Part shown: in pieces, positions 1-64,000 of the stretch
Position numbering within the stretch: the first letter of the stretch is position 1
How the letters are laid out: every line of letters begins with the position of its first letter
Assembly (NCBI RefSeq): GCF_003967355.1
Contig: NZ_BIFH01000035.1
Coordinates: 1-64,000 of the forward strand
Length of the DNA stretch: 64,000 nt
Source of the DNA: Embleya hyalina
Lineage (GTDB): Bacteria > Actinomycetota > Actinomycetes > Streptomycetales > Streptomycetaceae
Reading direction: 5' to 3'
Program-made: the position numbers and the translations under genes
The notes under the pieces: generated by a model
What the model was told of the DNA's origin: nothing
Databases searched by the model: none
Seen by the model: only the letters and a program-made list of their open reading frames with translations

Positions 1-2
1 GC

Positions 3-254
3 CTGCCGCTGCAGGCCGCTTTCGCCGAGCAAGACGCCCGTCTCGCCGGAAGCTCCGGTCTCGGAGCCCTCACCCCGGCGGCGGCCCACCACCGACCCGG
101 GCTGGCCCCGCACCGGCCACCCGCAACCCAACGCCCAAGGCCCAAGGCCCAAGGCCCAACCCCGCCGGAAACACCCCAACCCACTCGGGAAGGCCCCCGC
201 GCATCCGACTCGAACCAGAGACCGCCCCCGCAGGGTGACGGCGTCGCACGGTGA
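3..254 (+). CDS. possible C-terminal end of an unknown protein (partial)
   Basis: Reading frame 3 is open from the window edge to a TGA at 252-254 (84 codons). Its first ~30 codons show the G/C-rich third positions typical of coding DNA here and encode an Ala/Leu/Gln-rich stretch. After that it becomes a Pro/Arg-rich low-complexity tail that includes a 7-bp tandem repeat. No domain is recognisable. The other frames are also open over much of this GC-rich stretch, so this may be non-coding. If it is a gene, its start lies left of the window. Nothing else gene-like is visible between 255 and the recQ start at 472. Confidence 0.25.
   Translation: MPLQAAFAEQDARLAGSSGLGALTPAAAHHRPGLAPHRPPATQRPRPKAQGPTPPETPQPTREGPRASDSNQRPPPQGDGVAR
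133..160. repeat. 7-bp tandem repeat, GCCCAAG x4
   Basis: Three perfect head-to-tail copies of GCCCAAG are followed by one copy ending in C instead of G. The array lies in the doubtful Pro/Arg-rich reading frame at the left edge or in intergenic DNA. It is one of three unrelated heptanucleotide arrays in the window. Confidence 0.85.
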
Positions 255-471
255 GGTGGACGTGCGGCCGGAGTCGGGTGACGAAGGGCGCCGGGCCGTC
301 ATGGGCTCGGGCGGCGGTGGTTGTGCGCGGTGGTAGCTGTGGGCAGCCGCCATCGGCAGCCGCCGTCGGCGAGCGTGGCGGGCAGGGTTGCCGGGCCGTA
401 GGCGGCACGTTTCTGCACAAAAGCGTGCACCGGCTCTCCTCTGCGTCGGGGTGGGGGGTTACAAAGGGGGC

Positions 472-2661
472 ATGAAACAGGACGACGCCGGCACCGGCCC
501 ATGCGATACCGAACCGGGCGGCACCGACCGCGTCCGGTCCGACTCCGGATCCGTCGAGGGTGCCGCGCTGCGGGATCGTGCCGATGCCGTGTTGCGGGAG
601 CTGGTGGGGGGTGAGGCTCGGCTGCGGGAGGATCAGTGGCGGGCCGTGGAGGCGCTGGTCGCGCGGCATCGGCGGGTTCTGGTGGTGCAGCGCACCGGGT
701 GGGGCAAGTCGGCGGTGTACTTCGTGGCCACCGCGCTGCTGCGTGCCCGGGGGGCCGGGCCCACCGTGATCGTTTCGCCGTTGTTGGCGCTGATGCGCAA
801 TCAGGTCGATGCCGCCGCTCGCGCCGGGATCCGGGCCCGGACCATCAACTCGGCCAACGTCGACGATTGGGACGCGGTCCAGGCGGAGGTCGCCGACGGC
901 ACGGTGGATGTGCTTCTGGTCAGCCCGGAGAGGCTCAACAATCCCGATTTCCGGGACGGCGTGTTGCCCAAGTTGGCCGCCACCACCGGGCTGCTCGTGG
1001 TCGACGAGGCGCACTGTGTCTCCGACTGGGGGCACGACTTCCGGCCCGACTACCGTCGCCTGCGCACCCTCCTCGAGGAGTTGCCGGCGGGCGTCCCGGT
1101 CCTGGCCACCACCGCCACCGCGAACGCCCGGGTGAGCACCGACGTGGCCGAGCAACTGGACCCGACCGGCGACGCGCTGGTGCTGCGCGGCGCCCTCGAT
1201 CGGGAGAGCCTGTCGCTGGGCGTGTTGCGGCTGCCCGATCCGGTCGAGCGGCTGGCCTGGCTCGACACCCACCTGCCCGAGCTGCCGGGCTCGGGGATCG
1301 TCTACACGCTGACCGTCGCCGCCGCCGAGGAGGTCACCGCGTTCCTGCGCTCGCGCGGCCACGCGGTCGCCTCGTACTCGGGCCGCACCGAGGATGCCGA
1401 GCGGCGGGTCGCCGAGGCCGATCTGCTGGCCAACCGGGTCAAGGCGCTCGTCGCGACCTCGGCCCTGGGCATGGGCTTCGACAAGGGCGACCTGGGCTTC
1501 GTCGTGCACTTGGGCGCCCCGCAGTCGCCGATCGCCTACTACCAGCAGATCGGCCGGGCCGGACGCGCGGTGGAGCGGGCCGACGTACTGCTGCTGCCCG
1601 GCCGGGAGGACGAGGCGATCTGGCGCTACTTCGGCTCGCTCGGCTTCCCCGCCCGCGAGCAGGTCGAGCGCACCCTGGCCGCGCTGGAGGGAGCCGGGCG
1701 CCCGCTGTCCACCCAGGCCCTCGAACCCCTGGTGGAACTGCGCCGCAACCGCCTGGAGCTGATGCTCAAGGTGCTCGACGTCGACGGCGCGGTCAAGCGG
1801 GTGCGCGGCGGCTGGATCACCACCGGGCACCCCTGGGTCTACGACGCCGAGCGCTACGCGCGCGTGGCCGCCGCGCGCGAGCACGAACAGCAGTCCATGC
1901 GCGACTACCAGGCCGACGGCACCTGCCGGATGGAATTCCTGCGCCGCTGCCTGGACGACCCGGGCGCCGCCCCGTGCGGGCGCTGCGATACGTGCTCCGG
2001 GCCGCGCCACGACGCCCGGGTGGATCCCGCCTCGCGCGACGCGGCACGCGCCGCGCTGGGTCGGCCGGGCGTGGAGGTGGAGGCGCGCCGGATGTGGCCC
2101 ACCGGCATGGCGGTCACCGGGGTCGCGTTCAAGGGCCGCATCCCCGACGGCGAGCAGGCCGCTGCGGGGCGGGCCCTGGGCCGCTCCTCGGACATCGGCT
2201 GGGGCAACCGGCTGCGCCCGATCCTGGCCCCCGGCGCGCCCGACGCGCCCGTCCCCGACGCCGCGTTCGCCGCCGTCGTCGAGGTCCTGGCGGGGTGGGG
2301 CTGGCAGCGGCGCCCCGGCGGCGTGGTCACCATCGCCTCGCACACGCGCGGCACGTTGATCGACAGCCTCGGCGAGCGGCTGGCCGAGGTCGGCCGACTG
2401 CCCTGGCTGGGCCGGGTGGAATACGCGCCGGGCGCCGGCGGCCCCGCCCCGCGCAGCAACAGCGCCCAGCGGCTGCGCACGGTCGCCGACGCGTTCGTAC
2501 TGCCGCCCGACGTCGCCGAGCGGGTGGCCGCCCTCGGCGCCCCGGTCCTGCTGGTCGACGACCGCACCGACACGGGGTGGACGCTCACCGTGGCGGCCCG
2601 CCTGCTGCGTCGCGCCGGCGCCGTCCAGGTGTTGCCCCTGGTGCTCATGATGGAGGGGTGA
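472..2661 (+). CDS. recQ: RecQ-family ATP-dependent DNA helicase with C-terminal phosphoribosyltransferase-like domain
   Basis: This is a 3'-5' superfamily 2 DNA helicase acting in recombination and fork repair. The protein is 729 aa. The RecA-like lobes carry the Walker A segment TGWGKSAVYF, the DEAH box VVDEAHC, TTATAN (motif III) and QIGRAGR (motif VI). A zinc-binding cysteine set follows (CRMEFLRRC...CGRCDTC). The last ~190 residues are not the usual HRDC domain. They end in LLVDDRTDTGWT, which has the form of a PRPP-binding loop of the ComF/phosphoribosyltransferase fold, an arrangement I associate with actinobacterial RecQ proteins. The ATG at 472 is chosen because AAAGGGGG lies just upstream; an in-frame ATG at 388 has no such site. 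There is no SOS box upstream. The helicase call is firm; the role of the tail is unknown. Confidence 0.93.
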   Translation: MKQDDAGTGPCDTEPGGTDRVRSDSGSVEGAALRDRADAVLRELVGGEARLREDQWRAVEALVARHRRVLVVQRTGWGKSAVYFVATALLRARGAGPTVIVSPLLALMRNQVDAAARAGIRARTINSANVDDWDAVQAEVADGTVDVLLVSPERLNNPDFRDGVLPKLAATTGLLVVDEAHCVSDWGHDFRPDYRRLRTLLEELPAGVPVLATTATANARVSTDVAEQLDPTGDALVLRGALDRESLSLGVLRLPDPVERLAWLDTHLPELPGSGIVYTLTVAAAEEVTAFLRSRGHAVASYSGRTEDAERRVAEADLLANRVKALVATSALGMGFDKGDLGFVVHLGAPQSPIAYYQQIGRAGRAVERADVLLLPGREDEAIWRYFGSLGFPAREQVERTLAALEGAGRPLSTQALEPLVELRRNRLELMLKVLDVDGAVKRVRGGWITTGHPWVYDAERYARVAAAREHEQQSMRDYQADGTCRMEFLRRCLDDPGAAPCGRCDTCSGPRHDARVDPASRDAARAALGRPGVEVEARRMWPTGMAVTGVAFKGRIPDGEQAAAGRALGRSSDIGWGNRLRPILAPGAPDAPVPDAAFAAVVEVLAGWGWQRRPGGVVTIASHTRGTLIDSLGERLAEVGRLPWLGRVEYAPGAGGPAPRSNSAQRLRTVADAFVLPPDVAERVAALGAPVLLVDDRTDTGWTLTVAARLLRRAGAVQVLPLVLMMEG

Positions 2662-2883
2662 CCCGCGCCGGCCGGTCGCCCGACCCGCCCGAGTCGATCG
2701 CCGGGTCGTCACTCGGACGTAGCGAATGATCACCGGTACGTGTTGCCGAGTTCGTCGGCGTCACGCAAGAATCGACAAGGCGTTCTCTTCACTTTCCCGT
2801 GCGGGCCCCCGCGGCGCCGCTCCGCCGCGAGCCGCCCGTAGTCGGAGCGTGCGCCGCTGTCCGCCATGGACGGAAGGAGGACC

Positions 2884-3546
2884 GTGCACATCGCCGTTAC
2901 CGCGTCCCCGGCGCCGGCCCACACCGGCACGCCCCCGGCCAGTCCCTCCCGCTGGTTGGACCCGGAGTCCTGGCGCGCGCGCCGGATTCCCCTGCTGCGC
3001 GATCCGCGAGCGCTGCTCAAACGGCTCCACGACCTGCACCGACCGGCCGCCCGCACGGCGGTGGTCGCGGTCCTGGATCGGTCCGAACGACCGGTCGCCA
3101 GCGCGTCCTTCGGCTTCGGCGAGGGCCGCACCGACGGCTGGCGCTGTCGCAATCTGATCCTGGCCAACCTGCGCCTGATCGTCCCCGACGACCTGCGCCG
3201 GGGCACGCCCACGCACACCACGGTGCTGGCGGTGCATCGCGAGGGCGGCCGCGGCTGGGCGGCGGACGACGGCCGCTGGATGTGGGGGCTGCACGACGCG
3301 TGCGTGCTGCACGGTCTGCGCTGCGGCGCCTTCGCGATCGTCGCGGAGGACGGCTGGCAACTGGTCGCCGACGGGCGTCGCGGACGTACTCCCGCACTGC
3401 CCCCGGGCCGCGACGGCGGTCCCGGCGCCGGAACGCCGATCAGGGCAGCGGGCATCGCCCCGGCCCACCCCGCGACGGAACTGCCGCAGGTGCGCTACCT
3501 GCCGGAGACGGGGCCCACTCCCCTGGTACGACCCTCCGCGTCCTGA
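2884..3546 (+). CDS. conserved hypothetical protein
   Basis: A protein of about 220 aa that I do not recognise. The central part alternates predicted strands and helices: AVVAVLDRSERPVASASFGFG, then a region mentioning RNLILANLRLIVPDDL, then HTTVLAVHREGGRGW and a Cys-containing segment DACVLHGLRCGAFAIVAEDGW. The layout loosely recalls a compact enzyme fold such as a RadC/JAB-like domain, but the JAB metal motif HxH...D is absent, so I make no functional call. The tail is Pro/Arg-rich. The start is ambiguous: GTG at 2884 lies three bases after GGAAGGAGG, and ATG at 2866 lies six codons earlier. It converges on the next gene. Confidence 0.7.
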   Translation: MHIAVTASPAPAHTGTPPASPSRWLDPESWRARRIPLLRDPRALLKRLHDLHRPAARTAVVAVLDRSERPVASASFGFGEGRTDGWRCRNLILANLRLIVPDDLRRGTPTHTTVLAVHREGGRGWAADDGRWMWGLHDACVLHGLRCGAFAIVAEDGWQLVADGRRGRTPALPPGRDGGPGAGTPIRAAGIAPAHPATELPQVRYLPETGPTPLVRPSAS

Positions 3547-3561
3547 TGGACACGTGTGTGA

Positions 3562-3930
3562 TCAGGCGGTGAGACCACGCTCGGCGAGCCAGTCGACCAG
3601 ATCGGTCGTGACCGTCAACGCGTGGTCCTGGACGAGTTCCGGGCTCTGCAGCCGCATGCGCAGATGTTGCGCGTGGAACGGCTTGATCCCGGAGATCAAC
3701 TTGCGTACCCCGAACACGTTGCAGAACGCCCGGTCGTCACCGGCCGAGAAGGCGCGGTCCCATTCCTGGCGTTCTTCCCCGATGAGGGTCGTGTAGGCGT
3801 ACCGGTTGAGATAGCCCGACAACATGTCGATGACGGTGCTACAGGCCCGGTACTGCTGTATTTTCAGCCGGTCCTCCTGGTCGCTGAGGAACCGGTCAAG
3901 GAGCTGCGCGATCGACGGCGATTCCGACAT
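3562..3930 (-). CDS. small conserved hypothetical protein
   Basis: A 122-aa, mostly alpha-helical soluble protein with no signal peptide or membrane segment. It shows a string of spaced conserved-looking features: TVIDMLSGYLNRYAY, EWDRAFSAGDDRAFCNVFG, and a C-terminal TDLVDWLAERG. I have the impression of a widespread uncharacterised bacterial/archaeal family with this Y-LN-YA / AF--GD--AFC--FG / WL-ERG layout, but this is from memory and unconfirmed. Base composition is slightly less GC-rich than its neighbours. It faces the preceding gene tail to tail across only 15 bp. Confidence 0.65.
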   Translation of the reverse strand: MSESPSIAQLLDRFLSDQEDRLKIQQYRACSTVIDMLSGYLNRYAYTTLIGEERQEWDRAFSAGDDRAFCNVFGVRKLISGIKPFHAQHLRMRLQSPELVQDHALTVTTDLVDWLAERGLTA

Positions 3931-4026
3931 GGCAACGAACCGTAGCCGACCTTGGCGATTCGCGGGGCAGGGGGCCCGAGTTCGGTCGGACCGGATACGG
4001 CCGGGCCCCCTACGTGCTACGACGTG

Positions 4027-4653
4027 TTACGCGACGCCGGTGAGCGCGCGCACCCGCTCCACGTCGCCGCAAACCGTGACCGACGCCCCGGCCGTGAGCG
4101 CCGCGGTCAGGATCCGACCCGCGTCGGCGCCTTCGGCGAAACCGTTGACCACGACGACGACCGCGGACCGCCGCAGCGGACGCGAGGCCGGCAGCGACGC
4201 GTAGAACACGTCCTTGCCCTCGTCGTACTGGCGCCAGTACTGCGCGGCGCCGAACGTCTCCTCGTGCTGCTGCCACGGGTGCGGCCCACCCGTGGTCAGC
4301 ACCAGGATCGCGCCGGGCTCGGTACCGGCCTCCAGGAGCGCGTCGACCGCGTCGTCGGCGACGTCGAAGACGTTGTCCGCGGTGGCGGGGATCAGCGTCA
4401 CGCGCGGCGTCGGCGAGGCGGACAGGTCGGGGCCGGGCTTGGCCGCACCCGGCTTCGGGGGACCGGGCTTGGCCGGACCGGGCTTGGCGGCCGCGCTCGC
4501 CTGCCGCGGCACGGCGGGCTTGGGCGGGCCCGGCTTCGGGCCGGGGCGCGGTCCGGGCTTGGGCACCGCGCCGGACGGACGCGGCACGGACGGGGTCTCT
4601 GCTGCGGACGTCGTGTCCGCGGTGTTTTCGGCAGTCACCGGATTCACAGTCAT
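4027..4653 (-). CDS. hypothetical protein with Pro/Lys/Gly-rich N-terminal half
   Basis: A 208-aa protein of unknown function. Residues ~20-80 are a low-complexity PKPG/PGPPKP-type segment with Lys every few residues, likely disordered. The C-terminal ~125 residues look globular: VTLIPATADNVFDVADDAVDALL, then AILVLTTGG, YWRQYDEGKDVFYASLPASR, VVVVVNGFAEGADAGRILTAAL, and ASVTVCGDVERVRALTG. This gives an alternating beta/alpha pattern. It sits downstream of the exonuclease/TerD gene on the same strand, 216 bp away, so joint transcription is possible but not shown. No signal peptide is present. Confidence 0.7.
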   Translation of the reverse strand: MTVNPVTAENTADTTSAAETPSVPRPSGAVPKPGPRPGPKPGPPKPAVPRQASAAAKPGPAKPGPPKPGAAKPGPDLSASPTPRVTLIPATADNVFDVADDAVDALLEAGTEPGAILVLTTGGPHPWQQHEETFGAAQYWRQYDEGKDVFYASLPASRPLRRSAVVVVVNGFAEGADAGRILTAALTAGASVTVCGDVERVRALTGVA

Positions 4654-4869
4654 GTCTGGGGAAGGCTCGGTTCGTTCGTGGCGGTACCGGGATGCCCGGC
4701 GGTGAGGAGACGCGGGGAGGGATCGGTGGAGTCCCGTTCCCCGGAGAACACGCGCGGCATGGTGGCAGTCCTATCAAAGCCGCGCGGAGCGTGCCCACCC
4801 AGGGTGCTCCTGGGGTGTGGCCCGGGCGTACGACGGCGCATACTACGATGCCCCGTCAGCTCGGCCGGA

Positions 4870-7464
4870 TCAATCGTCCACCACCACCCCGTGCTCGATC
4901 ACCAAAGCTGCCAGCCCCTCCGCGTAGCCCTGACCGACCGCTCGCAGACGCCAGGAGTCGCCGCGCCGATAGACCTCGGCCAGGATCATGACGGTCTCGT
5001 CGCCTCCGCTCAACCGGAATTCGGCGAGTCGACGGCAGGTCACGGGGTCGACGATACCGACGGTCACCGGCACCTGGGCGAAGGTGGTGCCACTCGTCGC
5101 GTCCAACGCGAGCGCGACCACGACCCGACTGCGGCCGGCGGGCAGCGTGGTGACGTCGATCTCGACCGAATCCGAGCCCGGTTCCACGTCGTTGGTGGTC
5201 CCGGTCTGGAGTTTGCCGGCCAACCGCACCGCCCCGCTGGCGTGTACCGGTTGGTTGAAGAACACCAGGTCGCCGTCGTCGCCGACCCGCCGATCGTCGT
5301 CGAGGACGAGGGCCACCGTGTCGCCGTCGACCTGCGCCGGCGCCCACCACGCGGCCTCGATCCGCACCGTGCCCGCGAACGGGCCCAGGTCCTCGATCGT
5401 GACCGCCTGCCCCCGCGTGAGCCCGCGCGGCGGCGCGACCGCCGGCCGCGGCGGTACGGTCGGCGCCGGGCCCGCGGTGGCCGACCGCGCCGACACCTCG
5501 CCCGACGCCGGGTGTTCCGGCTTCGGCGGCACCGAAGGGACCGGCGCGGGCGGCACCGGCACCGTCGGCCGCGGCGGCGTGCGCGTCCCCGAGCCCGGCG
5601 GTACCTGCGGCGGCGGCGTCTGCGGCCCCGGCACGGGCGGCGGCGTGCTCGGCCCGGCGTCCGGCACCGGCGGCACCTCGGGCGGCGGCGGCAACACGTC
5701 CGGGACGGTCGCCTCCAACACCTCGGCGGCCGACGACCCGGCCGCGACCGGCAGATCGGCCGCGGTCGGCGGCGGCGGGATGCTCGGCAGCGTCGCCCCC
5801 GTACCCGGCACCGGCGCCGGCGTGGTGGCGGACCCGGCCCCGGACATCGGCGCGCCCGACGCGGACTGCGCCTCGGTGACCTCGAACGCCTCCGTCGGCG
5901 CCGACGACGCGTCCGGCCCGAACGCCTCCGTCGCCTCGAATGCCTCGGTCGGCTCGGCCACCGCGGGCAGCACGTCCGAACCGTCCACGGGGGTGTCGTA
6001 GGGTCGGTACGGCCCCGGCGTGAACGACCCGGCGCCGGCCGGCGCCGAGGCGCTGGGCCTGGGCAGCAGGAAGCCGCTGGTGGTGCGCGGCATCCCCGGC
6101 ACGGCAAGCGCCAACGAGGCGGCGGCCACCTGGGAGGCCGCGTCGGCCGCGCTGCTGCGCCCGCGCTCCAGGTCGGCGAGCAGCGCCAGGAACACCGGCT
6201 CGATCAGCACCCGGATGCCGCGCTGCCGAGCCCAGTAGGTGCGGTCCGCGGACTCGTCCGGATCGGCGACCACGAGCACGTCCACCCGGTCGTGGATGCC
6301 GGACGCCACGGACAGGTCCGCCCGGGCCATCCGCCGCTCCAACTCGCCCCGGGTGACCGCGAGATAGCCGTGGAACAGCACGTGCAGACCCGACTCGAGC
6401 GGCCGCCCCCGAGCCAGGATGCGCGGCCCGCCGCGACCCTCCTCGACGGTGGAGCGGGCCATCCCGACGATCTCGTCGAGCGCGGTGCGCGGAATGCCCA
6501 ACTGCGCCGCCACACGGGTCAGATCGGCCCGTTCCTCCCGGTCGATCGGCCCGGCGGCGACCATCGAGGCGGCCAGCGCGGTCACGTACAACCGGTCCAG
6601 GTCCTTGCGCTGCTCCTCGGAGATGCCCAGGGAGACCGCCAGTTCGGCGAGGTCGATCGCCTCCTGCGGGGTGATCACCCGGTCCTCCAGGGCCGCGTCG
6701 AGCACCGCCAGGTAGCTGTCGGGCCCCTCCCCCACGCCGGTCGGCGGCCCGTACGCGCGGGCCTTCTCCAGGTACGACACCGCGTCCCGGCGGCGCACCT
6801 GCTCGGCCTCCTCGCGGGCGCGCCGGGCCGTGTGCGCGTCGTCGCGGGTGAACACGCGCGGCGGGTCGGCGCCGCGCCGCGGCCAGTTGAGCGAGGCGGC
6901 CACGGTCCGGGCCTGCTGCCAGTGCCGGGCCTCGCCCGCGCCGCGACTCAGGTAGTGCTCCAACAGGCGCGCCGTGCCCATCGCCTTGGCCGCCGCGCCG
7001 TGTCCGCCGTCCACCGGCACCCCGGCCGCCTCGCAGCAGGCGAGCAGCGTGAACCTGGGCGCCTCCGGCAGGTGGTGCGGCGCCTCGCGCATCGTGCACA
7101 CGGTGGTCAGCGGTGGCACCGTCGGCCGGCCTCGGCGCTGGAACTCGCGCTCGACGAAGCCGATGTCGAAACGCGCGTTGTGCGCGACCACGACCCGCTG
7201 TCGGAACAGGTTGACCAGCCACGGCGCGACCTCGGCGAAGGTCGGGGCGTTGACCACGTCGTCGTCGAACAGCCCGTGGGCCTGGAAGTCGCCGGCGGGA
7301 CCCTGCGGATCGAGCAGGGTCGTGAAGAACTCGGTCACGCGTCCGTCGAGATCGCATTGCGCGACCGCGATCTCGATGATGCGATGTCGATGTGGGGACA
7401 AACCCGTCGTCTCCACGGCCACCACCGAGTAGCCGGGGCATTCGAGGCGATCACCGATGCGCAC
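4870..7464 (-). CDS. three-domain protein: DEDDh exonuclease-like, BRCT-like, and TerD domains
   Basis: An 864-aa fusion. Residues ~10-175 are a DnaQ/epsilon-type exonuclease fold (VETTGLSP, VVAHNARFDIGF, GHGAAAKA). Residues ~330-420 look like a BRCT domain (LHVLFHGYLAV, VDVLVVADPDES, ARQRGIRVLIEPVFLALL). A ~190-residue Pro/Thr/Glu-rich linker follows. The last ~190 residues are a TerD-type domain (calcium-binding, stress/tellurite-resistance family) with FFNQP and DDDRRVGDDGD. Notably the exonuclease domain lacks two of its five canonical catalytic residues: the first Asp of DxE is Ala16, and the Asp five residues after the His is Lys160. Glu18, Asp100 and His155 remain. The GTG at 7464 follows GGGGGGTGACT. 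A DNA-damage or stress scaffold role is inference. Confidence 0.85.
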   Translation of the reverse strand: MRIGDRLECPGYSVVAVETTGLSPHRHRIIEIAVAQCDLDGRVTEFFTTLLDPQGPAGDFQAHGLFDDDVVNAPTFAEVAPWLVNLFRQRVVVAHNARFDIGFVEREFQRRGRPTVPPLTTVCTMREAPHHLPEAPRFTLLACCEAAGVPVDGGHGAAAKAMGTARLLEHYLSRGAGEARHWQQARTVAASLNWPRRGADPPRVFTRDDAHTARRAREEAEQVRRRDAVSYLEKARAYGPPTGVGEGPDSYLAVLDAALEDRVITPQEAIDLAELAVSLGISEEQRKDLDRLYVTALAASMVAAGPIDREERADLTRVAAQLGIPRTALDEIVGMARSTVEEGRGGPRILARGRPLESGLHVLFHGYLAVTRGELERRMARADLSVASGIHDRVDVLVVADPDESADRTYWARQRGIRVLIEPVFLALLADLERGRSSAADAASQVAAASLALAVPGMPRTTSGFLLPRPSASAPAGAGSFTPGPYRPYDTPVDGSDVLPAVAEPTEAFEATEAFGPDASSAPTEAFEVTEAQSASGAPMSGAGSATTPAPVPGTGATLPSIPPPPTAADLPVAAGSSAAEVLEATVPDVLPPPPEVPPVPDAGPSTPPPVPGPQTPPPQVPPGSGTRTPPRPTVPVPPAPVPSVPPKPEHPASGEVSARSATAGPAPTVPPRPAVAPPRGLTRGQAVTIEDLGPFAGTVRIEAAWWAPAQVDGDTVALVLDDDRRVGDDGDLVFFNQPVHASGAVRLAGKLQTGTTNDVEPGSDSVEIDVTTLPAGRSRVVVALALDATSGTTFAQVPVTVGIVDPVTCRRLAEFRLSGGDETVMILAEVYRRGDSWRLRAVGQGYAEGLAALVIEHGVVVDD

Positions 7465-7634
7465 AGTCACCCCCCAATGATGATGTGCCCGGTGCGGACT
7501 CCTTCGGTCGCATCCCGGCAAGCCCGACCTGCGGCGCGCGTCCACGGTACGCGCTCGCGACCGGTGCGGGGTACGGCGCGACCGATCGGGCGTAACCGTA
7601 GCGCTGGTGACGAGTCATCAGATATGACACGCGG

Positions 7635-8540
7635 TCAGGACGCGCTCTCCGAGGGCTGCGGCTTGCCGACCCGGATGCCCTTCAGGACGGTGTCGAGCGT
7701 CGCCTTGTCCGGAGCCCCGGCGGTGATCCCCATCTTGAACAGCACGCACGGGTATCTGCCGCGCTCGTTCCTCTCGTCGATCACCACCGCCTGCGCCCAG
7801 GCGGACTCCGCGTTCATGCCCAGGTCCTCGGGCTTGCCCGAGACCCGGCCGCGCAGGACGTAACCCGGGTGACCGTCCACCGTGATCGCCTTGTCCAGTT
7901 CCATGCTCTCCAGCTTGACCTTGCCGTTGCTGCCGCCGCTCACGTCCTTCTTCAGATCGGCGACCAACGCGGCCATGGAGTCGGCCTTGCGCGTGGTCAG
8001 CGTCACCCCCGCCACGTAGCACTTGCGCTCCGCCTGGAACCGGGTCTCGACGTCGGATCCGCCGCTGCGGGTCGCGGACTTGCTCGGGCAGGGCCCCTCC
8101 ACCGCCTGGTCCGCCGGGGAGTCGGGGTCGGGGGTGACCCAGTCCTTGAACCTGGGCACGGTGAGCCCGGTGCCGGGGTCGGTGAGCGTGCCGTCCGTGG
8201 CCACCGTCGTGCCGCCGTCGTCGTCCCCGCCCAGGAGCACGATCAGCGCGGCGATCAGGCCGCCCACCACGACCAGCGCCAGCACGCTCAACCCGATCGC
8301 CTTGCCGCGGCCGGGTCGGGCGGCACCGGGGGGTGGCCCGATCGGCTGATAGCCGCCGGGATATCCCCCCTGGGGGTAGCCGGCGTGCGGCGGACCGGGC
8401 GGGGCGCTGACCGGCGGTGGCGGAATCTCGCCCTGCGCACGGGCCCGGGTCGAGGCGGTCCACTGCGCCCCGTCCCACCATCGCTCGGACCCGGGAGCCG
8501 ACGGGTCTTCGTACCAGCCGGGAGGAATCGAGGCAGTCAC
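7635..8540 (-). CDS. DUF2510-type membrane-anchored protein
   Basis: A 301-aa protein. The N-terminus carries the DUF2510 signature WYEDPSAPGSERWWDGAQW, a short domain common in actinobacterial membrane proteins. A Pro/Gly/Tyr-rich spacer, one transmembrane helix at about residues 83-104 (GLSVLALVVVGGLIAALIVLL) and an acidic GGDDDGG turn follow. The ~195-residue outer domain, with a few Cys, is not recognised. The topology implies a cytoplasmic N-terminus and an extracytoplasmic C-terminus. The GTG at 8540 starts the DUF2510 motif directly; a long in-frame extension upstream is rejected because it runs antisense through rnhB. No ribosome binding site is obvious. Confidence 0.8.
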   Translation of the reverse strand: MTASIPPGWYEDPSAPGSERWWDGAQWTASTRARAQGEIPPPPVSAPPGPPHAGYPQGGYPGGYQPIGPPPGAARPGRGKAIGLSVLALVVVGGLIAALIVLLGGDDDGGTTVATDGTLTDPGTGLTVPRFKDWVTPDPDSPADQAVEGPCPSKSATRSGGSDVETRFQAERKCYVAGVTLTTRKADSMAALVADLKKDVSGGSNGKVKLESMELDKAITVDGHPGYVLRGRVSGKPEDLGMNAESAWAQAVVIDERNERGRYPCVLFKMGITAGAPDKATLDTVLKGIRVGKPQPSESAS

Positions 8541-8632
8541 CCGCGTGACGGTACAACCGGCCCCGGCGCGACACGAGCACCACCCGGCAAACGTGACCGT
8601 TCGGAGACGCGAACATCCCGAGCGGGCGCCGA

Positions 8633-9634
8633 TCAGCCCAGGTCGAGGCCGAGTTGCCCGTCGACGGCCGGCTCCACGCGGGGTCGCTTCAGATGCCGCC
8701 ACGCGGGCAGGTCGTCCCAGTACGCCCACGACATGCGGTGGTGGGGCGTGGGGCCGAATTCGGCCAACGCGGCGCGGTGCACCGGGGCCGGATAGCCGGC
8801 GTTGCCCGCGAAGCCGTACTCGGGGTACTTCTCGCCGAGCCCGGCCATCATCGCGTCGCGACGCACCTTCGCGAGCACCGAGGCCGCCGCGACACCGACG
8901 CAGGACTGGTCGCCCTTGATCACGCAGCGCACGGCCCACGGCACGCCGAGGAAGTCGTGCTTGCCGTCCAGGACGATCGTGTCGGGGCGGATCGGCAGCG
9001 CGGACAACGCCCGCACCGCGGCCAGCCGCAGCGCGGCGGTCATGCCGAGCGTGTCGATCTCCTCCGGCTCGGCCGCGCCGAACGCGTACGCCCGCACCCA
9101 CGGCTCGACCGCGGCGGCCAGCTCCTCGCGACGCCGCGCGGTGAGCAACTTCGAGTCGGTGAGCCCCGCGGGCGGTACGGACAGGTCGGTGATCGCCGCG
9201 GCGACCAGCACCGGCCCGGCCCACGCACCACGCCCGACCTCGTCCACGCCCGCCACCACACGTGCGCCCCGAGCGATCAGCTCCCGCTCGACGTCGTAGG
9301 TCGGCGCCGCGATCCGCCCGCCGCCCCGACGCGGCCCGACGACCTTCTTGCCGGCGGCCTTCTTGCCGCCCACCTTCTTGGCGGCGATCGTCTTGCCGGC
9401 GACTTTCTTGGCGGCGACTTTCTTGGCGGCGGCCTTCTTGCCGGCGACCTTCTTGGCACCGACCTTCCGGCCGGCAAGCGTCTCGGCAGCGGCCTTCGGG
9501 CCCACCGTTGCCCTCGGCGCGCTTCGCGTCGGGGGGTGCGGCGTGGTGTCGGCGCTCGGCTCCGGGGCCGCGGTGTTCGCCGGGGAGTTCGTCGGTTCGG
9601 CGCTGGACTGCTTCACGTCTCCACCGTAGGTCAC
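8633..9634 (-). CDS. rnhB: ribonuclease HII with Lys/Ala repeat N-terminal tail
   Basis: It cleaves the RNA strand of RNA-DNA hybrids and removes misincorporated ribonucleotides. The catalytic domain starts near residue 115. It has GVDEVGRG (Asp131-Glu132), then VLDGKHD and [20 protein letters not shown], giving the family's DEDD metal set. The domain is normal size, but the protein is 333 aa because of a ~110-residue N-terminal extension. Residues ~47-100 of that extension are a pentapeptide-like run of [10 protein letters not shown] units. This resembles the tails of actinobacterial histone-H1-like proteins and probably binds nucleic acid. A GTG six codons in, just after GGTGGAGAC, is an alternative start. 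Its 3' end lies 92 bp before the DUF2510 gene on the same strand. Confidence 0.93.
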
Positions 9635-9637
9635 CCG

Positions 9638-11128
9638 TCAGCGGTGGCCGACCACCGTCTCGCGCTCCCCCTCGGCGATCGAAAGCGGCGGCTTGGGCTC
9701 GAAATAGGTCGACACCCCCGCCGCGCGCAGCCGGTCGCGCAGCGCCCGCGCCCCGGCCGCGTCCGCCAGCGCGGCCTCGGCCGCCGAGGCCAGGTCCAGT
9801 TCGACGCCGTCGTGGTCGGTGACGGTGCCCGTGCCGGCCCGACTCGGCCGCAGCCGGCCCCGTCCCGACTCGACCCACGCGCACTCCAGCAGGGCGGCCA
9901 GCGCCTCGGCGGTGTCCTCGCCGTGCCGGGCGATCAGTTCGCCGCCCCGCCCCTCCACCAGCAGGCCCAGCACGCCGCCGAGGGTGATCGGATACTCCGC
10001 GCCCGCCCGCCGCGCGGACATCCCGAGCGCCGCCGCCCTACGGGCCAGCCCGAATCCGAGCAGGTGCTCCAGGAACGCCTCGTCGGACAACTTCACCAGA
10101 CCGTCCAGCGGCGCGAACCCGTGCCGCCCGAGGTGCCCGTCGTCGTCGGTGGCCAGCAGGTACGGGTGCACGTGCGCCAACAACCGCGGTTCGGCCGGCA
10201 CACCACCCACCGAGTCCGTACCGGCGGGTGTGCCCCGTCCGTCCGTCGGCCGCGCCCGCAGCCGCTCGATCCGGGTCACGAGGGCCGCCTCCGGCTCGCT
10301 CCCGGCCCTGTCCCGCTCTCCCCGAAAAGCCCGGAATCCGGCGATCGGGTCGCGCGGTACGCACCCCGCCGCCATCCCCGGCACCAGGAGTTCGTCCCGG
10401 AACCGTCGCCAGTCCGCCCGCACAAGCGCCAGCTCGGTCAACGCGTCCACGACCGCCTCGGTGCCGTACGCGCGCGCGGCGGCCCGATCGGCGGCCCGCT
10501 CCTCGAAGCCCACCACGGGCGCGCACACCCGCCGATACAGCGCCGCGTAGCCGGCCGCCATCCGGGCCGACGCACCCCGTCCGGCGAACGCGTCGGCCAG
10601 GCCGACCACCGCGTCCACGCTGTGGCAGGCGATGCGGTCCGCCAGCGGGGGTCGGCGGCGGCGGGAATGGCCGAGCGCGTGCGCGATCACCACCCGCAGC
10701 CGGCGGCCGGTCATCACGTGGGGCAGCGTGCCGCCGAGGACCAGGTGTCGGCGCAGCAGGGTCCCGGGCCGGCGCACCACCCGCAGTTCGCAACCCGCGC
10801 CGCCGGTCAGCACGATCCCGTCCGGGACCGGCACCCGCAGGTCGGCGGCCACGTCCTCGACCAGCTCCCACAACACCGGCTGCGCCGCGGCGTCGACGGC
10901 GAGTCCGGCCGGCAGCCGGCGCGGGCCGGTGAGTTCGAACAGCAGGGCGACCACCGCGACCACGCCCAGCCCCCACAACACCGCCGCGCCCGAGGTGAAG
11001 AACCGCCCGTGGTCGACGATCGCGCCCGTGGCGAAGGCCACGACCAGAAGCGGCAGCGCGAGCACGACATAGAGCACGCCGAGGAGCAGCACCCCGGCGA
11101 GTGCGCGTAGGCCCGTCCGTGCGCCCAT
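9638..11128 (-). CDS. M48-like membrane peptidase homologue, HExxH altered to HALGH
   Basis: A 496-aa protein with two N-terminal membrane helices (about residues 8-34 and 46-66) and a large domain after them. The layout, TM pair followed by VVIAHALGHSRRRRP at ~147-161, matches M48/HtpX-like metallopeptidases. The zinc motif should read HExxH; here the catalytic Glu is Ala151 (H150-A-L-G-H154). A Glu/Asp-rich helix GFEERAADRAAARAYG later resembles the third-ligand helix ExxAD. The protein is therefore probably inactive as a peptidase, or the domain has been repurposed. The ATG at 11128 follows GAGGGGGACCG. The stop lies only a few bases from the rnhB start on the same strand, so the two are probably co-transcribed. 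Confidence 0.75.
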   Translation of the reverse strand: MGARTGLRALAGVLLLGVLYVVLALPLLVVAFATGAIVDHGRFFTSGAAVLWGLGVVAVVALLFELTGPRRLPAGLAVDAAAQPVLWELVEDVAADLRVPVPDGIVLTGGAGCELRVVRRPGTLLRRHLVLGGTLPHVMTGRRLRVVIAHALGHSRRRRPPLADRIACHSVDAVVGLADAFAGRGASARMAAGYAALYRRVCAPVVGFEERAADRAAARAYGTEAVVDALTELALVRADWRRFRDELLVPGMAAGCVPRDPIAGFRAFRGERDRAGSEPEAALVTRIERLRARPTDGRGTPAGTDSVGGVPAEPRLLAHVHPYLLATDDDGHLGRHGFAPLDGLVKLSDEAFLEHLLGFGLARRAAALGMSARRAGAEYPITLGGVLGLLVEGRGGELIARHGEDTAEALAALLECAWVESGRGRLRPSRAGTGTVTDHDGVELDLASAAEAALADAAGARALRDRLRAAGVSTYFEPKPPLSIAEGERETVVGHR

Positions 11129-11265
11129 CGGTCCCCCTCGAGGAATATTCACCCGTTCGAGGACGACCCTAGAGCCTGGCCCACGACCCGCGCGGGATCC
11201 GCGGGCATCCGTGCGCATCGACCGACAACCGACCGCCCGCCGAGCGCCGAGGCGCCGGGGCGCCT

Positions 11266-11790
11266 CTAGGGCAACAGCGGCTCCAGCAACCGATGCGGCC
11301 GCCGCATCGCCCGGGTGACCGGATCGTCCCGGCGCAGCAGGTTCGCCCCCGGCCCCGGCGCCACCTCGGTGTCCGCCGGCGCGACCGGCGCCCCGCACAC
11401 GGCGCAGACCCCGTGCGGATCGACCGCCCCGCCGCAGCCCTCGTGCCGGTAGATCCGGCAGGCCACCCCGTTCTGCACGTGCTGCTCGCCCCAGCGGGAC
11501 ATCGCCCGCAGGATCGGCCACAGGTCGATGCCGCGCTCGGTGAGCACGTACTCGTCGCGCGGCGGGGACTCCTGATAGCGGCGCCGATCCAGCACGCCCG
11601 CCTCGACCAGCGTCTGCAACCGGCCGGAGAGCACCGCGCGCGGGATGTCGAGGTGCCCGAGGAAGTCGCTGTAGCGCCGCACGCCGTAGAAGGCGTCCCG
11701 GACGATCAACAGCGTCCAGCGCTCGCCGACGAGTTCGAGCGTGCGGGCGAGCGAGCAGTCCTGCTGTTCGTAGTCCTTGCCCAAAGCCAT
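11266..11790 (-). CDS. HxlR-family transcriptional regulator
   Basis: A 174-aa winged-helix repressor/activator of the HxlR family, usually redox or ligand responsive. Family signatures are CSLARTLELVGERWTLLIVRDAFYG and the wing region FLGHLDIPRAVLSGRL, then YVLTERG. Cys12 is the conserved N-terminal cysteine of the family. The C-terminus has an extra Cys-containing segment (CRIYRHEGCGG, HGVCAVCGAP) that resembles a small zinc ribbon. It is divergently transcribed from the MFS transporter across a 121-bp gap holding two near-identical palindromes. This strongly suggests that it represses the pump and itself. Confidence 0.9.
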   Translation of the reverse strand: MALGKDYEQQDCSLARTLELVGERWTLLIVRDAFYGVRRYSDFLGHLDIPRAVLSGRLQTLVEAGVLDRRRYQESPPRDEYVLTERGIDLWPILRAMSRWGEQHVQNGVACRIYRHEGCGGAVDPHGVCAVCGAPVAPADTEVAPGPGANLLRRDDPVTRAMRRPHRLLEPLLP

Positions 11791-11810
11791 GCGAGCACTT
11801 TAACCCCGGG

Positions 11811-11877
11811 TCGGTTCATTCATCGAACCAATAGGTGCTACGTTGCTCCGGCACCTTCGGTTCATTCACCGAACCGA
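11811..11877. promoter_or_regulatory. paired palindromic operators between HxlR gene and MFS pump
   Basis: Two 21-bp elements of the form TCGGTTC-(7 bp)-GAACCGA lie at 11811-11831 and 11857-11877. The second has perfect 7-bp arms; the first has one mismatch (GAACCAA). Both contain the shared core GGTTCATTCA(T/C)CGAACC. Their centres are 46 bp apart. They occupy the region where the divergent promoters must lie and are the obvious binding sites for the HxlR-type protein. Confidence 0.8.
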
Positions 11878-11911
11878 CGTCGCCAGGAATCGTAATCCGG
11901 GGAGCACGAAC

Positions 11912-13297
11912 ATGTCCGTCGCCACATCCACCGCCACGCGCACGACATCCGCGACGCCCGAGCCGACCCTCGACGGAAGCGGCGCCGACCGCACCGTGCC
12001 GGTGGTGGCGCTGGGCACGCTGTTGCTCCTGGCGACCTACACGATGCCGATGGCGATCGTCCCGGACACCGTCCGCGACCTGCACGCCGGTCCGAGCGGC
12101 CCGGCCTGGATCCTCAGCGCCATCGGCCTGGGTCTGTCCGCCGCCCTGCTGATCACCGGCAGCCTCGCCGACGACCTCGGTCGCCGCCGGGTGTTCACGG
12201 CGGGCGCGCTCGGCCTCGCGCTGTCCTCCGTACTCACCGCGCTGGCCCCGTCGCTGCCGCTGTTCGTGGTCGGCCGCGCCCTCCAAGGCGTCGCCGGCGC
12301 GGCGATCATGTCCGCCGGGCTCGGCCTGCTCGCGCACAACCACCGGGGCGCCGCTCGCGGGCGGGCGATGGCCGCCTACGGCTCCTCGATCGGCGTGGGC
12401 ATGGTGCTCGGACCGCCGGCCGGCGCCGCCCTGGTCCAGTTGCACCGGTCCGCGCCCTACTGGTTCACCGCCCTCGCCGCGCTCGGCCTGGCCGTCGTCG
12501 CCCGCGGCATGCCCGAGTCGCGCGCCGAGCACCCGCGCCGGCCGGACGTATGGGGCACGCTCACCCTGGGCCCGGGCCTGATCGCGCTCACCGCCGCGCT
12601 CATCGAGGGCCGCCGGGGGTGGCAGCGCCCGGTGGTCGACGCGCTGCTGGTGGCCGCCGTACTCCTGCTGGCCGGCTACGCCGCGACCGCCCTGCGCGGC
12701 CGGGCGCCGATGCTGGACCTGCGCATGTTCGCCCGGCCCGCGTTCCTGGCCGCCACCTTCGGCGCGCTGATCGCCGGCATCGCGGTGATCGCCATCGCCG
12801 CCTACCTGGCCACCGTGTTCCAGGGCACCCTCGGCCTGAGCGCCCTGGACTCCGCGCTCCTGCTCGGCCTGTGGTCGGCCATGGCCGCGATCACCGCCTT
12901 CGTCGTCGGCCGGGTGCACGTGCTGCCCGATCCCGCCCACCGCTTCGCCGCGGGCCTGCTCGTCTCCGCCGTCGGCTTTCTGGGCCTGTACGGGATCGGC
13001 CCCGCCGACTCCTGGCTCCGGGCCGTACCGGGCCTGCTGGTCGGCGGCTTCGGGGTCGGCCTCGTCAACACCGCGCTGGCCCGCCTCGGGGTGGAGAGCG
13101 TGCCCGCCGACCGCGCGAGCATGGGCTCCGGCGCCAACAGCACCGCCCGCTACACCGGCGCCTCGATCGGCGCCGCGCTCGTGGTCGCCCTCGTCGACGC
13201 GGGCGGCATGGACCTGGCCATCCTGATGGCGGCCGGCGCATCCCTGCTCGGCGCCGTCGTCGTACTCGGCCTCCGGCGCGCCGAGCGGCGGGCGTAG
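11912..13297 (+). CDS. MFS drug/metabolite efflux transporter (DHA2-like)
   Basis: A 461-aa proton-driven exporter with about 14 hydrophobic segments spread along the chain. Seen motifs are the cytoplasmic loop GSLADDLGRRRVF (MFS motif A), GRALQGVAGAAIM (motif B region) and the motif C-like helix GSSIGVGMVLGPPAGAAL of drug:H+ antiporters. The start is the ATG at 11912, preceded by GGGGAGCACGAAC; an in-frame ATG at 11843 would lie on top of the operators. Control by the divergent HxlR gene is likely. The substrate is unknown. Confidence 0.9.
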   Translation: MSVATSTATRTTSATPEPTLDGSGADRTVPVVALGTLLLLATYTMPMAIVPDTVRDLHAGPSGPAWILSAIGLGLSAALLITGSLADDLGRRRVFTAGALGLALSSVLTALAPSLPLFVVGRALQGVAGAAIMSAGLGLLAHNHRGAARGRAMAAYGSSIGVGMVLGPPAGAALVQLHRSAPYWFTALAALGLAVVARGMPESRAEHPRRPDVWGTLTLGPGLIALTAALIEGRRGWQRPVVDALLVAAVLLLAGYAATALRGRAPMLDLRMFARPAFLAATFGALIAGIAVIAIAAYLATVFQGTLGLSALDSALLLGLWSAMAAITAFVVGRVHVLPDPAHRFAAGLLVSAVGFLGLYGIGPADSWLRAVPGLLVGGFGVGLVNTALARLGVESVPADRASMGSGANSTARYTGASIGAALVVALVDAGGMDLAILMAAGASLLGAVVVLGLRRAERRA

Positions 13298-13456
13298 ACC
13301 GAGCGGCCCGCACCGGCCGCGCGGCAGGCGGCCCGGGAGCACAACGGCACAACCCGCGGGAATACCCTCGGCATCAAAGCGAATAAACCCACAAAGCCGC
13401 CCATGTCGGACACCCGCCGGCGACGCCGAGCCCCGCGTCTGGAAAACTCGGGTCAT

Positions 13457-15079
13457 GTGACGAGCGACGTGCAGACACCCACGACGGATCGACCCGCGGC
13501 GCCGGCGGGTCGCCGTCGTTTCCGGGCACTCGCCAACGCGATCATCGAGCGTCCGTACCTGATAACCGCGGGTCTGATCGGCCTGATCATCGTCACCGGG
13601 GTGAACGGCCCCGACTGGCCGGCGCAATACTTCCGCACCTGGCTGATCCGCGACCACGGCACCTACCTGTGGAACAACCAGTGGTACGGCGGCCACCTGC
13701 TCCCGGGCTACAGCATCCTCGCGCCGGTGATCGCCTCCAAGATCGGCACCGCCACCCTCACCGCGCTGTCCTGCGTCACCTCGGCGTGGGCCTGGGACAA
13801 GCTCCGGGTCGGCGCCAACGACTTCGCCCGCCAGGTGGGCAGTTGCTGGTTCGCGGTGATGTGCAGCGTCGACTACCTGATCGGCCGCACCCCGTTCGCG
13901 CTCGGCGTCGCGGCGGGCATGCTCGCGATACTGGCCGCCCGCCGCCGGCACCCGCTGTGGGCCGGCTTCGCCGCGTTGTTGTGCGGCCTGTCCAGCCCGC
14001 TGTCCGGCGCGTTCCTGATGCTGGTCGCGCTCGCGTGGGTGCCCCGGGAGCGGGTCTGGCCGACCCGGCTGTGCTTCGCCCCGGCCGCGCTCGGCCTGGT
14101 CGCCGCGCTCGCGTTCCCGAACGAGGGCATGTTCCCGTTCCCGTGGTGGCGCTTCCTGCCGATCCTGGCCTTCGCCGCGGTCGGCCTGGCGATACTGCCC
14201 AAGGAACTCGCGAGCGCCCGGCGCTTCCTGTGGCTGTACGCCGCCACCGCGGTGATCTTCTTCTTCGTGCCGACCTCGCTCGGCGGCAACCTGGCCCGAC
14301 TCGGCGAGCTGACCTCCGGGCCGCTGATGGCGGTGGTCCTGCTCTCGGCCGGCCGGCGCCGGCTGGTGGTGCTGCTGTCCCTGCCGCTGCTGGTCTGGCA
14401 GTTCCAGTCCGCCGCGCTGGCCATCACGCACGACATCAAGGACTCGCCGGGCGAGAAGCCGCAGTACTACGCGGGCATGCTCGACTACCTCCAGAAGAAC
14501 AACACCCACCCGCTGGGTCGGGTGGAGATCCCGTTCACGCGCGGGCACTGGGAGTCGGTCTTCGTCGCCGAGAAGATGCCGCTGGCGCGCGGCTGGGAGC
14601 GCCAACTGGACCGCAACTACAACGCGGTGCTCTACCAGGAGGACCTGACCGTCGAGGAGTATCGCGACTGGATCGACGACACGGGCGTACGCTTCGTGGC
14701 CCTGCCCGACATCCCGATCGATCCGTCGGCGATCCCCGAGGCCGAGCTGATCCGCAAGGGCATCCCGTGGCTCAAGCCGGTCTACACGGAAAAGGACGGT
14801 CGCTGGCAGATCTGGGAGGTGGAGAACCCGAGCCCGATCGTCGAGGGGCCGGGCGAGCTGACCGAGCTGACGCCCAGCCGATTCTCCTTCGACGCGCACT
14901 CCGCGGGCACGTTCGTGGTGAAGATCCACCCGACCTTCTGGGTGACCGCCGACCGGCCCGAGATCGTGATCAAGGCGACCAAGGACGAGTGGAGCGAGAT
15001 CACCGTCGACCGCCCCGGACCGGTCACGGTCTCCGCGCGCGACGCCAAACTCTTCAAGGGCAAGGGCAACAAACCCTGA
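13457..15079 (+). CDS. polytopic membrane protein, GT-C-like layout (paralogue 1)
   Basis: A 540-aa integral membrane protein. After a short Arg-rich N-terminus there is one helix, then the loop segment NNQWYGGHLLPGYS, then about nine more helices up to residue ~330. A ~200-residue soluble C-terminal domain follows (IPFTRGHWESVF, MPLARGWERQLDR, a WEVE strand region). A first loop followed by many helices and an outer C-terminal domain recalls GT-C glycosyltransferases or COG5617-like membrane proteins, but I see no certain catalytic motif. It is closely related along its whole length to the protein at 16713-18332. The GTG at 13457 is chosen by alignment with the paralogue's start; both are preceded by GAAAA(A)CT.GG....TCATG. 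Confidence 0.75.
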   Translation: MTSDVQTPTTDRPAAPAGRRRFRALANAIIERPYLITAGLIGLIIVTGVNGPDWPAQYFRTWLIRDHGTYLWNNQWYGGHLLPGYSILAPVIASKIGTATLTALSCVTSAWAWDKLRVGANDFARQVGSCWFAVMCSVDYLIGRTPFALGVAAGMLAILAARRRHPLWAGFAALLCGLSSPLSGAFLMLVALAWVPRERVWPTRLCFAPAALGLVAALAFPNEGMFPFPWWRFLPILAFAAVGLAILPKELASARRFLWLYAATAVIFFFVPTSLGGNLARLGELTSGPLMAVVLLSAGRRRLVVLLSLPLLVWQFQSAALAITHDIKDSPGEKPQYYAGMLDYLQKNNTHPLGRVEIPFTRGHWESVFVAEKMPLARGWERQLDRNYNAVLYQEDLTVEEYRDWIDDTGVRFVALPDIPIDPSAIPEAELIRKGIPWLKPVYTEKDGRWQIWEVENPSPIVEGPGELTELTPSRFSFDAHSAGTFVVKIHPTFWVTADRPEIVIKATKDEWSEITVDRPGPVTVSARDAKLFKGKGNKP

Positions 15080-15090
15080 CCCGCGCCGGC

Positions 15091-15125
15091 CGGCCGGGGG
15101 CGGATCCGCGAGCCGCCCCCGGCCG
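15091..15125. terminator. hairpin between convergent genes
   Basis: A 13-bp perfect stem, CGGCCGGGGGCGG pairing with its complement, encloses a 9-nt loop. It sits between the stops of the membrane-protein gene and the LOG gene, so it can serve both. No U-tract is present, as is usual in high-GC actinomycetes. Confidence 0.7.
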
Positions 15126-15127
15126 AC

Positions 15128-15721
15128 TCACGGCGCCGGCGGCGCGTCCGGGTCCAGACCGCCGGCCCACTTGGGCGCCCGGGGCTGCCACGCCTCGACC
15201 TCGGCCAGCAGGCTCGCGGCACCCCGCGCGACCAGCAGCGTCGAGCGCAGATCCGGCTTGAGGAAGCCGTTGGCGGTCATTGTGTCCAGCGCGGCGAGCA
15301 GCGGACGCCAGAAGCCGTCCACCTCCAGGACCGCGACCGGCTTGGCGTGGATGGCCAGGTGCTGCCAGGTCCAGACCTCGAACAACTCCTCCAGCGTGCC
15401 CGCACCGCCGGGCAGCGCGACGAAGGCGTCCGCCCGGGCCGCCATCGCCGCCTTGCGCTCGTGCATGGTCTCGGTGACCCGGAGATCGGTCAGGCCGCGG
15501 TGGGCGATCTCGCGATCCACCAGCGAGCGCGGCATCACACCGATCACCTCGCCGCCCGCCGCGAGACAGGCGTCGGCGACCGCGCCCATCAGACCCACGT
15601 GCCCGCCGCCGTAGACGATCCCGACACCCGCCTCCGCGAGCCCGCGGCCGAGTTCGGTCGCCGCCTCCCGGAACCGGGGCGAGACGCCCGACGCCGACCC
15701 CGCGAACACCGCTACCCGCAT
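15128..15721 (-). CDS. LOG-family nucleotide phosphoribohydrolase
   Basis: A 197-aa Rossmann-fold protein of the TIGR00730/LOG family, members of which release the base from nucleoside 5'-monophosphates (cytokinin-activating type). Seen features are the N-terminal VAVFAGSASG, the glycine-rich VYGGGHVGLMGAVADA, the signature MHERKAAMAARADAFVALPGGAGTLEE split as MHERKA (catalytic Arg) and PGGAGTLEE (catalytic Glu), and WTWQ. The length is normal for the family. The ATG at 15721 has GAGGGGAGCCC upstream; an in-frame extension to 15946 is not supported. The biological substrate here is unknown; the lysine-decarboxylase label sometimes given to this family is wrong. Confidence 0.88.
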   Translation of the reverse strand: MRVAVFAGSASGVSPRFREAATELGRGLAEAGVGIVYGGGHVGLMGAVADACLAAGGEVIGVMPRSLVDREIAHRGLTDLRVTETMHERKAAMAARADAFVALPGGAGTLEELFEVWTWQHLAIHAKPVAVLEVDGFWRPLLAALDTMTANGFLKPDLRSTLLVARGAASLLAEVEAWQPRAPKWAGGLDPDAPPAP

Positions 15722-16010
15722 GACGGGCTCCCCTCGTCGACGACCACCGTGGTGGTGTGCGCAGAAAAATACGCCGATCGAATTCTGCCGAATCCGGTCA
15801 CGCCGCCGAACGGCGGTCCCGTCCGGGGCGGCGTGGTCGAGCGTCGTCGGCCGGCCGCCGAATCGATGGCGAATCGAGTCGATGAATCGCCTCTCACCCG
15901 CCGTGACGGCGGCACAGTCCCGGCATAGAAGGGCAAATTCGGCCATCGTCGGCGGCCGTCACCGAACCCGACGTTGACGGGAAGACCCCTCGCCACGGCA
16001 GAATGCCCGC

Positions 16011-16556
16011 GTGCCCGCCACCGAGCGCCCTGCCTCGGACATCCCGTTCGAGCGGCTGTTTCCCGATCTGGACGACCATGGCCGTGAACGCCTGGTCGCC
16101 GCCGCGAGAGCGCTCGATCTGCGCCGCTCCCTCGACGACCCCGCGCGCTGGTTCTGGAACGAGCCCGACCCGCTGAGCCCGGAACCCGAGCCCGAACCGT
16201 CGCCGCACATCCTGGGCACCGCACTGCTCCTGTACGAGGCCGACGGGGACTGGCTGGAACTGGGCCTGGACGTCTGGCAGCTGGACGGGCCCTTCGTCAG
16301 CGTCACCGCCACCGTCGAGGTGGCGTGCTGGTGCGACACCGACCACAACATGCACGCGGTCCAACGCGCCGAATGGCCGGCGTCCACCGCGCAGGCGTTC
16401 CTGGAGGCGTTCCACACCGCCGCGCTGTCCGTGATCCGCCGCATCGAGGGCCCGCGCGACCCGCGCGACCTGCGCGCCCGCGCGGGGCTGCCCAACCCGC
16501 CCGAGCCACCCCCTGAGGATGACCCCGCCGCCCCCCCGAACGGCCCCGTGGTCTGA
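16011..16556 (+). CDS. conserved hypothetical protein
   Basis: A 181-aa acidic soluble protein that I cannot assign. The middle contains a run of predicted strands (GTALLLYEADGDWLELGLDVWQ, then VSVTATVEVACWCDTDHNMHAV). A C-terminal Pro-rich tail follows. It starts with GTG at 16011 with no clear ribosome binding site. It is divergent from the LOG gene across 289 bp, in which I see only repeated GAATCGA-like words and no recognisable operator. It lies between the two membrane paralogues, so it was either part of the duplicated unit or inserted later. Confidence 0.65.
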   Translation: MPATERPASDIPFERLFPDLDDHGRERLVAAARALDLRRSLDDPARWFWNEPDPLSPEPEPEPSPHILGTALLLYEADGDWLELGLDVWQLDGPFVSVTATVEVACWCDTDHNMHAVQRAEWPASTAQAFLEAFHTAALSVIRRIEGPRDPRDLRARAGLPNPPEPPPEDDPAAPPNGPVV

Positions 16557-16712
16557 ACCACCGATTCATCCGAACGAAGGATTTTTTCGCGGCACACCGG
16601 TGATTCCTCGGTGGACATTGCGTCATGGCCCGCCATACATCGGACAATCCGGCGTCCTACCTCAATGCCCACCTGCATCCCATCGGTCCCGGCGTGAAAA
16701 ACTGGGCCCGTC

Positions 16713-18332
16713 ATGACACACGCTCTGGACGGCCGCATACCCCTGGGGGAGCCCACATCGGGCGCGGGCGGGACCGCCCGCCGTACGTGGCGCCGACACG
16801 CGCGCATGGTGCTGATCGGAATCACCGAGCACCCCTACGTGATCACTCTGGCCCTGGTCGGCCTGCTGACCGTGCTCGGCATCAACGGCGCCGACTGGCC
16901 GGCCCAGATCTTCCGCGCCTGGCTGGTGCGCGACCACGGCGCGGTGTTGTGGAACAACCAGTGGTACGGCGGGCATCTGCTGCCCGGCTACAGCGTGATC
17001 ACCCCGGTCCTGGCCGGCGGCATCGGCACCCGCCTGCTCACCGCGATCTCCTGCGTCACCGCCGCGTGGGCCTTCTCCCGGCTGCGCCTGGGCCGCGGGG
17101 ATCTGGCCCGCCGGGTGGGCAGTTGCTGGTTCGCGGTCATCGTCAGCATCGAATACCTGATCGGCCGCACCCCGTTCGTGCTCGGCGTGGCCGCCGGCCT
17201 GATGGCGATCCTGGCGGCCCGGTCCGGGCACCGGGCGTGGGCGGCGGTGGCGGCCGGCTTCTGCGGCCTGGCCAGCCCGCTGGCCGCGGCGTTCCTGCTG
17301 ATGATCGCGCTGGCGTGGGTGCCCTCCGAGCGGGTGTGGGCGACCCGGTTCAGCCTGTCGCCGGCCGTGCTCGGCCTGGTGATGTCGCTGGTCTTCCCCG
17401 GCGGCGGCGACTTCGCCTTCCCGCTGTGGCGGTTCGCCGCCATCCTGGGCTTCGCCGGCGTGGGCCTGGCCCTGGTGCCGCGCACCGAGGTCAGCGCGCG
17501 CCGCTTCCTGTGGTTGTACGCGCTCTCCTCCACCGTGCTGTTCCTGATCCCCAGCGCGGTGGGCGGCAACGTGGCCCGGCTCGGCGAGTTGTGCGCCGGT
17601 CCGCTGATGGCCGTGGTGCTGCTCTCGCTGGGCCGCCGCCGCCTGGTGATCCTGCTCGCCGTGCCGCTGCTCGCCTGGCAGTTCTCCTCCGCGGGCAAGG
17701 CGGTCGCCTTCAACAACCAGGACAGCACCGGCAAGAACTCCGCCTACTACACCGGGATGCTCGACTTCCTGGAGCGGGCCAATCTGCCGGTGGGCCGGAT
17801 CGAGATCCCGTTCACCCGCGGCCACTGGGAGACCGTCTACGTCGCCGAGCACATGCCGCTCGCCCGCGGGTGGGAGCGCCAACTCGACCGCGCGCACAAC
17901 TCGGTGCTGTACGGCCCCGGCCTGGACGAGGCGCAGTACCACGCGTGGGTGCGCGAGACCGGGGTGCGCTTCATCGCCCTGCCCGACGTCCCGCTGGACC
18001 CGTCCGCCAAGCGCGAGGCGGAGATCCTGCGCGCGGGCGCCGACTGGCTGGTCCCGGTGTGGTCCGACCCGCACTGGGTGATCTGGGAGGTGGCGGACCC
18101 GGTTCCGCTCCTGGACGGCCCCGGGCAACTGGTCGACATCACCCCGAGCGGCTTCACCCTGCTCGCCCAGCAGGCCGGCACGTTCACCGTACGGATCCAC
18201 CGGACCAGCTGGTTCGTCGCGAACAAACCCAATACGAGCATCGGCGAGACCGAGGACGGCTGGACCGAGGTGACCGTCACCGAACCCGGTGAGGTCACCA
18301 TCACGGCGAAGGCGTCGGCCGTCCTGCCCTGA
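16713..18332 (+). CDS. polytopic membrane protein, GT-C-like layout (paralogue 2)
   Basis: A 539-aa integral membrane protein, a full-length paralogue of the protein at 13457-15079. Identical stretches include NNQWYGGHLLPGYS, VGSCWFAV, YLIGRTPF, IPFTRGHWE and GWERQLDR. About ten membrane helices lie between residues 30 and 340, then a soluble C-terminal domain of strands (LLDGPGQLVDITPSGF, GTFTVRIHRTSWF). The ATG at 16713 follows GAAAAACTGGGCCCGTC, a leader sequence partly shared with paralogue 1. Function is unknown; involvement in cell-envelope glycan or lipid-linked sugar chemistry is only a topology-based guess. Confidence 0.75.
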   Translation: MTHALDGRIPLGEPTSGAGGTARRTWRRHARMVLIGITEHPYVITLALVGLLTVLGINGADWPAQIFRAWLVRDHGAVLWNNQWYGGHLLPGYSVITPVLAGGIGTRLLTAISCVTAAWAFSRLRLGRGDLARRVGSCWFAVIVSIEYLIGRTPFVLGVAAGLMAILAARSGHRAWAAVAAGFCGLASPLAAAFLLMIALAWVPSERVWATRFSLSPAVLGLVMSLVFPGGGDFAFPLWRFAAILGFAGVGLALVPRTEVSARRFLWLYALSSTVLFLIPSAVGGNVARLGELCAGPLMAVVLLSLGRRRLVILLAVPLLAWQFSSAGKAVAFNNQDSTGKNSAYYTGMLDFLERANLPVGRIEIPFTRGHWETVYVAEHMPLARGWERQLDRAHNSVLYGPGLDEAQYHAWVRETGVRFIALPDVPLDPSAKREAEILRAGADWLVPVWSDPHWVIWEVADPVPLLDGPGQLVDITPSGFTLLAQQAGTFTVRIHRTSWFVANKPNTSIGETEDGWTEVTVTEPGEVTITAKASAVLP

Positions 18333-18388
18333 CGGGGGCGGGTAGGGTAATTCGGGTTCATGCCCTGGTGGAAAGGTAAAGCAGACCG

Positions 18389-19066
18389 ATGGCCGAGCAC
18401 CACGACCACTCCAGCCACGATCACCACGATCACGAAAAGGGCCGGATCTTTGTGATGGGCCGCCCGGTGGACTCGTACCCCGCCATGGCGCCCGAGGCCG
18501 CGCGCGGCAAGGTCCTGCGCGTCACCGTGGTCGGCGAGGAAGTCCTGCACCGGCCCTGCGCCGAGATCACCGAGTTCGGCACCGACGAGCTGAACACCCT
18601 GATCGACGACATGTTCCTGACCATGTACGTCGCCGACGGCGTGGGCCTGGCCGCGAACCAGGTCGACGTCGGCATCCGGCTGTTCGTCTACGACTGCGTG
18701 GACGAGGACGGCCACCGGCACGTCGGCCACATCCTCAACCCGGTCCTGGACGAACTGCCCGCGACCGAACGGCACCTGGAGGAGGCGGGCGAGGGCTGCC
18801 TGTCCGTCCCCGGCCCGCACGAGGACCTGGCCCGCCCCGACCGCGCCATCGCCCGGGGTGTGGACAAGGACGGCAACCCGCTGGTGATCGAGGGCGAGGG
18901 CTACTTCGCCCGCTGCCTCCAGCACGAGACCGACCACCTCAACGGCTACCTGTACATCGACCGGCTCTCCAAGCGCGAGCGCAAGAACGTGCTCAAGGAG
19001 ATGGAGTCGATGCGGGACGAGGTGTTCGCCAAGCGCGACGCGAAGGCCAAGCAGCTCGCGGGCTGA
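18389..19066 (+). CDS. def: peptide deformylase with His-rich N-terminus
   Basis: It removes the formyl group from the N-terminal Met of new proteins. All three family motifs are present: GVGLAANQ, EGCLSVPG (Cys metal ligand) and QHETDHLNG (two His ligands and the catalytic Glu). At 225 aa it is longer than the ~170-aa minimal enzyme because of an N-terminal extension. The first 17 residues contain nine His and several Asp (MAEHHDHSSHDHHDH), a likely metal-binding tail. The start ATG has AAAGGTAAAG upstream. It is separated by 56 bp from the membrane-protein gene and converges with nrdJ across a strong hairpin. Confidence 0.95.
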   Translation: MAEHHDHSSHDHHDHEKGRIFVMGRPVDSYPAMAPEAARGKVLRVTVVGEEVLHRPCAEITEFGTDELNTLIDDMFLTMYVADGVGLAANQVDVGIRLFVYDCVDEDGHRHVGHILNPVLDELPATERHLEEAGEGCLSVPGPHEDLARPDRAIARGVDKDGNPLVIEGEGYFARCLQHETDHLNGYLYIDRLSKRERKNVLKEMESMRDEVFAKRDAKAKQLAG

Positions 19067-19115
19067 CGCGGGAGCGCCTTCGAGCACGACACCGCGAACG
19101 ACACGACCGACAACG

Positions 19116-19159
19116 CCGGAAGGGGCGGGGAACCGATACCGGTTCCCCGCCCCTTCCGG
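19116..19159. terminator. bidirectional terminator between def and nrdJ
   Basis: A perfect 20-bp stem (left arm begins CCGGAAGGGGCGGGG) is closed by an ATAC loop, with further partial pairing outside it. It sits midway between the convergent def and nrdJ stops. Confidence 0.85.
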
Positions 19160-19194
19160 GCGTTCACGTCAAACCCGGGCCACCGCCCTCGCGG

Positions 19195-22047
19195 TCAGCT
19201 GCACCCGCTGGTCGAGCCGCAGCCCTCACAGACGTAGCAGCTGCCCGCCGGACGCATCTTGATCCCGCAGGAGAAGCACAGCGGGGCGTCCGCGCTGCGG
19301 CCCTGGCGGGCCTCCAGCAGCTCGGTGGAGGAGTGCACCGCGGCCGGCACCGGCTTCAGGTCCGGGACCTTGGGCGGGGCGTCGGTCGGCGCGGACTGCG
19401 CGAGGGTGCGCATGTCCTCCGCGGCGGCCGGCTCGTCCGGCTCGTAGGAGCCGGTCTCCAGGTGCCGGGTGCGCTCCGCGGCGGAGTGGATGCCGAGCGC
19501 CGAGCGGGTCTCGAACGGCAGGTGGTCGAGGGCCAGGCGACGGAAGATGTAGTCGACGATCGACTGGGCCATCCGCACGTCCGGGTCGTCGGTCAGACCG
19601 GCCGGCTCGAACCGCATGTTGGTGAACTTGGAGACGTAGGTCTCCAGCGGCACGCCGTACTGGAGCCCCACCGAGACCGCGATCGAGAAGGCGTCCATCA
19701 TGCCCGCGAGGGTCGAGCCCTGCTTGGACATCTTCAGGAAGACCTCGCCGAGGCCGTCGTCCGGGTAGGAGTTGGCGGTCATGTAGCCCTCGGCGCCACC
19801 CACCGAGAAGGAGGTGGTGATGCCGGGCCGGCCCTTGGGCAGGCGCTTGCGGACCGGGCGGTACTCGACGACCTTCTCCACCACGGTGGCCGCGGTCGAC
19901 TTGCCGTCGTCGGCCTTGCCCTTGTTCTCGCCCTTGCCGGCCGAGAGCGGCTGGCCGACCTTGCAGTTGTCGCGGTAGATCGCCAGCGCCTTGATGCCCA
20001 GCTTCCAGCCCTGGAAGTAGATCTCCTCGATCTCCTCCACGGTGGCGTCCTCGGACATGTTGACCGTCTTGGAGATCGCGCCGGAGATCCACGGCTGGAT
20101 CGCCGCCATCATCCGCACGTGGCCCATCGGCGAGATGGTGCGCTCGCCCATCGCGCAGTCGAACACCTCGTAGTGCTCGGTCTTCAGGCCGGGCGCGTCC
20201 ACCACGTGGCCGTGCTCGGCGATGTGCTCGACGATCGCCTCGACCTGCTCCGGCTGGTAGCCGAGCCGGGCGAGCGCCCGGGCGACCGTGCCGTTGACGA
20301 TCTGCATCGAGCCGCCGCCGACCAGCTTCTTGAACTTCACCAGCGCGAGGTCGGGCTCGACACCGGTGGTGTCGCAGTCCATCATCAGGCCGATCGTGCC
20401 GGTGGGGGCCAGCACCGAGGCCTGCGCGTTGCGGAAGCCGTGCTTGTCGCCGAGCTTGGCGACGTCCTTCCACGCCTTGGTGGCCAGGTCCCACACGGGG
20501 GTGTCCAGGTCGTCCATGCGCTTGCCGGTGTCGTTGGCGTCGGCGTGCTGACGCATCACCCGCTTGTGCGGCTCGGCGTTGCGGGCGTAGCCCTCGTACG
20601 CGCCGACGATGGCGGCCAGTTCGGCGGAGCGCTTGTAGGCGGTGCCGGTCATCAGCGAGGTGATCGCGCCGGCCAGCGCCCGGCCGCCGTCGCTGTCGTA
20701 CGCGTGGCCGGTGGCCATCAGCAGCGCGCCGAGGTTGGCGTAGCCGATGCCCAACTGGCGGAACGCGCGGGTGGTCTCGCCGATCTTCTCCGTCGGGAAG
20801 TCGGCGAAGCAGATCGAGATGTCCATCGCGGTGATGACCAGCTCGACGACCTTGGCGAAGTTGACCGCGTCGAAGGTGTCGTCGTCGCGCAGGAACTTCA
20901 TCAGGTTCAGCGAGGCGAGGTTGCAGGACGAGTTGTCCAGGTGCATGTACTCCGAGCACGGGTTGGACGCGGTGATCCGACCCGACTCGGGGCACGTGTG
21001 CCACTTGTTGATCTCGTCGTCGTACTGGATGCCGGGGTCGGCGCAGGCCCACGCGGCCTCGGCCATGCGACGGAACAGCGACTTGGCGTCCACCGTCTCG
21101 AGCACGTCGCCGGTGAGCCGGGCGCGCAGCCCGAACTCCTTGCCCTGCTCGACCGCGTTCATGAACTCGTCCGAGACCCGGACCGAGTTGTTCGCGTTCT
21201 GGTACTGCACCGAGGCGATGTCGGCGCCACCGAGGTCCATGTCGAAGCCCGCGTCGCGCAGCGCGCGGATCTTCTCCTCCTCCTTGACCTTGGTGTCGAT
21301 GAAGTCCTCGATGTCGGGGTGGTCGACGTCGAGCACGACCATCTTGGCCGCGCGGCGGGTGGCGCCGCCCGACTTGATCGTTCCGGCGGAGGCGTCGGCG
21401 CCGCGCATGAAGGAGACCGGACCCGAGGCGTTGCCGCCCGAGGTGAGCAGTTCCTTGCTGGAGCGGATCCGGGACAGGTTCAGGCCGGCGCCCGAGCCGC
21501 CCTTGAAGATCAGGCCCTCTTCCTTGTACCAGTCCAGGATCGAGTCCATCGAGTCGTCGACCGACAGGATGAAGCACGCGCTGACCTGCTGCTTCTGCGC
21601 GGTGCCGACGTTGAACCAGACCGGCGAGTTGAAGCTGAAGATCTGGTGCAGGAGGGCGTACGCCAACTCGTGCTCGAAGATCTCCGCGTCGGCGGGGCCG
21701 GCGAAGTAGCCGTTCTCCTCGCCCGACTTGCGGTAGGTCTTCACGACCCGGTCGATCAGCTGCTTCAGGCTCCACTCGCGCTGCGGCGTGCCCACCGCAC
21801 CGCGGAAGTACTTGCTCGTGACGATGTTGACCGCGTTCACCGACCAGGAGTCGGGGAACTCGACGCCGCGCTGTTCGAAGTTGATCGAGCCGTCGCGCCA
21901 GTTGGTCATGACGACGTCACGACGCTCCCAGACCACCTCGTCGTACGGGTGGACGCCGGGGGTCGTGTACACGCGCTCGATCCGCAGGCCCTTGCCGGGT
22001 CGTGACCGACCTGTACCGCGTGCCGAACCGCTCGTCGTCTCTGTCAT
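19195..22047 (-). CDS. nrdJ: vitamin B12-dependent (class II) ribonucleoside-diphosphate reductase
   Basis: It reduces ribonucleotides to deoxyribonucleotides using adenosylcobalamin, with no separate radical subunit or oxygen need. The 950-aa protein has FNSPVWFNVG and SACFILSVDDSMDSI near the N-terminus and SGAGLNLSRIRSSKE. The glycyl/thiyl-radical barrel follows with NPCSEYMHLDNSSCNL and LAPTGTIGLMMDCDTTG. A C-terminal Cys cluster (CFSCG...CYVCEGCG...GCS) acts as the redox-active, zinc-binding tail. The ATG at 22047 is preceded by AGAGGAGACGGC. It lies 150 bp downstream of nrdR on the same strand, the classic nrdRJ operon of Streptomyces. No AdoCbl riboswitch was recognised in this gap, consistent with the known arrangement in which the riboswitch governs the class I genes instead. 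Confidence 0.96.
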   Translation of the reverse strand: MTETTSGSARGTGRSRPGKGLRIERVYTTPGVHPYDEVVWERRDVVMTNWRDGSINFEQRGVEFPDSWSVNAVNIVTSKYFRGAVGTPQREWSLKQLIDRVVKTYRKSGEENGYFAGPADAEIFEHELAYALLHQIFSFNSPVWFNVGTAQKQQVSACFILSVDDSMDSILDWYKEEGLIFKGGSGAGLNLSRIRSSKELLTSGGNASGPVSFMRGADASAGTIKSGGATRRAAKMVVLDVDHPDIEDFIDTKVKEEEKIRALRDAGFDMDLGGADIASVQYQNANNSVRVSDEFMNAVEQGKEFGLRARLTGDVLETVDAKSLFRRMAEAAWACADPGIQYDDEINKWHTCPESGRITASNPCSEYMHLDNSSCNLASLNLMKFLRDDDTFDAVNFAKVVELVITAMDISICFADFPTEKIGETTRAFRQLGIGYANLGALLMATGHAYDSDGGRALAGAITSLMTGTAYKRSAELAAIVGAYEGYARNAEPHKRVMRQHADANDTGKRMDDLDTPVWDLATKAWKDVAKLGDKHGFRNAQASVLAPTGTIGLMMDCDTTGVEPDLALVKFKKLVGGGSMQIVNGTVARALARLGYQPEQVEAIVEHIAEHGHVVDAPGLKTEHYEVFDCAMGERTISPMGHVRMMAAIQPWISGAISKTVNMSEDATVEEIEEIYFQGWKLGIKALAIYRDNCKVGQPLSAGKGENKGKADDGKSTAATVVEKVVEYRPVRKRLPKGRPGITTSFSVGGAEGYMTANSYPDDGLGEVFLKMSKQGSTLAGMMDAFSIAVSVGLQYGVPLETYVSKFTNMRFEPAGLTDDPDVRMAQSIVDYIFRRLALDHLPFETRSALGIHSAAERTRHLETGSYEPDEPAAAEDMRTLAQSAPTDAPPKVPDLKPVPAAVHSSTELLEARQGRSADAPLCFSCGIKMRPAGSCYVCEGCGSTSGCS

Positions 22048-22197
22048 GCCGTCTCCTCTTTTGAACAACGCCGTGGGCAGGCCGGGGCATCCCGATGGGA
22101 GGACCCGGATGACCGGTCGGGTGGTCCGTCGTTCCTGTACTACCGACGTGTACTACCGAATGAAAATGTGAATGACCCGCGCGCAGGTGGCCCGCGC

Positions 22198-22701
22198 TCA
22201 GTCCGCGGCGGGGGCGTCCGCCGCGTTCGCGGGCACCGCGGGCTCGATCGACTCCGCGCGACCGGCGCGCAGCAGCGCGACCTCGGCCTCGAAGTCCTCC
22301 AGGGACTCGAAGGCCCGGTACACGGACGCGAACCGCAGATAGGCGACCTCGTCGAGCTCACGGAGCGGGCCCAATATGGTCAGGCCCACGTCGTGGGTGG
22401 TCAACTCGGCGCACCCGGTGGCCCGCACCGCCTCCTCGACCCGCTGGCCGAGCAGGGCCAGCGCGTCACCGGTGACCGGGCGGCCCTGACACGCCTTGCG
22501 CACGCCGGCGATGACCTTGTCCCGGCTGAACGGCTCGGTGACGCCGCTGCGCTTGATCACCGTGAGCGAGGCGGTCTCGATCGTGGTGAAGCGTCGTCCG
22601 CAGTCGGGGCACGAGCGACGGCGCCGGATGGCGGCCCCGTCGTCGGTGGTCCGGCTGTCCACGACGCGGCTGTCCGCTCGCCGACAGAAGGGGCAGTGCA
22701 T
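22198..22701 (-). CDS. nrdR: transcriptional repressor NrdR
   Basis: A 167-aa dNTP/ATP-sensing repressor of ribonucleotide reductase genes. The zinc ribbon is at the N-terminus ([17 protein letters not shown] ... [12 protein letters not shown]). The ATP-cone domain follows at ~45-140 ([24 protein letters not shown]). The C-terminal ~20 residues are an Ala/Pro/Glu extension. The ATG at 22701 follows GGGAGAGGGAACGGC. Two NrdR-box-like palindromes lie 184-231 bp upstream, implying autoregulation of the nrdRJ operon. Confidence 0.96.
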
Positions 22702-22884
22702 GCCGTTCCCTCTCCCCCTCGTTCAGACGCAGGTCCTGCGTGGTGCCCGTGCGCGTCGCGCGCGAAGCGGCGAAACGTGCCCTGGTGGTGCCGCGGGTTG
22801 CCGCGCCCTCGCCCCGAGGGCCCACGCCTGGGGGCCCGTCCGGTGCGGTCCGGGAATGCTCCGGGAACATAGTATATACGGCAA

Positions 22885-22932
22885 CCACAACTTGTGGGCT
22901 TCTGCAACGCCCTCGACCACAAGATGTAGTGG
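22885..22932 (-). promoter_or_regulatory. paired NrdR boxes upstream of nrdRJ
   Basis: Two palindromic elements lie upstream of nrdR. CCACAACTTGTGG is at 22885-22897 and CCACAAGATGTAGTGG is at 22917-22932. Both resemble the NrdR box consensus (ACACWATATATWGTGT), and equivalent positions are 32 bp apart, about three helical turns, as required for NrdR octamers. On the minus strand a TATACT -10-like hexamer (22871-22876) lies just downstream of the proximal box. Confidence 0.8.
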
Positions 22933-23193
22933 CTACGGTAGACCGCGACCCGAGGCGCTGCAAGCCGACTCGCAGACGCTCGGAGAGCCCGCGGTGACCT
23001 CTCGTCATCCCCGCAGGTCACCGCCCGAGGAGTCGCCGAAATTAACCCGACCGGCCGCGTGTCGCGGCACACGAGCCGCGCACGCGACATTTCGGGCATC
23101 GGTTCCGTGGGCAATTCCCGAACGGAATTCGAATGTATGTACGATTACTACAGCGGGAACCGAATGATCGCCACCGGATTGGCCTAAATTCAC

Positions 23194-23209
23194 TCGAACG
23201 TGTGTTTGG
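23194..23209 (+). promoter_or_regulatory. LexA-binding SOS box of lexA
   Basis: TCGAACGTGTGTTTGG fits the Gram-positive/actinobacterial SOS box CGAAC-N4-GTTYG. It lies 63-78 bp before the lexA GTG and just downstream of a TAAATT -10-like hexamer, a position suited to repression. Confidence 0.85.
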
Positions 23210-23271
23210 CGCAACCTTTCGAACCCGACTACCGTTCTCCACGTGCGAGCAATCCGTCGAAAGGGCCAGCC

Positions 23272-24063
23272 GTGACCGGAGAAGCCACCGGAGCCATCCA
23301 CCCCGGAATCCGCACCGAAACCCTCCCCACGAAACACCCGCACAGCGCCACCGTGCCGCCGCCGGCGCCCGCCCCGGGCACCGAGAACGCGCAGGTCCAG
23401 GGCAGTGCGACGCGGCGTCCGGCGGGGGGGCTGACGCCGCGCCAGACGCGCGTCCTCGAAGTGATCCGCACCTCTGTCGAGTCGCGTGGATATCCGCCGA
23501 GCATGCGCGAGATCGGCGAGGCGGTCGGACTGTCCAGCACGTCCTCCGTCGCGCACCAGTTGATGGCGCTCGAACGCAAGGGTTATTTGCGCCGTGATCC
23601 GCATCGTCCGCGCGCCTACGAGGTGCGTTCGCCCGACGGCGGGCGTCCGCTCGCGCCGGCCGGACCGCACGCCGAGCGCGGCTCGCAGGCCGCGTCCTAC
23701 GTCCCGGTGGTCGGCCGGATCGCGGCCGGCGGTCCGATACTGGCCGAGCAGTCCGTCGAGGACGTCTTCCCGCTGCCGCGCCAGTTGGTCGGCGACGGTG
23801 ACGTGTTCCTGCTCAAGGTCAGCGGCGACTCGATGATCGAGGCCGCGATCATGGACGGCGACTACGTCGCGGTCCGCCGCCAGCCGGTCGCCGAGAACGG
23901 CGACATCGTCGCCGCGATGCTCGACGGCGAGGCCACCGTCAAGCGTCTGCGGCACCGGGACGGGCACCGCTGGCTGATGCCGCACAACCCCGCCTACGAG
24001 CCCATCCCGGGCGACGAGGCGACCATCCTGGGCCGTGTGGTCGCCGTCATGCGCCGAGTCTGA
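23272..24063 (+). CDS. lexA: LexA repressor of the SOS response
   Basis: A 263-aa repressor that self-cleaves when RecA filaments form. An N-terminal winged helix ([32 protein letters not shown] as recognition helix) is followed by the S24 autoprotease domain. The cleavage site is AAGG at Ala152-Gly153. Ser187 (GDSMIEA) and Lys224 (TVKRLRH) form the dyad. The first ~50 residues are a disordered extension not found in E. coli LexA but common in Streptomyces. The GTG at 23272 is preceded by AAAGGG. An SOS box lies upstream. It converges with the DinG-type helicase gene. Confidence 0.96.
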
Positions 24064-24093
24064 GATGACCGGGGACCCCCACATACCGCCCGC

Positions 24094-24131
24094 GGGCGGT
24101 CGTCCGGCGCGACCACGCCGAACGACCGCCC
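24094..24131. terminator. hairpin between lexA and the DinG-type gene
   Basis: The outer stem GGGCGGTCGT pairs with ACGACCGCCC. Inside the loop a second 5-bp stem (CGGCG/CGCCG) can form. It lies between convergent stops and suits termination in both directions. Confidence 0.7.
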
Positions 24132-24164
24132 TTCCCACGTCGGCGGCCGGGTCGTCACACCGGT

Positions 24165-26207
24165 TCAGGCCGAGTCGTCCTTGTCGATCGCGGCCAGCGA
24201 GCGGCGGACCTGGTTGCGGTCCTCCGTGTACCACAGGGGCGGCATCGAGGCCCTGAAGAAGCCGCCGTAGCGGGCGGTGGCCAGGCGCGGGTCGAGCACC
24301 GCCACCACGCCCCGGTCGTTCATCGACCGGATCAGCCGGCCGGCGCCCTGGGCCATCAACAGCGCGGCGTGCGTCGCCGAGACCGCCATGAAGCCGTTGC
24401 CGCCGCTTTCCTGGACCGACTGCGCCCGCGCGCTCATCAGCGGGTCGTCGGGACGCGGGAACGGGATCCGGTCCATGATCACCAGCTGGCAGGACGGCCC
24501 GGGCACGTCCACCCCCTGCCACAGGGACAACGTGCCGAACAGGCACGTGCGCGGCTCGGCCGCGAAGCGCCGCAACAACTCGGCCAGCGAGTCGTCGCCC
24601 TGGCACAGGATCGGCACGTCGAGGCGCTCGCGCAGCGCCTCCGTGGCCGCCTCCGCGCCGCGCCGCGAGGAGAACAGGCCCAGCGCCCGGCCGCCCGCGG
24701 CCTCGATCAGCTCGGCCAACTCGTCCAGCGTGCCCGTGCTCATCCCGTCGCGGCCCGGTGGCGACAGGTGCCGCGCGACGTAGAGGATGCCCTGCCTGGG
24801 GTAGTCGAACGGCGAACCCACGTCCATGCAGCGCCACGGCGCCAGGTCGGCGTCGCCGTCCGGATCGCCCTCCCCCGCCGCCTCCTCGTCGTCACCTGGC
24901 CGCACCGCGACCTCCGTGGGCACCGGCTCGGGCGCGTCGGTCAACATCCCCTCGGGGCTCAGCCCCAGGCTGCCCGCCACACCGCGGAAGTTGCCGCCGA
25001 GCATGAGCGTGGCCGAGGTGAGCACCACGGTGCGGTCGCCGAACAGCGCCTCGCGCAGCAGCCCGGCCACCGCGATCGGGGCCACCCGCAGCGACGCGCC
25101 GGTGCGTTCGTTGCGCTCCATCCAGATCACGTCGTGCGGCGACTCCCGCAGGATGCGCTCGCAGGTGTCGTGGATGTGCTCGACGCCGGCCAGCGCCTGG
25201 CGGCGGGCCGCGTCCTCGTTGCTCAGCGACTTGTCCCGCACCTCGCCGAGCGAGGTGATCACGCCTCGGCTCGCGTCGCGCAGCGCGGTCACCGTCCAGC
25301 CCAGGTCCGGATCCACCTCGCGCAACCGGCCCGGCTCGCGCCCGTCCAGGGTCTTGCGGAACGCCTCGGAGGCGGCGTTCAGGTTGTCCACCGCGCCCTC
25401 GTTGGCCAGCTTGCCGGCCCGCCGCGCGGCCCGGTCGACCGCGCTCAGGCTCAGCTCGGCGGTGGCCACGCCCGTGGCCCGGCTCGCGAACTCGTGCGCC
25501 TCGTCGACGATCAGCAGCTCGTGCTCGGGCAGCACCGGCGCGTCCTCCAACGCGTCGATGGCGAGGAGCGCGTGGTTGGTCACCACGATGTCGGCCTGCT
25601 TGGCCCGCTCGCGCGCGGCCTCGGCGAAGCAGTCGTCGCCGTACGGGCAGCGCGAGGCGCCCAAGCACTCGCGCGAGGACACCGACACCTGGGCCCAGGC
25701 CCGGTCGTTGACCCCCGGACTCAGGTCGTCGCGGTCGCCGGTGTCGGTCTCGTCGGCCCAGTCGCGCACCCGGACCACGTCCTGCCCGAGTCTGCTCGTG
25801 GGCGCCGGGTCGAACAGCACCTCGCCCTCGTCGGGCGGCCCGTCGTGCAGCCGGTGCAGGCACAGGTAGTTGCCGCGCCCCTTGAGCGTGGCGAAGGTCG
25901 GCGAGCGGCGCAGTTGCGGGCGCAGCGCCTCGACCGTGCGCGGCAGGTCGCGCTCGACGAGTTGGCGCTGGAGCGCGAGCGTCGCGGTGGCCACCACGAC
26001 CTTGCGGTGCGCGGCCAGCGCGGGCACCAGGTAGGCCAAGGATTTGCCGGTGCCGGTGCCGGCCTGGACCAGCAGGTGTTCGGCGCGGGCGACCGCGCCG
26101 GCGACGGCCTCGGCCATCGATACTTGTCCGGGTCGCTCCGATCCGCCGACGGCGGCGACGGCGGCGTGCAGGAGTTCGGTCAGCGCGGGACGGTCGGAGT
26201 CGCTCAT
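24165..26207 (-). CDS. dinG: DinG/XPD-family ATP-dependent DNA helicase
   Basis: A 680-aa superfamily 2 5'-3' helicase of the iron-sulfur class, acting on R-loops and damaged forks. Walker A is AGTGTGKS and the DEAH box is LLIVDEAHE. Between them lies a Cys set (YLCLHR ... ECLGASRCPYGDDC) positioned as the 4Fe-4S domain. Motif VI is QGAGRLIRS. An acidic insertion (EEAAGEGDPDGDAD) sits in the second lobe. It is placed tail to tail with lexA, but I found no SOS box upstream. Its start at 26207 has no strong ribosome binding site. From memory, the same helicase is lexA's neighbour in S. coelicolor. Confidence 0.9.
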   Translation of the reverse strand: MSDSDRPALTELLHAAVAAVGGSERPGQVSMAEAVAGAVARAEHLLVQAGTGTGKSLAYLVPALAAHRKVVVATATLALQRQLVERDLPRTVEALRPQLRRSPTFATLKGRGNYLCLHRLHDGPPDEGEVLFDPAPTSRLGQDVVRVRDWADETDTGDRDDLSPGVNDRAWAQVSVSSRECLGASRCPYGDDCFAEAARERAKQADIVVTNHALLAIDALEDAPVLPEHELLIVDEAHEFASRATGVATAELSLSAVDRAARRAGKLANEGAVDNLNAASEAFRKTLDGREPGRLREVDPDLGWTVTALRDASRGVITSLGEVRDKSLSNEDAARRQALAGVEHIHDTCERILRESPHDVIWMERNERTGASLRVAPIAVAGLLREALFGDRTVVLTSATLMLGGNFRGVAGSLGLSPEGMLTDAPEPVPTEVAVRPGDDEEAAGEGDPDGDADLAPWRCMDVGSPFDYPRQGILYVARHLSPPGRDGMSTGTLDELAELIEAAGGRALGLFSSRRGAEAATEALRERLDVPILCQGDDSLAELLRRFAAEPRTCLFGTLSLWQGVDVPGPSCQLVIMDRIPFPRPDDPLMSARAQSVQESGGNGFMAVSATHAALLMAQGAGRLIRSMNDRGVVAVLDPRLATARYGGFFRASMPPLWYTEDRNQVRRSLAAIDKDDSA

Positions 26208-26290
26208 CGGGCGACAAGCCTAGATGCTCCGACCGACATCCCCGACCGCACGGCCCGCTTCGTCCGACTCCTCCCCGAAGGTTTCCCGGC

Positions 26291-27247
26291 TCAGCCGAGC
26301 TTGGCCAGCACCGCCTCGGCCATGGCCTCCTGGCCGAGCGCGTTGGGGTGCACGGGGCCGGCGGGCGACTCCGGCTTGACGCCCTCGACCCACTTGGTGC
26401 CGACCGGCTTGCACACGTCGTGGCCGGCCGAGCCGGTGTAGGTGTCGACGTATTCCGCGCCCTGTTCGGCCGCCGCCTTGGCGATCATGTCGTTGAGCGC
26501 GGGCACCACCTTGCGCAGGTACGGCAGGTCGCCGTCGGCGACCGGCACCTGGGCGGGGCAGCCGGGGCCGCTCTCCGGCAGGATCGTGGGGTAGCCGACG
26601 ACCAGGATCCGGGCCTTGGGCGAGCGCTCCTTGATGCCGGTGATGGCGGCGGCCAGCTTGGGCCCGGTGTCGCCGATCCGCTTGGTCAACTCGTCGTTGC
26701 CGCCCGGGGCGTACTTGTCGGTGCACGGCTGGGTCGAGGTGGTGCTGCGGCTTTGCAGCACGCACATCGTGACGATCTCGGAGAAGCCGATGTCGTTGCC
26801 GCCGACGCCCAGGGTGACCAGCGCGGTGTCCGGGCGCAGCGCGTCGAACTGCGGCGGCGGGGTGCCCTGGGTCTGCTGGCCGACCGTCAGGTCCGGGGTC
26901 CTGGCGCCCCCGCAGGTGACGTCGACGAAGCCGGCGACGTTCTTGCGCTTGGCCACCAGGTGCGCGTAGTTGCTCTCCGAGCGGCTGCAGCCGGGCGGCG
27001 CGGTGGGCACGATCACCGGTATCTTCACGCCGGCCGCGTACGAGTCGCCGAGCGCGACGTAGGTGGCGCCACTGGCGGCCGCCGGCAGTGCGCCGGCCGG
27101 TGCGGGGGCGGCCCGCGTGGCCGCGGGGGCGCCGCTCTTCGCGGCGGCGGAGGCCTTGGAGTCGCCGGAGTCGTCCGAGCAGGCGGACAGCGCGCCGAGC
27201 GCCGTCAGTGCGGCCAGGCCCGCGATCGCCCTGCGAGTTGTGCGCAC
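26291..27247 (-). CDS. SGNH/GDSL hydrolase lipoprotein
   Basis: A 318-aa exported esterase/lipase-type protein. A signal sequence with lipobox LSAC (Cys at ~23) predicts a lipid-anchored surface protein. A Ser/Ala/Pro-rich spacer of ~35 residues follows. The SGNH blocks are visible: ALGDSYAAG (Ser nucleophile), GVGGNDIG (block III Asn) and the C-terminal GPVHPNALG (His). Six or so Cys suggest disulfides, as in the Streptomyces SGNH lipases with known structures. The substrate is unknown. Confidence 0.88.
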   Translation of the reverse strand: MRTTRRAIAGLAALTALGALSACSDDSGDSKASAAAKSGAPAATRAAPAPAGALPAAASGATYVALGDSYAAGVKIPVIVPTAPPGCSRSESNYAHLVAKRKNVAGFVDVTCGGARTPDLTVGQQTQGTPPPQFDALRPDTALVTLGVGGNDIGFSEIVTMCVLQSRSTTSTQPCTDKYAPGGNDELTKRIGDTGPKLAAAITGIKERSPKARILVVGYPTILPESGPGCPAQVPVADGDLPYLRKVVPALNDMIAKAAAEQGAEYVDTYTGSAGHDVCKPVGTKWVEGVKPESPAGPVHPNALGQEAMAEAVLAKLG

Positions 27248-27354
27248 GAGCGCTCCCCTCTCGTCGTCGCCCGCCCATTACCCGTCGGTAGGCATCGGCG
27301 TTCCGGCGAGACTACGGTCTTCCGCGCCCGGATGCCGGCCGCACCGCCGCCGGC

Positions 27355-28221
27355 TCAGTCCAGCTTGATCGTCTCGCGGCGCGCGCCCGCCGCCGCGCGC
27401 GCCCGCGAGGGCAGGTCCTCCAGCATGGTCAGGCACTCGCGGGCGGCGTCGATCTCGATGTCCTGGAAGGTGGCCGCGACCACGTCCACCCGCTCCCCGT
27501 CGGCCTCGATCACCACCCGCCCGTCCGGTCCGTACACCCCGCTGCGTCCGCACGCGGGGCCCAGGCCGGTGTCGCCGATGTGGTTGGCCACCACCGTGTA
27601 GCAGGTGTTCTCCAGGGCGCGGGCGGCGAAGTAGAGGTCGCGCCGGTGTTCGCCGTCGCCGCGGGTGTACACCCCTGGGCACAGGTAGGCGTCGCACCCG
27701 TCGTGCACGGCCGCGCGCGCGTGTTCGGGAAAGCTCACGTCGTAGGCACTGCCCAGGCCCAGCCGCCAGCCGGCGATCTCGATCGTGCAGCCGTGGTCGC
27801 CGGGACGGAACAGTTCGCGTTCCTCGCGCCACAGGTGTTGTCGGTCGTAGGCCACGTGCGCGTCGCCGTCGCGGCCGACCACGAGGAGCGAGATGGTCCG
27901 CCCGCCCGCGCGGCGCACCGCGGCGCCGACCACGGCGACCGTGCGGGTGGCGTAGCAGGCGGCCTGCAACTCGCCGAGCCGGGTGTCGCCGGGCACGATG
28001 TCGCACGGTTTCACGTCGGGTCGGAACAGGTCGAGGTCGTAGCCCGACAGGAACAGCTCCGGCAGCACCACGACATCGGCGCCGGCCGAGGAACCGAAGC
28101 GCACGAGTTGCGCGGCCGTGGCGACATTCGCGGGGATGTCGCCCGGCCGCGCCTGGGCCTGTGCGGCGGCGACCCTCAGGGGTTGCCTCGCGTTTTCGGC
28201 GACGTCGGTCACCCGCCGCAT
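27355..28221 (-). CDS. carbon-nitrogen hydrolase (nitrilase) fold protein lacking catalytic Cys
   Basis: A 288-aa nitrilase-superfamily protein by fold. VVLPELFLSGYDL carries the catalytic Glu55. The region YDRQHLWREERELFRPG corresponds to the Lys site, and GSAYDVSFPEHARAA is the usual C-Y-D-x-x-F-P-E nucleophile elbow. Here the nucleophile is Ala159 (codon GCC) instead of Cys, and the Lys position is Arg127. Two of the three catalytic residues are therefore gone, although the surrounding elbow is well kept. It is probably a pseudoenzyme or binding protein. ATG at 28221 or GTG at 28212 could start it. It sits upstream of the SGNH gene and downstream of the siderophore operon on the same strand. 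Confidence 0.85.
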   Translation of the reverse strand: MRRVTDVAENARQPLRVAAAQAQARPGDIPANVATAAQLVRFGSSAGADVVVLPELFLSGYDLDLFRPDVKPCDIVPGDTRLGELQAACYATRTVAVVGAAVRRAGGRTISLLVVGRDGDAHVAYDRQHLWREERELFRPGDHGCTIEIAGWRLGLGSAYDVSFPEHARAAVHDGCDAYLCPGVYTRGDGEHRRDLYFAARALENTCYTVVANHIGDTGLGPACGRSGVYGPDGRVVIEADGERVDVVAATFQDIEIDAARECLTMLEDLPSRARAAAGARRETIKLD

Positions 28222-28299
28222 TCTGGCATCGTGATGGGGATCACACCATCGGCAAACCGGACAGGTTGTTCGCGAGCCCGGGTCGGATCGGGGTGCGTC

Positions 28300-30165
28300 T
28301 CACATGCGCAGCGCGTTCGGCACGGTCCCGTGCGCGCCCACGTGCGGGCGGGTGGGGCGGTCCCGGTAGCCGTCCAGGAGCAGCCGATTGCGGTTCAGGC
28401 ACAGCCGGTCGATCCGGGGCGTGAGCAGGTCGAACAGCTCGAAGCGGTCCTGGAGTTCGGGGAACGCCGCCTGGTGTGCCAGCACCTCCTCGCGGACCAG
28501 CGCCCAGAACCCCTCCTGGGGGATGCCCAGGTGCGCGACCGCGAGATCGGCGAGGTAGCGGTGGTGGCCGACCAGGAGCGCGGCGTGGATGAACTGGCAC
28601 AGGTAGTCGGGCTTCTCCCGGAGCAGGACCGCGTCCACGTCGGCGGGCAAAGCGGCCAGTTCCGGCAGCGGCCGGTCGCTGATGTTGACGTCGTCGACGA
28701 AGTCCTTGATCGCCAGCCGGACCGGGACGTCGTGCTCGTCGAAGACCACGATCGTGTTCTCCCCGTGCGGCGAGAACACCAGGCCGTAGCGGTACAGGCA
28801 GTGCAGCAGCGGCGGCAGCAGCGCGTGGAAGAGCCGGCGCAGCCACACCCGGGGGGCCAGGCCGGAGCGTTCGATCAGTTCGGCGACGAACGGCCGCCCG
28901 GCCGGGTCCACGTGCAGCAGCGCGGCGAGGGTGCGGGCGCGCTCGCCGGAGTCGAGGTGCGGGGCCAGCGGTTCGCGCCAGATCGCGCCGAGCAGTTCGC
29001 GGTACTGGTAGGGGACGCCGGGCAGTTCCTCCAGCACCGGATGGCGCACGGTGATCGACGCGGTCTCGCCGAGCATGATCACCCGGCATTCGTCGCGCAG
29101 GAACGGGTCCGCGTCGCGCAGGCCGTGCACCCAGGCGGTGACCGCGGGCGCGGCGAGGGTGCGCTCGCTGGGCAGGCCGCGCCACACCAGCGTGTTGAGC
29201 ACCGACAGCGGCAGTTTGACGGTGCGCCGGGCCGGGTGGTCCACGTTGAGGAAGGTACGGACCGACTGCTGGGCCAGGTGTCGGTCCTCGGCCTCGCCCA
29301 GCGGCACGATCCGCCCGGCGGCCAACTCCGGCGCGAACAACGTCGCGATCGTCTCGTCCCACTGCCACGGGTGCACCGGGAGCCACCGGAAGTCCTCCGG
29401 CGTCGACACCCGGGCGGCCAGCGCGCGGTGGAAGCGCTCGGCGGTCGACGGGTCCAGTTCCTCGGCGTACAGCCGTTCTTCGGCCAGGCCCGGCACCGAC
29501 CGCCACACCGCCAGGTCCCGGTGCACCGCGATCCACGGCAGCCGCATCGGGCGGCGCGCCTCGGGCGCGTAGGCGCGCGCGTCGCTCGCCGAGAAGCCGA
29601 CGCGGCCCTTGTTCGGCACGATCCACGGGTGACCGGTCTGGTGGCCCTCCAGTTCGGCGTAGCCCAGGTCCGCCAGCACGGCCGCGGTCGGCGCGCTCGC
29701 CGCGGTCGCCGCGTCGGCGGCCAGCGTCGCGGTCAACTCGCGCACCAGGTGCCCGGCCGTGTCGCCGGCGAGGCCGATCACGGTGTGCGCGTCGAGCAGG
29801 AACTGGAGCATGTCCTCGGCCGGATCGGCGCCGCCCTCCCACTCGCGCACCACCGACGCCGGGTCCACGTGCCACGCGTCGTAGGCGCCGCGCCGGGCCC
29901 GGAAGCGGTAGTGCACGTCGCCGGACACCGCGACGGTGTAGGCGTCGCCGTCGGCGACGGGCGCGAGGAGTTCCTCGTAGGCGAACTCGGCGATCGCCTT
30001 GGCGATCATGTCCCGGTTGACCCGCCGCCACAGTTCCAAATCGGTGGAGGGCACGCCGTGGCGCGCGGCGGGCACCCGGGAGGCGGGCTCAGGCGCTGCG
30101 TGTCGGGCGCCCTGGTGCGGCAGTTCGGCCTCGATGGGCTCCGCTGCCGGGTTCGACTGCGACAT
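28300..30165 (-). CDS. NRPS-independent siderophore synthetase, IucA/IucC family (RhbF-like)
   Basis: A 621-aa ATP-dependent amide synthetase that joins a carboxylate such as citrate, or a citryl intermediate, to an amine. Family motifs are GHPWIVPNKGRVGFS (NIS signature GHPxxPxxKxRxG variant), LPVHPWQWDETI, KLPLSVLNTLVWRGLPSE, YRYGLVFSPHGENT (HGEN ATP/Mg site) and IKDFVDDVNIS. It is the last gene of the six-gene operon. The start ATG has AGAGG seven bases upstream and overlaps the hydroxylase gene by 77 bp, implying coupled translation. By position and similarity to the DesD/RhbF type, it most likely performs the final condensation. Confidence 0.93.
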   Translation of the reverse strand: MSQSNPAAEPIEAELPHQGARHAAPEPASRVPAARHGVPSTDLELWRRVNRDMIAKAIAEFAYEELLAPVADGDAYTVAVSGDVHYRFRARRGAYDAWHVDPASVVREWEGGADPAEDMLQFLLDAHTVIGLAGDTAGHLVRELTATLAADAATAASAPTAAVLADLGYAELEGHQTGHPWIVPNKGRVGFSASDARAYAPEARRPMRLPWIAVHRDLAVWRSVPGLAEERLYAEELDPSTAERFHRALAARVSTPEDFRWLPVHPWQWDETIATLFAPELAAGRIVPLGEAEDRHLAQQSVRTFLNVDHPARRTVKLPLSVLNTLVWRGLPSERTLAAPAVTAWVHGLRDADPFLRDECRVIMLGETASITVRHPVLEELPGVPYQYRELLGAIWREPLAPHLDSGERARTLAALLHVDPAGRPFVAELIERSGLAPRVWLRRLFHALLPPLLHCLYRYGLVFSPHGENTIVVFDEHDVPVRLAIKDFVDDVNISDRPLPELAALPADVDAVLLREKPDYLCQFIHAALLVGHHRYLADLAVAHLGIPQEGFWALVREEVLAHQAAFPELQDRFELFDLLTPRIDRLCLNRNRLLLDGYRDRPTRPHVGAHGTVPNALRM

Positions 30166-31561
30166 TGCGTACCTCTGCGGGGTCGGTCGCGCTCCGTCGG
30201 TGCGGTCGGCGCGCGGGCTCGGTGTCGCCCGCGGCCAGGCCGAACGTGGTGAACGCGGTACGGATCGGCAGTCGGTAGACCGCGTTGCCGCACACGGAGT
30301 TGAGGATGGTCGCGGCCCGGTGCGCGCCCAGGCCCAGATCGGGTGTGCCCACGCCGTGCGTGTGCAGTTCGGCGTTTTGCGTGTACAGGCCGCCGGTGAC
30401 GTGCGCGGGCAGGGTGACCCGGTGGTCCAGGTCGATCAACGGGCGCCCGGCGGCGTCCCGGGTGATCAGGTCCCACAGCGGGTCGAGCATCGCGGGGTGC
30501 CGCTGCGCGTAGCCGGTGGCCAGCACGACCCGATCGGTGCGGACGGTGAACGCGCGGTCCTGCTCGCCGTGGCGACAGCCCAGTTCCACCCCGTCGCGGG
30601 TGGTCCGCGCGGTGGTGACCGTCACGTCGGGCATCAGCGTGGCGCGCACCCGGCCGCCCGCGATGCCGCGCTCGTACAACTCGTCGTGGATCGCGGCGAT
30701 GGTGTCCGCGCTGATCGCCTTGTACAACTGCCACTGCTCGGGCAGCAGTCGGTCGCGCACCGGCTCGGGCAGGCCGTGGAAGTAGCGCGTGTAGTCGGGC
30801 GTGAAGTGCTCCAGGCCGAGTTTGGAGTATTCCATCGGGGCGAACGCGGGCGATCGGGTCAGCCAGGTGAGCCGCCGGCTGGGGCCGGTGCGGCGGCGCA
30901 GCAGGTCCAGGAACACCTCCGCGCCGGACTGGCCCGAGCCGAGCACCGTGACGTCCTCGGCGTCGGTGAGGTCGGCGCGGTGGTCGAGGTAGTCGGCCGC
31001 GTGCAGCACGCTGTCCCCGAGCAGGCGCGCGAACGGCTCGGGCACCACCGGTTCGGTGCCGATGCCGAGCACCACGTGCCGCGCGTGCACCCGGTGGTGC
31101 TCCCCGTCGGCCATGTCGCGAAAGTCGATCCGGTACAGGTCGCCCTCCCAGGCGACGGAGACCACCTCGCTGCCGAAGCGGCAGGCGGGCAGCGCCTCGG
31201 CGACCCAGCGGCAGTAGTGGTCGTATTCGCGCCGGGGCACGTGCAGGCGTTCGGCGAAGTAGAACGGGAACAGCCGGTCGTGCGCGCGCAGATAGGCCAG
31301 GAACGACCACGGGCTGGTCGGGTCGACCAGGGTGACCAGGTCGGCCAGGAAGGGCACCTGGAGGGTGGTGCCGTCCAGGAGCAGCCCCGGATGCCAACTG
31401 AACGTGGGCGCGCGGTCCAGGAACAGCGTGCGCAGCGGCTCGACCCGGTCGGCCAGCGCCGCGAGCGCCAGGTTGAACGGCCCGATGCCGATGCCCACCA
31501 GGTCGTGCACCACCGCGCCGGGGTCGGCCGCCCGGCGCGGCGCGGGCAGGAGATCGGTCAC
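30089..31561 (-). CDS. FAD-dependent amine N-hydroxylase of siderophore pathway (RhbE-like)
   Basis: A 490-aa flavin monooxygenase of the lysine/ornithine N-hydroxylase family. FAD motif GIGIGPFNLALAALA is at the N-terminus, the NADPH motif LGSGQSGAEVFLDLL in the middle, and VVLATGYAQRHP (ATGY) near the C-terminus. In this operon the substrate should be 1,3-diaminopropane, or its acylated form, rather than lysine or cadaverine. The GTG at 31561 overlaps the stop of the acyltransferase gene as GTGA, and its 3' end overlaps the downstream synthetase. The last ~40 residues are an Arg-rich tail not typical of the family. Confidence 0.93.
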   Translation of the reverse strand: MTDLLPAPRRAADPGAVVHDLVGIGIGPFNLALAALADRVEPLRTLFLDRAPTFSWHPGLLLDGTTLQVPFLADLVTLVDPTSPWSFLAYLRAHDRLFPFYFAERLHVPRREYDHYCRWVAEALPACRFGSEVVSVAWEGDLYRIDFRDMADGEHHRVHARHVVLGIGTEPVVPEPFARLLGDSVLHAADYLDHRADLTDAEDVTVLGSGQSGAEVFLDLLRRRTGPSRRLTWLTRSPAFAPMEYSKLGLEHFTPDYTRYFHGLPEPVRDRLLPEQWQLYKAISADTIAAIHDELYERGIAGGRVRATLMPDVTVTTARTTRDGVELGCRHGEQDRAFTVRTDRVVLATGYAQRHPAMLDPLWDLITRDAAGRPLIDLDHRVTLPAHVTGGLYTQNAELHTHGVGTPDLGLGAHRAATILNSVCGNAVYRLPIRTAFTTFGLAAGDTEPARRPHRRSATDPAEVRNVAVEPGSGAHRGRTAAPGRPTRSA

Positions 31562-32226
31562 GGCCGGGCACCCGATTCCCGCGCGACGCGCGGGCGCGAC
31601 ATCAGCGCGGCGGTCTTGTCCGGCAGGCGCACATCGCCCAGGCGCCGGAAGCCGGCCCGCTCGAAGGCGCGCACCGACGCCTCGTTGCGCACGTCCGGCT
31701 CGGCCACCACCCGCATCGTGTCGGGCGCGGCGCGCAACACCAGTTCGGTGACCGCGCGCAGCAGCAGCGAGCCGATCCCGCGCCCGCGGGCGCCGGCGGG
31801 CCCGATCAGCAGGTGGATCCCCACGTCGTGCGGGCGCGCGGGGTAGTGCCGGGCCAGGTCGTCCAGGTCGGCCCGGTACAGCTCCCAGTAGCTGACCGGC
31901 TCGTCGTCGAGGCAGCCCAGGTAGGCGCTGCCGTGGCCGCGCACGGCCTGGGTCGCCAGGTGTCGGCGCACCACCTCCTCGTCCCCGGCCAGCTCCCACC
32001 AGCGGGCGGTCACCGGGTCGTTCATCCACGTGTGCAGCAGCGGCAGATCGCGCTTGGGGTTCACCTCGTGCAGCGAGAACCGGCCGACCGGCAGGGTGAG
32101 CGCACCCCAGCGGGCCGCCTCGGTGAGCGGGCCGGTCGGCCCCGTGCTCGGCCGGCGGGTGGTCAGGCGCAGCGTCTCGGCCTCGGCGAGCGGGATCTCG
32201 GGGGACGAGAGGGATGACGGGCTCAT
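31558..32226 (-). CDS. GNAT-type siderophore N-acyltransferase (RhbD/IucB-like)
   Basis: A 222-aa acyl-CoA transferase that acylates the N-hydroxylated amine to form the hydroxamate. Seen features are LPLLHTWMNDPVTARWWE (the HxWMNxxxVxxxW opening of the siderophore acetyltransferase family), YWELYRADLDDLARHY, DVGIHLLIGPAGARGRGIGSLLL (acetyl-CoA loop) and VAEPDVRNEASVRAFERAGF. It lies 28 bp after the RhbC-like synthetase gene and overlaps the hydroxylase gene by 4 bp. The acyl group, acetyl or longer, cannot be read from the sequence. Confidence 0.92.
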   Translation of the reverse strand: MSPSSLSSPEIPLAEAETLRLTTRRPSTGPTGPLTEAARWGALTLPVGRFSLHEVNPKRDLPLLHTWMNDPVTARWWELAGDEEVVRRHLATQAVRGHGSAYLGCLDDEPVSYWELYRADLDDLARHYPARPHDVGIHLLIGPAGARGRGIGSLLLRAVTELVLRAAPDTMRVVAEPDVRNEASVRAFERAGFRRLGDVRLPDKTAALMSRPRVARESGARP

Positions 32227-32254
32227 ACGGGGACGGAACCTCCTGGGGCCGGGC

Positions 32255-34024
32255 TCACGCGGGGACTTCGGCGAGCGGATTGCGGATGTGCACGTAGATC
32301 GACTGCGTGGCGACCGGCCCGACGAGTTCGTCGAGGCCGTGCAGGCGGGTCATCAGGTTGGCCTTGCAGCGCGGCCGCGGATCGGTCAGCAGCGAGCGCG
32401 CGGCGCCGCAGTCCTCGGCGTAGCGGGTCAGCAGGGCGCGCAGGCGGGCCAGCAGGACCCGCTCGTCGACCAGCCCCTGGGCGCCGAACGCGCCGATCAG
32501 GCCGAGCAGGTTGTTGACCCCGACGTAGTAGGCCAGGCGTTCGTCGGCGATCTCGTCCGGCACGATCGTGTCGCTGGCCACCCCGGCCGCGGGCAGTCGG
32601 CGGGCCAGGTCGCCGGCGCGCGAGGCGCGGAAGTAGTAGCCCTGGTTGTCCCGGTAGCGCCCGCCCGAGGGCAGCCCGTCGGCGTCGAGCAGGACCAGGG
32701 TGTTCTGCTGGTGCGCCTCGAGCGCGATGCCGGCGTGCCGGTCCAGCCACAACACCGGCTCGGCCACCACCGCCAGGTAGCGCTCGAACCACTCCTCGGC
32801 CACCGACGCCGGCGCGCGCCCGGTGCGCCGGGCGAGGGTGTGTACGTGTCCGGCCAGCCGCGAGGGGCCGATCCCGGGGCGTTCGGCGACCAGCGCGGCC
32901 AGGCACGAGACCCGCTCGCCGGCGCCGAACGGGTTGGCCCGCAGCACCAGTTCCAGGCCGGCCGCGGGCCGGTCCGGGCGCGGGAACGGCTCCGGCGGCG
33001 CCACCGAGATCCAGGCCGGGTCCCGGACGATGTCGAACGTGGGGTGCGCGGCCCGCAGTTCGTGTTCCAGGCCGGAGCGCAGGATGCGGTGCACCTCGAT
33101 GCCGCGCAGCAGTTCCTTGGGCAGGTTCTCCCGGCGGGAGTTGGTGATCCGCAGGCCGAGCGAGAGCTTGAGCATCACCTCGGCGTCGGGCCGGTACACC
33201 GTGCGCACCGAGGAGGTGGGGTGCCAGGGGGCTCCGGCGGGGCCCAGGTCGCGCAACCGGCCGGCGTCGAGCAGGGCGCGCAGGTGCGGGCGCTGCGGCA
33301 GGTCGCGGGCCTGCCACGGGTGGGCGGGCACGAGCACGGTGCCCTCGGGGGCGCGCAACTCCCCGGCGAGGTCGGCCAGCACGTCGGCGGCCTCCCGGTC
33401 CAGCGCGCTGTCCTGGCCGACCAGGTCGGCGTCGGCGGCGAACCAGTGCAGCGGGAAGGATCCGCGCAACTCCGGGGACCACGCGGCGTCCTCGTCGGGG
33501 TCGAGCCGGTCCCGGCTCTTGGGTGTGGGGTGCATCGGGTGGCCGAGCACCAGGGACTGCTCGGCGGCCAGGAACGGGGCGGTCCCGGGCGGGTCCTCGG
33601 GGTGCGCGCGCCGGTGGGCGATGTAGCGGTCGGCGTGGGTGACCGAGTCGGCCACCCGGATCGCGGTGTCGCCGCAGGCCTCGCCCGCCGCGCCGGCCCC
33701 GCTCGCGCTCGCCTCGTCGCCGAGCACCAGGGCCAGCGTGACCGCGTTCAGCGGTCCCTCGCCGTCCAGGTGCGCGGTGCCGAAGCGGTGCCAGCCCGCC
33801 GGCGACCAGTAGCGCACCACGACCGTCAGGGTCCGGCCGACCCCGGGCAGTTCGACGGTGAGCACGCCCGACTCCGGCCTCGGCAGCGCGTGTTCGCGCA
33901 CCCAGCAGCGAAGCAGGCATTCGACCGTCGCCGCGTCGGCGGCGTACCGGGTGTCCGGCGCGTCGAGGTGGTCCGTTTCGGGATCCGTCCGCACGGCGGA
34001 CTGGTCGGGACCCGCGATGGTCAT
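32255..34024 (-). CDS. NRPS-independent siderophore synthetase, IucA/IucC family (RhbC-like)
   Basis: A second NIS synthetase, 589 aa, only distantly similar to the one at 28300. Motifs are GHPMHPTPKSRDRLD (the GHPxHPxxKxR signature), VLVPAHPWQARDL, KLSLGLRITNSRRENL, FEAHQQNT-type ALEAHQQNTLVLLD (ATP site) and KANLMTRLHGLDE. In the operon this should make the first citrate-amide bond (type A). It is preceded by a 172-bp gap after the decarboxylase gene that contains a 7-bp tandem repeat but no iron box. An internal promoter there is possible but not evident. Confidence 0.93.
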   Translation of the reverse strand: MTIAGPDQSAVRTDPETDHLDAPDTRYAADAATVECLLRCWVREHALPRPESGVLTVELPGVGRTLTVVVRYWSPAGWHRFGTAHLDGEGPLNAVTLALVLGDEASASGAGAAGEACGDTAIRVADSVTHADRYIAHRRAHPEDPPGTAPFLAAEQSLVLGHPMHPTPKSRDRLDPDEDAAWSPELRGSFPLHWFAADADLVGQDSALDREAADVLADLAGELRAPEGTVLVPAHPWQARDLPQRPHLRALLDAGRLRDLGPAGAPWHPTSSVRTVYRPDAEVMLKLSLGLRITNSRRENLPKELLRGIEVHRILRSGLEHELRAAHPTFDIVRDPAWISVAPPEPFPRPDRPAAGLELVLRANPFGAGERVSCLAALVAERPGIGPSRLAGHVHTLARRTGRAPASVAEEWFERYLAVVAEPVLWLDRHAGIALEAHQQNTLVLLDADGLPSGGRYRDNQGYYFRASRAGDLARRLPAAGVASDTIVPDEIADERLAYYVGVNNLLGLIGAFGAQGLVDERVLLARLRALLTRYAEDCGAARSLLTDPRPRCKANLMTRLHGLDELVGPVATQSIYVHIRNPLAEVPA

Positions 34025-34069
34025 CGCTGCTCCGTGTGGTGTCGATCGACCCGGTGGTCGATGCCCGTC

Positions 34070-34090
34070 AATCGTGAATCGTGAATCGTG
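34070..34090. repeat. 7-bp tandem repeat, AATCGTG x3
   Basis: Three perfect head-to-tail AATCGTG units sit in the only sizeable gap inside the siderophore operon (34025-34196), 46 bp upstream of the RhbC-like start codon. The gap otherwise shows no recognisable promoter or terminator. Confidence 0.85.
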
Positions 34091-34196
34091 CGGGAGGGGG
34101 CGCTCGGGATGTGGAGATTTCGACCCGTGTCGATTGTTCGGCGAGGATGGTCGCGAATATGCGAGGCGCGCGGTAACGAAGATTGTTGACGGAGCG

Positions 34197-35753
34197 TCAG
34201 CCCGGCGTCGCGCTTTCCGCGCGCCCCGCCTCGACCACCGCGGCGAGCAGCGCGCCGAGGTCGGCGCCGGTGGTGTCGGGGTTGACCAGGGTGAGTTTGA
34301 GGCGGACCGCGCCGGGTTCGTCGCCCAGTTCGGTACGGCCGATCACCGCGCGTCCCTCGTGCAGCAGTCGGCGGCGCAGTGCCGCGTTGACCCGGTCCGC
34401 CTCGGCCCGGTCGACCGGGTCGTCGGGGTCGTGGCCTCGGCGGAGGTAGCGGAAGACCACGGTGGTGAGCACGGGCTCGGCGGACAGTTCCAGGTGCGGG
34501 TCGGCCCGGATCGCCTCGGCCGCGTGTCGGGCCAGGTCGTGGCAGCGGTCCACCAACTCGCCCAGTCCGGCCCGGCCGAGCGCGCGCAGGGTGACCGCGA
34601 TCTTGAACACGTCGGCGCGGCGCGTGGTGCGCGGCGAGTTGCCCAACAGGCTGACGTAGCCCGCCCGTTGGTCGTCGTCGGGGTTGAGGTAGGCGGCGCG
34701 CTGGGCGAGCGGCCCGAGCAGGGCCGCGTCGCGGACCAGGAACACCCCGGCCGCGATCGGCTGCCAGCCGAGTTTGTGCAGGTCCAGGCCCACCGAGTGG
34801 GCCCCTTCGAGGCCGGTGAGCAGCGGCGTGAGCCGGTTCGAGAACAACGCGCCGCCACCGTAGGCCGCGTCCACGTGCAACCACGCGCCCGCCGCACGCG
34901 CCACCGCGGCGATCGCCGGCAGCGGGTCGATCGCGCCCAGGTCGGTGGTGCCGGCCGTGGCCACGATCGCCGCGATCCGGTCGTTGCCCGCCCGCACCCG
35001 TCCGACCGCGGCGGCCAGCGCGTGCGGATCCATCCGGTGCTCGGCGTCGGTGGGCACGGTGACCACCGCGTCCTCGCCCAGGCCCAGGTGGCCGGCGCAG
35101 CGGCGGATGGAGAAGTGCGCGGCCTGCGAGCACAGGATCCGCCGCCGGCCGACGCCCGGGCCGAGCGCGTCGCGGGCGAGGAGCAGTCCCATCAGGTTGG
35201 ACTCGGTGCCGCCGGTGGTGATCGTGCCGCCCGCGCCGCCGGGTGGGAAGCCGACCAGGCCGGCGAGGGCGGCCACCACCTCGGCCTCCAGGGCCACCGC
35301 CACCGGCGCCTGGTCCCACGAGTCGAGCGAGGGGTTCAGCGCGGAGGCGATCAGGTCGGCGGCCACCGCGACGGCGAGCGGCGGGCAGTGCAGATGGCCG
35401 GCGCAGCGCGGATCGGCCGGGTCTGCGGACCCCCACGCGAGCAGCGCGGACAACTCGCGCAACGCGGCGAAGTCACCCACCCCGATGTCCGGCAGCGTCC
35501 CGGGTCCCGGGCCCGCCGACGCCGCACCGCGCGCGGCCGGCACCGGTCCCGCCGCACCGGAGCCGAGCACTCGGGCCACCTCGGCCGCGACCCCGGCGGG
35601 CCCGCCCGACGGCAGCGGCCCACCTCGCGCACCGATCCCGGCGTCCATCGCGAGGAGCGCGACGTCGACCAACGCCCGCAACGCGTCGGGCCCGGCCACA
35701 CCCCCCGAGAGCGACACCCCGACGGGGTGCCGCACCTCCCGCCCGGCATTCAC
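34197..35753 (-). CDS. PLP-dependent decarboxylase, probable L-2,4-diaminobutyrate decarboxylase (RhbB-like)
   Basis: A 518-aa group II PLP decarboxylase. Seen motifs are HLHCPP, TITTGGTESNLMGLLLARD (phosphate-binding region), LHVDAAYGGG (Asp contacting the pyridine N) and DLHKLGWQPIA with the PLP Lys. Next to a diaminobutyrate aminotransferase it should decarboxylate L-2,4-diaminobutyrate to 1,3-diaminopropane, the amine of rhizobactin 1021 and schizokinen. The GTG at 35753 overlaps the aminotransferase stop (GTGTGA), indicating translational coupling. The frame is open far upstream, but that is antisense/overlap artefact within the aminotransferase gene. Confidence 0.92.
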   Translation of the reverse strand: MNAGREVRHPVGVSLSGGVAGPDALRALVDVALLAMDAGIGARGGPLPSGGPAGVAAEVARVLGSGAAGPVPAARGAASAGPGPGTLPDIGVGDFAALRELSALLAWGSADPADPRCAGHLHCPPLAVAVAADLIASALNPSLDSWDQAPVAVALEAEVVAALAGLVGFPPGGAGGTITTGGTESNLMGLLLARDALGPGVGRRRILCSQAAHFSIRRCAGHLGLGEDAVVTVPTDAEHRMDPHALAAAVGRVRAGNDRIAAIVATAGTTDLGAIDPLPAIAAVARAAGAWLHVDAAYGGGALFSNRLTPLLTGLEGAHSVGLDLHKLGWQPIAAGVFLVRDAALLGPLAQRAAYLNPDDDQRAGYVSLLGNSPRTTRRADVFKIAVTLRALGRAGLGELVDRCHDLARHAAEAIRADPHLELSAEPVLTTVVFRYLRRGHDPDDPVDRAEADRVNAALRRRLLHEGRAVIGRTELGDEPGAVRLKLTLVNPDTTGADLGALLAAVVEAGRAESATPG

Positions 35754-37603
35754 ACCGACTCCGATCCGACCACCACGAACCCGACCCCCGGGGCTTCGCC
35801 CCTCACGCCCTCGGCCGCCGAGGACCCGGCGGCCCCGGACCCGACACCCGCGGGCTCGACACCGTCGGACTCGCCACCGGCGGAACCGACAGCCTCGGCG
35901 ACGGCCCCGAAACCACCCGCTTCGCACTCGACAACCGAGGACCCGACACCCCCGACCCGGGCGCCCTGGAACCCGACGCCCGGGGACCCGGCCGTCGAGC
36001 CGCCGGCTCCGGCCCCGGTCGCCCCCGACGCGGCACTCGTGAACCCGGCAGTCCCCGACCCGGCACGCGCGGAGCGGGCGGTCCCGGTCCCGGAACCGGC
36101 GCCTCCGGGCCCCGCGCCCGGACCGCGATATCCCGCCCGGGCGGCCTCGATGGCCTCGGCCAGCCGCTCGAGGACCGCGTCGGCCTGGACCTCGGTCATC
36201 GTCAGCGGCGGCAACAACCGCACCACGCTGTCGTGCCGCCCGCCCAACTCCACGATCAGCCCCCGGGCCAACGCCTCGCGGCGCACCGCGAGCGCCAGGC
36301 CGGGCGCCGCGGGGCGGGCCCCGATCGTGTCCGGCGCCGCGTCGGGCTCGACGATCTCCACGCCGAGCATCAGGCCCCGCCCGCGCACCTCGCCGATCGC
36401 GGGCCGGCCGGGCATCAGGCCCCGGAGCGCGCCCGCGAGTCGGGCGCCGACCCGGGCCGCGTGCTCGTGCAGACGGTGCTCGCGCACGAAGGCGATGGTG
36501 GCGGTGCCGGCCGCCATCGCCAGCTGGTTGCCGCGGAAGGTGCCCGCGTGCGCACCGGGCCACCAGCGGTCGAGTTCGGCCCGATAGACCACCACGGCCA
36601 GCGGCAGGCTGCCGCCGATCGCCTTGGAGACCACCATCACGTCGGGCACCACGCCGGCGTGGTCCACACCCCACATCGCGCCGGTGCGACCCAGGCCGGT
36701 CTGTACCTCGTCGGCGATCAGCGGGATCCCCCGCTCGGCGGTGAGCCGGCGCAGCTCGCGCAACCACCCGTCGGGCGCCGGCAGCACCCCGCCCTCGCCC
36801 TGGACCGGTTCCACGATCATCCCGGCGGGCGTCGGCACGCCGCCGCCCGGGTCGGCGAGCAGCGTGCCCGCGTAGTGCCCGGCGATCCGCGCGCCCTCGG
36901 CCCCACCGACGCCGAACGGGCAGCGGTAGTCCTGCGGGAACGGCAGCCGCACCGTGTCGCCCGTGCCCGCCCCGGTCGCGTCGCGGATCGCGGTGTCGCC
37001 GCTCACCGCCAGGGCCCCCTCGGTCATCCCGTGGTAGGCCCCGGTGAACGCGACCACCCCGCGCCGCCCGGTCGCGGTCCGCACCAGCTTGAGGGCCGCC
37101 TCCACCGCGTCGGTGCCGGCCGGCCCGCAAAACTGGACGCGGCCGTCGCGCGCCAACTCCGGCGGCAGCGTGGCGAACAGCTCCTCGACGAACCGGTCCT
37201 TGACCGGGGTGGCCAGGTCGAGCACGTGCAGCGGCGCGCCGGTGTCGAGCACGCCCCGGATCGCGGCGAGCACCACGGGGTGGTTGTGGCCCAGGGCCAG
37301 CGTGCCGGCGCCGGAGAGGCAGTCGAGGTAGCGCCGGCCGTCCGCGCCCTCGACGGTCATGCCCCGGGCCCGCACCGGCACGATCGGCAACGAGCGCGCG
37401 TAGGTGCGGGCCGAGGACTCGCGGGCGGCCTGTCGCCGCAGGATGCCCGGCGCGTCCGCACTCGTGGCCCCCGAGCGCTGCCGACCGATCGCCGCACCGA
37501 TTCGCCCCTCGCCGTCGGGGCTCACGGTGTCGGCAGGCGGCCCGAGCGGCGCCGGGTCTTGGGCACCGGAGCGGTCGTCCGGCCTGGTCGGGGCGGCGGT
37601 CAT
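35750..37603 (-). CDS. class III aminotransferase, probable diaminobutyrate-2-oxoglutarate transaminase (RhbA-like), with long Gly/Ala tail
   Basis: A 617-aa PLP enzyme converting aspartate semialdehyde and glutamate to L-2,4-diaminobutyrate. Motifs are SGAGTLALGHNHP, FCGPAGTDAVEAALK, AYHGMTEGALAVSG, EPVQGEGGVLPAP, LIADEVQTGLGRTG and VVSKAIGGSLP (PLP Lys). The catalytic part ends near residue 490, the usual family length. A ~125-residue Gly/Ala/Ser/Val-rich low-complexity tail follows and runs right up to the GTGA overlap with the decarboxylase gene. It is the first gene of the operon. The ATG at 37603 has GGAGGT upstream, with an iron box 34-52 bp before the start. Confidence 0.92.
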   Translation of the reverse strand: MTAAPTRPDDRSGAQDPAPLGPPADTVSPDGEGRIGAAIGRQRSGATSADAPGILRRQAARESSARTYARSLPIVPVRARGMTVEGADGRRYLDCLSGAGTLALGHNHPVVLAAIRGVLDTGAPLHVLDLATPVKDRFVEELFATLPPELARDGRVQFCGPAGTDAVEAALKLVRTATGRRGVVAFTGAYHGMTEGALAVSGDTAIRDATGAGTGDTVRLPFPQDYRCPFGVGGAEGARIAGHYAGTLLADPGGGVPTPAGMIVEPVQGEGGVLPAPDGWLRELRRLTAERGIPLIADEVQTGLGRTGAMWGVDHAGVVPDVMVVSKAIGGSLPLAVVVYRAELDRWWPGAHAGTFRGNQLAMAAGTATIAFVREHRLHEHAARVGARLAGALRGLMPGRPAIGEVRGRGLMLGVEIVEPDAAPDTIGARPAAPGLALAVRREALARGLIVELGGRHDSVVRLLPPLTMTEVQADAVLERLAEAIEAARAGYRGPGAGPGGAGSGTGTARSARAGSGTAGFTSAASGATGAGAGGSTAGSPGVGFQGARVGGVGSSVVECEAGGFGAVAEAVGSAGGESDGVEPAGVGSGAAGSSAAEGVRGEAPGVGFVVVGSESV

Positions 37604-37636
37604 GACTGCGGCACCTCCACGAGGGCGATCGGGAAC

Positions 37637-37655
37637 TTAGGTAAGGCTTACCTTT
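37637..37655 (-). promoter_or_regulatory. iron box (DmdR1/IdeR/DtxR type) of the siderophore operon
   Basis: TTAGGTAAGGCTTACCTTT is a 19-bp near-perfect copy of the actinobacterial iron box TTAGGTTAGGCTMACCTAA, with 7-bp inverted arms AGGTAAG/CTTACCT. It lies 34-52 bp before the aminotransferase start codon. Iron-replete repression of the whole operon is expected. The divergent protease gene is 160 bp away and probably unaffected. Confidence 0.92.
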
Positions 37656-37816
37656 GCATGACAGCGGATCGCGACGCCATCACCACAAAGAGTGACATTC
37701 GCCGAATCGGCGATCCCCTCGCTGACAACGACCGAACGGCCGCCCGATCACGGGCGGCGGCCCCTCCGATACTGTCGACCGGCACACACGGGGGGCGCAC
37801 ACGGGGAGGTAGGCGC

Positions 37817-38908
37817 TTGACGCGCGGCGCTCGCACGCTGTTCGTCACGCTGACGGTGGCGGTATCGCTGCTGGTGACGGGCACCGTCATGGCATTGACA
37901 CTGGGCGGCGTCGGCACCGACGACGGCCACGGCCGGGGGCCGGCGGCACTCGCCGATCCCGGCGATCCCGCGCACTGGACCCCGGAGCGGATGAGTCGGG
38001 CCAAACCGCGCGAGCCGCGCGGCAGCGAAGAGGGCCCGGCCCTACCCCTGCCCTCGCCCGACCCCGGACACACCGGGGCACCGGCCGGCCCGGGACCCCT
38101 GCCCGACGTGCTCGCCGAGGCCAAACCGCCGCCGGTGCAGGCCCGCGCGGTCGCCCGCCCGTACACCGGCGAGGCCGGCACGGTCGCCGTCGGCAAACTG
38201 TTCTTCGAGGCCCCCGACGGCCCCTCCGTCTGCTCGGGCACCGTGATAGCCGACCCCAAGCGGCCCGGCCACAGCAACCTGGTGTGGACCGCCGGCCACT
38301 GCGTACACGCCGGACGCGGCGGCACCTGGTTCGACAGCCTGCAATTCGTACCCGCGTTCAACAGCAGCGGCCAGGCCACCCTCGCCAACCTCGGCAACCC
38401 CGGCCCGGTCGCCCCCTTCGGCCAGTGGTGGGCGACCTCCGTGACCACCTCCGACCAGTGGCGCGCCGGCGGCACCAACGCCACCTCCTCCGCCACCTCG
38501 TACGACTACGCGGTCGTCGAGGTGAAGAACCCGGACCGCAGCGGGCGCAGCCTGGAGGAGGTGGTCGGCCGCGCCCTGCCGGTGTGGTTCGACGCCCCGC
38601 GCGAGCTCGCCGAGACCGGCGCCTACGGCTATCCCCAGGACACCCCCTTCGACGGCCTGACCATGTTCGGCTGCGCCCAGGCCCCGCGCCGGATGACCGT
38701 CGACCCGAACACCCCGCCCCTGCTGCGGATCGGCTGCACCATGACCGCCGGCGCCAGCGGCGGCGGCTGGTACGCCACCGCCCCCGACGGCACGCTGTGC
38801 CTGATCGGGAACAGCGCGCTCAGCGGCGCCGGCCACACCTGGATCGCCGGGCCCTACCTGGACCAGGAGGCCCGCCGCATGCTCGACGACCTCAAGCGCA
38901 AGCGCTGA
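37817..38908 (+). CDS. exported trypsin-like serine protease homologue
   Basis: A 363-aa protein with an N-terminal hydrophobic signal/anchor (residues ~7-32) and a ~90-residue Pro/Gly-rich spacer. The S1-like domain shows the triad: WTAGHCVHAG (His), SYDYAVVEV (Asp) and AGASGGGWY (Ser in GxSGG). Several Cys suggest disulfides. The best-supported start is TTG at 37817, which follows GGGGAGGT by six bases; an in-frame ATG at 37658 has no ribosome binding site. It belongs to the secreted trypsin-like peptidase group common in Streptomyces; the target is unknown. It is divergent from the siderophore operon and convergent with hflX. Confidence 0.85.
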   Translation: MTRGARTLFVTLTVAVSLLVTGTVMALTLGGVGTDDGHGRGPAALADPGDPAHWTPERMSRAKPREPRGSEEGPALPLPSPDPGHTGAPAGPGPLPDVLAEAKPPPVQARAVARPYTGEAGTVAVGKLFFEAPDGPSVCSGTVIADPKRPGHSNLVWTAGHCVHAGRGGTWFDSLQFVPAFNSSGQATLANLGNPGPVAPFGQWWATSVTTSDQWRAGGTNATSSATSYDYAVVEVKNPDRSGRSLEEVVGRALPVWFDAPRELAETGAYGYPQDTPFDGLTMFGCAQAPRRMTVDPNTPPLLRIGCTMTAGASGGGWYATAPDGTLCLIGNSALSGAGHTWIAGPYLDQEARRMLDDLKRKR

Positions 38909-38923
38909 CCCGACCGGACACGA

Positions 38924-38959
38924 CGAGGGGCCCGGGTCGCGAACGCGACCCGGGCCCCT
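38924..38959. terminator. bidirectional terminator between protease gene and hflX
   Basis: A perfect 17-bp inverted repeat (left arm begins GAGGGGCCCGGG) is separated by AA, so it folds into a stem with a GAAC-type loop. It is located between convergent stops. Confidence 0.88.
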
Positions 38960-38972
38960 CACCATCCGACGA

Positions 38973-40478
38973 TCAGCGCTTGACCACCACGAACCGCTCC
39001 AGCTCGGCCGCGAGTTGCCGGCCCACCCGGGCATGCAGCCAGGTGCCCGACTCGCGGTGGTCGGTGCCGAGCAGTTCGCCGCTCGCGTGCACCTTCGCCA
39101 CCAGGTCGCCGCGCTCGTACGGCACGACCACCTCGACCTCGACGTCGGGACGCGGCAGTTCCTCGTCGATCAGCGCGAGCAGTTCGTCCATGCCCTGCCC
39201 GGTGCGGGCGGACACCACGATCGCGTGCTTCTCCCGACGCAGCAGCCGCGCCAACACCTCCGGATCGGCCGCGTCGGCCTTGTTCACCACCACGATCTCC
39301 CGCACGCGGTGTGCGTCGACCTCGGTGAACACCTCACGCACGGCCGCCAGTTGGGCCTCCGGCGTGGGGTCGGAGCCGTCCACCACGTGCAGGATCAGGT
39401 CGGCGTCGGCGACCTCCTCCAGGGTGGACCGGAACGCCTCGACCAGCTGGTGCGGCAGGTGCCGCACGAATCCGACCGTGTCCGCCAGCGTGTAGCCGCG
39501 GCCGCTGGGCGTCTCCGCCCGACGCACCGTCGGATCCAGCGTGGCGAACAGCGCGTTCTCCACCAGCACGCCCGCGCCGGTCAACCGGTTCAGGATCGAG
39601 GACTTGCCGGCGTTGGTGTAACCCGCGATGGCCACCGAGGGAACCGCGTTGCGGCGGCGCTCCTGGCGCTTGGTGTCGCGGGCCTTCTTCATGTCCGCGA
39701 TCTCGCGGCGCATCTTGGCCATCTTCTCCCGGATGCGCCGACGATCGGTCTCGATCTTCGTCTCACCGGGACCACGCGTGGCCATGCCGCCACCGCCGCC
39801 GCCACCCATCTGGCGCGACAGCGAGGCGCCCCAGCCGCGCAGGCGCGGCAACATGTATTGCATCTGCGCCAGCGAGACCTGCGCCTTGCCCTCTCGGGAC
39901 TTGGCGTGCTGCGCGAAGATGTCCAGGATCAGCGCGGTGCGGTCCACGACCTTGACCTTGACGACATCTTCCAGCTGGATCAGCTGACCGGGTGTCAGTT
40001 CACCGTCGCAGACCACGGTGTCCGCGCCGGTGGCGATCACCACGTCGCGCAGTTCGCGGGCCTTGCCGGAGCCGATGTAGGTCGCCGGGTCGGGCTTGTC
40101 GCGGCGCTGGATCAATCCGTCCAGCACCTCCGAGCCCGCGGTCTCCGCGAGCGCGGCGAGTTCCTTGAGCGAGTATTCGGCGTCGGCGGCGGTTCCGTCG
40201 GTCCAGACCCCGACGAGGACCACCCGTTCCAGGCGAAGCTGTCGGTATTCGACCTCGGTGACGTCGGTCAGCTCGGTGGAGAGACCGACCACCCGGCGCA
40301 GCGCGCTGCGCTCGTCACGGTCGAATTGGTCGCCGTCGTAGTCGAGCGGACGACCCCCGACGTCATCGCCCGGTCCGAATCCGTCGAAGGCCGCTCCGTC
40401 GTCGAAGCCGTCGGCGTCGTCGAAATGGGGAGTCGAGTCCGTGTCGTCGTGTCCGGCGCGGTGTGAGCGAGAAGTCAT
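38973..40478 (-). CDS. hflX: ribosome-associated GTPase HflX
   Basis: A 501-aa GTPase that splits stalled ribosomes after stress. The HflX N-terminal domain (VEYRQLRLERVVLVGVW, ATYIGSGKARELRD, QLEDVVKVKVVDRT) is followed by the glycine-rich hinge RQMGGGGGGG, the coiled segment RRRIREKMAKMRREI, and the G domain: AGYTNAGKSS (G1), DTVGFVRHLP (G3) and VVVNKADA (G4). The acidic N-terminal ~60 residues are disordered. ATG at 40478 is preferred (AGGA upstream, and it matches my memory of Streptomyces HflX N-termini); an in-frame ATG at 40514 is an alternative. It is downstream of the lipoprotein gene. Confidence 0.95.
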   Translation of the reverse strand: MTSRSHRAGHDDTDSTPHFDDADGFDDGAAFDGFGPGDDVGGRPLDYDGDQFDRDERSALRRVVGLSTELTDVTEVEYRQLRLERVVLVGVWTDGTAADAEYSLKELAALAETAGSEVLDGLIQRRDKPDPATYIGSGKARELRDVVIATGADTVVCDGELTPGQLIQLEDVVKVKVVDRTALILDIFAQHAKSREGKAQVSLAQMQYMLPRLRGWGASLSRQMGGGGGGGMATRGPGETKIETDRRRIREKMAKMRREIADMKKARDTKRQERRRNAVPSVAIAGYTNAGKSSILNRLTGAGVLVENALFATLDPTVRRAETPSGRGYTLADTVGFVRHLPHQLVEAFRSTLEEVADADLILHVVDGSDPTPEAQLAAVREVFTEVDAHRVREIVVVNKADAADPEVLARLLRREKHAIVVSARTGQGMDELLALIDEELPRPDVEVEVVVPYERGDLVAKVHASGELLGTDHRESGTWLHARVGRQLAAELERFVVVKR

Positions 40479-40615
40479 ATCGTCCTGTTCAACGTAGTCG
40501 GCGGGCCGCTCCATTCCCCGAAGCGGCCGTCACGATGGTCCCACGAGGGTCCCCGCTCGGGCATCCGGGTTTTCGGCCGGTTCGCCCCGGGTCCGGCCCC
40601 CGGGGTGCGGCGAAC

Positions 40616-40634
40616 CGGGCCGGCGGCCGGCCCG
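40616..40634. terminator. probable hairpin downstream of the DUF4097 lipoprotein gene
   Basis: CGGGCCGG and CCGGCCCG pair across a 3-nt loop, nested in a larger imperfect inverted repeat (CGGCCGGTTCGCC near 40575 against GGCGAACCGGGCCG). It lies between the lipoprotein gene stop and hflX, both on the minus strand. Confidence 0.45.
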
Positions 40635-40642
40635 CGGGGATC

Positions 40643-41353
40643 TCACGAGGTCAGCAGTCGGGCCTGCCCGACTTCGGTGCGCACCTTGATCTTGTGCGGC
40701 GACTGGTCGTTGCGCGAGACCTTGACGTCGCTGTCGCCGATCGTGGTGGACACATCCGCCGCGTACTGCTGCCCGCCGGGCACCCGCACCGTCGCCCGAC
40801 CGGCGTCGGTCTTGGCGCTGACGTCGGTGGGCGCCTTGGTGAAGGTGATGTCGATCGAGCCCGCGCTCGTCTGCGCGGTCACCTTCGCCGAGGTGATCCC
40901 CTCGCCGTCGATCTTGCCCGCGCTGGTGTGCAGGTTGAGCGTCCCGGTCACATCGCGCAGCGTCACGTTGCCCGCGTCGGTGCGGATGTCCAGCGCGGCG
41001 CCGCCGCGCGGGATGGTCACCTCGTACGCCACGAAGCAGGCCTTCTTGCTCGCGCAGTCGTAGTCCAGGACCAGCTGGCCGTTGCCGTCCACGTTGTGCG
41101 TGGTCGTCGGCGCGGTCTTGTCGTAATGCTGTTTCTCGGTCACCTTGACCACGTTGACGTCGCCCTCGGTCACCTTGACGTTGCCCGCCGCACTGTCCAC
41201 CTTGAGCGACTTCACGCTCTGTGAGACGTCGTAGGACGTGGTCTTCTTCTCCGCGTCGTGGTCGGTGTCCACGTTGAACTCGCACGCGGTCAGGACCAGC
41301 GGAAGCGCGACGAGCGGGACGAGCAGGGCCAGACGACGGTTGCGGGCAGCCAT
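40643..41353 (-). CDS. DUF4097-type beta-repeat lipoprotein
   Basis: A 236-aa exported protein. The signal sequence ends in the lipobox LTAC (Cys24). The rest is a beta-helix-like repeat: DSAAGNVKVTEGDV, DIRTDAGNVTLRDV, LHTSAGKIDGEGI, AQTSAGSIDITF, AKTDAGRATVRVP. Each turn carries a G-x-(V/I)-x-(V/I) strand and a T-x-x-G turn, the pattern of DUF4097 adhesin-like domains. The length is typical. The ATG at 41353 has AAGGAGACCC upstream. Function is unknown; a cell-surface location is expected. Confidence 0.88.
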   Translation of the reverse strand: MAARNRRLALLVPLVALPLVLTACEFNVDTDHDAEKKTTSYDVSQSVKSLKVDSAAGNVKVTEGDVNVVKVTEKQHYDKTAPTTTHNVDGNGQLVLDYDCASKKACFVAYEVTIPRGGAALDIRTDAGNVTLRDVTGTLNLHTSAGKIDGEGITSAKVTAQTSAGSIDITFTKAPTDVSAKTDAGRATVRVPGGQQYAADVSTTIGDSDVKVSRNDQSPHKIKVRTEVGQARLLTS

Positions 41354-41579
41354 AAGGGTCTCCTTGGGTCGGGGCGGGGTACGCCGCCCGAACGCACGAC
41401 CACTCCCCCGCTGTCCTCTTGCCCTCCAGGCTAGGAAGCACCCCTGTCTCCCCGCGTCGGTCCGGCGTCGGGTTGGCCGGCTCCTTCCCTGGCAGGAGGC
41501 GACCCCGAGGCAGTCCACCTCCAGGCAGGGCCCGCCTCGGGGATGTCCCGGACCCCGGTACCGGGACCCGACCCGCCGG

Positions 41580-42323
41580 TCAGTGCGCCAGCCGGGCGCC
41601 CAACGCCGGTGCCAGCGCCGCGAATTCGGCCGACTCGGCCTCGTCGAGCACGGCATACGCGGCCGCCACCAGCTCGTCCGTGGTGTCCTCCGCGGCCTGT
41701 CGGCGTGCCGTCAGCTCGTCGGTGACCTGCGGAAACGGCTTGGCGTGGCCGTAGAACTCGAGGTAGGGGCTCGCCTCGGCGGCCTGCGCCTCCACCGCGG
41801 TCAGGCGATGTGCGGCCAGCGCCAGGATGTGCAGCCCACCGCGGTGCTCGCGCAGCGTCTGGAGGTTCTGCGCGAGCCGGGCGGGCGCATCATCCGCAAG
41901 AGGTACACCGCGCCAGGCCGAGTACAGCGGGGCCAGCGCGCCCAGGTCGTTGGCGCGCACGATCGTGGTGGTGAGGTCCGCCAGCCGGGCCGCCTCCGGC
42001 AGATCGGCGAGGTGCTCACGTCCCCAGTCGCGGGCGCATTGGGCGTACAGCGCCCCGACCCGCTCGGGCGGCGCGACCTTCCTGCCGCCCTGCCACAGCG
42101 GAAGCAGCGCGTCGGCGGTGAAGTGATGGAACGCGGCGACCACCGCGGCGTCGTCGACGTCGCCGAGCACCCCGCCGCGGCCGGCGACGTAGAGCGTCAC
42201 GCCGTCCAGACCCAGTTCGGCGCCGCGCGCGACGGTGTGCGGCGCGAAGAAGAACGCCCCGGCCGCCTGCACCGTCTCCTTGACCGCGCGGGTGGTCTCG
42301 CGGGCCGTGTCCATGCTGCTCAT
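41580..42323 (-). CDS. SCO6745-like helical protein
   Basis: A 247-aa mainly helical soluble protein resembling the actinobacterial SCO6745 family: an opening FFAPHTVARGAELGLDGVTLYVAGRGGVLGDV, then AAFHHFTADALLPLW, the central ALAPLYSAWRGVPL, and a C-terminal helix with RRQAAEDTTDELVAAAYAVLD. The biochemical function of the family is, to my knowledge, unknown; members are sometimes annotated as helix-turn-helix proteins. The ATG at 42323 is preceded by GGGGAGACACGAGC, which rules out the longer in-frame start at 42368. Confidence 0.75.
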   Translation of the reverse strand: MSSMDTARETTRAVKETVQAAGAFFFAPHTVARGAELGLDGVTLYVAGRGGVLGDVDDAAVVAAFHHFTADALLPLWQGGRKVAPPERVGALYAQCARDWGREHLADLPEAARLADLTTTIVRANDLGALAPLYSAWRGVPLADDAPARLAQNLQTLREHRGGLHILALAAHRLTAVEAQAAEASPYLEFYGHAKPFPQVTDELTARRQAAEDTTDELVAAAYAVLDEAESAEFAALAPALGARLAH

Positions 42324-42435
42324 GCTCGTGTCTCCCCGGGGACGATCTTGCTTGACCATGTCAGGCAAGACCTATCACGGCGGATCGAACGAGCACAGGT
42401 GTTCGGACACCGGCTCCGCGACGCCCGCACCGGGG

Positions 42436-43290
42436 TCACAGCCGGGAGAGGTCGACCCGTCCCTCGGCGACGATCACGGCCGGGCCGGTCATCTCGATGT
42501 GCCCGTCCACCCGCTCGGTGATCACCAGGCGCCCGCCGGGCACGTCCACCGTGTAGGTGACCGGCTCGCCGGTGACCGAGGGCTCCGCGCCGTCGGCCCG
42601 CGCCGCGGCGACCATCACCGCACACGCGCCGGTGCCGCAGGACCGGGTCTCCCCCGAGCCGCGCTCGTGCACCCGCATCGCCACGTGACCCGGCGCCCGG
42701 CGCACCACGAACTCGACGTTGACCCCGTGCGGATAGGCCCCCGCGGGCGTCACGGCCGGCGCGGTGTACAGGGTGCCCGCCTGGGCCAGGTCCTCGACGA
42801 AGACCACCGCGTGCGGGTTGCCCATGTCCACGTTGGTGGCCGGTCGCACCCGCCCCTCGACGTCCACCCCGATGCCCTCGGAACCGGGCAGCCGGGCCGG
42901 GCCCATGTCCACGGTGACCGGGCCCTCGGCGGACACGGTGACCGTCTTGACCCCGCCGCGCGTGGCCACCCGCAACTCGCCCGCCTCGGCCAGACCCCGC
43001 TCGACCAGGAACCGTGCGAACACCCGCACGCCGTTCCCGCACATCTCCGCGATCGAGCCGTCGCCGTTGCGGTAGTCCATGAACCACTCGGCCTCGCCGG
43101 CCAGGTGCTCGGCGGCCGGATCCTTGGCCGAGCGCACCACCCGGAGCACCCCGTCGCCGCCGATGCCCGCCCGCCGGTCGCACAGCGCGGCGACCTGCGC
43201 GGCGGACAGGTCCGTCTCGCCGTCGGCGTCCGGCACGATGACGAAGTCGTTCTCGGTGCCGTGCCCCTTGAAGAAGTGCAGAGTGCTCAC
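42436..43290 (-). CDS. dapF: diaminopimelate epimerase
   Basis: It interconverts LL- and meso-diaminopimelate for lysine and peptidoglycan synthesis. In Streptomyces, LL-DAP is used in the wall and meso-DAP feeds lysine. The 284-aa protein has both catalytic cysteines in mirrored motifs, AEMCGNGVRVFARF and RSCGTGACAV, plus FFKGHGTENDFV and NVDMGNPHAVVF. Length and layout are standard. It lies 89 bp downstream of ggt across a perfect palindromic terminator, so it probably has its own promoter. Confidence 0.96.
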   Translation of the reverse strand: MSTLHFFKGHGTENDFVIVPDADGETDLSAAQVAALCDRRAGIGGDGVLRVVRSAKDPAAEHLAGEAEWFMDYRNGDGSIAEMCGNGVRVFARFLVERGLAEAGELRVATRGGVKTVTVSAEGPVTVDMGPARLPGSEGIGVDVEGRVRPATNVDMGNPHAVVFVEDLAQAGTLYTAPAVTPAGAYPHGVNVEFVVRRAPGHVAMRVHERGSGETRSCGTGACAVMVAAARADGAEPSVTGEPVTYTVDVPGGRLVITERVDGHIEMTGPAVIVAEGRVDLSRL

Positions 43291-43321
43291 CCGGCAATCC
43301 TAGGACGAGCCGGGACGGACC

Positions 43322-43367
43322 ACGCGCGAGCGGCCTCGGCGGAATTCCGCCGAGGCCGCTCGCGCGT
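43322..43367. terminator. 46-bp perfect palindrome downstream of ggt
   Basis: An uninterrupted 46-bp palindrome centred on an EcoRI-like GGAATTCC core (left arm begins ACGCGCGAGCGG). On the minus strand it follows the ggt stop at once, so it should terminate ggt transcription before dapF. The zero-length loop makes it unusually symmetric. Confidence 0.85.
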
Positions 43368-43379
43368 TTCATTGGCCCG

Positions 43380-45194
43380 TTATCGGTCCGGGTGCACCAC
43401 TCCGGCCGCGCCGCCGCCCCGGCGGGTGGGTTCCGCCACCGCCTGGACGCGCCCGCCGGGCAGGAATTCCAGCGCCGCCGCGGCGCCGATCTCCGGGTTG
43501 TCCTTGAGGACGTGCCCACGCTGTTCCAGCGCCGTGCGCAACCACGCCGGCACCCCCGGTTCCACCTCGGTGGCCGCGCCGTTGCGCTGGGACAGTCGCG
43601 GCGCCGCGACCGCCTGCGGCAGCGAGAGGCCACGATCGAGCCGCTCGGTCAGCACCTGGAGCACGGTGGTGATGATGGTCGCCCCACCGGGCGAGCCCAC
43701 CGCGATCAACGGCCGACCGTCGCGCAGCACGATCGTCGGCGACATGCTGCTGCGCGGCCGCTTGCCCGGCGCGGGCAGGTTCGGGTCGAACACGCCCGGG
43801 GTCAGCGGCGCGAAGTTGAAGTCGGTCAATTCGTTGTTGAGCAGGAAACCGCGTCCGGGCACGGTGATCGCGCTGCCGCCGGTCTGCTCGATGGTCAGCG
43901 TGTAGGAGACCACGTTGCCCCAGCGGTCGGCGGTGACCAGGTGCGTCGTGGACAACCCCTCGGTCGGCTCGGTCGCCTCCGGCGTGCCGCTCGCCCGGCA
44001 CGGCCGGTCGTACGGCGGCTTCGGGTCACCCGGCGGCACCGGGCTCACGGCGGCGTGGTCCGGGTCGATCAGGCACGCGCGTTCCTTGGCGAAACCGTCG
44101 GAGAGCAGGCCCTTGAGCGGCACGTCCACGAACGCGGGGTCGCCCACGTGGCGGTTGCGGTCCGCGAAGGCCAGGCGCGACGCCTCCAGGTAGTGGTGCG
44201 TCGCGGCGACCTCGTCCTGCGCGCGCGGGTCGGTGGTCTCCAGGATGTTCAGCGCCTCGCCCACGGTGGAGCCGCCCGACGAGGACGGGGCCATGCCGTA
44301 GACGTCCAGGCCCCGGTAGTCGAGGCGGGTCGGCCGCTGCTCCCGGATCCGGTAGTTCGCCAGGTCGCCGTTCTCGATCAGTCCGGGCCGGAACACCCGG
44401 TCGGCTCCCGGTGCCACCGGCGGTTGTTGCGCGGTGCGCACCACCTCGCGGCCGAGGCCGCCCCGGTAGAACCAGTCGACGCCGTCGCGACCGAGTCGGT
44501 CGTAGGTACGGGCCAGGTCCGGGTTGCGGAACACGCTGCCCACGACCGGCGGTTGCCCGTTCGGCAGGAACAACTGCGCGGTCGGCGTGATGTCGTCGAA
44601 CCGGGACGCGTTCGCCGCGGTCTGGTCGTGGAACGTCCGGTCCACCACGAACCCGCGCTCGGCCAGTTGCCGAGCCGGCTCCAGCGCGGACCGCAGGCTG
44701 GTCGTACCCCACGTGCGCAGCGCGGTGTCCCATGTCCGCGGCGTGCCGGGAACCCCGACCGAAAGCCCGGAGTTGACTCCCTGGTCGAACGGGATGGGCA
44801 ACCCGGTGGCGGGGTCGAGGAACGCGTCCTGCCGCATGTTCGCGGGTGCCGTCTCCCGCCCGTCCAGGGTGCGCACGCTGCGGCTGCGCGCGTCGTAGTA
44901 GACGAAGTAGCCGCCCCCGCCGATCCCCGACGAGTACGGCTCGGTCACGCCCAGCGCGGCCGCGGTGGCCACGGCGGCGTCCACCGCGTTGCCGCCCCGG
45001 CGCAGCACGTCCAGGCCGATCCGGGTGGCGTCGGGATCGACGCTGGACACCGCGCCGCCCCATCCGGTGGCCACGGGTTGTTTGGCCGGCGCCTCCGCCG
45101 GCCCACCGGGTTGCGCGGACGCCACTCCCGGGATGGTCAAAGCGAGCCCAAGCGCCGCAACCGACGCCATGGCGCGACGAACCGAGCGAATCAC
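43380..45194 (-). CDS. ggt: secreted gamma-glutamyltransferase
   Basis: It hydrolyses or transfers the gamma-glutamyl group of glutathione and related peptides, releasing glutamate. The 604-aa precursor has a Sec signal peptide ending GVASA-Q (residues 1-27). After autocleavage Thr416 in GLSTTHLVT becomes the N-terminal nucleophile of the small subunit. Other family motifs are GGNAVDAAVATAAALGV, SSGIGGGGYFVYYD, GLSVGVPGTP, MAPSSSGGSTVGEALN and the oxyanion region RPRSSMSPT. The length is typical. A glutamate-releasing enzyme near a glutamate-uptake locus may be meaningful, but the two are 8 kb apart. Confidence 0.95.
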   Translation of the reverse strand: MIRSVRRAMASVAALGLALTIPGVASAQPGGPAEAPAKQPVATGWGGAVSSVDPDATRIGLDVLRRGGNAVDAAVATAAALGVTEPYSSGIGGGGYFVYYDARSRSVRTLDGRETAPANMRQDAFLDPATGLPIPFDQGVNSGLSVGVPGTPRTWDTALRTWGTTSLRSALEPARQLAERGFVVDRTFHDQTAANASRFDDITPTAQLFLPNGQPPVVGSVFRNPDLARTYDRLGRDGVDWFYRGGLGREVVRTAQQPPVAPGADRVFRPGLIENGDLANYRIREQRPTRLDYRGLDVYGMAPSSSGGSTVGEALNILETTDPRAQDEVAATHHYLEASRLAFADRNRHVGDPAFVDVPLKGLLSDGFAKERACLIDPDHAAVSPVPPGDPKPPYDRPCRASGTPEATEPTEGLSTTHLVTADRWGNVVSYTLTIEQTGGSAITVPGRGFLLNNELTDFNFAPLTPGVFDPNLPAPGKRPRSSMSPTIVLRDGRPLIAVGSPGGATIITTVLQVLTERLDRGLSLPQAVAAPRLSQRNGAATEVEPGVPAWLRTALEQRGHVLKDNPEIGAAAALEFLPGGRVQAVAEPTRRGGGAAGVVHPDR

Positions 45195-45361
45195 GACCGC
45201 CTCCCCCGAACAGGTTCCGGTGTGTCACGGACCCCCACGGTGTCACGCCGACCCCACCCGCAACACCCCCAGCCCCGGACCCGGAACAAGGTTCACCCGG
45301 TCGTGCGCACCGCCGCGCGCCCGGTGCGGAGCGGACGCGCGCCACCCGCCCGGCGTCCGGG

Positions 45362-46267
45362 CTACGAAGCGGTCACCCTTTCCAGGGCCGCTTCGAGCAG
45401 GTCGGCGCGGGCGTGGTCCAGCCACTCGATTCTCGGGTCGCGCCGGAACCAGGTGTCCTGGCGCCGGGCGAACCGCCGCGTGGTGCGGACCGTGTCCTCG
45501 CGGGCCTCCTCGTCGCCGCACTCCCCCGCGAGCATGCGCAGCACCTGGGCGTAGCCCAGCGCGCGGGAGGCGGTGCGGCCCTCGCGCAGCCCGACCCGTT
45601 CCAGCTCGCGCACCTCCTCGACCAGGCCCGCCGCCCACATGCGGTCGACCCGCGCGGTGATCCGCTCGTCCAGCACCGGTCGGGGTACGTCCACCCCGAT
45701 CTGCACGCTGTCGTAGAGCGAGCGGTGGGTGGGCAGGGTCGCGGTGAACGGCCGCCCGGTCAGCTCGATGACCTCCAGGGCACGCACGATCCGCCGGGCG
45801 TTGCTCGGCAGGATCACCGCGGCGGCGGGCGGATCGGCGACCGCCAGGCGCGCGTGCAGCGGCCCGGGACCCACCCGCTCGGCCTCGGCCTCCAGGCGGG
45901 CCCGGATCTCCGGGTCGGTGCCGGGAAACTCCAGGTCGTCGAGGACCGCGCGGACGTACAACCCCGAACCGCCGACCAGGATCGGGGTCCGCCCGCGCGC
46001 GAGCAGGTCGTCGACCACGGCCCGCGCGTCGCGTTGGTATTCGGCCACGCTGGCGGAGCTGGTCACCTCCCACACGTCGAGCAGGTGGTGCGGGACGCCG
46101 CCGCGCTCGGCGACGGTCAGCTTGGCGGTGCCGATGTCCATGCCCCGGTAGAGCTGCATGGAGTCGGTGTTGATCACCTCCCCGTCCAGCGCACGGGCCA
46201 AGGCGACCCCCAGATCGGACTTTCCGGCCGCAGTGGGACCGACGACGGCAATGACACGGGGACTCAC
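45362..46267 (-). CDS. miaA: tRNA dimethylallyltransferase MiaA
   Basis: It adds the dimethylallyl group to N6 of A37 in tRNAs reading U-starting codons. The 301-aa protein has P-loop VVGPTAAGKSDLGVALA, NTDSMQLYRGMDIGTAK, HHLLDVWEV, VGGSGLYVRAVLDDLEFPGTD and a C-terminal RRFARRQDTWFRRD tRNA-binding region. The GTG at 46267 directly abuts a GGGGG run; longer in-frame extensions lack support. MiaA supplies the substrate of MiaB, encoded 2 kb away on the same strand. It is divergent from the small acidic protein gene. Confidence 0.95.
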   Translation of the reverse strand: MSPRVIAVVGPTAAGKSDLGVALARALDGEVINTDSMQLYRGMDIGTAKLTVAERGGVPHHLLDVWEVTSSASVAEYQRDARAVVDDLLARGRTPILVGGSGLYVRAVLDDLEFPGTDPEIRARLEAEAERVGPGPLHARLAVADPPAAAVILPSNARRIVRALEVIELTGRPFTATLPTHRSLYDSVQIGVDVPRPVLDERITARVDRMWAAGLVEEVRELERVGLREGRTASRALGYAQVLRMLAGECGDEEAREDTVRTTRRFARRQDTWFRRDPRIEWLDHARADLLEAALERVTAS

Positions 46268-46448
46268 CCCCCAAGTCTGCCGGATCGCCGACCGGTCGCC
46301 GCGCACGGTGGTGGGCGACGGCGCCCGTCCCGGCACGCGCCGGCGCGCCCGCGCCGTCGCCCGATGCGGTACGGCCGCGCGCAAGGTCGTGACCGGCCAC
46401 GTTCGCTCTCGTTGAGTTCGGACACAGCCATTCGGTCAAGGAGCAATC

Positions 46449-46796
46449 GTGAGTGTTTTCGACTGGTTCAAGCGGCGCCCCGACACGACGGAGGCGGGCG
46501 GCTCGTGCTGCTCGGGGAACACGGCGGGCACGGACACCGCCACGCTCGTCGAGGACCGGCCCGGGACGCCGGCCGAGGCGCCCGCCGCGACCGAGCCCGG
46601 CGAACCGGTGGCCGCCCCGGCCCCCCGGACCGCCGGGGACGCGGTCGCCGAGGCGGACGGGGCACGAACCCGGGAGGAGCCGGACACGGGTGTCGCCCAC
46701 GACACCGAGGCCGGGGCCGAGGACGCGCCGGCCGAGAACGGCGACGGCGCGCCCGAGGCGGCCGGCAAGCAGCCGGCGGCAGCGTCCGGCGCGTGA
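46449..46796 (+). CDS. small acidic Ala/Glu-rich protein (conserved in Streptomyces next to miaA)
   Basis: A 115-aa protein. The first 10 residues are basic-aromatic (MSVFDWFKRRP), then a CC pair, then a long Ala/Glu/Pro/Asp low-complexity stretch with no predicted fold. The GTG start follows AAGGAG by five bases and a palindromic terminator follows the stop, so it is a well-delimited gene. Streptomyces homologues at this spot have been labelled gliding motility protein, a label I consider unfounded. An amphipathic N-terminal anchor with a disordered acidic tail is the most that can be said. Confidence 0.8.
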   Translation: MSVFDWFKRRPDTTEAGGSCCSGNTAGTDTATLVEDRPGTPAEAPAATEPGEPVAAPAPRTAGDAVAEADGARTREEPDTGVAHDTEAGAEDAPAENGDGAPEAAGKQPAAASGA

Positions 46797-46805
46797 GTCG
46801 AACAG

Positions 46806-46841
46806 CGGGCGGCGGTCACCGGATCCGGTGACCGCCGCCCG
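46806..46841. terminator. 36-bp perfect palindrome downstream of the small acidic protein gene
   Basis: Left arm CGGGCGGCGGTCACCGGA pairs perfectly with the right arm; the centre is GGATCC with no loop. It starts 9 bp after the stop codon. Confidence 0.85.
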
Positions 46842-46913
46842 TCGTGTTCACGGGGGCACGCGCACCGGGGCACCGCGCACGCGGCACCGGCCCGGCCGGC
46901 GCGCGCCTTCCCG

Positions 46914-46948
46914 GGCATCAGGCGTCAGGCGTCAGGCGTCAGGCGTCA
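46914..46948. repeat. 7-bp tandem repeat, GGCGTCA x4
   Basis: Four perfect GGCGTCA units (46921-46948) follow one degenerate unit, GGCATCA. The last unit supplies the TGA stop of the extradiol-dioxygenase-like gene on the minus strand, so copy-number change would alter only downstream non-coding DNA. Confidence 0.9.
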
Positions 46949-47665
46949 GGACCAAAGCGCCACGAAATACCCCACGCCATAAGGCGCTTCGTCATACAGC
47001 AGCCGCCCGCTCCGGCCCGGCCCCGCGGCCCCGGCCAGCACCTGGAGCGCCGGGCGGCCCGCCACCCACAGCTCCTCCGCGAGCGCCGGGTCGAGCGCCG
47101 CCAGCGCCGCCGGGTCGGCCGTGTCCAGTGCCGTCGCGAGCGCAAGGTCGTAAGACTCGGCACGCGCGTCGAGGTAGCCGGGGGCCTTCTCGGTCCGACA
47201 CGCGGACCCGTCGCCCACCACCAGGAGCGCCACCCGATCCGCGCCCGCGACCAGCTCCGCACCGCGCGTCGCACAACGCGTCGGATCGGCGTCGGCGGCG
47301 ATCACCACGCCGGACACCGGGCTCGGCGCGGTGCCCGCGGCGACCCGGTCCACGGCCCACGGGGAACGACCGAGCAGCCACGCGCCGACGGTCAGCGCGG
47401 GCGGCAGTTCGTGGTCCGCGCCGGCGCCCAGAGTGACCTCCAGGTCGACCCCGTATCGCGCGAAGGACCCGATCCCGCCCTCGCCGAGGGTCGCCTCGAC
47501 GGGGCCCGCCCCCACCACCACCAACCGGTCCGGCGCGCTCGCGGCCAGTGCCGCCAGCGCCTGATCGCACGCCGCGCGCAGCGCGTCCAACTCCGCTACG
47601 GCCCCGCGGGCCAGCTCGGGCACGATCATCGGGGGGCACGGGACTACCGCGGCGGCTACGAGCAT
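46946..47665 (-). CDS. class III extradiol dioxygenase-like (LigB fold) protein
   Basis: A 239-aa protein resembling the B subunit of LigB/MEMO-type extradiol dioxygenases as found in actinobacteria beside miaA/miaB. Seen features are LVAAAVVPCPPMIVPEL at the N-terminus, LVVVGAGP, the VALLVVGDGSACRTEKAPGYLDARAE segment, and LLYDEAPYGVGYFVALW at the end. The usual metal-binding His residues are hard to find: the N-terminal CPPMIVPEL has Cys-Pro where dioxygenases have a HP motif. True dioxygenase activity is therefore doubtful. It is divergent from the histidine phosphatase gene. Confidence 0.8.
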   Translation of the reverse strand: MLVAAAVVPCPPMIVPELARGAVAELDALRAACDQALAALAASAPDRLVVVGAGPVEATLGEGGIGSFARYGVDLEVTLGAGADHELPPALTVGAWLLGRSPWAVDRVAAGTAPSPVSGVVIAADADPTRCATRGAELVAGADRVALLVVGDGSACRTEKAPGYLDARAESYDLALATALDTADPAALAALDPALAEELWVAGRPALQVLAGAAGPGRSGRLLYDEAPYGVGYFVALWS

Positions 47666-47726
47666 TCAGGGAGAGTACTAAGCGGCCGCCGCGACGCCTC
47701 CCGGGTCGCATGATGGGATGGATCAC

Positions 47727-48314
47727 ATGCGTGAACTGATGCTGGTGCGACACGGTGAGACCGAGTGGAGCAGGTCCGGGCGGCACACGGGGCTGACCGA
47801 CATCCCGCTCACCCCCGAGGGCGAGACACAGGCGAAGGCGGTGGCCGACCTGCTCGTCGGACGCGAGTTCGGGCTGACCCTGGTGAGCCCGCTGAGCCGG
47901 GCCCGGCGGACCGCCGAACTGGCCGGGATCACCGGCGGGACCCCGGAACCCGACCTGGTCGAGTGGGACTACGGCGGCTACGAGGGCATCACCACGGATC
48001 AGATCCGCGAGCGGGTGCCGGGCTGGGTGGTGTGGCGTGACGGGGTGATCCCCGGCGACGCGGCGCACCCGGGCGAGTCGATCGCCGACGTGGGCCGGCG
48101 GGTGGACCGGGTGCTGGAGAAGGTGCGCCCGGTGCTGGCGCGCGGCGAGGACGCGATGCTGGTCGCGCACGGCCACCTGCTCCGGGTGCTCACCGCCCGC
48201 TGGCTGGGCCTGCCGCCCGAGGACGGCCGACTGTTCCGCCTGGAGACCGCCCGGCTGTCCACCCTCGGCTACGAGCGCGAACAGCCGGCGATGCTCGGCT
48301 GGAACGTGTCCTGA
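47727..48314 (+). CDS. histidine phosphatase superfamily protein
   Basis: A 195-aa phosphoglycerate mutase-like phosphatase. LVRHGETEWSRSGRHTG carries the phospho-accepting His and the paired Arg. SPLSRARRTAE, VEWDYGGYEG (acid) and VAHGHLLRVLTARW (second His) complete the active site. The size points to a broad-specificity or sugar-phosphate phosphatase rather than glycolytic mutase. ATG at 47727 is preferred, with GGGATGG upstream; an ATG three codons earlier is also possible. It converges with miaB with only 27 bp between stops. Confidence 0.9.
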   Translation: MRELMLVRHGETEWSRSGRHTGLTDIPLTPEGETQAKAVADLLVGREFGLTLVSPLSRARRTAELAGITGGTPEPDLVEWDYGGYEGITTDQIRERVPGWVVWRDGVIPGDAAHPGESIADVGRRVDRVLEKVRPVLARGEDAMLVAHGHLLRVLTARWLGLPPEDGRLFRLETARLSTLGYEREQPAMLGWNVS

Positions 48315-48341
48315 CCGACGGCCGGAACACGGCCCCACCGG

Positions 48342-49823
48342 TCAGTCGCAACAACCCGCCGTCGCCGTCGGCGCCCCCACCGCGACCGGGGCGCCGACGC
48401 TCGGCATTCCGAGCAGTACGCCCGGGCTCGGCGCGGGGGTCGCGGTGCGGCGCTCCCACGCGTCGCCCGCGCGGGTGCGCCGGATGGCGAGCGGGGGGCG
48501 CTCGGCCAACAGGTGGTGCGGCGCGGCATAGGTGATCTCGACCGAGACCATGTCGCCGGGCCGCACCCCGTCGGCGGGGCGCTCGAAGTGCACGAGCCGG
48601 TTGTCCGGGGCCCGCCCGGACAACCGCGCGGTGTCGTGGTCCTTGCGACCCTCGCCCTCGGCGACCAGCACCTCCAGGGTGCGACCGACCTGGGTGCGGT
48701 TCTCCGCCCAGGAGATCTCCTCCTGGAGCGCGAGCAGCCGCTGGTAGCGCTCGGTGACCACTTCCTTGGGCACCTGGCCGTCCATCGTGGCGGCCGGGGT
48801 GCCGGGACGCTTGGAGTACTGGAAGGTGAACGCGGCGGCGAAGCGGGCCTCGCGCACCGTGTGCAGGGTCTGCTCGAAGTCCTCGTCGGTCTCCCCGGGG
48901 AAGCCCACGATGATGTCGGTGGAGATGGCCGCGTCGGGCATCGCCGCGCGCACCCGCTCGATGATCCCCAGGTAGCGGTCCTGGCGGTAGGAGCGGCGCA
49001 TCGCCCGCAACATCGTGTCGGACCCGGACTGCAACGGCATGTGCAGTTGGTGCATGACGTTCGGCGTCTCGGCCATCGCGGCGATCACGTCGTCGGTGAA
49101 GTCGCGCGGGTGCGGCGAGGTGAAGCGCACCCGCTCCAGGCCCTCGATCCGGCCGCACGAGCGGAGCAGCTTGGAGAACGCCTCGCGATCGCCCATGTCG
49201 GAGCCGTACGCGTTGACGTTCTGGCCGAGCAGCGTGACCTCGATCACGCCCTCGCCGACCAGCGTCTCGATCTCGGCGAGCACGTCGCCGGGGCGGCGGT
49301 CCTTCTCCTTGCCGCGCAGCGCGGGCACGATGCAGAACGTGCAGGTGTTGTTGCAGCCCACCGAGATCGCCACCCAGGCCGCGTAGGCCGACTCGCGGCG
49401 GGTGGGCAGCGTGGAGGGGAAGACGTCGAGCGATTCCAGGATCTCGACCTGGGCCTCCTGCTCGACGCGGGCCCGCTCCAGGAGCACCGGCAGCGAACCC
49501 ACGTTGTGCGTGCCGAAGACCACGTCGACCCACGGCGCCTTGCGCACGATGGTGTCCCGGTCCTTCTGCGCGAGGCAGCCGCCGACCGCGATCTGCATGC
49601 CGGGGCGTTCGGCCTTCGCGGGCGCGAGATGGCCCAGATTCCCGTACAGCTTGTTGTCCGCGTTCTCCCGGACGGCGCACGTGTTGAAGACGACCACGTC
49701 GGCCGGCTCCCCCTTGGGTGCGCGGACGTAACCCGCGTCCTCCAGCAGGCCGGACAGCCGCTCGGAGTCGTGGACGTTCATCTGGCACCCGTAGGTGCGG
49801 ACCTCATAGCTTCGCGCAGTCAT
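48342..49823 (-). CDS. miaB: tRNA-2-methylthio-N6-dimethylallyladenosine synthase MiaB
   Basis: A radical SAM methylthiotransferase acting on the i6A37 made by MiaA. The 493-aa protein has the N-terminal cluster cysteines (YGCQMN, NTCAVRE, GGCLAQ). The radical SAM motif [12 protein letters not shown] provides CxxxCxxC, and a TRAM domain ([23 protein letters not shown]) follows. The C-terminal ~35 residues are an extension ending GCCD. Start ATG at 49823; longer in-frame extension rejected. It is divergent from the TAXI gene with under 70 bp between starts. Confidence 0.96.
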
Positions 49824-49891
49824 AACACCCGACAGGGTACGGGGTTTGCTTCCTCGCGTGTGTGGCCGACCTCCATGGCAATATCGCCGCC

Positions 49892-50893
49892 GTGCCCTCC
49901 TTGTCGTTCCTCCCCGTTTCCCTGCGCGACGCCTGCGCGCGACGCCCCCGCCTGGTGCAGGCCGGGGTGGCGACGCTGCTGCTGTTCTGCCTGGTCGGGG
50001 GCTACCTGGTGCTCGGCAAGGACGACCGGCGGGCGCCGAGCGGGCCGGTCTCGTTGGCCACCGGAGTGCCGATGGGGGTGTATCACCGCTACGGCGAACT
50101 GCTGCGGCCCCGGCTGTCCGCGGACCTGGGCGTGCGGGTGAGCGTGGATGCCAGCGGAGGGTCGGTGGAGAACCTGCGTCGGGTGGTCGCGGGCGCGAAC
50201 ACGTTCGGCATATCCACCGCCGACGCGGTGGCCGATCTGGGGCCGGGCGACCGGGACCAGTTGCGCGCGGTGGCACGGCTGTACGACGACTACGTGCAAC
50301 TCGTGGTGCCGGTCGGCTCGCCGGTGCAGAAGATCACCGACCTGCGCGGGCGCCGCGTGGTGGTCGGGCTGCCCGGTTCGGGAGTGGAGTTGATCACCCG
50401 CCGGCTGCTCAGCGAGGTGGGCATGGGCGACATGGAGCAGGCCATCACGCCGGTGCGGGTCGGCATCGGCGAGGCCACCGAGCGGCTCAAGGACGGCACC
50501 GTCGACGCGTTCTTCTGGTCCGGCGGCCTGCCCACGGGCGCGGTCTCCGACCTGGCCGAGCACTGGCAGGTGCGGCTGGTGCAACTCGGCGACCTCGCGG
50601 GCAAGCTGCGCGATCGTTACGGGCCGGTGTACCGCGAGGCGGTGGTGCCGGCCGACGCCTATCCCGGCGGGACCGAGACGCCGACCATCGCCGTGCCGAA
50701 TCTGCTGGTCACCCGGGCGTCGCAGGATCCGGAGCTGATCAGGCGGGTGACCGAGACGGTGATGGAGAACCGCGAGGTGATCGGACGCGAGGTGCACGCC
50801 GCCCAGTTGGTGGACCCGAGGACGGCGATCTTCACCGATCCGCTGCCGCTGCACACGGGCGCGCTGCGGTGGTACCGATCGGTGAAACCCTGA
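49892..50893 (+). CDS. TAXI-family solute-binding protein, membrane anchored
   Basis: About 333 aa. One N-terminal membrane helix ([19 protein letters not shown]) is followed by a TRAP-type TAXI periplasmic-binding domain: [21 protein letters not shown] (TAXI opening), [67 protein letters not shown]. No TRAP membrane subunits are nearby, so it may be a sensor or orphan receptor. GTG at 49892 leaves more room for divergent promoters than the in-frame GTG at 49862; neither has a clear ribosome binding site. TAXI proteins bind small carboxylates such as glutamate in some cases, which fits the locus. Confidence 0.85.
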
Positions 50894-51103
50894 TGGGACA
50901 GATCGTGATGCCCAGGGCGTCGCGCGAACGGCTTCGATGGCACATGCTGGGTCGTGTCATCGTGTTCGGGACCGACATCTACGCTCTGAGCCTGTGGGCC
51001 AGACCGTGCGCGGTCCCCGAACCGACGCCGTGAGCCGACCGGGGGGAAGGCCGCACAGCATGGTCAGGGAGGCCCGCTTGCTCGGGAGGAGGGTGCGACC
51101 GCG

Positions 51104-53023
51104 GTGTCCGAGGGGGAGATCGGCCGAATACTGAACGATCGTTACCGGCTGAGCCGCAGTCTCGGCCGAGGCGGTATGGGCGAGGTCTGGCTGGCCGTCG
51201 ACACCGCCCTCGGTCGCGAGGTCGCGATCAAGGAACTGCTGCTGCCCAAGTCGCTGGACGCGGGATCCCAGCGTTCCTGGCTGGAGCGCAGCAAGCGCGA
51301 GGCGATCGCGGCGGCCCGTATTCGCCACGAGAACGTGGTGACGGTGCACGACGTCTTCGAGGAAGACGGTTTGCCGTGGATCGTCATGGAATTGGTGATT
51401 TCGCGGTCGCTGGCCGACGTGATCCGCGCGGAGGGTCGACTCGACCACGCCGAGGCGGCCCGGATCGGCCTGGACGTGCTGCGGGCGTTGCGCGCCGCAC
51501 ACGCCAAGGGTGTGCTGCACCGCGACGTGAAGCCCGCCAACGTCCTGCTCGGCATGGACGGCCGGGTGGTGCTCACCGACTTCGGCATCGCCACCTTCGT
51601 CGACGCGCCCCAGGTGACCCAGTTCGGCGAACTGCTCGGCACGCCGGGCTATCTGGCGCCCGAGCGCGCGGAACAGTTCGCCCGGGCCCGGCCCAGCGTG
51701 CTCACCGACGACGCGAACGGGGACCACACGCTCGCCGACCGGCCGGACGTGCTCGATCCCGCCTCCGACCTGTGGTCGCTGGGCGCGACGCTGTACGAAA
51801 TGGTCGAGGGCCTGGCCCCGTTCAACCGGGCCTCGCCGGTGGAGGTCGTGGACGCGGTGGTCAACGCGCCGCCCGCGCCGCCCCGGCACGCCGGTCCGCT
51901 GGAGTCGGTGATCATGGGCCTGTTGCGCAAGGACCCGACCCGGCGCCTGGACGCCAAGGAGACCGACGCGCTGCTGACCCGGGTGGTGCAGGACTCGGTA
52001 CCGGTGACCTGGGGTGGTGATCCGCTGCCCCGCCGCGACGAGCGCGCCGAGCGGGACGAGGACGTCGACGCGACCTTCGCGGGCGAGCCGCCGGCCGACG
52101 AGCCGCCCGCGCGCCCGGCGCGCCGGTCCCGCTGGTGGCGGCGTACCCGGATCGCGCTGCCCGCCGCGCTGGCCTTCCTGCTGGTCGCGGTCGGGGTGTC
52201 GTGGCTGGCGGTGGAGAACAACCGGGCGGAGGGCGGCACGCACGAGGCCGACCCGCTCGCGAATCTGCGCAAGAACTCGCCGACGTACCGGGAGATGGTG
52301 GCCCGGGGCCGGGTGATCATCGGGGTCAAGCCGGACCAGCCGGGGTGGAGCGTGCGCACCGGCGATCAGGCGTATCAGGGCTTCGACGACGACGTGGCCC
52401 TGATGATCGCCGAGGACCTGGGGTTCAAGGACCGCGTCACGTTCATGGACGTGGAGACGCAGAACCGCGAGTACCGGATCACCAGCGGCCAGGTCGACCT
52501 GGTCGTGGCGAGCTACACGATCAACGCGGCCCGCGCGCAGAAGGTCTCCTTCGCCGGGCCGTACTACATCGCCGGGCAGGACTTCCTGGTCCGCACCGAC
52601 GATCCCGACGTCAACGGTCCCGAGGACCTCGCGCGCAGCTCCGTGTGCGTGGTGCGCGAGTCGACCTCGGCGCTGCGCATCCGGGGCGAGTTCCCGACCA
52701 TGCGGGTGGAGGAGCGCGGCAAGTACTCGGAGTGTGTGGACGAGTTGCTGGCCGGCAGGGTGCGCGGGGTGAGCACCGACGACGCGATCCTGTCCGGCTT
52801 CGTCGTGCAACACCCGGGGGCGCTGCGGATCCTGGGCCGGCCGTTCTCCGACGAGCCGTACGGAGTGGGACTGAGCAAGGGCGACATGGCGCTCGCCGAG
52901 GCCGTGTGCGGCGCGCTGAACCGGCACATCGCCAACGGCGACTGGCAGCGCGCGTACGACGCGCGGTTGCGCCCGCTGGGCCTGCCGCAGCCGCGCGCGC
53001 CGCAGTGCCGGGTGAACGAGTAG
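51104..53023 (+). CDS. receptor-like Ser/Thr protein kinase with extracytoplasmic amino-acid-binding (SBP) domain
   Basis: A 639-aa one-pass membrane kinase. Residues ~14-295 are a Hanks-type kinase: GRGGMGEVW (P-loop), AIKE (Lys43), HRDVKPAN (139-146), DFG (159-161) and APE, all intact. A Pro/acidic juxtamembrane, a Trp/Arg stop-transfer (RRSRWWRRTR) and a helix at ~349-370 follow. Residues ~400-639 are an SBP_bac_3 amino-acid-binding domain. Its sequence parallels GluB (56356-57306) in several places: VSFAGPYYIAGQ, VSTDDAIL, YGVGL, GDW--AYDA. PASTA repeats are absent. It presumably senses an extracellular amino acid, most simply glutamate, and signals by phosphorylation. It converges with gluK. 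Confidence 0.92.
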   Translation: MSEGEIGRILNDRYRLSRSLGRGGMGEVWLAVDTALGREVAIKELLLPKSLDAGSQRSWLERSKREAIAAARIRHENVVTVHDVFEEDGLPWIVMELVISRSLADVIRAEGRLDHAEAARIGLDVLRALRAAHAKGVLHRDVKPANVLLGMDGRVVLTDFGIATFVDAPQVTQFGELLGTPGYLAPERAEQFARARPSVLTDDANGDHTLADRPDVLDPASDLWSLGATLYEMVEGLAPFNRASPVEVVDAVVNAPPAPPRHAGPLESVIMGLLRKDPTRRLDAKETDALLTRVVQDSVPVTWGGDPLPRRDERAERDEDVDATFAGEPPADEPPARPARRSRWWRRTRIALPAALAFLLVAVGVSWLAVENNRAEGGTHEADPLANLRKNSPTYREMVARGRVIIGVKPDQPGWSVRTGDQAYQGFDDDVALMIAEDLGFKDRVTFMDVETQNREYRITSGQVDLVVASYTINAARAQKVSFAGPYYIAGQDFLVRTDDPDVNGPEDLARSSVCVVRESTSALRIRGEFPTMRVEERGKYSECVDELLAGRVRGVSTDDAILSGFVVQHPGALRILGRPFSDEPYGVGLSKGDMALAEAVCGALNRHIANGDWQRAYDARLRPLGLPQPRAPQCRVNE

Positions 53024-53038
53024 GCCGCCGACCGGAAC

Positions 53039-53071
53039 GGGCCCGCGTCCGCCTTCGCGGCGGCCGGGCCC
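53039..53071. terminator. hairpin between kinase gene and gluK
   Basis: GGGCCC arms flank an inner stem CCGCC/GGCGG with a TTCGC loop. It lies between convergent stops. Confidence 0.6.
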
Positions 53072-53116
53072 GCACGGCCTCGGCGCCGGGTGGATCCCGT
53101 GTCGCGCGGCGCCGGT

Positions 53117-54532
53117 TCAGTCGGCCCTGGGGACCGTCAGCGTGACGGTGAGGCCGCCGCCCTCGCGCGCGGCGAAGTCGATCGTGCCGCCGCTCGCGGC
53201 GAGCAGGGTGCGCGCGATGGACAGGCCCAGACCGGAGCCGTCCACGTTCTGGTGCCGGGGGCTGCGCCAGAAGCGGTCGCCCACCCGGCGCATCTCCTCG
53301 AAGGTGAGCCCGGGGCCGCGGTCGCTGACCCGGATCTCCACCTCGCCGCCCACCGCCGCGCACGCGACCGTGATCGTGCTGTCCTCCGGGGCGAACTTGA
53401 GCGCGTTGTCCAGGATCGCGTCCAGCGCGCTGCCGAGCGTGACCGGGTCCACGTTGCCCGTCAGCGCCGCCGGGCCCTCCTGCTCGAACCGCCGGGCGCG
53501 CGAGCGGGCCAGGGTCTGCCACGCGTCCACCCGCTCGTGCACCAGCGCCGCCACGTCCACGGCCCGGGCCGACGGGCGCGCGTTCTCGGCCAGTGCCAAT
53601 TCGAGGAGTTCGTCCAACACACGGGTGAGCCGACGGCCCTCGTCCCGCACCCCCTCCAGCGTCTCGCCGTGTCCCGGCGGCAACGACAGGCCCAGTTCCT
53701 CGATCCGCAGGAGCAGCGCGGACAGCGGGTTGCGCAACTGGTGCGAGGCGTCGGCGGCGAACGCCCGCTGCTGGTCCACCACGGTCTCCACGTGGTCCGC
53801 CATCTCGTTGAACGACCGTGCCAGGCGCCGCAGTTCCGGCGGCCCCTGGGCGCCGGCCACACGCGCCCCGAGCCGGCCGGTGGCGATCTCGTGGGTCACC
53901 GAGTCGAGCACCCGCACCGGGCGCAGCACCCAGCCGGTCAGCCGGGTCGCGAGCAGCAACGCGGCCAGTACCGCGACCACTTCGCCGGCGAACAGAATCA
54001 GCCACACCCGCTGGATCTTCGCGCGCATCCGACCGGTCGGCGAGTCGGTGAGCACCACCGCCACCACGTCGCCCCGGTGGATCACCGGCACCGCCACCAC
54101 GATGCGATCGCGCTGCCAGGGCCACACCTGTCCTGGGTCGTCGCTGCGTCGTCCGGCCAGCGCCTCGGTGAACGCGGGCGAGCGCGGATCGACCCGAAAT
54201 CCCTGATGGGACACGGCGATCGGCTGGCCGCGCCGGTCGAAGGCGCCGACCCGGATGCCGTAGACGGCCTCGTAGCGCTCCAGCTCGGAGCGGAGCATGT
54301 CGAGGTCGACGGCGTCCGGTCCGGGCGGCACGTCGCCGTCGGTCTGCGCGCGCAGCGTGTCCGAGACCACGGTCAGCTGGGTGTCCGAAACGAAGCGGGT
54401 GAGGTCGTCCACGCGATCCCGGATCAGCTCCTGCTGATGCGCGGCGGCGCGGGAGATGGCCAACGGGATGCCGAGGGCGATCAGCACCGCGGTCATCAGG
54501 GCGAGGAGCAATGCGAGCAGGCGGGTGCGCAC
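53117..54532 (-). CDS. gluK: sensor histidine kinase, GluK-like
   Basis: A 471-aa two-component sensor. TM1 is at ~4-27, an extracytoplasmic domain spans ~28-172, TM2 is at ~176-198, and a HAMP linker follows. The phospho-acceptor His264 is in AADASHQLRNPL. The ATPase domain has DNALKFAP (N box), VSDRGPGL (G1) and GSGLGLSIARTLL (G2). It lies 36 bp downstream of the response-regulator gene, which is divergent from gluABCD. This matches the GluR-GluK system of S. coelicolor, reported to control glutamate uptake. The symbol is assigned by synteny rather than by sequence detail I can verify. GTG start. Confidence 0.9.
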   Translation of the reverse strand: MRTRLLALLLALMTAVLIALGIPLAISRAAAHQQELIRDRVDDLTRFVSDTQLTVVSDTLRAQTDGDVPPGPDAVDLDMLRSELERYEAVYGIRVGAFDRRGQPIAVSHQGFRVDPRSPAFTEALAGRRSDDPGQVWPWQRDRIVVAVPVIHRGDVVAVVLTDSPTGRMRAKIQRVWLILFAGEVVAVLAALLLATRLTGWVLRPVRVLDSVTHEIATGRLGARVAGAQGPPELRRLARSFNEMADHVETVVDQQRAFAADASHQLRNPLSALLLRIEELGLSLPPGHGETLEGVRDEGRRLTRVLDELLELALAENARPSARAVDVAALVHERVDAWQTLARSRARRFEQEGPAALTGNVDPVTLGSALDAILDNALKFAPEDSTITVACAAVGGEVEIRVSDRGPGLTFEEMRRVGDRFWRSPRHQNVDGSGLGLSIARTLLAASGGTIDFAAREGGGLTVTLTVPRAD

Positions 54533-54568
54533 GGGAACCGGTGACGATCCTTCGGGAAGCCGGTGGGA

Positions 54569-55246
54569 TCAGGCTTCGGGGACGACACGGTAGCCCACGC
54601 CGCGCACCGTCTCGACGATCGCCGGGTTCCCGAGCTTGGAGCGCAGCGACGCGACGTGCACCTCCAGGGTGCGATTGTTGCCCGCCCAGCTGGTGTGCCA
54701 GACCTCGCTGATGATCTGTTCGCGGCGGAAGACCACGCCGGGACGCTGGGCGAGGAGGGCGAGCAGGTCGAACTCCTTGCGGGTGAGCACCACGTCGACG
54801 CCGCCGACGGTGACCCGCCGGGTGGCGGGGTCCAGCTCGATGCCGCCGGGCCCCTTGGCGGGCGGCGGGGTCTCCGCGGCGGGCGCGTCGCTGCGCGTGC
54901 GCCTGCTCACCGCGTGTATTCGGGCCAGCAGTTCGCCGATGTCGTAGGGCTTGGTGACGTAGTCGTCGGCGCCCAGGTTCAGTCCGTGTATCCGGGATCG
55001 GATGTCCGCCCGCGCGGTCACCATGATCACCGGGACGTCGCACAGCCTGCGGATCCGGCTGCACACCTCGAAGCCGTCGTGGTCGGGCAGCGACAGGTCC
55101 AGGAGCACCACGTCGGGCACGTCGTCGAGCGCGGCGAGGGCCTCCTCGCCGGTGGTCGCGTGCCGCACGGTGAATCCGTGTCGGCCCAGCACCGCGCGTA
55201 GCGGCGCGGCGACTCGCAGGTCGTCCTCAACGAGCAGGAGGCGCAC
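54569..55246 (-). CDS. gluR: OmpR/PhoB-type response regulator, GluR-like
   Basis: A 225-aa regulator. The receiver domain has VEDD, Asp50 (VLLDLSLPD) as phosphorylation site and Lys99 (DDYVTKPYD). The winged-helix output domain follows (VLTRKEFDLLALLAQRPGVVFRREQI, NRTLEVHVASLRSKLG, VRGVGYRVV). The GTG at 55246 has GAGGAAC six bases upstream; a GTG four codons earlier is in frame. It is transcribed divergently from gluA over a 186-bp gap with direct repeats that could bind it. Assignment as GluR rests on the gluA-D neighbourhood. Confidence 0.92.
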   Translation of the reverse strand: MRLLLVEDDLRVAAPLRAVLGRHGFTVRHATTGEEALAALDDVPDVVLLDLSLPDHDGFEVCSRIRRLCDVPVIMVTARADIRSRIHGLNLGADDYVTKPYDIGELLARIHAVSRRTRSDAPAAETPPPAKGPGGIELDPATRRVTVGGVDVVLTRKEFDLLALLAQRPGVVFRREQIISEVWHTSWAGNNRTLEVHVASLRSKLGNPAIVETVRGVGYRVVPEA

Positions 55247-55279
55247 GTGGTTCCTCACATCTGACGGTCCGTTACCGAC

Positions 55280-55303
55280 TCTTGACCTCAAGACAAGCTC
55301 AAG
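55280..55303. promoter_or_regulatory. candidate GluR-binding repeats between gluR and gluA
   Basis: The palindrome TCTTGACCTCAAGA (55280-55293) overlaps two direct CTCAAG copies at 55287-55292 and 55298-55303, an 11-bp period as favoured by OmpR-family dimers. The TTGACC within it could also be a -35 hexamer for gluA transcription. Confidence 0.5.
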
Positions 55304-55432
55304 TGCACTGACTGGAGGGGTGCTGCCTGCCTTAGTGTCACGCACCACCCGGCCTCGCCGGGAGCCCTCGAACCCACCTGCCACCCGGTCGCGCAAAAAG
55401 ATACGGGACGACTCTGGACGGAGCCCGCCATC

Positions 55433-56251
55433 GTGACGACGGATGCCTCTGACACCACACCGAAGCCGCCGGTGCTCACCAAGAGCGAAGTCGGCAAGGA
55501 CGCCGTCCACCCCGGCGCACCCCTTGTCGTCTTGGAGAACGTCAACAAGCACTTCGGCGCCCTGCACGTGTTGCAGGACATCGACCTGACCATCCACAAG
55601 GGCGAGGTCGTCGTCGTCATCGGTCCGTCCGGATCGGGCAAGTCGACCCTGTGCCGCACGATCAACCGCCTCGAGGCGATCGACGGCGGCCGGATCACCA
55701 TCGACGGTGCCCTGCTGCCGCAGGAGGGCCGCGAGCTGGCCCGGCTGCGCTCCGACGTGGGCATGGTGTTCCAGTCGTTCAACCTGTTCGCGCACAAGAC
55801 CGTGCTGCAGAACGTCACGCTCGGCCCGCTCAAGGTCCGCCGCGAGAAGGCCGACGTGGTCACCCGGCGCGCGCACGAGCTGCTCGACCGGGTCGGCGTG
55901 GGCAGCCAGGCGGACAAGTACCCCGCCCAGCTCTCCGGTGGCCAGCAGCAGCGCGTCGCGATCGCCCGCGCGCTGGCCATGGAGCCCAAGGTGATGCTCT
56001 TCGACGAGCCCACCTCGGCGCTCGACCCGGAGATGATCAACGAGGTACTGGAGGTCATGCGCGACCTGGCCCGCGAGGGCATGACGATGGTCGTGGTGAC
56101 CCACGAGATGGGCTTCGCGCGCTCCGCCGCGAACCGGGTGATCTTCATGGCCGACGGCCGCATCGTCGAGGAGAACACGCCCGAGGAGTTCTTCAGCAAC
56201 CCGCGCAGCGACCGGGCCCGGGACTTCCTCTCCAAGATCCTGCACCACTGA
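55433..56251 (+). CDS. gluA: glutamate ABC transporter ATP-binding protein GluA
   Basis: A 272-aa ATPase energising glutamate/polar amino-acid import. Walker A is GPSGSGKST, the Q-loop is MVFQSFNLF, the signature is LSGGQQQR, Walker B is [15 protein letters not shown] and the H-loop is [10 protein letters not shown] ~25-residue N-terminal extension precedes the usual [12 protein letters not shown] start. GTG at 55433. It is the first gene of gluABCD, each gene separated by a leader or overlapping. Confidence 0.95.
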
Positions 56252-56256
56252 GCGCC

Positions 56257-56281
56257 GTCGGGCGCCCCCAGCCCGCCCGAC
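56257..56281 (+). terminator. intercistronic hairpin between gluA and gluB
   Basis: GTCGGGCG pairs with CGCCCGAC over a 9-nt loop, immediately after the gluA stop. It may be an attenuator or 3'-end stabiliser within the operon rather than a full stop. Confidence 0.5.
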
Positions 56282-56355
56282 GCCGCGACTCCCGCTCCGC
56301 AGCCCGTGATTCGGCTGCCGCCAGGCCTGTTCCCCTTTTTCGAAGGACGTTGATC

Positions 56356-57306
56356 ATGAAGATGCGCTCATCCGTGGCCGTCGCCGGCATCGCCGTGCTC
56401 GCCCTGTTCGGCACCGCGTGTGGCAAGGACGGTTCGCCCGAGGCCAAGACCCCGGCCGGCTCGACCGGCGGTTCGCAAGGTGCCCCCGGCGCGCCCGGCG
56501 GCGCCGCGCCCGAACTGCCCACCTACACGCCCAAGACGGGTGTGGCGCTCACCGGCTCGAAGACGTTCGACGCGGCCAAGTCGCGCGGCAAGCTGGTCGT
56601 CGGCGCCAAGGAGGACCAGCCCTTCCTCGGCTCCAAGGACCCGGCCACCGGCAAGGTCTCCGGTTTCGACATCGAGATCGCCAAGATGATCGCGGCCGAC
56701 CTCGGCTTCGGCCCGGACAAGATCGAGTTCAAGGCGATCGCCTCGACCAACCGTGAGAACGCCCTGGTCAACGGCGACATCGACTACTACGTCGGCACCT
56801 ACAGCATCACCGACAAGCGCAAGCAGCAGGTGTCCTTCGCGGGTCCGTACTACATCGCCGGCCAGTCCCTCCTGGTCCGCAAGAACGAGACCGCGATCAC
56901 CGGCAAGGACACCATCAAGGGCAAGACGGTCTGCTCGGCGAAGGGCTCGACCCCGCTGCAGAACCTGCAGACCAACTTCCCCGACACCACCACCCGGGTC
57001 TTCGACACCTACTCGCTGTGTGTCGAGAGCCTGCTCTCCAACCAGGTCGACGCGGTCTCCACCGACGACGCGATCCTCAAGGGCTACGCGGCCAAGGACC
57101 CGAAGGCGCTCAAGGTGGTCGGCGAGCCGTTCACCGTCGAGAACTACGGCGTCGGCCTGAACAAGGACGACTCGGTCTTCCGCAACGCGGTCAGCGACGC
57201 CCTCGACGCGCACGAGAAGAGCGGCGACTGGAAGAAGGCGTACGACGCCACCCTGGGCCTGTCCGGCTCGGCGGCCCCGGCCATCCCGGCGCTCGTCCGC
57301 TACTGA
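56356..57306 (+). CDS. gluB: glutamate-binding lipoprotein GluB
   Basis: The 316-aa substrate-binding protein of the importer. The signal peptide ends in lipobox GTAC (Cys22), with a Gly/Ala/Pro spacer after it. SBP_bac_3 domain from ~residue 75: RGKLVVGAKEDQPFLG, VSGFDIEIAKMIAADLGFG, the ASTNRENALVNGDIDYYVGTYSI region, VSFAGPYYIAGQSLLVR, VSTDDAILKGY and a C-terminal GDWKKAYDATL. It is the closest match in the window to the outer domain of the kinase at 51104-53023. ATG at 56356 has GAAGGA upstream. Confidence 0.95.
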   Translation: MKMRSSVAVAGIAVLALFGTACGKDGSPEAKTPAGSTGGSQGAPGAPGGAAPELPTYTPKTGVALTGSKTFDAAKSRGKLVVGAKEDQPFLGSKDPATGKVSGFDIEIAKMIAADLGFGPDKIEFKAIASTNRENALVNGDIDYYVGTYSITDKRKQQVSFAGPYYIAGQSLLVRKNETAITGKDTIKGKTVCSAKGSTPLQNLQTNFPDTTTRVFDTYSLCVESLLSNQVDAVSTDDAILKGYAAKDPKALKVVGEPFTVENYGVGLNKDDSVFRNAVSDALDAHEKSGDWKKAYDATLGLSGSAAPAIPALVRY

Positions 57307-57321
57307 TCGTCCGCAGTCACG

Positions 57322-57362
57322 CGCGCCGGCCGGTCCCGGCTCCCCCTCGACCGGCCGGCGCG
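57322..57362 (+). terminator. strong intercistronic hairpin between gluB and gluC
   Basis: A 14-bp perfect stem (CGCGCCGGCCGGTC and complement) with a 13-nt loop lies in the 149-bp gluB-gluC gap. Such hairpins after binding-protein genes typically cause partial termination or protect the upstream mRNA, keeping GluB in excess over the membrane subunits. Confidence 0.7.
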
Positions 57363-57455
57363 TGCCCCCTCCCGTCCCCGTCGCACCAGACCGTGGGTAC
57401 GGGCCGTCACGCCAACCCCTGAACCCACGATCACGGAGAGGAGGGCTCGATCACG

Positions 57456-58103
57456 ATGCTCGAAGTGATCCAGGACAACTGGGACCTCTTGCGGCACGGC
57501 TTCGTCGGGACGCTCAAGCTGACCGTCGTCTGTGGGATCGTGTCGCTTCTGCTCGGCACGCTGATAGCCGCGTGTCGGGTCTCGCCGGTGCCGCCGCTGC
57601 GCTGGTTCGGCACCGCCTACGTCAACCTTTTCCGCAACACCCCCCTGACGCTGATCTTCTTCGCCGTCGCGCTCGGTTTCCCGAAGCTGCGGTTCAACCT
57701 CTCCTACTTCGAGTTCGCGGTCATCGCGCTGAGCACCTACACCGCCGCGTTCATCTGCGAGGCGATCCGCTCGGGCATCAATACCGTGCCGATCGGCCAG
57801 GCCGAGGCGGCCCGCAGCCTCGGAATGTCCTTCACCCAGTCGCTGAGCCAGATCGTGCTGCCCCAGGCCGGTCGGGCGGCGGTCCCGCCGATCGGCAGCC
57901 TGCTGATCGCGATGGTCCGCAACTCGGCCATCGCCAGCGCCTTCAACGTCACCGAACTCATGGGCACCAGCGCGGAGATGGTCGAGAACGGCTACAAGTC
58001 GCTGTGGGTCCTGCTGTGGATCGCGGTCGGCTACCTGATCATCACCCTGTCCATGAGCGCCGCGCTGGCCGCGCTCGAAAAGAAGCTGGCGGTGGTCCGA
58101 TGA
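57456..58103 (+). CDS. gluC: glutamate ABC transporter permease GluC
   Basis: A 215-aa HisM-type inner-membrane permease with five predicted helices. LFRNTPLTLIFF opens the family core. The ATPase-coupling EAA loop is EAARSLGMSFTQSLSQIVLPQA. The ATG at 57456 follows GGAGAGGAGGG. Its stop overlaps the gluD start as ATGA. Confidence 0.95.
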   Translation: MLEVIQDNWDLLRHGFVGTLKLTVVCGIVSLLLGTLIAACRVSPVPPLRWFGTAYVNLFRNTPLTLIFFAVALGFPKLRFNLSYFEFAVIALSTYTAAFICEAIRSGINTVPIGQAEAARSLGMSFTQSLSQIVLPQAGRAAVPPIGSLLIAMVRNSAIASAFNVTELMGTSAEMVENGYKSLWVLLWIAVGYLIITLSMSAALAALEKKLAVVR

Positions 58104-58987
58104 GCCGCGAAGCGAGCGTGCTGTTCGACGTCCCCGGTCCCAAGGCGCGTCGCCGCAACCTGATCATCGGCGTCGTCGGCAGCCTGGGCCTGGCCGCGTT
58201 CCTGGTCTTCGTGATCGTGCGGTTCAACGACACCGGCCAGTTCGAGTCGGCGAAGTGGGACCCGTTCCAGTACAGCGGTGTCCAGCAGTTCATCTTCGAC
58301 GGCCTCAAGGCCACGCTGAAGGCGTTCGCGCTGGCCGCGGTGTTCTCCATCCTGCTCGGCGCCTTCCTGGCCGCCGGTCGGCTCTCCGATCACCGGATCG
58401 TGCGCTGGGCCTCGACCACGTTCGTGACCTTCTTCCGCGCCATGCCGCTGCTGGTGCTGATCTTCATGCTCTACCTCGTCCCGGGCAGCCAGGGCTGGTG
58501 GAAGTGGGATCCGATGTGGCCGCTGGTGGTCGGTCTGACCATCTACAACGGCACCGTGCAGGCGGAGAACATCCGCGCCGGCATCCTCGCCGTGCCCAAG
58601 GGGCAGAGCGAGGCGGCCTACGCGCTGGGCATGCGCAAGACCCAGGTGATGACGATGATCCTGGTCCCCCAGGGCATCCGCACCATGCTTCCGACGATCA
58701 TCAGCCAGATCGTGGTGACCCTCAAGGACACCTCGCTCGGCTTCCTGATCACCTACCCGGAACTGCTCGCGGCGGCCAAGCTGATCGGCGGCTACCAGGA
58801 CTACAACATGCCGTTCATCCCGGTCACCATCATCGTCGGCACCATCTACGTGGCGATGTGCATGATCCTGTCGGCGTTCGCGACCTGGCTGGAGCGCAGG
58901 CTGCGCACCTCCCGCAAGGGCAAGCCGCCGGCCGTCGTGCCGCCCACGCAGGCCGAGTTGTCCCGCGACAACGTGGCCATCGTCTGA
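58100..58987 (+). CDS. gluD: glutamate ABC transporter permease GluD
   Basis: The 295-aa second permease of the importer. The N-terminal helix (~20-43) is followed by the core with FFRAMPLLVLIFMLYLV and EAAYALGMRKTQVMTMILVPQG (EAA loop), FLITYPELLAA, and a final helix ending in a basic tail. ATGA overlap with gluC indicates coupled translation. A strong hairpin follows the stop, closing the operon. Confidence 0.95.
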   Translation: MSREASVLFDVPGPKARRRNLIIGVVGSLGLAAFLVFVIVRFNDTGQFESAKWDPFQYSGVQQFIFDGLKATLKAFALAAVFSILLGAFLAAGRLSDHRIVRWASTTFVTFFRAMPLLVLIFMLYLVPGSQGWWKWDPMWPLVVGLTIYNGTVQAENIRAGILAVPKGQSEAAYALGMRKTQVMTMILVPQGIRTMLPTIISQIVVTLKDTSLGFLITYPELLAAAKLIGGYQDYNMPFIPVTIIVGTIYVAMCMILSAFATWLERRLRTSRKGKPPAVVPPTQAELSRDNVAIV

Positions 58988-59025
58988 CCCGGTCGAACGC
59001 GCCGTCCCACCCCCGCACCACCGAC

Positions 59026-59061
59026 CGACGCCCCGCGGTGAACGCCACCCGCGGGGCGTCG
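59026..59061 (+). terminator. terminator of the gluABCD operon
   Basis: A 13-bp perfect stem CGACGCCCCGCGG and complement, with a 10-nt loop, is followed by CTTTGTC. Confidence 0.8.
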
Positions 59062-59137
59062 CTTTGTCGTCGTAGGGCCCCGGTGCCGGATGATGGGCGA
59101 CGAGTACGACACGTCTTGCAACACTTGGGGGGCCACG

Positions 59138-60847
59138 ATGGCGGGCAACGCTCCGCGCGCGGACTCGGTGATCATCGCGGGCGCCGGGCCCGCCGGTTTG
59201 GCCGCCGCACTGGCGCTGGCCGGGCGCGGGGTGCGCTCGGTGGTGCTCGACACGGGCAACGGCACACCGCGCGCGGGCTCGCGGGCCTGCGGTCTGGAGG
59301 CCTCGACACTGGCCTTCGTCTACGACCTGACGGGCACTCGGCTCGACGGCGCCGCCGAACCGTGGGGCGTCCAGCGCATCCGCCGCCGCGGTCGCGACGT
59401 ACCGCAGCCGGCGGCCGAGCCCGAGGCTCCCGTGCGCTACGGGTTGTCCCAACAGCGGCTGGAGCGCGCCCTGTTGGACGCCGCGCACGCCAGCCCCCTG
59501 GTGACCACCGCGTGGCGCCACCGGATCGAAAGCGTCGAGCAGGACGAGACCTCCGTCACCGTGCTCGCCCGGGGCCCGGGCGGGCCGGTCAGGTTTCGGG
59601 CCCAGTGGCTGGTCGGCTGCGACGGCGCCCGCTCGGTGGTGCGCCGCGCGGTCGACGTGCGCTTCCCGGGCCGGCCCCGGGTGGACCGGCTGTTGTGCGC
59701 GGACGTGAAGGTACGGCTGCCGCGCCGGATCACCGCGACCGCGCTGGTGCCGCCGGACCCCTCGCTCGCCGACGAGCCCGCGAGCCCGGACGTCGGCGGG
59801 CCGGCCACGCCGTGGTTGTTCGTCGACCCGCCCTTCCACCGCGGCGGCACCGTCCTGGCCCAGCCGCTGCCGGACGACGTCTGGCGGCTGACCTGGCAGT
59901 TGCCGATGGCCCACGGGGTGGCCAAGGCCGCCGAGGAGACCCGGGTGATCCCGGTGACGGGCGATCCGGCCGACCCCAAGCGGATCGCCGCGCGGGTGCG
60001 TTCGGTGCTGCGCACCCTCGACGCGCTCTCGCCCGAGCCCGACACGTCCGAGGATCCCGCGCACGACCTGCTGTGGAGCGGCGAGTACGAGGTGCATCAG
60101 CGGCTCGCCCGACGCTTTCGGGTCGGCCGGGTGCTGCTCGCCGGCGACGCCGCGCACCTGGTCCACCCGTCCGCCGCCGACGCGGTCGAACTCGGCCTCC
60201 AGGACGTGCGCAACCTGGCCTGGAAGCTGGCCTTCACGCTGCGTGGCTACGCGCCCATCCGGCTCCTGGAGACCTACCACGGCGAACGTCGAGGGGCCGC
60301 CCGCCGTCGGCTCGCGCTCGGGGAGGACGCGCTGCACTTCCTCGCGCCCGCGAGCCCGGCGCAGAAGGTCGGCCGCCGGTTGACCCTGATGGGCGCGCGC
60401 GGCAAGGGCACCACGCTGCGCCGGCTCGACCCGCGCGGGCCGGCGGCGAACACGTCCGGCCCGGACTACACCGGCTCGCCGCTGCTCACCCCGGGCCCCG
60501 GCGTGGGCGAGTGGATCCGCGACGTGGAGGTGTTTCGCGCGGACGGTGCCGAGGGGTGGCTGAGCGAGTGCCTGGACCGCGGCCTGGTCGTGCTGCTGAT
60601 CGCCCCCGGCATAGAGGTGTGGCACGGCGGCGGCTGGCGCGAGGCGGGCCTGATGCCGAGGCTGCGCGGACGGCTGGACAAACTCGCCGCGCCCGCCGAG
60701 CTGGTGGTCACCCCGGACTACCCGGGCGCCACCGCCCACACGATCCTGCTGATCCGCCCCGACGGCTACATAGCCGCCCACCTGCCCCCCGACCACCTGG
60801 ACATCCTGGAACAGTCCATCGACCGAGCCCGCGGAGCCGGCCACTGA
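59138..60847 (+). CDS. FAD-dependent monooxygenase (PheA/TfdB-like aromatic hydroxylase)
   Basis: A 569-aa flavoprotein of the group A aromatic hydroxylase type. The dinucleotide motif is VIIAGAGPAGLAAALALA, the DG motif is LVGCDGARSVVRRAV, the GD motif is VLLAGDAAHLVHP, and the LGLQDVRNLAWKLAFTL helix and a C-terminal thioredoxin-like domain follow. The stretch after AGDAAH usually reads PPxGGQGLNLG; here it is HPSAADAVELG, so the Gly-rich flavin loop is altered. ATG at 59138 is preferred. It is not linked to any visible pathway; the substrate is unknown. Confidence 0.88.
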   Translation: MAGNAPRADSVIIAGAGPAGLAAALALAGRGVRSVVLDTGNGTPRAGSRACGLEASTLAFVYDLTGTRLDGAAEPWGVQRIRRRGRDVPQPAAEPEAPVRYGLSQQRLERALLDAAHASPLVTTAWRHRIESVEQDETSVTVLARGPGGPVRFRAQWLVGCDGARSVVRRAVDVRFPGRPRVDRLLCADVKVRLPRRITATALVPPDPSLADEPASPDVGGPATPWLFVDPPFHRGGTVLAQPLPDDVWRLTWQLPMAHGVAKAAEETRVIPVTGDPADPKRIAARVRSVLRTLDALSPEPDTSEDPAHDLLWSGEYEVHQRLARRFRVGRVLLAGDAAHLVHPSAADAVELGLQDVRNLAWKLAFTLRGYAPIRLLETYHGERRGAARRRLALGEDALHFLAPASPAQKVGRRLTLMGARGKGTTLRRLDPRGPAANTSGPDYTGSPLLTPGPGVGEWIRDVEVFRADGAEGWLSECLDRGLVVLLIAPGIEVWHGGGWREAGLMPRLRGRLDKLAAPAELVVTPDYPGATAHTILLIRPDGYIAAHLPPDHLDILEQSIDRARGAGH

Positions 60848-60943
60848 CACGGCACCACACCAGGCACCGGACGGGCCGATTTTCGGCCCGCCCGGAACAG
60901 GCAAGGTCGACCGGGAGACCCGACCGTGCCGGCGGAGTTCGAA

Positions 60944-60983
60944 AAGGCCCTCCGACCTGCTTGTGCACAGGTCGGAGGGCCTT
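60944..60983. terminator. terminator near the left end of the integrated element
   Basis: A 16-bp perfect stem (AAGGCCCTCCGACCTG and complement) with an 8-nt loop lies 96 bp after the monooxygenase stop, followed by CGTTC. It probably terminates the monooxygenase transcript; it lies between that gene and the integrase. Confidence 0.8.
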
Positions 60984-61112
60984 CGTTCGGCCGGCCGGCG
61001 GATGAGTCGGCCTCTACGCCGGGTATATGCGAGTCATGGGCAGTGACCTGCGGTTTTCTCTTCGAACGATGCCCGATCGCCACCGAATCGCCACATCGAT
61101 GCGGATCGCCAC

Positions 61113-62351
61113 TCACGCCGCCGTCTCGTAGTCCACCTCGTTGCCCTCAACCTCGACCACCGCAGGAGGCGGGATGAAGCGAGTGCTCGTGATCGAGAAG
61201 ACGTTGTCAAGGAAGCGTCGACCACTCGCCGCAGAGCCGGCCACCTGGTGCTTGTAGGTGCCTTCCGTCTCTGCTTCGCTAGCGTGCCCCACCCACAGAC
61301 TGACCTCGGACAGTGGTGCGCCCGCTGCAAGAGCCGTCGAGACGAAGGTGTGCCGAAGGTCGTGGAATCGGAAGTCTTCTGGCAGTCCGACAGCCTTCCG
61401 AGCCTTGTTCCACGTCTTGTAGAACGCGTCACGACGGATCAGGTTACCCCGGGAGGATACGAAGATTACGGGGCGACTCGCTGGCACGTTGTCTTCGACG
61501 TGCTTGAGCAGCACTGCCTTGGCTAGGTCGGGGAACGGTGTTTCACGGCCGTAGGACGCGGCGGTCTTCGTATAGTCGACCAGAACGGCCCGGGACTTGA
61601 CCTTAATCACCTGTCGCTTGACGACGAGAACGCCTTCGTCCCATTGCACGGCATCTCGACAAAGTCCCAGCGCCTCGCCGAGGCGCAACCCACATAGAGC
61701 CCCGATGAACACCACGGCTCGGTAGTGCTTTGGCAAGTTCTCGTAAAGACCCAAAACCTGTTCCAGCGTAGCCGGGACAACCCTGCGTTTTGTAATTTCT
61801 GGCAGTTCGATATCGACGCAGGGCGAGACCGGAAGAATACGTTTCTTAACCGCTCGATTGACGCAGGCCCTGAATGTTTTGTAAATCAGGTGAACGGTCC
61901 GGGGAGCCAAACCCTTGGCCTCAAGCGCCCAAACCCAGCGCTGCACCTCCATGGGTTCTATCCGGTGGAGCAAGGTTCCACCAAAGTGCGGAACGATGTG
62001 ATTTCTCTGGTTTCGCTCGTACGACTCCTGCGTGCCCGGCTTGCGCTTGCCGAGTTTTATCCACTCGTCCGACCACTGCTTGTAGGTGGTCTTCAGATGC
62101 TGGGGGCGTAGAACTTGCCCACGAGACTTTGCCGCCTTGACCTTGGCTTCGTATGCCTCGGCCTGCGCCTTGAGTTCGAAGGTCATGTCGGCGGGGTCGC
62201 CGTTTGCATCTCGAACCCGTGCCGTCCACCCGTGGGTGCAACCCTCTCGGTTGCATTCGCACCTAACTAGGCAGATGCATTTCTTTGCGTTCTTGTGCCT
62301 GCATTTCTCCGCGCACAGGCATGGGCACTTGCATCTCTTGCTGACTGACAC
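61113..62351 (-). CDS. int: tyrosine-type site-specific integrase with Cys-rich N-terminus
   Basis: A 412-aa tyrosine recombinase. A SAM-like core-binding domain (YKQWSDEWIKLGKRKPGTQESY) precedes the catalytic domain. The catalytic residues are visible: Arg in GALCGLRLGEALGL, HxxR in FRFHDLRHTFVS, His in WVGHAS and Tyr in EGTYKHQ. It should drive integration and, with the excisionase, excision. The first ~40 residues are unusual: ten Cys plus His between CKCPCLC and REGCTHGW, suggesting zinc binding. The GTG at 62351 follows GGAAGGATCGTT; the longer open frame upstream crosses a terminator and is rejected. Confidence 0.93.
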   Translation of the reverse strand: MSVSKRCKCPCLCAEKCRHKNAKKCICLVRCECNREGCTHGWTARVRDANGDPADMTFELKAQAEAYEAKVKAAKSRGQVLRPQHLKTTYKQWSDEWIKLGKRKPGTQESYERNQRNHIVPHFGGTLLHRIEPMEVQRWVWALEAKGLAPRTVHLIYKTFRACVNRAVKKRILPVSPCVDIELPEITKRRVVPATLEQVLGLYENLPKHYRAVVFIGALCGLRLGEALGLCRDAVQWDEGVLVVKRQVIKVKSRAVLVDYTKTAASYGRETPFPDLAKAVLLKHVEDNVPASRPVIFVSSRGNLIRRDAFYKTWNKARKAVGLPEDFRFHDLRHTFVSTALAAGAPLSEVSLWVGHASEAETEGTYKHQVAGSAASGRRFLDNVFSITSTRFIPPPAVVEVEGNEVDYETAA

Positions 62352-62506
62352 AACGATCCTTCCGAGTTGCGTACGAAGGAGTGTCCGCTTCTGATGCAGC
62401 AGCGGAAGCATCCCGACAGCCAGAAGACTACAGGAGAAACCTACCAAGTCAACTTCTGATTGCTCGTGACATGTCCCACCATGGGCCCGAGTCATGGACA
62501 CGCAAA

Positions 62507-62534
62507 GAGCCCAGGAGCCGTAGCTCCTGGGCTC
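62507..62534 (-). terminator. terminator between excisionase and integrase genes
   Basis: A 12-bp perfect stem (GAGCCCAGGAGC and complement) with a CGTA loop is followed, on the minus strand, by TTTGCG. It closes the polymerase-xis transcript and implies a separate promoter for int in 62352-62506. Confidence 0.8.
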
Positions 62535-62541
62535 CTCTATG

Positions 62542-62712
62542 TCAGTTCTGTTGGTCGATCCACCGCTCAAGGTCCGCAGGGCGGCATCTCAGTGTGCGGC
62601 CGATTTTCCGAAATGGGATCTTGAGAGGGCGCCAGTTTTCGTAAACCCACGAGGACGGCCGCCCGAGGTACGTTGCCACGTCGTCCACTCCCAGCATTGA
62701 GGGCGGGGTCAC
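62542..62712 (-). CDS. xis: small helix-turn-helix excisionase-like protein
   Basis: A 56-aa protein: VTPPSMLGVDDVATYLGRP at the start, SSWVYENWRPLKIPFRKIG in the middle and ADLERWIDQQ at the end. This is the MerR/HTH_17-type fold of phage excisionases: a D-V-A-x-x-L-G-R helix, a W-V-Y recognition helix, a basic wing and an L-x-x-W-I end. It directs the integrase toward excision by bending the att DNA. The GTG start overlaps the upstream stop as GTGA, and a terminator follows. Its small size and GTG start make it easy to overlook. Confidence 0.85.
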   Translation of the reverse strand: MTPPSMLGVDDVATYLGRPSSWVYENWRPLKIPFRKIGRTLRCRPADLERWIDQQN

Positions 62713-62924
62713 GCAGCCGCCCCCATGGAGACCTCCCAGTACCGGCGAGCCATGTACTCGGCAACCTCATGGCCCAGACCCCAGTTACGTGCCTCGTCGT
62801 AGATGAGGGCCGCGTACCTGGTGAGCAAGAGCGCAACCTTGGCTCCCTGCTCCATCAGCTCCTGATTCAAACCCTCGCCAATCTCGGCGATCAGCTCCTC
62901 AAACGAGTTCTCGTTCTTGTCCAT
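62709..62924 (-). CDS. small helical hypothetical phage protein
   Basis: A 71-aa acidic helical protein (NENSFEELIAEIGEGLNQEL, LLLTRYAALIYDEARNWG, EVAEYMARRYWEVS) of unknown function. It has an excellent ribosome binding site (AAGGAG, five bases before ATG at 62924), lies 9 bp after the polymerase stop and overlaps the excisionase by 4 bp. It is a genuine member of this early operon. Confidence 0.75.
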   Translation of the reverse strand: MDKNENSFEELIAEIGEGLNQELMEQGAKVALLLTRYAALIYDEARNWGLGHEVAEYMARRYWEVSMGAAA

Positions 62925-62933
62925 GAAACTCCT

Positions 62934-64000
62934 TCAGTGCTTACTGTCGGCAAGGTCGAGAATCGATCCCCAGGAGCGATCCCCGATTTCAGGCTCGGCC
63001 GGGATGAGTACACCGCGGATAGTGATCTCCATGATGCGAGCAGCTTGCTCCGCCAGCTCTCCGGCACGTTCCCTCGGGAATGAAAAGACCAGCTCGTCAT
63101 GGATCGGCAACCGAACGTGCGGCGTGAATCCGGCCTTATCGAGTTCGATCAGGGCTCGGGCGGTGATGTCTCGCGAACTCGACTGAATGAAGTAGTTGAG
63201 AGCGCTATACGCCCGATGCTTATCCACGGGGAGTCTGCGCCCTGTGGCTGTGTAGATGTATCCCGAGCGCTTTGCTTCCCGTGTCAGCCTGTCGGCCAGG
63301 CGGCCGACGCCTCGATAAGTCTCGTTGAAGGCGGCCAGAGTTGCGCGGGCAAGCTCCAGGGAGATCCCGGCCTGTTGTGCCAGCGCTTTCGGCCCACCTC
63401 CAAAGACGGTCAAAAAGTTGGCCATTTTCCCGACCTTGCGGGGGACTCCTGCGGCATCGGCGGTGATCTGGTGTAGGTCTTTTCCGTCTCGGAAGGCATC
63501 CAGCATGACCGGGTCTTGGGAGTAGGCTGCGAGGACTCGCAACTCCATGTTTCCGTAGTCGATGCTGACGCTGACATCGCCCTCATCGGCAAGAAATTCG
63601 TGGCGAACGAAAGAACTGCTGGCGGGGAACGTCTGAGCGGCAACGGCACCGGTAATGGTCATGCGTGCCGTCCGAGCTTGGCAACTGTTGATGGATGCGT
63701 GGACCCGATCATTTGAGTCACGGTTCAAGACGGCATTCTCGAACCAGGTCGTTCGCCATTTGCCCGCGCGCTTCGCCCGAATCACTGCCTGGCAGAGAGG
63801 GTCGTCCGGGTAGCTGGCAAGCAAAGCATCGTCCACCTTCGGGAGTCCCGTTTTGGTACGCCCCGGGATTTTGATTCCTCGCTCGATCAAAGCCTGAGCA
63901 ACCTGCCGAGTGCTGGCGACGTTTTCGACGCCGTGTTCCGCGGCAATGGCCTGCCATCCACGTTGTTCAGACGCGAGTGCTGCTATCTGCTCAAGGGCGT
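62934..64000 (-). CDS. family A DNA polymerase, phage type (partial, 5' end outside window)
   Basis: The C-terminal ~355 residues of a DNA polymerase I-like enzyme; the frame stays open to the right edge. Motif A is VSVSIDYGNMELRVLAAYSQD (Asp metal ligand). Motif B is RKVGKMANFLTVFGGGPKAL (Lys contacting dNTP). Motif C is LPIHDELVFSFP (catalytic Asp). The usual Ser-Gln of motif A (DYSQ) is Gly-Asn here. An N-terminal 3'-5' exonuclease, if present, lies outside. Bacterial PolA is chromosomal and different, so this is element-encoded replication. Confidence 0.9.
   Translation of the reverse strand, partial: ALEQIAALASEQRGWQAIAAEHGVENVASTRQVAQALIERGIKIPGRTKTGLPKVDDALLASYPDDPLCQAVIRAKRAGKWRTTWFENAVLNRDSNDRVHASINSCQARTARMTITGAVAAQTFPASSSFVRHEFLADEGDVSVSIDYGNMELRVLAAYSQDPVMLDAFRDGKDLHQITADAAGVPRKVGKMANFLTVFGGGPKALAQQAGISLELARATLAAFNETYRGVGRLADRLTREAKRSGYIYTATGRRLPVDKHRAYSALNYFIQSSSRDITARALIELDKAGFTPHVRLPIHDELVFSFPRERAGELAEQAARIMEITIRGVLIPAEPEIGDRSWGSILDLADSKH

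Follow-up and report, generated by a model that had tools for sequence, protein, structure and literature searches.

The 64,000-nucleotide stretch of Embleya hyalina DNA analyzed here (the window) encodes what we predict to be a single-pass receptor Ser/Thr kinase for extracellular glutamate and/or aspartate, a reading to which we give a probability of roughly 60%. The gene (51104..53023, forward strand, GTG start) specifies a protein of 639 amino acids which combines a kinase domain with a C-terminal SBP_bac_3 (solute-binding protein, SBP) ectodomain. An acidic amino-acid receptor is the best reading because the residues of the ligand pocket are kept and the place beside gluK is held across several genera. 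Domain order, a hydrophobic helix, the kinase motifs, the pocket, the gluK neighborhood, and a low dN/dS within the genus are all read directly from the sequence.

Residues 14-286 (51143..51961, forward strand) form a Hanks kinase domain (Pfam Pkinase, E 1.3e-43) with the motifs GRGGMG, VAIK, HRDVKPAN, DFG, and APE. The domain is thus complete for the Hanks type, with its catalytic Lys, HRD, DFG, and APE, and HRD.KP.N, DFG, and P.E are invariant in all 18 aligned kinase rows, the window protein among them. A variable linker separates it from a single predicted transmembrane segment at residues ~347-372 (52142..52219, forward strand). Hydropathy windows above 1.6 start only at residues 347-354, indicating one membrane segment, and by this hydropathy measure the protein has the single helix between kinase and predicted outer domain that characterizes Hanks-type receptors. 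The sequence RRSRWWRRTR directly precedes the segment, and from this Arg/Trp-rich stretch we infer that the kinase lies inside the cell. The SBP_bac_3 ectodomain follows at residues 404-619 (52313..52960, forward strand; Pfam E 4.8e-22), and is also supported by a structure model and a fold match. An intact Hanks kinase joined by one membrane helix to an SBP_bac_3 domain, as proposed in a preliminary description of this DNA, is therefore what the Pfam domains and the single hydropathy segment show. Pfam searches of the window kinase at E 0.001 detected neither rubredoxin nor TPR domains, which sets it apart from PknG-type kinases. Comparison with two orthologues from the same genus gave dN/dS values of 0.09-0.15 for the kinase and 0.15-0.16 for the SBP domain; against Yinghuangia the values are higher (0.23 and 0.49, with 0.58 for GluB).

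To assess the possible ligand, we compared the ectodomain with GlnH of Mycobacterium tuberculosis. According to the GlnH report (PMC6069109), Ser164, Arg169, and Asp250 contact the alpha groups of bound Asp/Glu, and Arg147, Thr162, and Trp232 contact the side chain. In the alignment, R455 (52466..52468) is equivalent to Arg147, which contacts the side-chain carboxylate, and it is present in 26 of 26 members of the kinase's protein family. S470, T472, and R477 (within 52511..52534) correspond to Thr162, Ser164, and Arg169, Y541 (52724..52726) to Trp232, and D559 (52778..52780) to Asp250, which contacts the alpha-amino group (all on the forward strand). The equivalents of Ser164, Arg169, and Asp250 that mark acidic amino-acid SBPs are thus T472, R477, and D559; the presence of residues for the alpha-carboxylate and amine had been set beforehand as a test, and at the sequence level they are there. 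At the side-chain contacts Arg is kept, Ser replaces Thr, and Tyr replaces Trp, the Tyr being found also in the glutamate-bound Enterococcus faecium protein 5eyf, which has R, T, T, R, Y, and D at the six columns in a printed alignment. AncQR and CDT-Anc1 are without the Arg147 equivalent. Across the family, columns 147/162/164/169/232/250 read R, S/T, S/T, R, Y, and D in 26/26 members (window protein included), and the 57 streptomycete-like GluBs all have R, T, S/T, R, Y, and D. Such residues are nearly family-wide among the sampled actinobacterial SBPs, so they neither separate glutamate from aspartate nor prove signalling.

The predicted structure points in the same direction. An ectodomain model built from a 26-sequence alignment has a pLDDT of 95, and Pfam, the model, and the fold search agree on an SBP_bac_3 domain with a bilobed fold, as in acidic amino-acid SBPs. 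Its top four solved folds are 6h2t (GlnH with Glu, TM 0.86), 6h1u (GlnH with Asp), and 5eyf twice (Glu). Arg-, Gln-, and Cys-binding SBPs appear further down the search with similar TM-scores, so the fold alone cannot name the ligand. Structure prediction and pocket comparison with GluB, suggested as checks in the preliminary description, thus gave a confident model, Glu/Asp-bound top matches, and nearly the same pocket.

It is conceivable, though in our judgment unlikely, that a receptor of the same build recognizes something other than Glu/Asp, such as Asn, Gln, or a cell-wall fragment, and that its place beside gluK is inherited gene order. SBP_bac_3 domains bind many ligands, and relatives in one genus (g9, see below) are located away from gluK. 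At GlnH positions 161 and 162, moreover, the family has A (26/26) and S (25/26), as against G and T in all 57 streptomycete-like GluBs. However, A at position 161 also occurs in 41 of 46 other GluBs, and glutamate-bound 5eyf has A and T at these two positions. The Arg for the side-chain carboxylate, kept in every family member, and the Glu/Asp-bound state of the four best folds likewise favor an acidic amino acid.

The gene order in the window is miaB (-), a TAXI gene (+), the kinase (+), gluK (-), gluR (-), and gluABCD (+). The miaB gene (48342-49823, reverse strand) was confirmed. Immediately upstream of the kinase lies a conserved neighbor encoding a TAXI-family solute-binding protein (49862..50893, forward strand; TIGR02122, 228.7 bits vs. 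a cut-off of 84.35). Downstream are genes for a GluK-type histidine kinase (53117..54532, reverse strand; HAMP, HisKA, and HATPase_c domains) and a GluR-type response regulator (54569..55258, reverse strand; Response_reg and Trans_reg_C), followed on the forward strand by a GluA-type ABC ATPase (55433..56251), a GluB-type solute-binding protein (56356..57306) located 3.3 kb from the kinase gene, and GluC-type (57456..58103) and GluD-type (58100..58987) permeases, both with BPD_transp_1. The fusion had been described as lying next to a GluK-GluR pair and a glutamate importer, and genes of these types are indeed next door. Motif searches run separately on the region upstream of the kinase gene and on the gluR-gluA interval returned short repeats only. 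The TAXI gene adjoins gluK or the kinase fusion at most loci examined, and one of the relatives with a PDB entry is described as a 'putative GluR0 ligand binding core'. The TAXI protein may present ligand to GluK.

This setting also suggests a different role, in which the ectodomain docks on loaded GluB, on the TAXI protein, or on the GluCD permease and reports transporter activity, with no free ligand involved. The proximity to GluABCD and to a further solute-binding gene is conserved, and in the proposed PknG model GlnH works via another protein, GlnX. A pure docking domain would have no need of ligand-contact residues, yet these are conserved, and we regard this explanation as quite improbable.

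To evaluate whether the association with gluK is conserved, we examined related loci. The kinase gene lies within 115 bp of gluK in 20 genomes (the E. hyalina genome included), with the TAXI gene on its other side in each. In one more genome (G266) the fusion adjoins gluK with a broken frame, and in G010, G239, and G263 the distances are 3.3, 6.9, and 7.1 kb, giving a total of 24 genomes with the kinase gene beside gluK or no more than 7.1 kb away. Wherever the fetched flanks reached far enough, gluR and gluABCD were seen past gluK. The G266 fusion (locus L153) is split between frames, representing either a disrupted gene or a sequencing error. For comparison, we inspected 23 gluK loci without a fusion (24 minus the broken G266), all of which came from one search and are not a random sample. 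The TAXI gene is within 90 bp of gluK in 14 of them, at 465 bp in 1, and at 3.1-3.3 kb in 6; the remaining 2 have no TAXI gene, and one of these loci, L042, ends there. TAXI thus stands directly at gluK in 14 of the 23, which implies that the fusion occupies a precise slot. At L020, one of the 6 loci with the longer distance, the TAXI-gluK gap holds a gene which, judged by eye, resembles a GH38 glycosidase.

The link is not obligatory. Genus g9 has 10 genomes with a relative, 7 of which were examined with flanks, and none of the 7 has gluK near the relative (8-9 kb flanks in 6, 3-5 kb in G025). Comparison of 6 unlinked loci revealed no neighbor common to all, and three of the unlinked relatives (L230, L231, and L232) have two small ORFs in common at varying distances. 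With regard to distribution, a whole-protein search at E 1e-79 matched at least 32 of 249 genomes of the taxonomic family, all with a frame that joins kinase and SBP; this is a lower bound, as no fewer than three genomes known to carry the gene (G010, G012, and G266) were not picked up at this threshold. The carriers include Embleya, Yinghuangia, and other Streptomycetaceae, and the gene seems to be absent from most genomes of the taxonomic family. In the kinase tree, a long branch sets one of the 32 matches (G008, locus L090) apart. In two loci of the Yinghuangia genus, gluCD is followed by another gluB-like gene (L016:15900-16895 and L196:12321-13328).

The origin of the ectodomain was investigated by sequence comparison and phylogenetic analysis. 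The SBP domain of the window kinase is 41% identical to the local GluB over 246 amino acids (blastp, E 5e-62), and all the blocks reported earlier as shared with the GluB 3.3 kb away (VSFAGPYYIAGQ, VSTDDAIL, YGVGL, and GDW..AYDA) were found. This sequence resemblance is far beyond chance. The longest block, the 12-mer VSFAGPYYIAGQ, occurs exactly in 7 of 103 GluB-labelled rows and 2 of 34 SBP-kinase rows, and the pattern [VI].FAGPYY.AGQ in 31/103 and 18/34; as far as these rows go, the block is for the most part a family motif. The label GluB was given to rows on the basis of neighboring gluA/gluC-like genes and not of tested function. Among the 103, the local GluB comes 62nd (domain blast) or 70th (other scoring) when matched to the window kinase. 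The top-scoring match was not the local GluB at any of 15 loci tested, the local ranks ranging from 5 to 77.

Three SBP trees were built, the first two by reducing 174 rows to 125 and then, without long branches, to 83, and the third from a new selection of 78 rows that included a GlnH-like outgroup and five g9 kinases. The family's SBPs form one clade in each (support 86, 100/100, and 100/97, respectively), and its kinase domains also form one clade (SH-aLRT 99), indicating that both parts have travelled together. Streptomycete and Pseudonocardiaceae GluBs form a clade of their own (99, 99/95, and 98/91), and the family's SBPs fall outside it in all three trees. Their deep position differs among trees: they join Actinomadura SBPs and the SBP-kinases of another group, f19, in the 125-row tree (SH-aLRT 93), they are grouped with streptomycete plus Pseudonocardiaceae GluBs, apart from all other rows, in the 83-row tree (93/81), and the 78-row tree does not settle the matter. 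Residue distribution adds a further distinction. Cys602 and a Cys after W614 are present in 26/26 family members, and both are missing from all 57 streptomycete-like GluBs; in other GluBs Cys602 occurs in 0/46 and the late Cys in 5/46. The late Cys is also found in 15/15 Actinomadura SBPs and is common to the f19 kinases.

Placing the family's SBPs with Embleya/Yinghuangia GluB cost 16.2 log units (AU P = 0.033, without correction for the three tests run), so this clade is weakly rejected on these alignments. Placing them with all Streptomycetaceae GluBs cost 11.4 log units (P = 0.080). A recent duplication of the local GluB is not supported, given the separate clade, the rank, and the P-value of 0.033. 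The proposal that a kinase at this locus captured a copy of the transporter's own GluB can draw on the identity and common blocks, on the AU result for all Streptomycetaceae GluBs, and on the grouping in the 83-row tree. Given the low rank of the local GluB, the weak rejection just described, the GluB clade that excludes the family's SBPs (98/91 in the 78-row tree), and the two family-specific Cys residues, we consider it very improbable. The preliminary description had suggested a receptor kinase for glutamate or a related amino acid formed by duplication of the transporter's own binding protein. Its functional half agrees with the pocket and the gluK place; its half on origin is not supported by trees of the kind it had called for, in which the family's SBPs are not grouped with the local GluB. 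A much older duplication from a Streptomycetaceae GluB in the family's ancestor might still have happened, as it was not rejected by the AU test (P = 0.080). The SBP source probably lies within actinobacterial GluB-like SBPs other than the present local GluB, and the fusion probably arose before the sampled Streptomycetaceae genera diverged, with transfer between genera also possible.

Other SBP-kinases were observed. A second one is encoded in the E. hyalina genome (G000 contig C16, about 594839; L007, L190; domains by Pfam). Its SBP falls, on a long branch, with streptomycete GluBs in three trees, and close copies were detected only in G000 and G002 among 41 genomes searched (own included). 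If either kinase carries a captured GluB, this one is the stronger candidate. Five SBP-kinases of the class-level family f19 (L178, L182, L184, L185, and L189) differ from the window family in their kinase domain, carry an SBP akin to those of Actinomadura, and probably represent an independent fusion. A quick kinase-domain tree, in which long branches are present, separated the window family from both L007/L190 and the f19 fusions, which disfavors a single origin of all SBP-kinases. With SBPs alone, a clade of the family and L007 was not rejected (AU P = 0.156). The simplest reading of these sequences is that kinases gained GluB-like sensors more than once.

We propose that glutamate and/or aspartate would bind the extracytoplasmic Venus-flytrap domain, whose closure would be relayed through the single membrane helix to the cytoplasmic Hanks kinase and would switch it, probably by dimer rearrangement and autophosphorylation. 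In this way, working alongside the GluK-GluR two-component system, the kinase might inform glutamate uptake or nitrogen/TCA metabolism of acidic amino acids outside the cell. Topology, ligand, signal direction, dimerization, and the kinase substrate are all predicted features of this scheme. The likely reason to keep such a kinase beside GluK is a different output, namely enzyme phosphorylation instead of transcription. GlnH-GlnX-PknG provides a precedent for such a ligand-switched mechanism. Somewhat more tentatively, and at a little under even odds, the logic of that three-protein system may have been condensed into a one-chain Glu/Asp receptor kinase beside a histidine-kinase system for the same ligand, giving a dual phospho-Ser/Thr and phospho-His/Asp reading of glutamate, with several independent kinase captures of GluB-like SBPs in Actinobacteria.

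Which stimuli activate bacterial Ser/Thr kinases is named as an outstanding question in PMC6069109. The same paper already noted that a single polypeptide can carry both a kinase and an SBP domain; its example is MSMEG_1200, which is conserved among species of Mycobacterium and Streptomyces, and it counts 260 more such SBP kinases in InterPro. Work on StpK7/MSMEG_1200 has dealt with phage susceptibility, and the kinase is known from a gene island with that role (PMC13355554). The window protein resembles this type (NCBIfam NF052427) in having a kinase and SBP_bac_3 in one chain, but it reaches 169 bits where the cut-off is 900 and is thus not its equivalog, and it is located at a glutamate locus. 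Searches of the open-access literature listed no published account of the window kinase family or of its tie to the glutamate locus.

In mycobacteria and Corynebacterium glutamicum, Asp/Glu-binding GlnH is tied to GarA/OdhI phosphorylation, according to PMC6069109 and PMC9769921. The window system is similar in linking an Asp/Glu-type SBP with a similar pocket to a Ser/Thr kinase, and GlnH is the closest solved fold; however, GlnH-GlnX-PknG comprises three proteins (SBP, membrane transmitter, and kinase), whereas here there is one chain. The E. hyalina genome encodes PknG separately, on contig C24, with no more than 1.6 kb between its rubredoxin domain and a GlnH-like SBP (G000:C24:76027-78481; L005, L243), and by this arrangement the genome probably has the usual PknG sensing module as well. 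GluB of the gluABCD importer belongs to the same SBP family, with nearly the same pocket, but it is a transporter binding protein in a separate clade and lacks the two extra Cys residues. GluK of Streptomyces coelicolor binds glutamate and controls gluABCD, as summarized in a review (PMC9739842); the GluK-type protein shares the locus with the window kinase but is a histidine kinase without an SBP_bac_3 domain. The SBP-kinase build was thus known before, and the window family appears to be a new member for which pocket residues and genome context together give an unusually strong prediction of the ligand. It can also be compared directly with PknG and GluK-GluR, two systems that respond to these amino acids.
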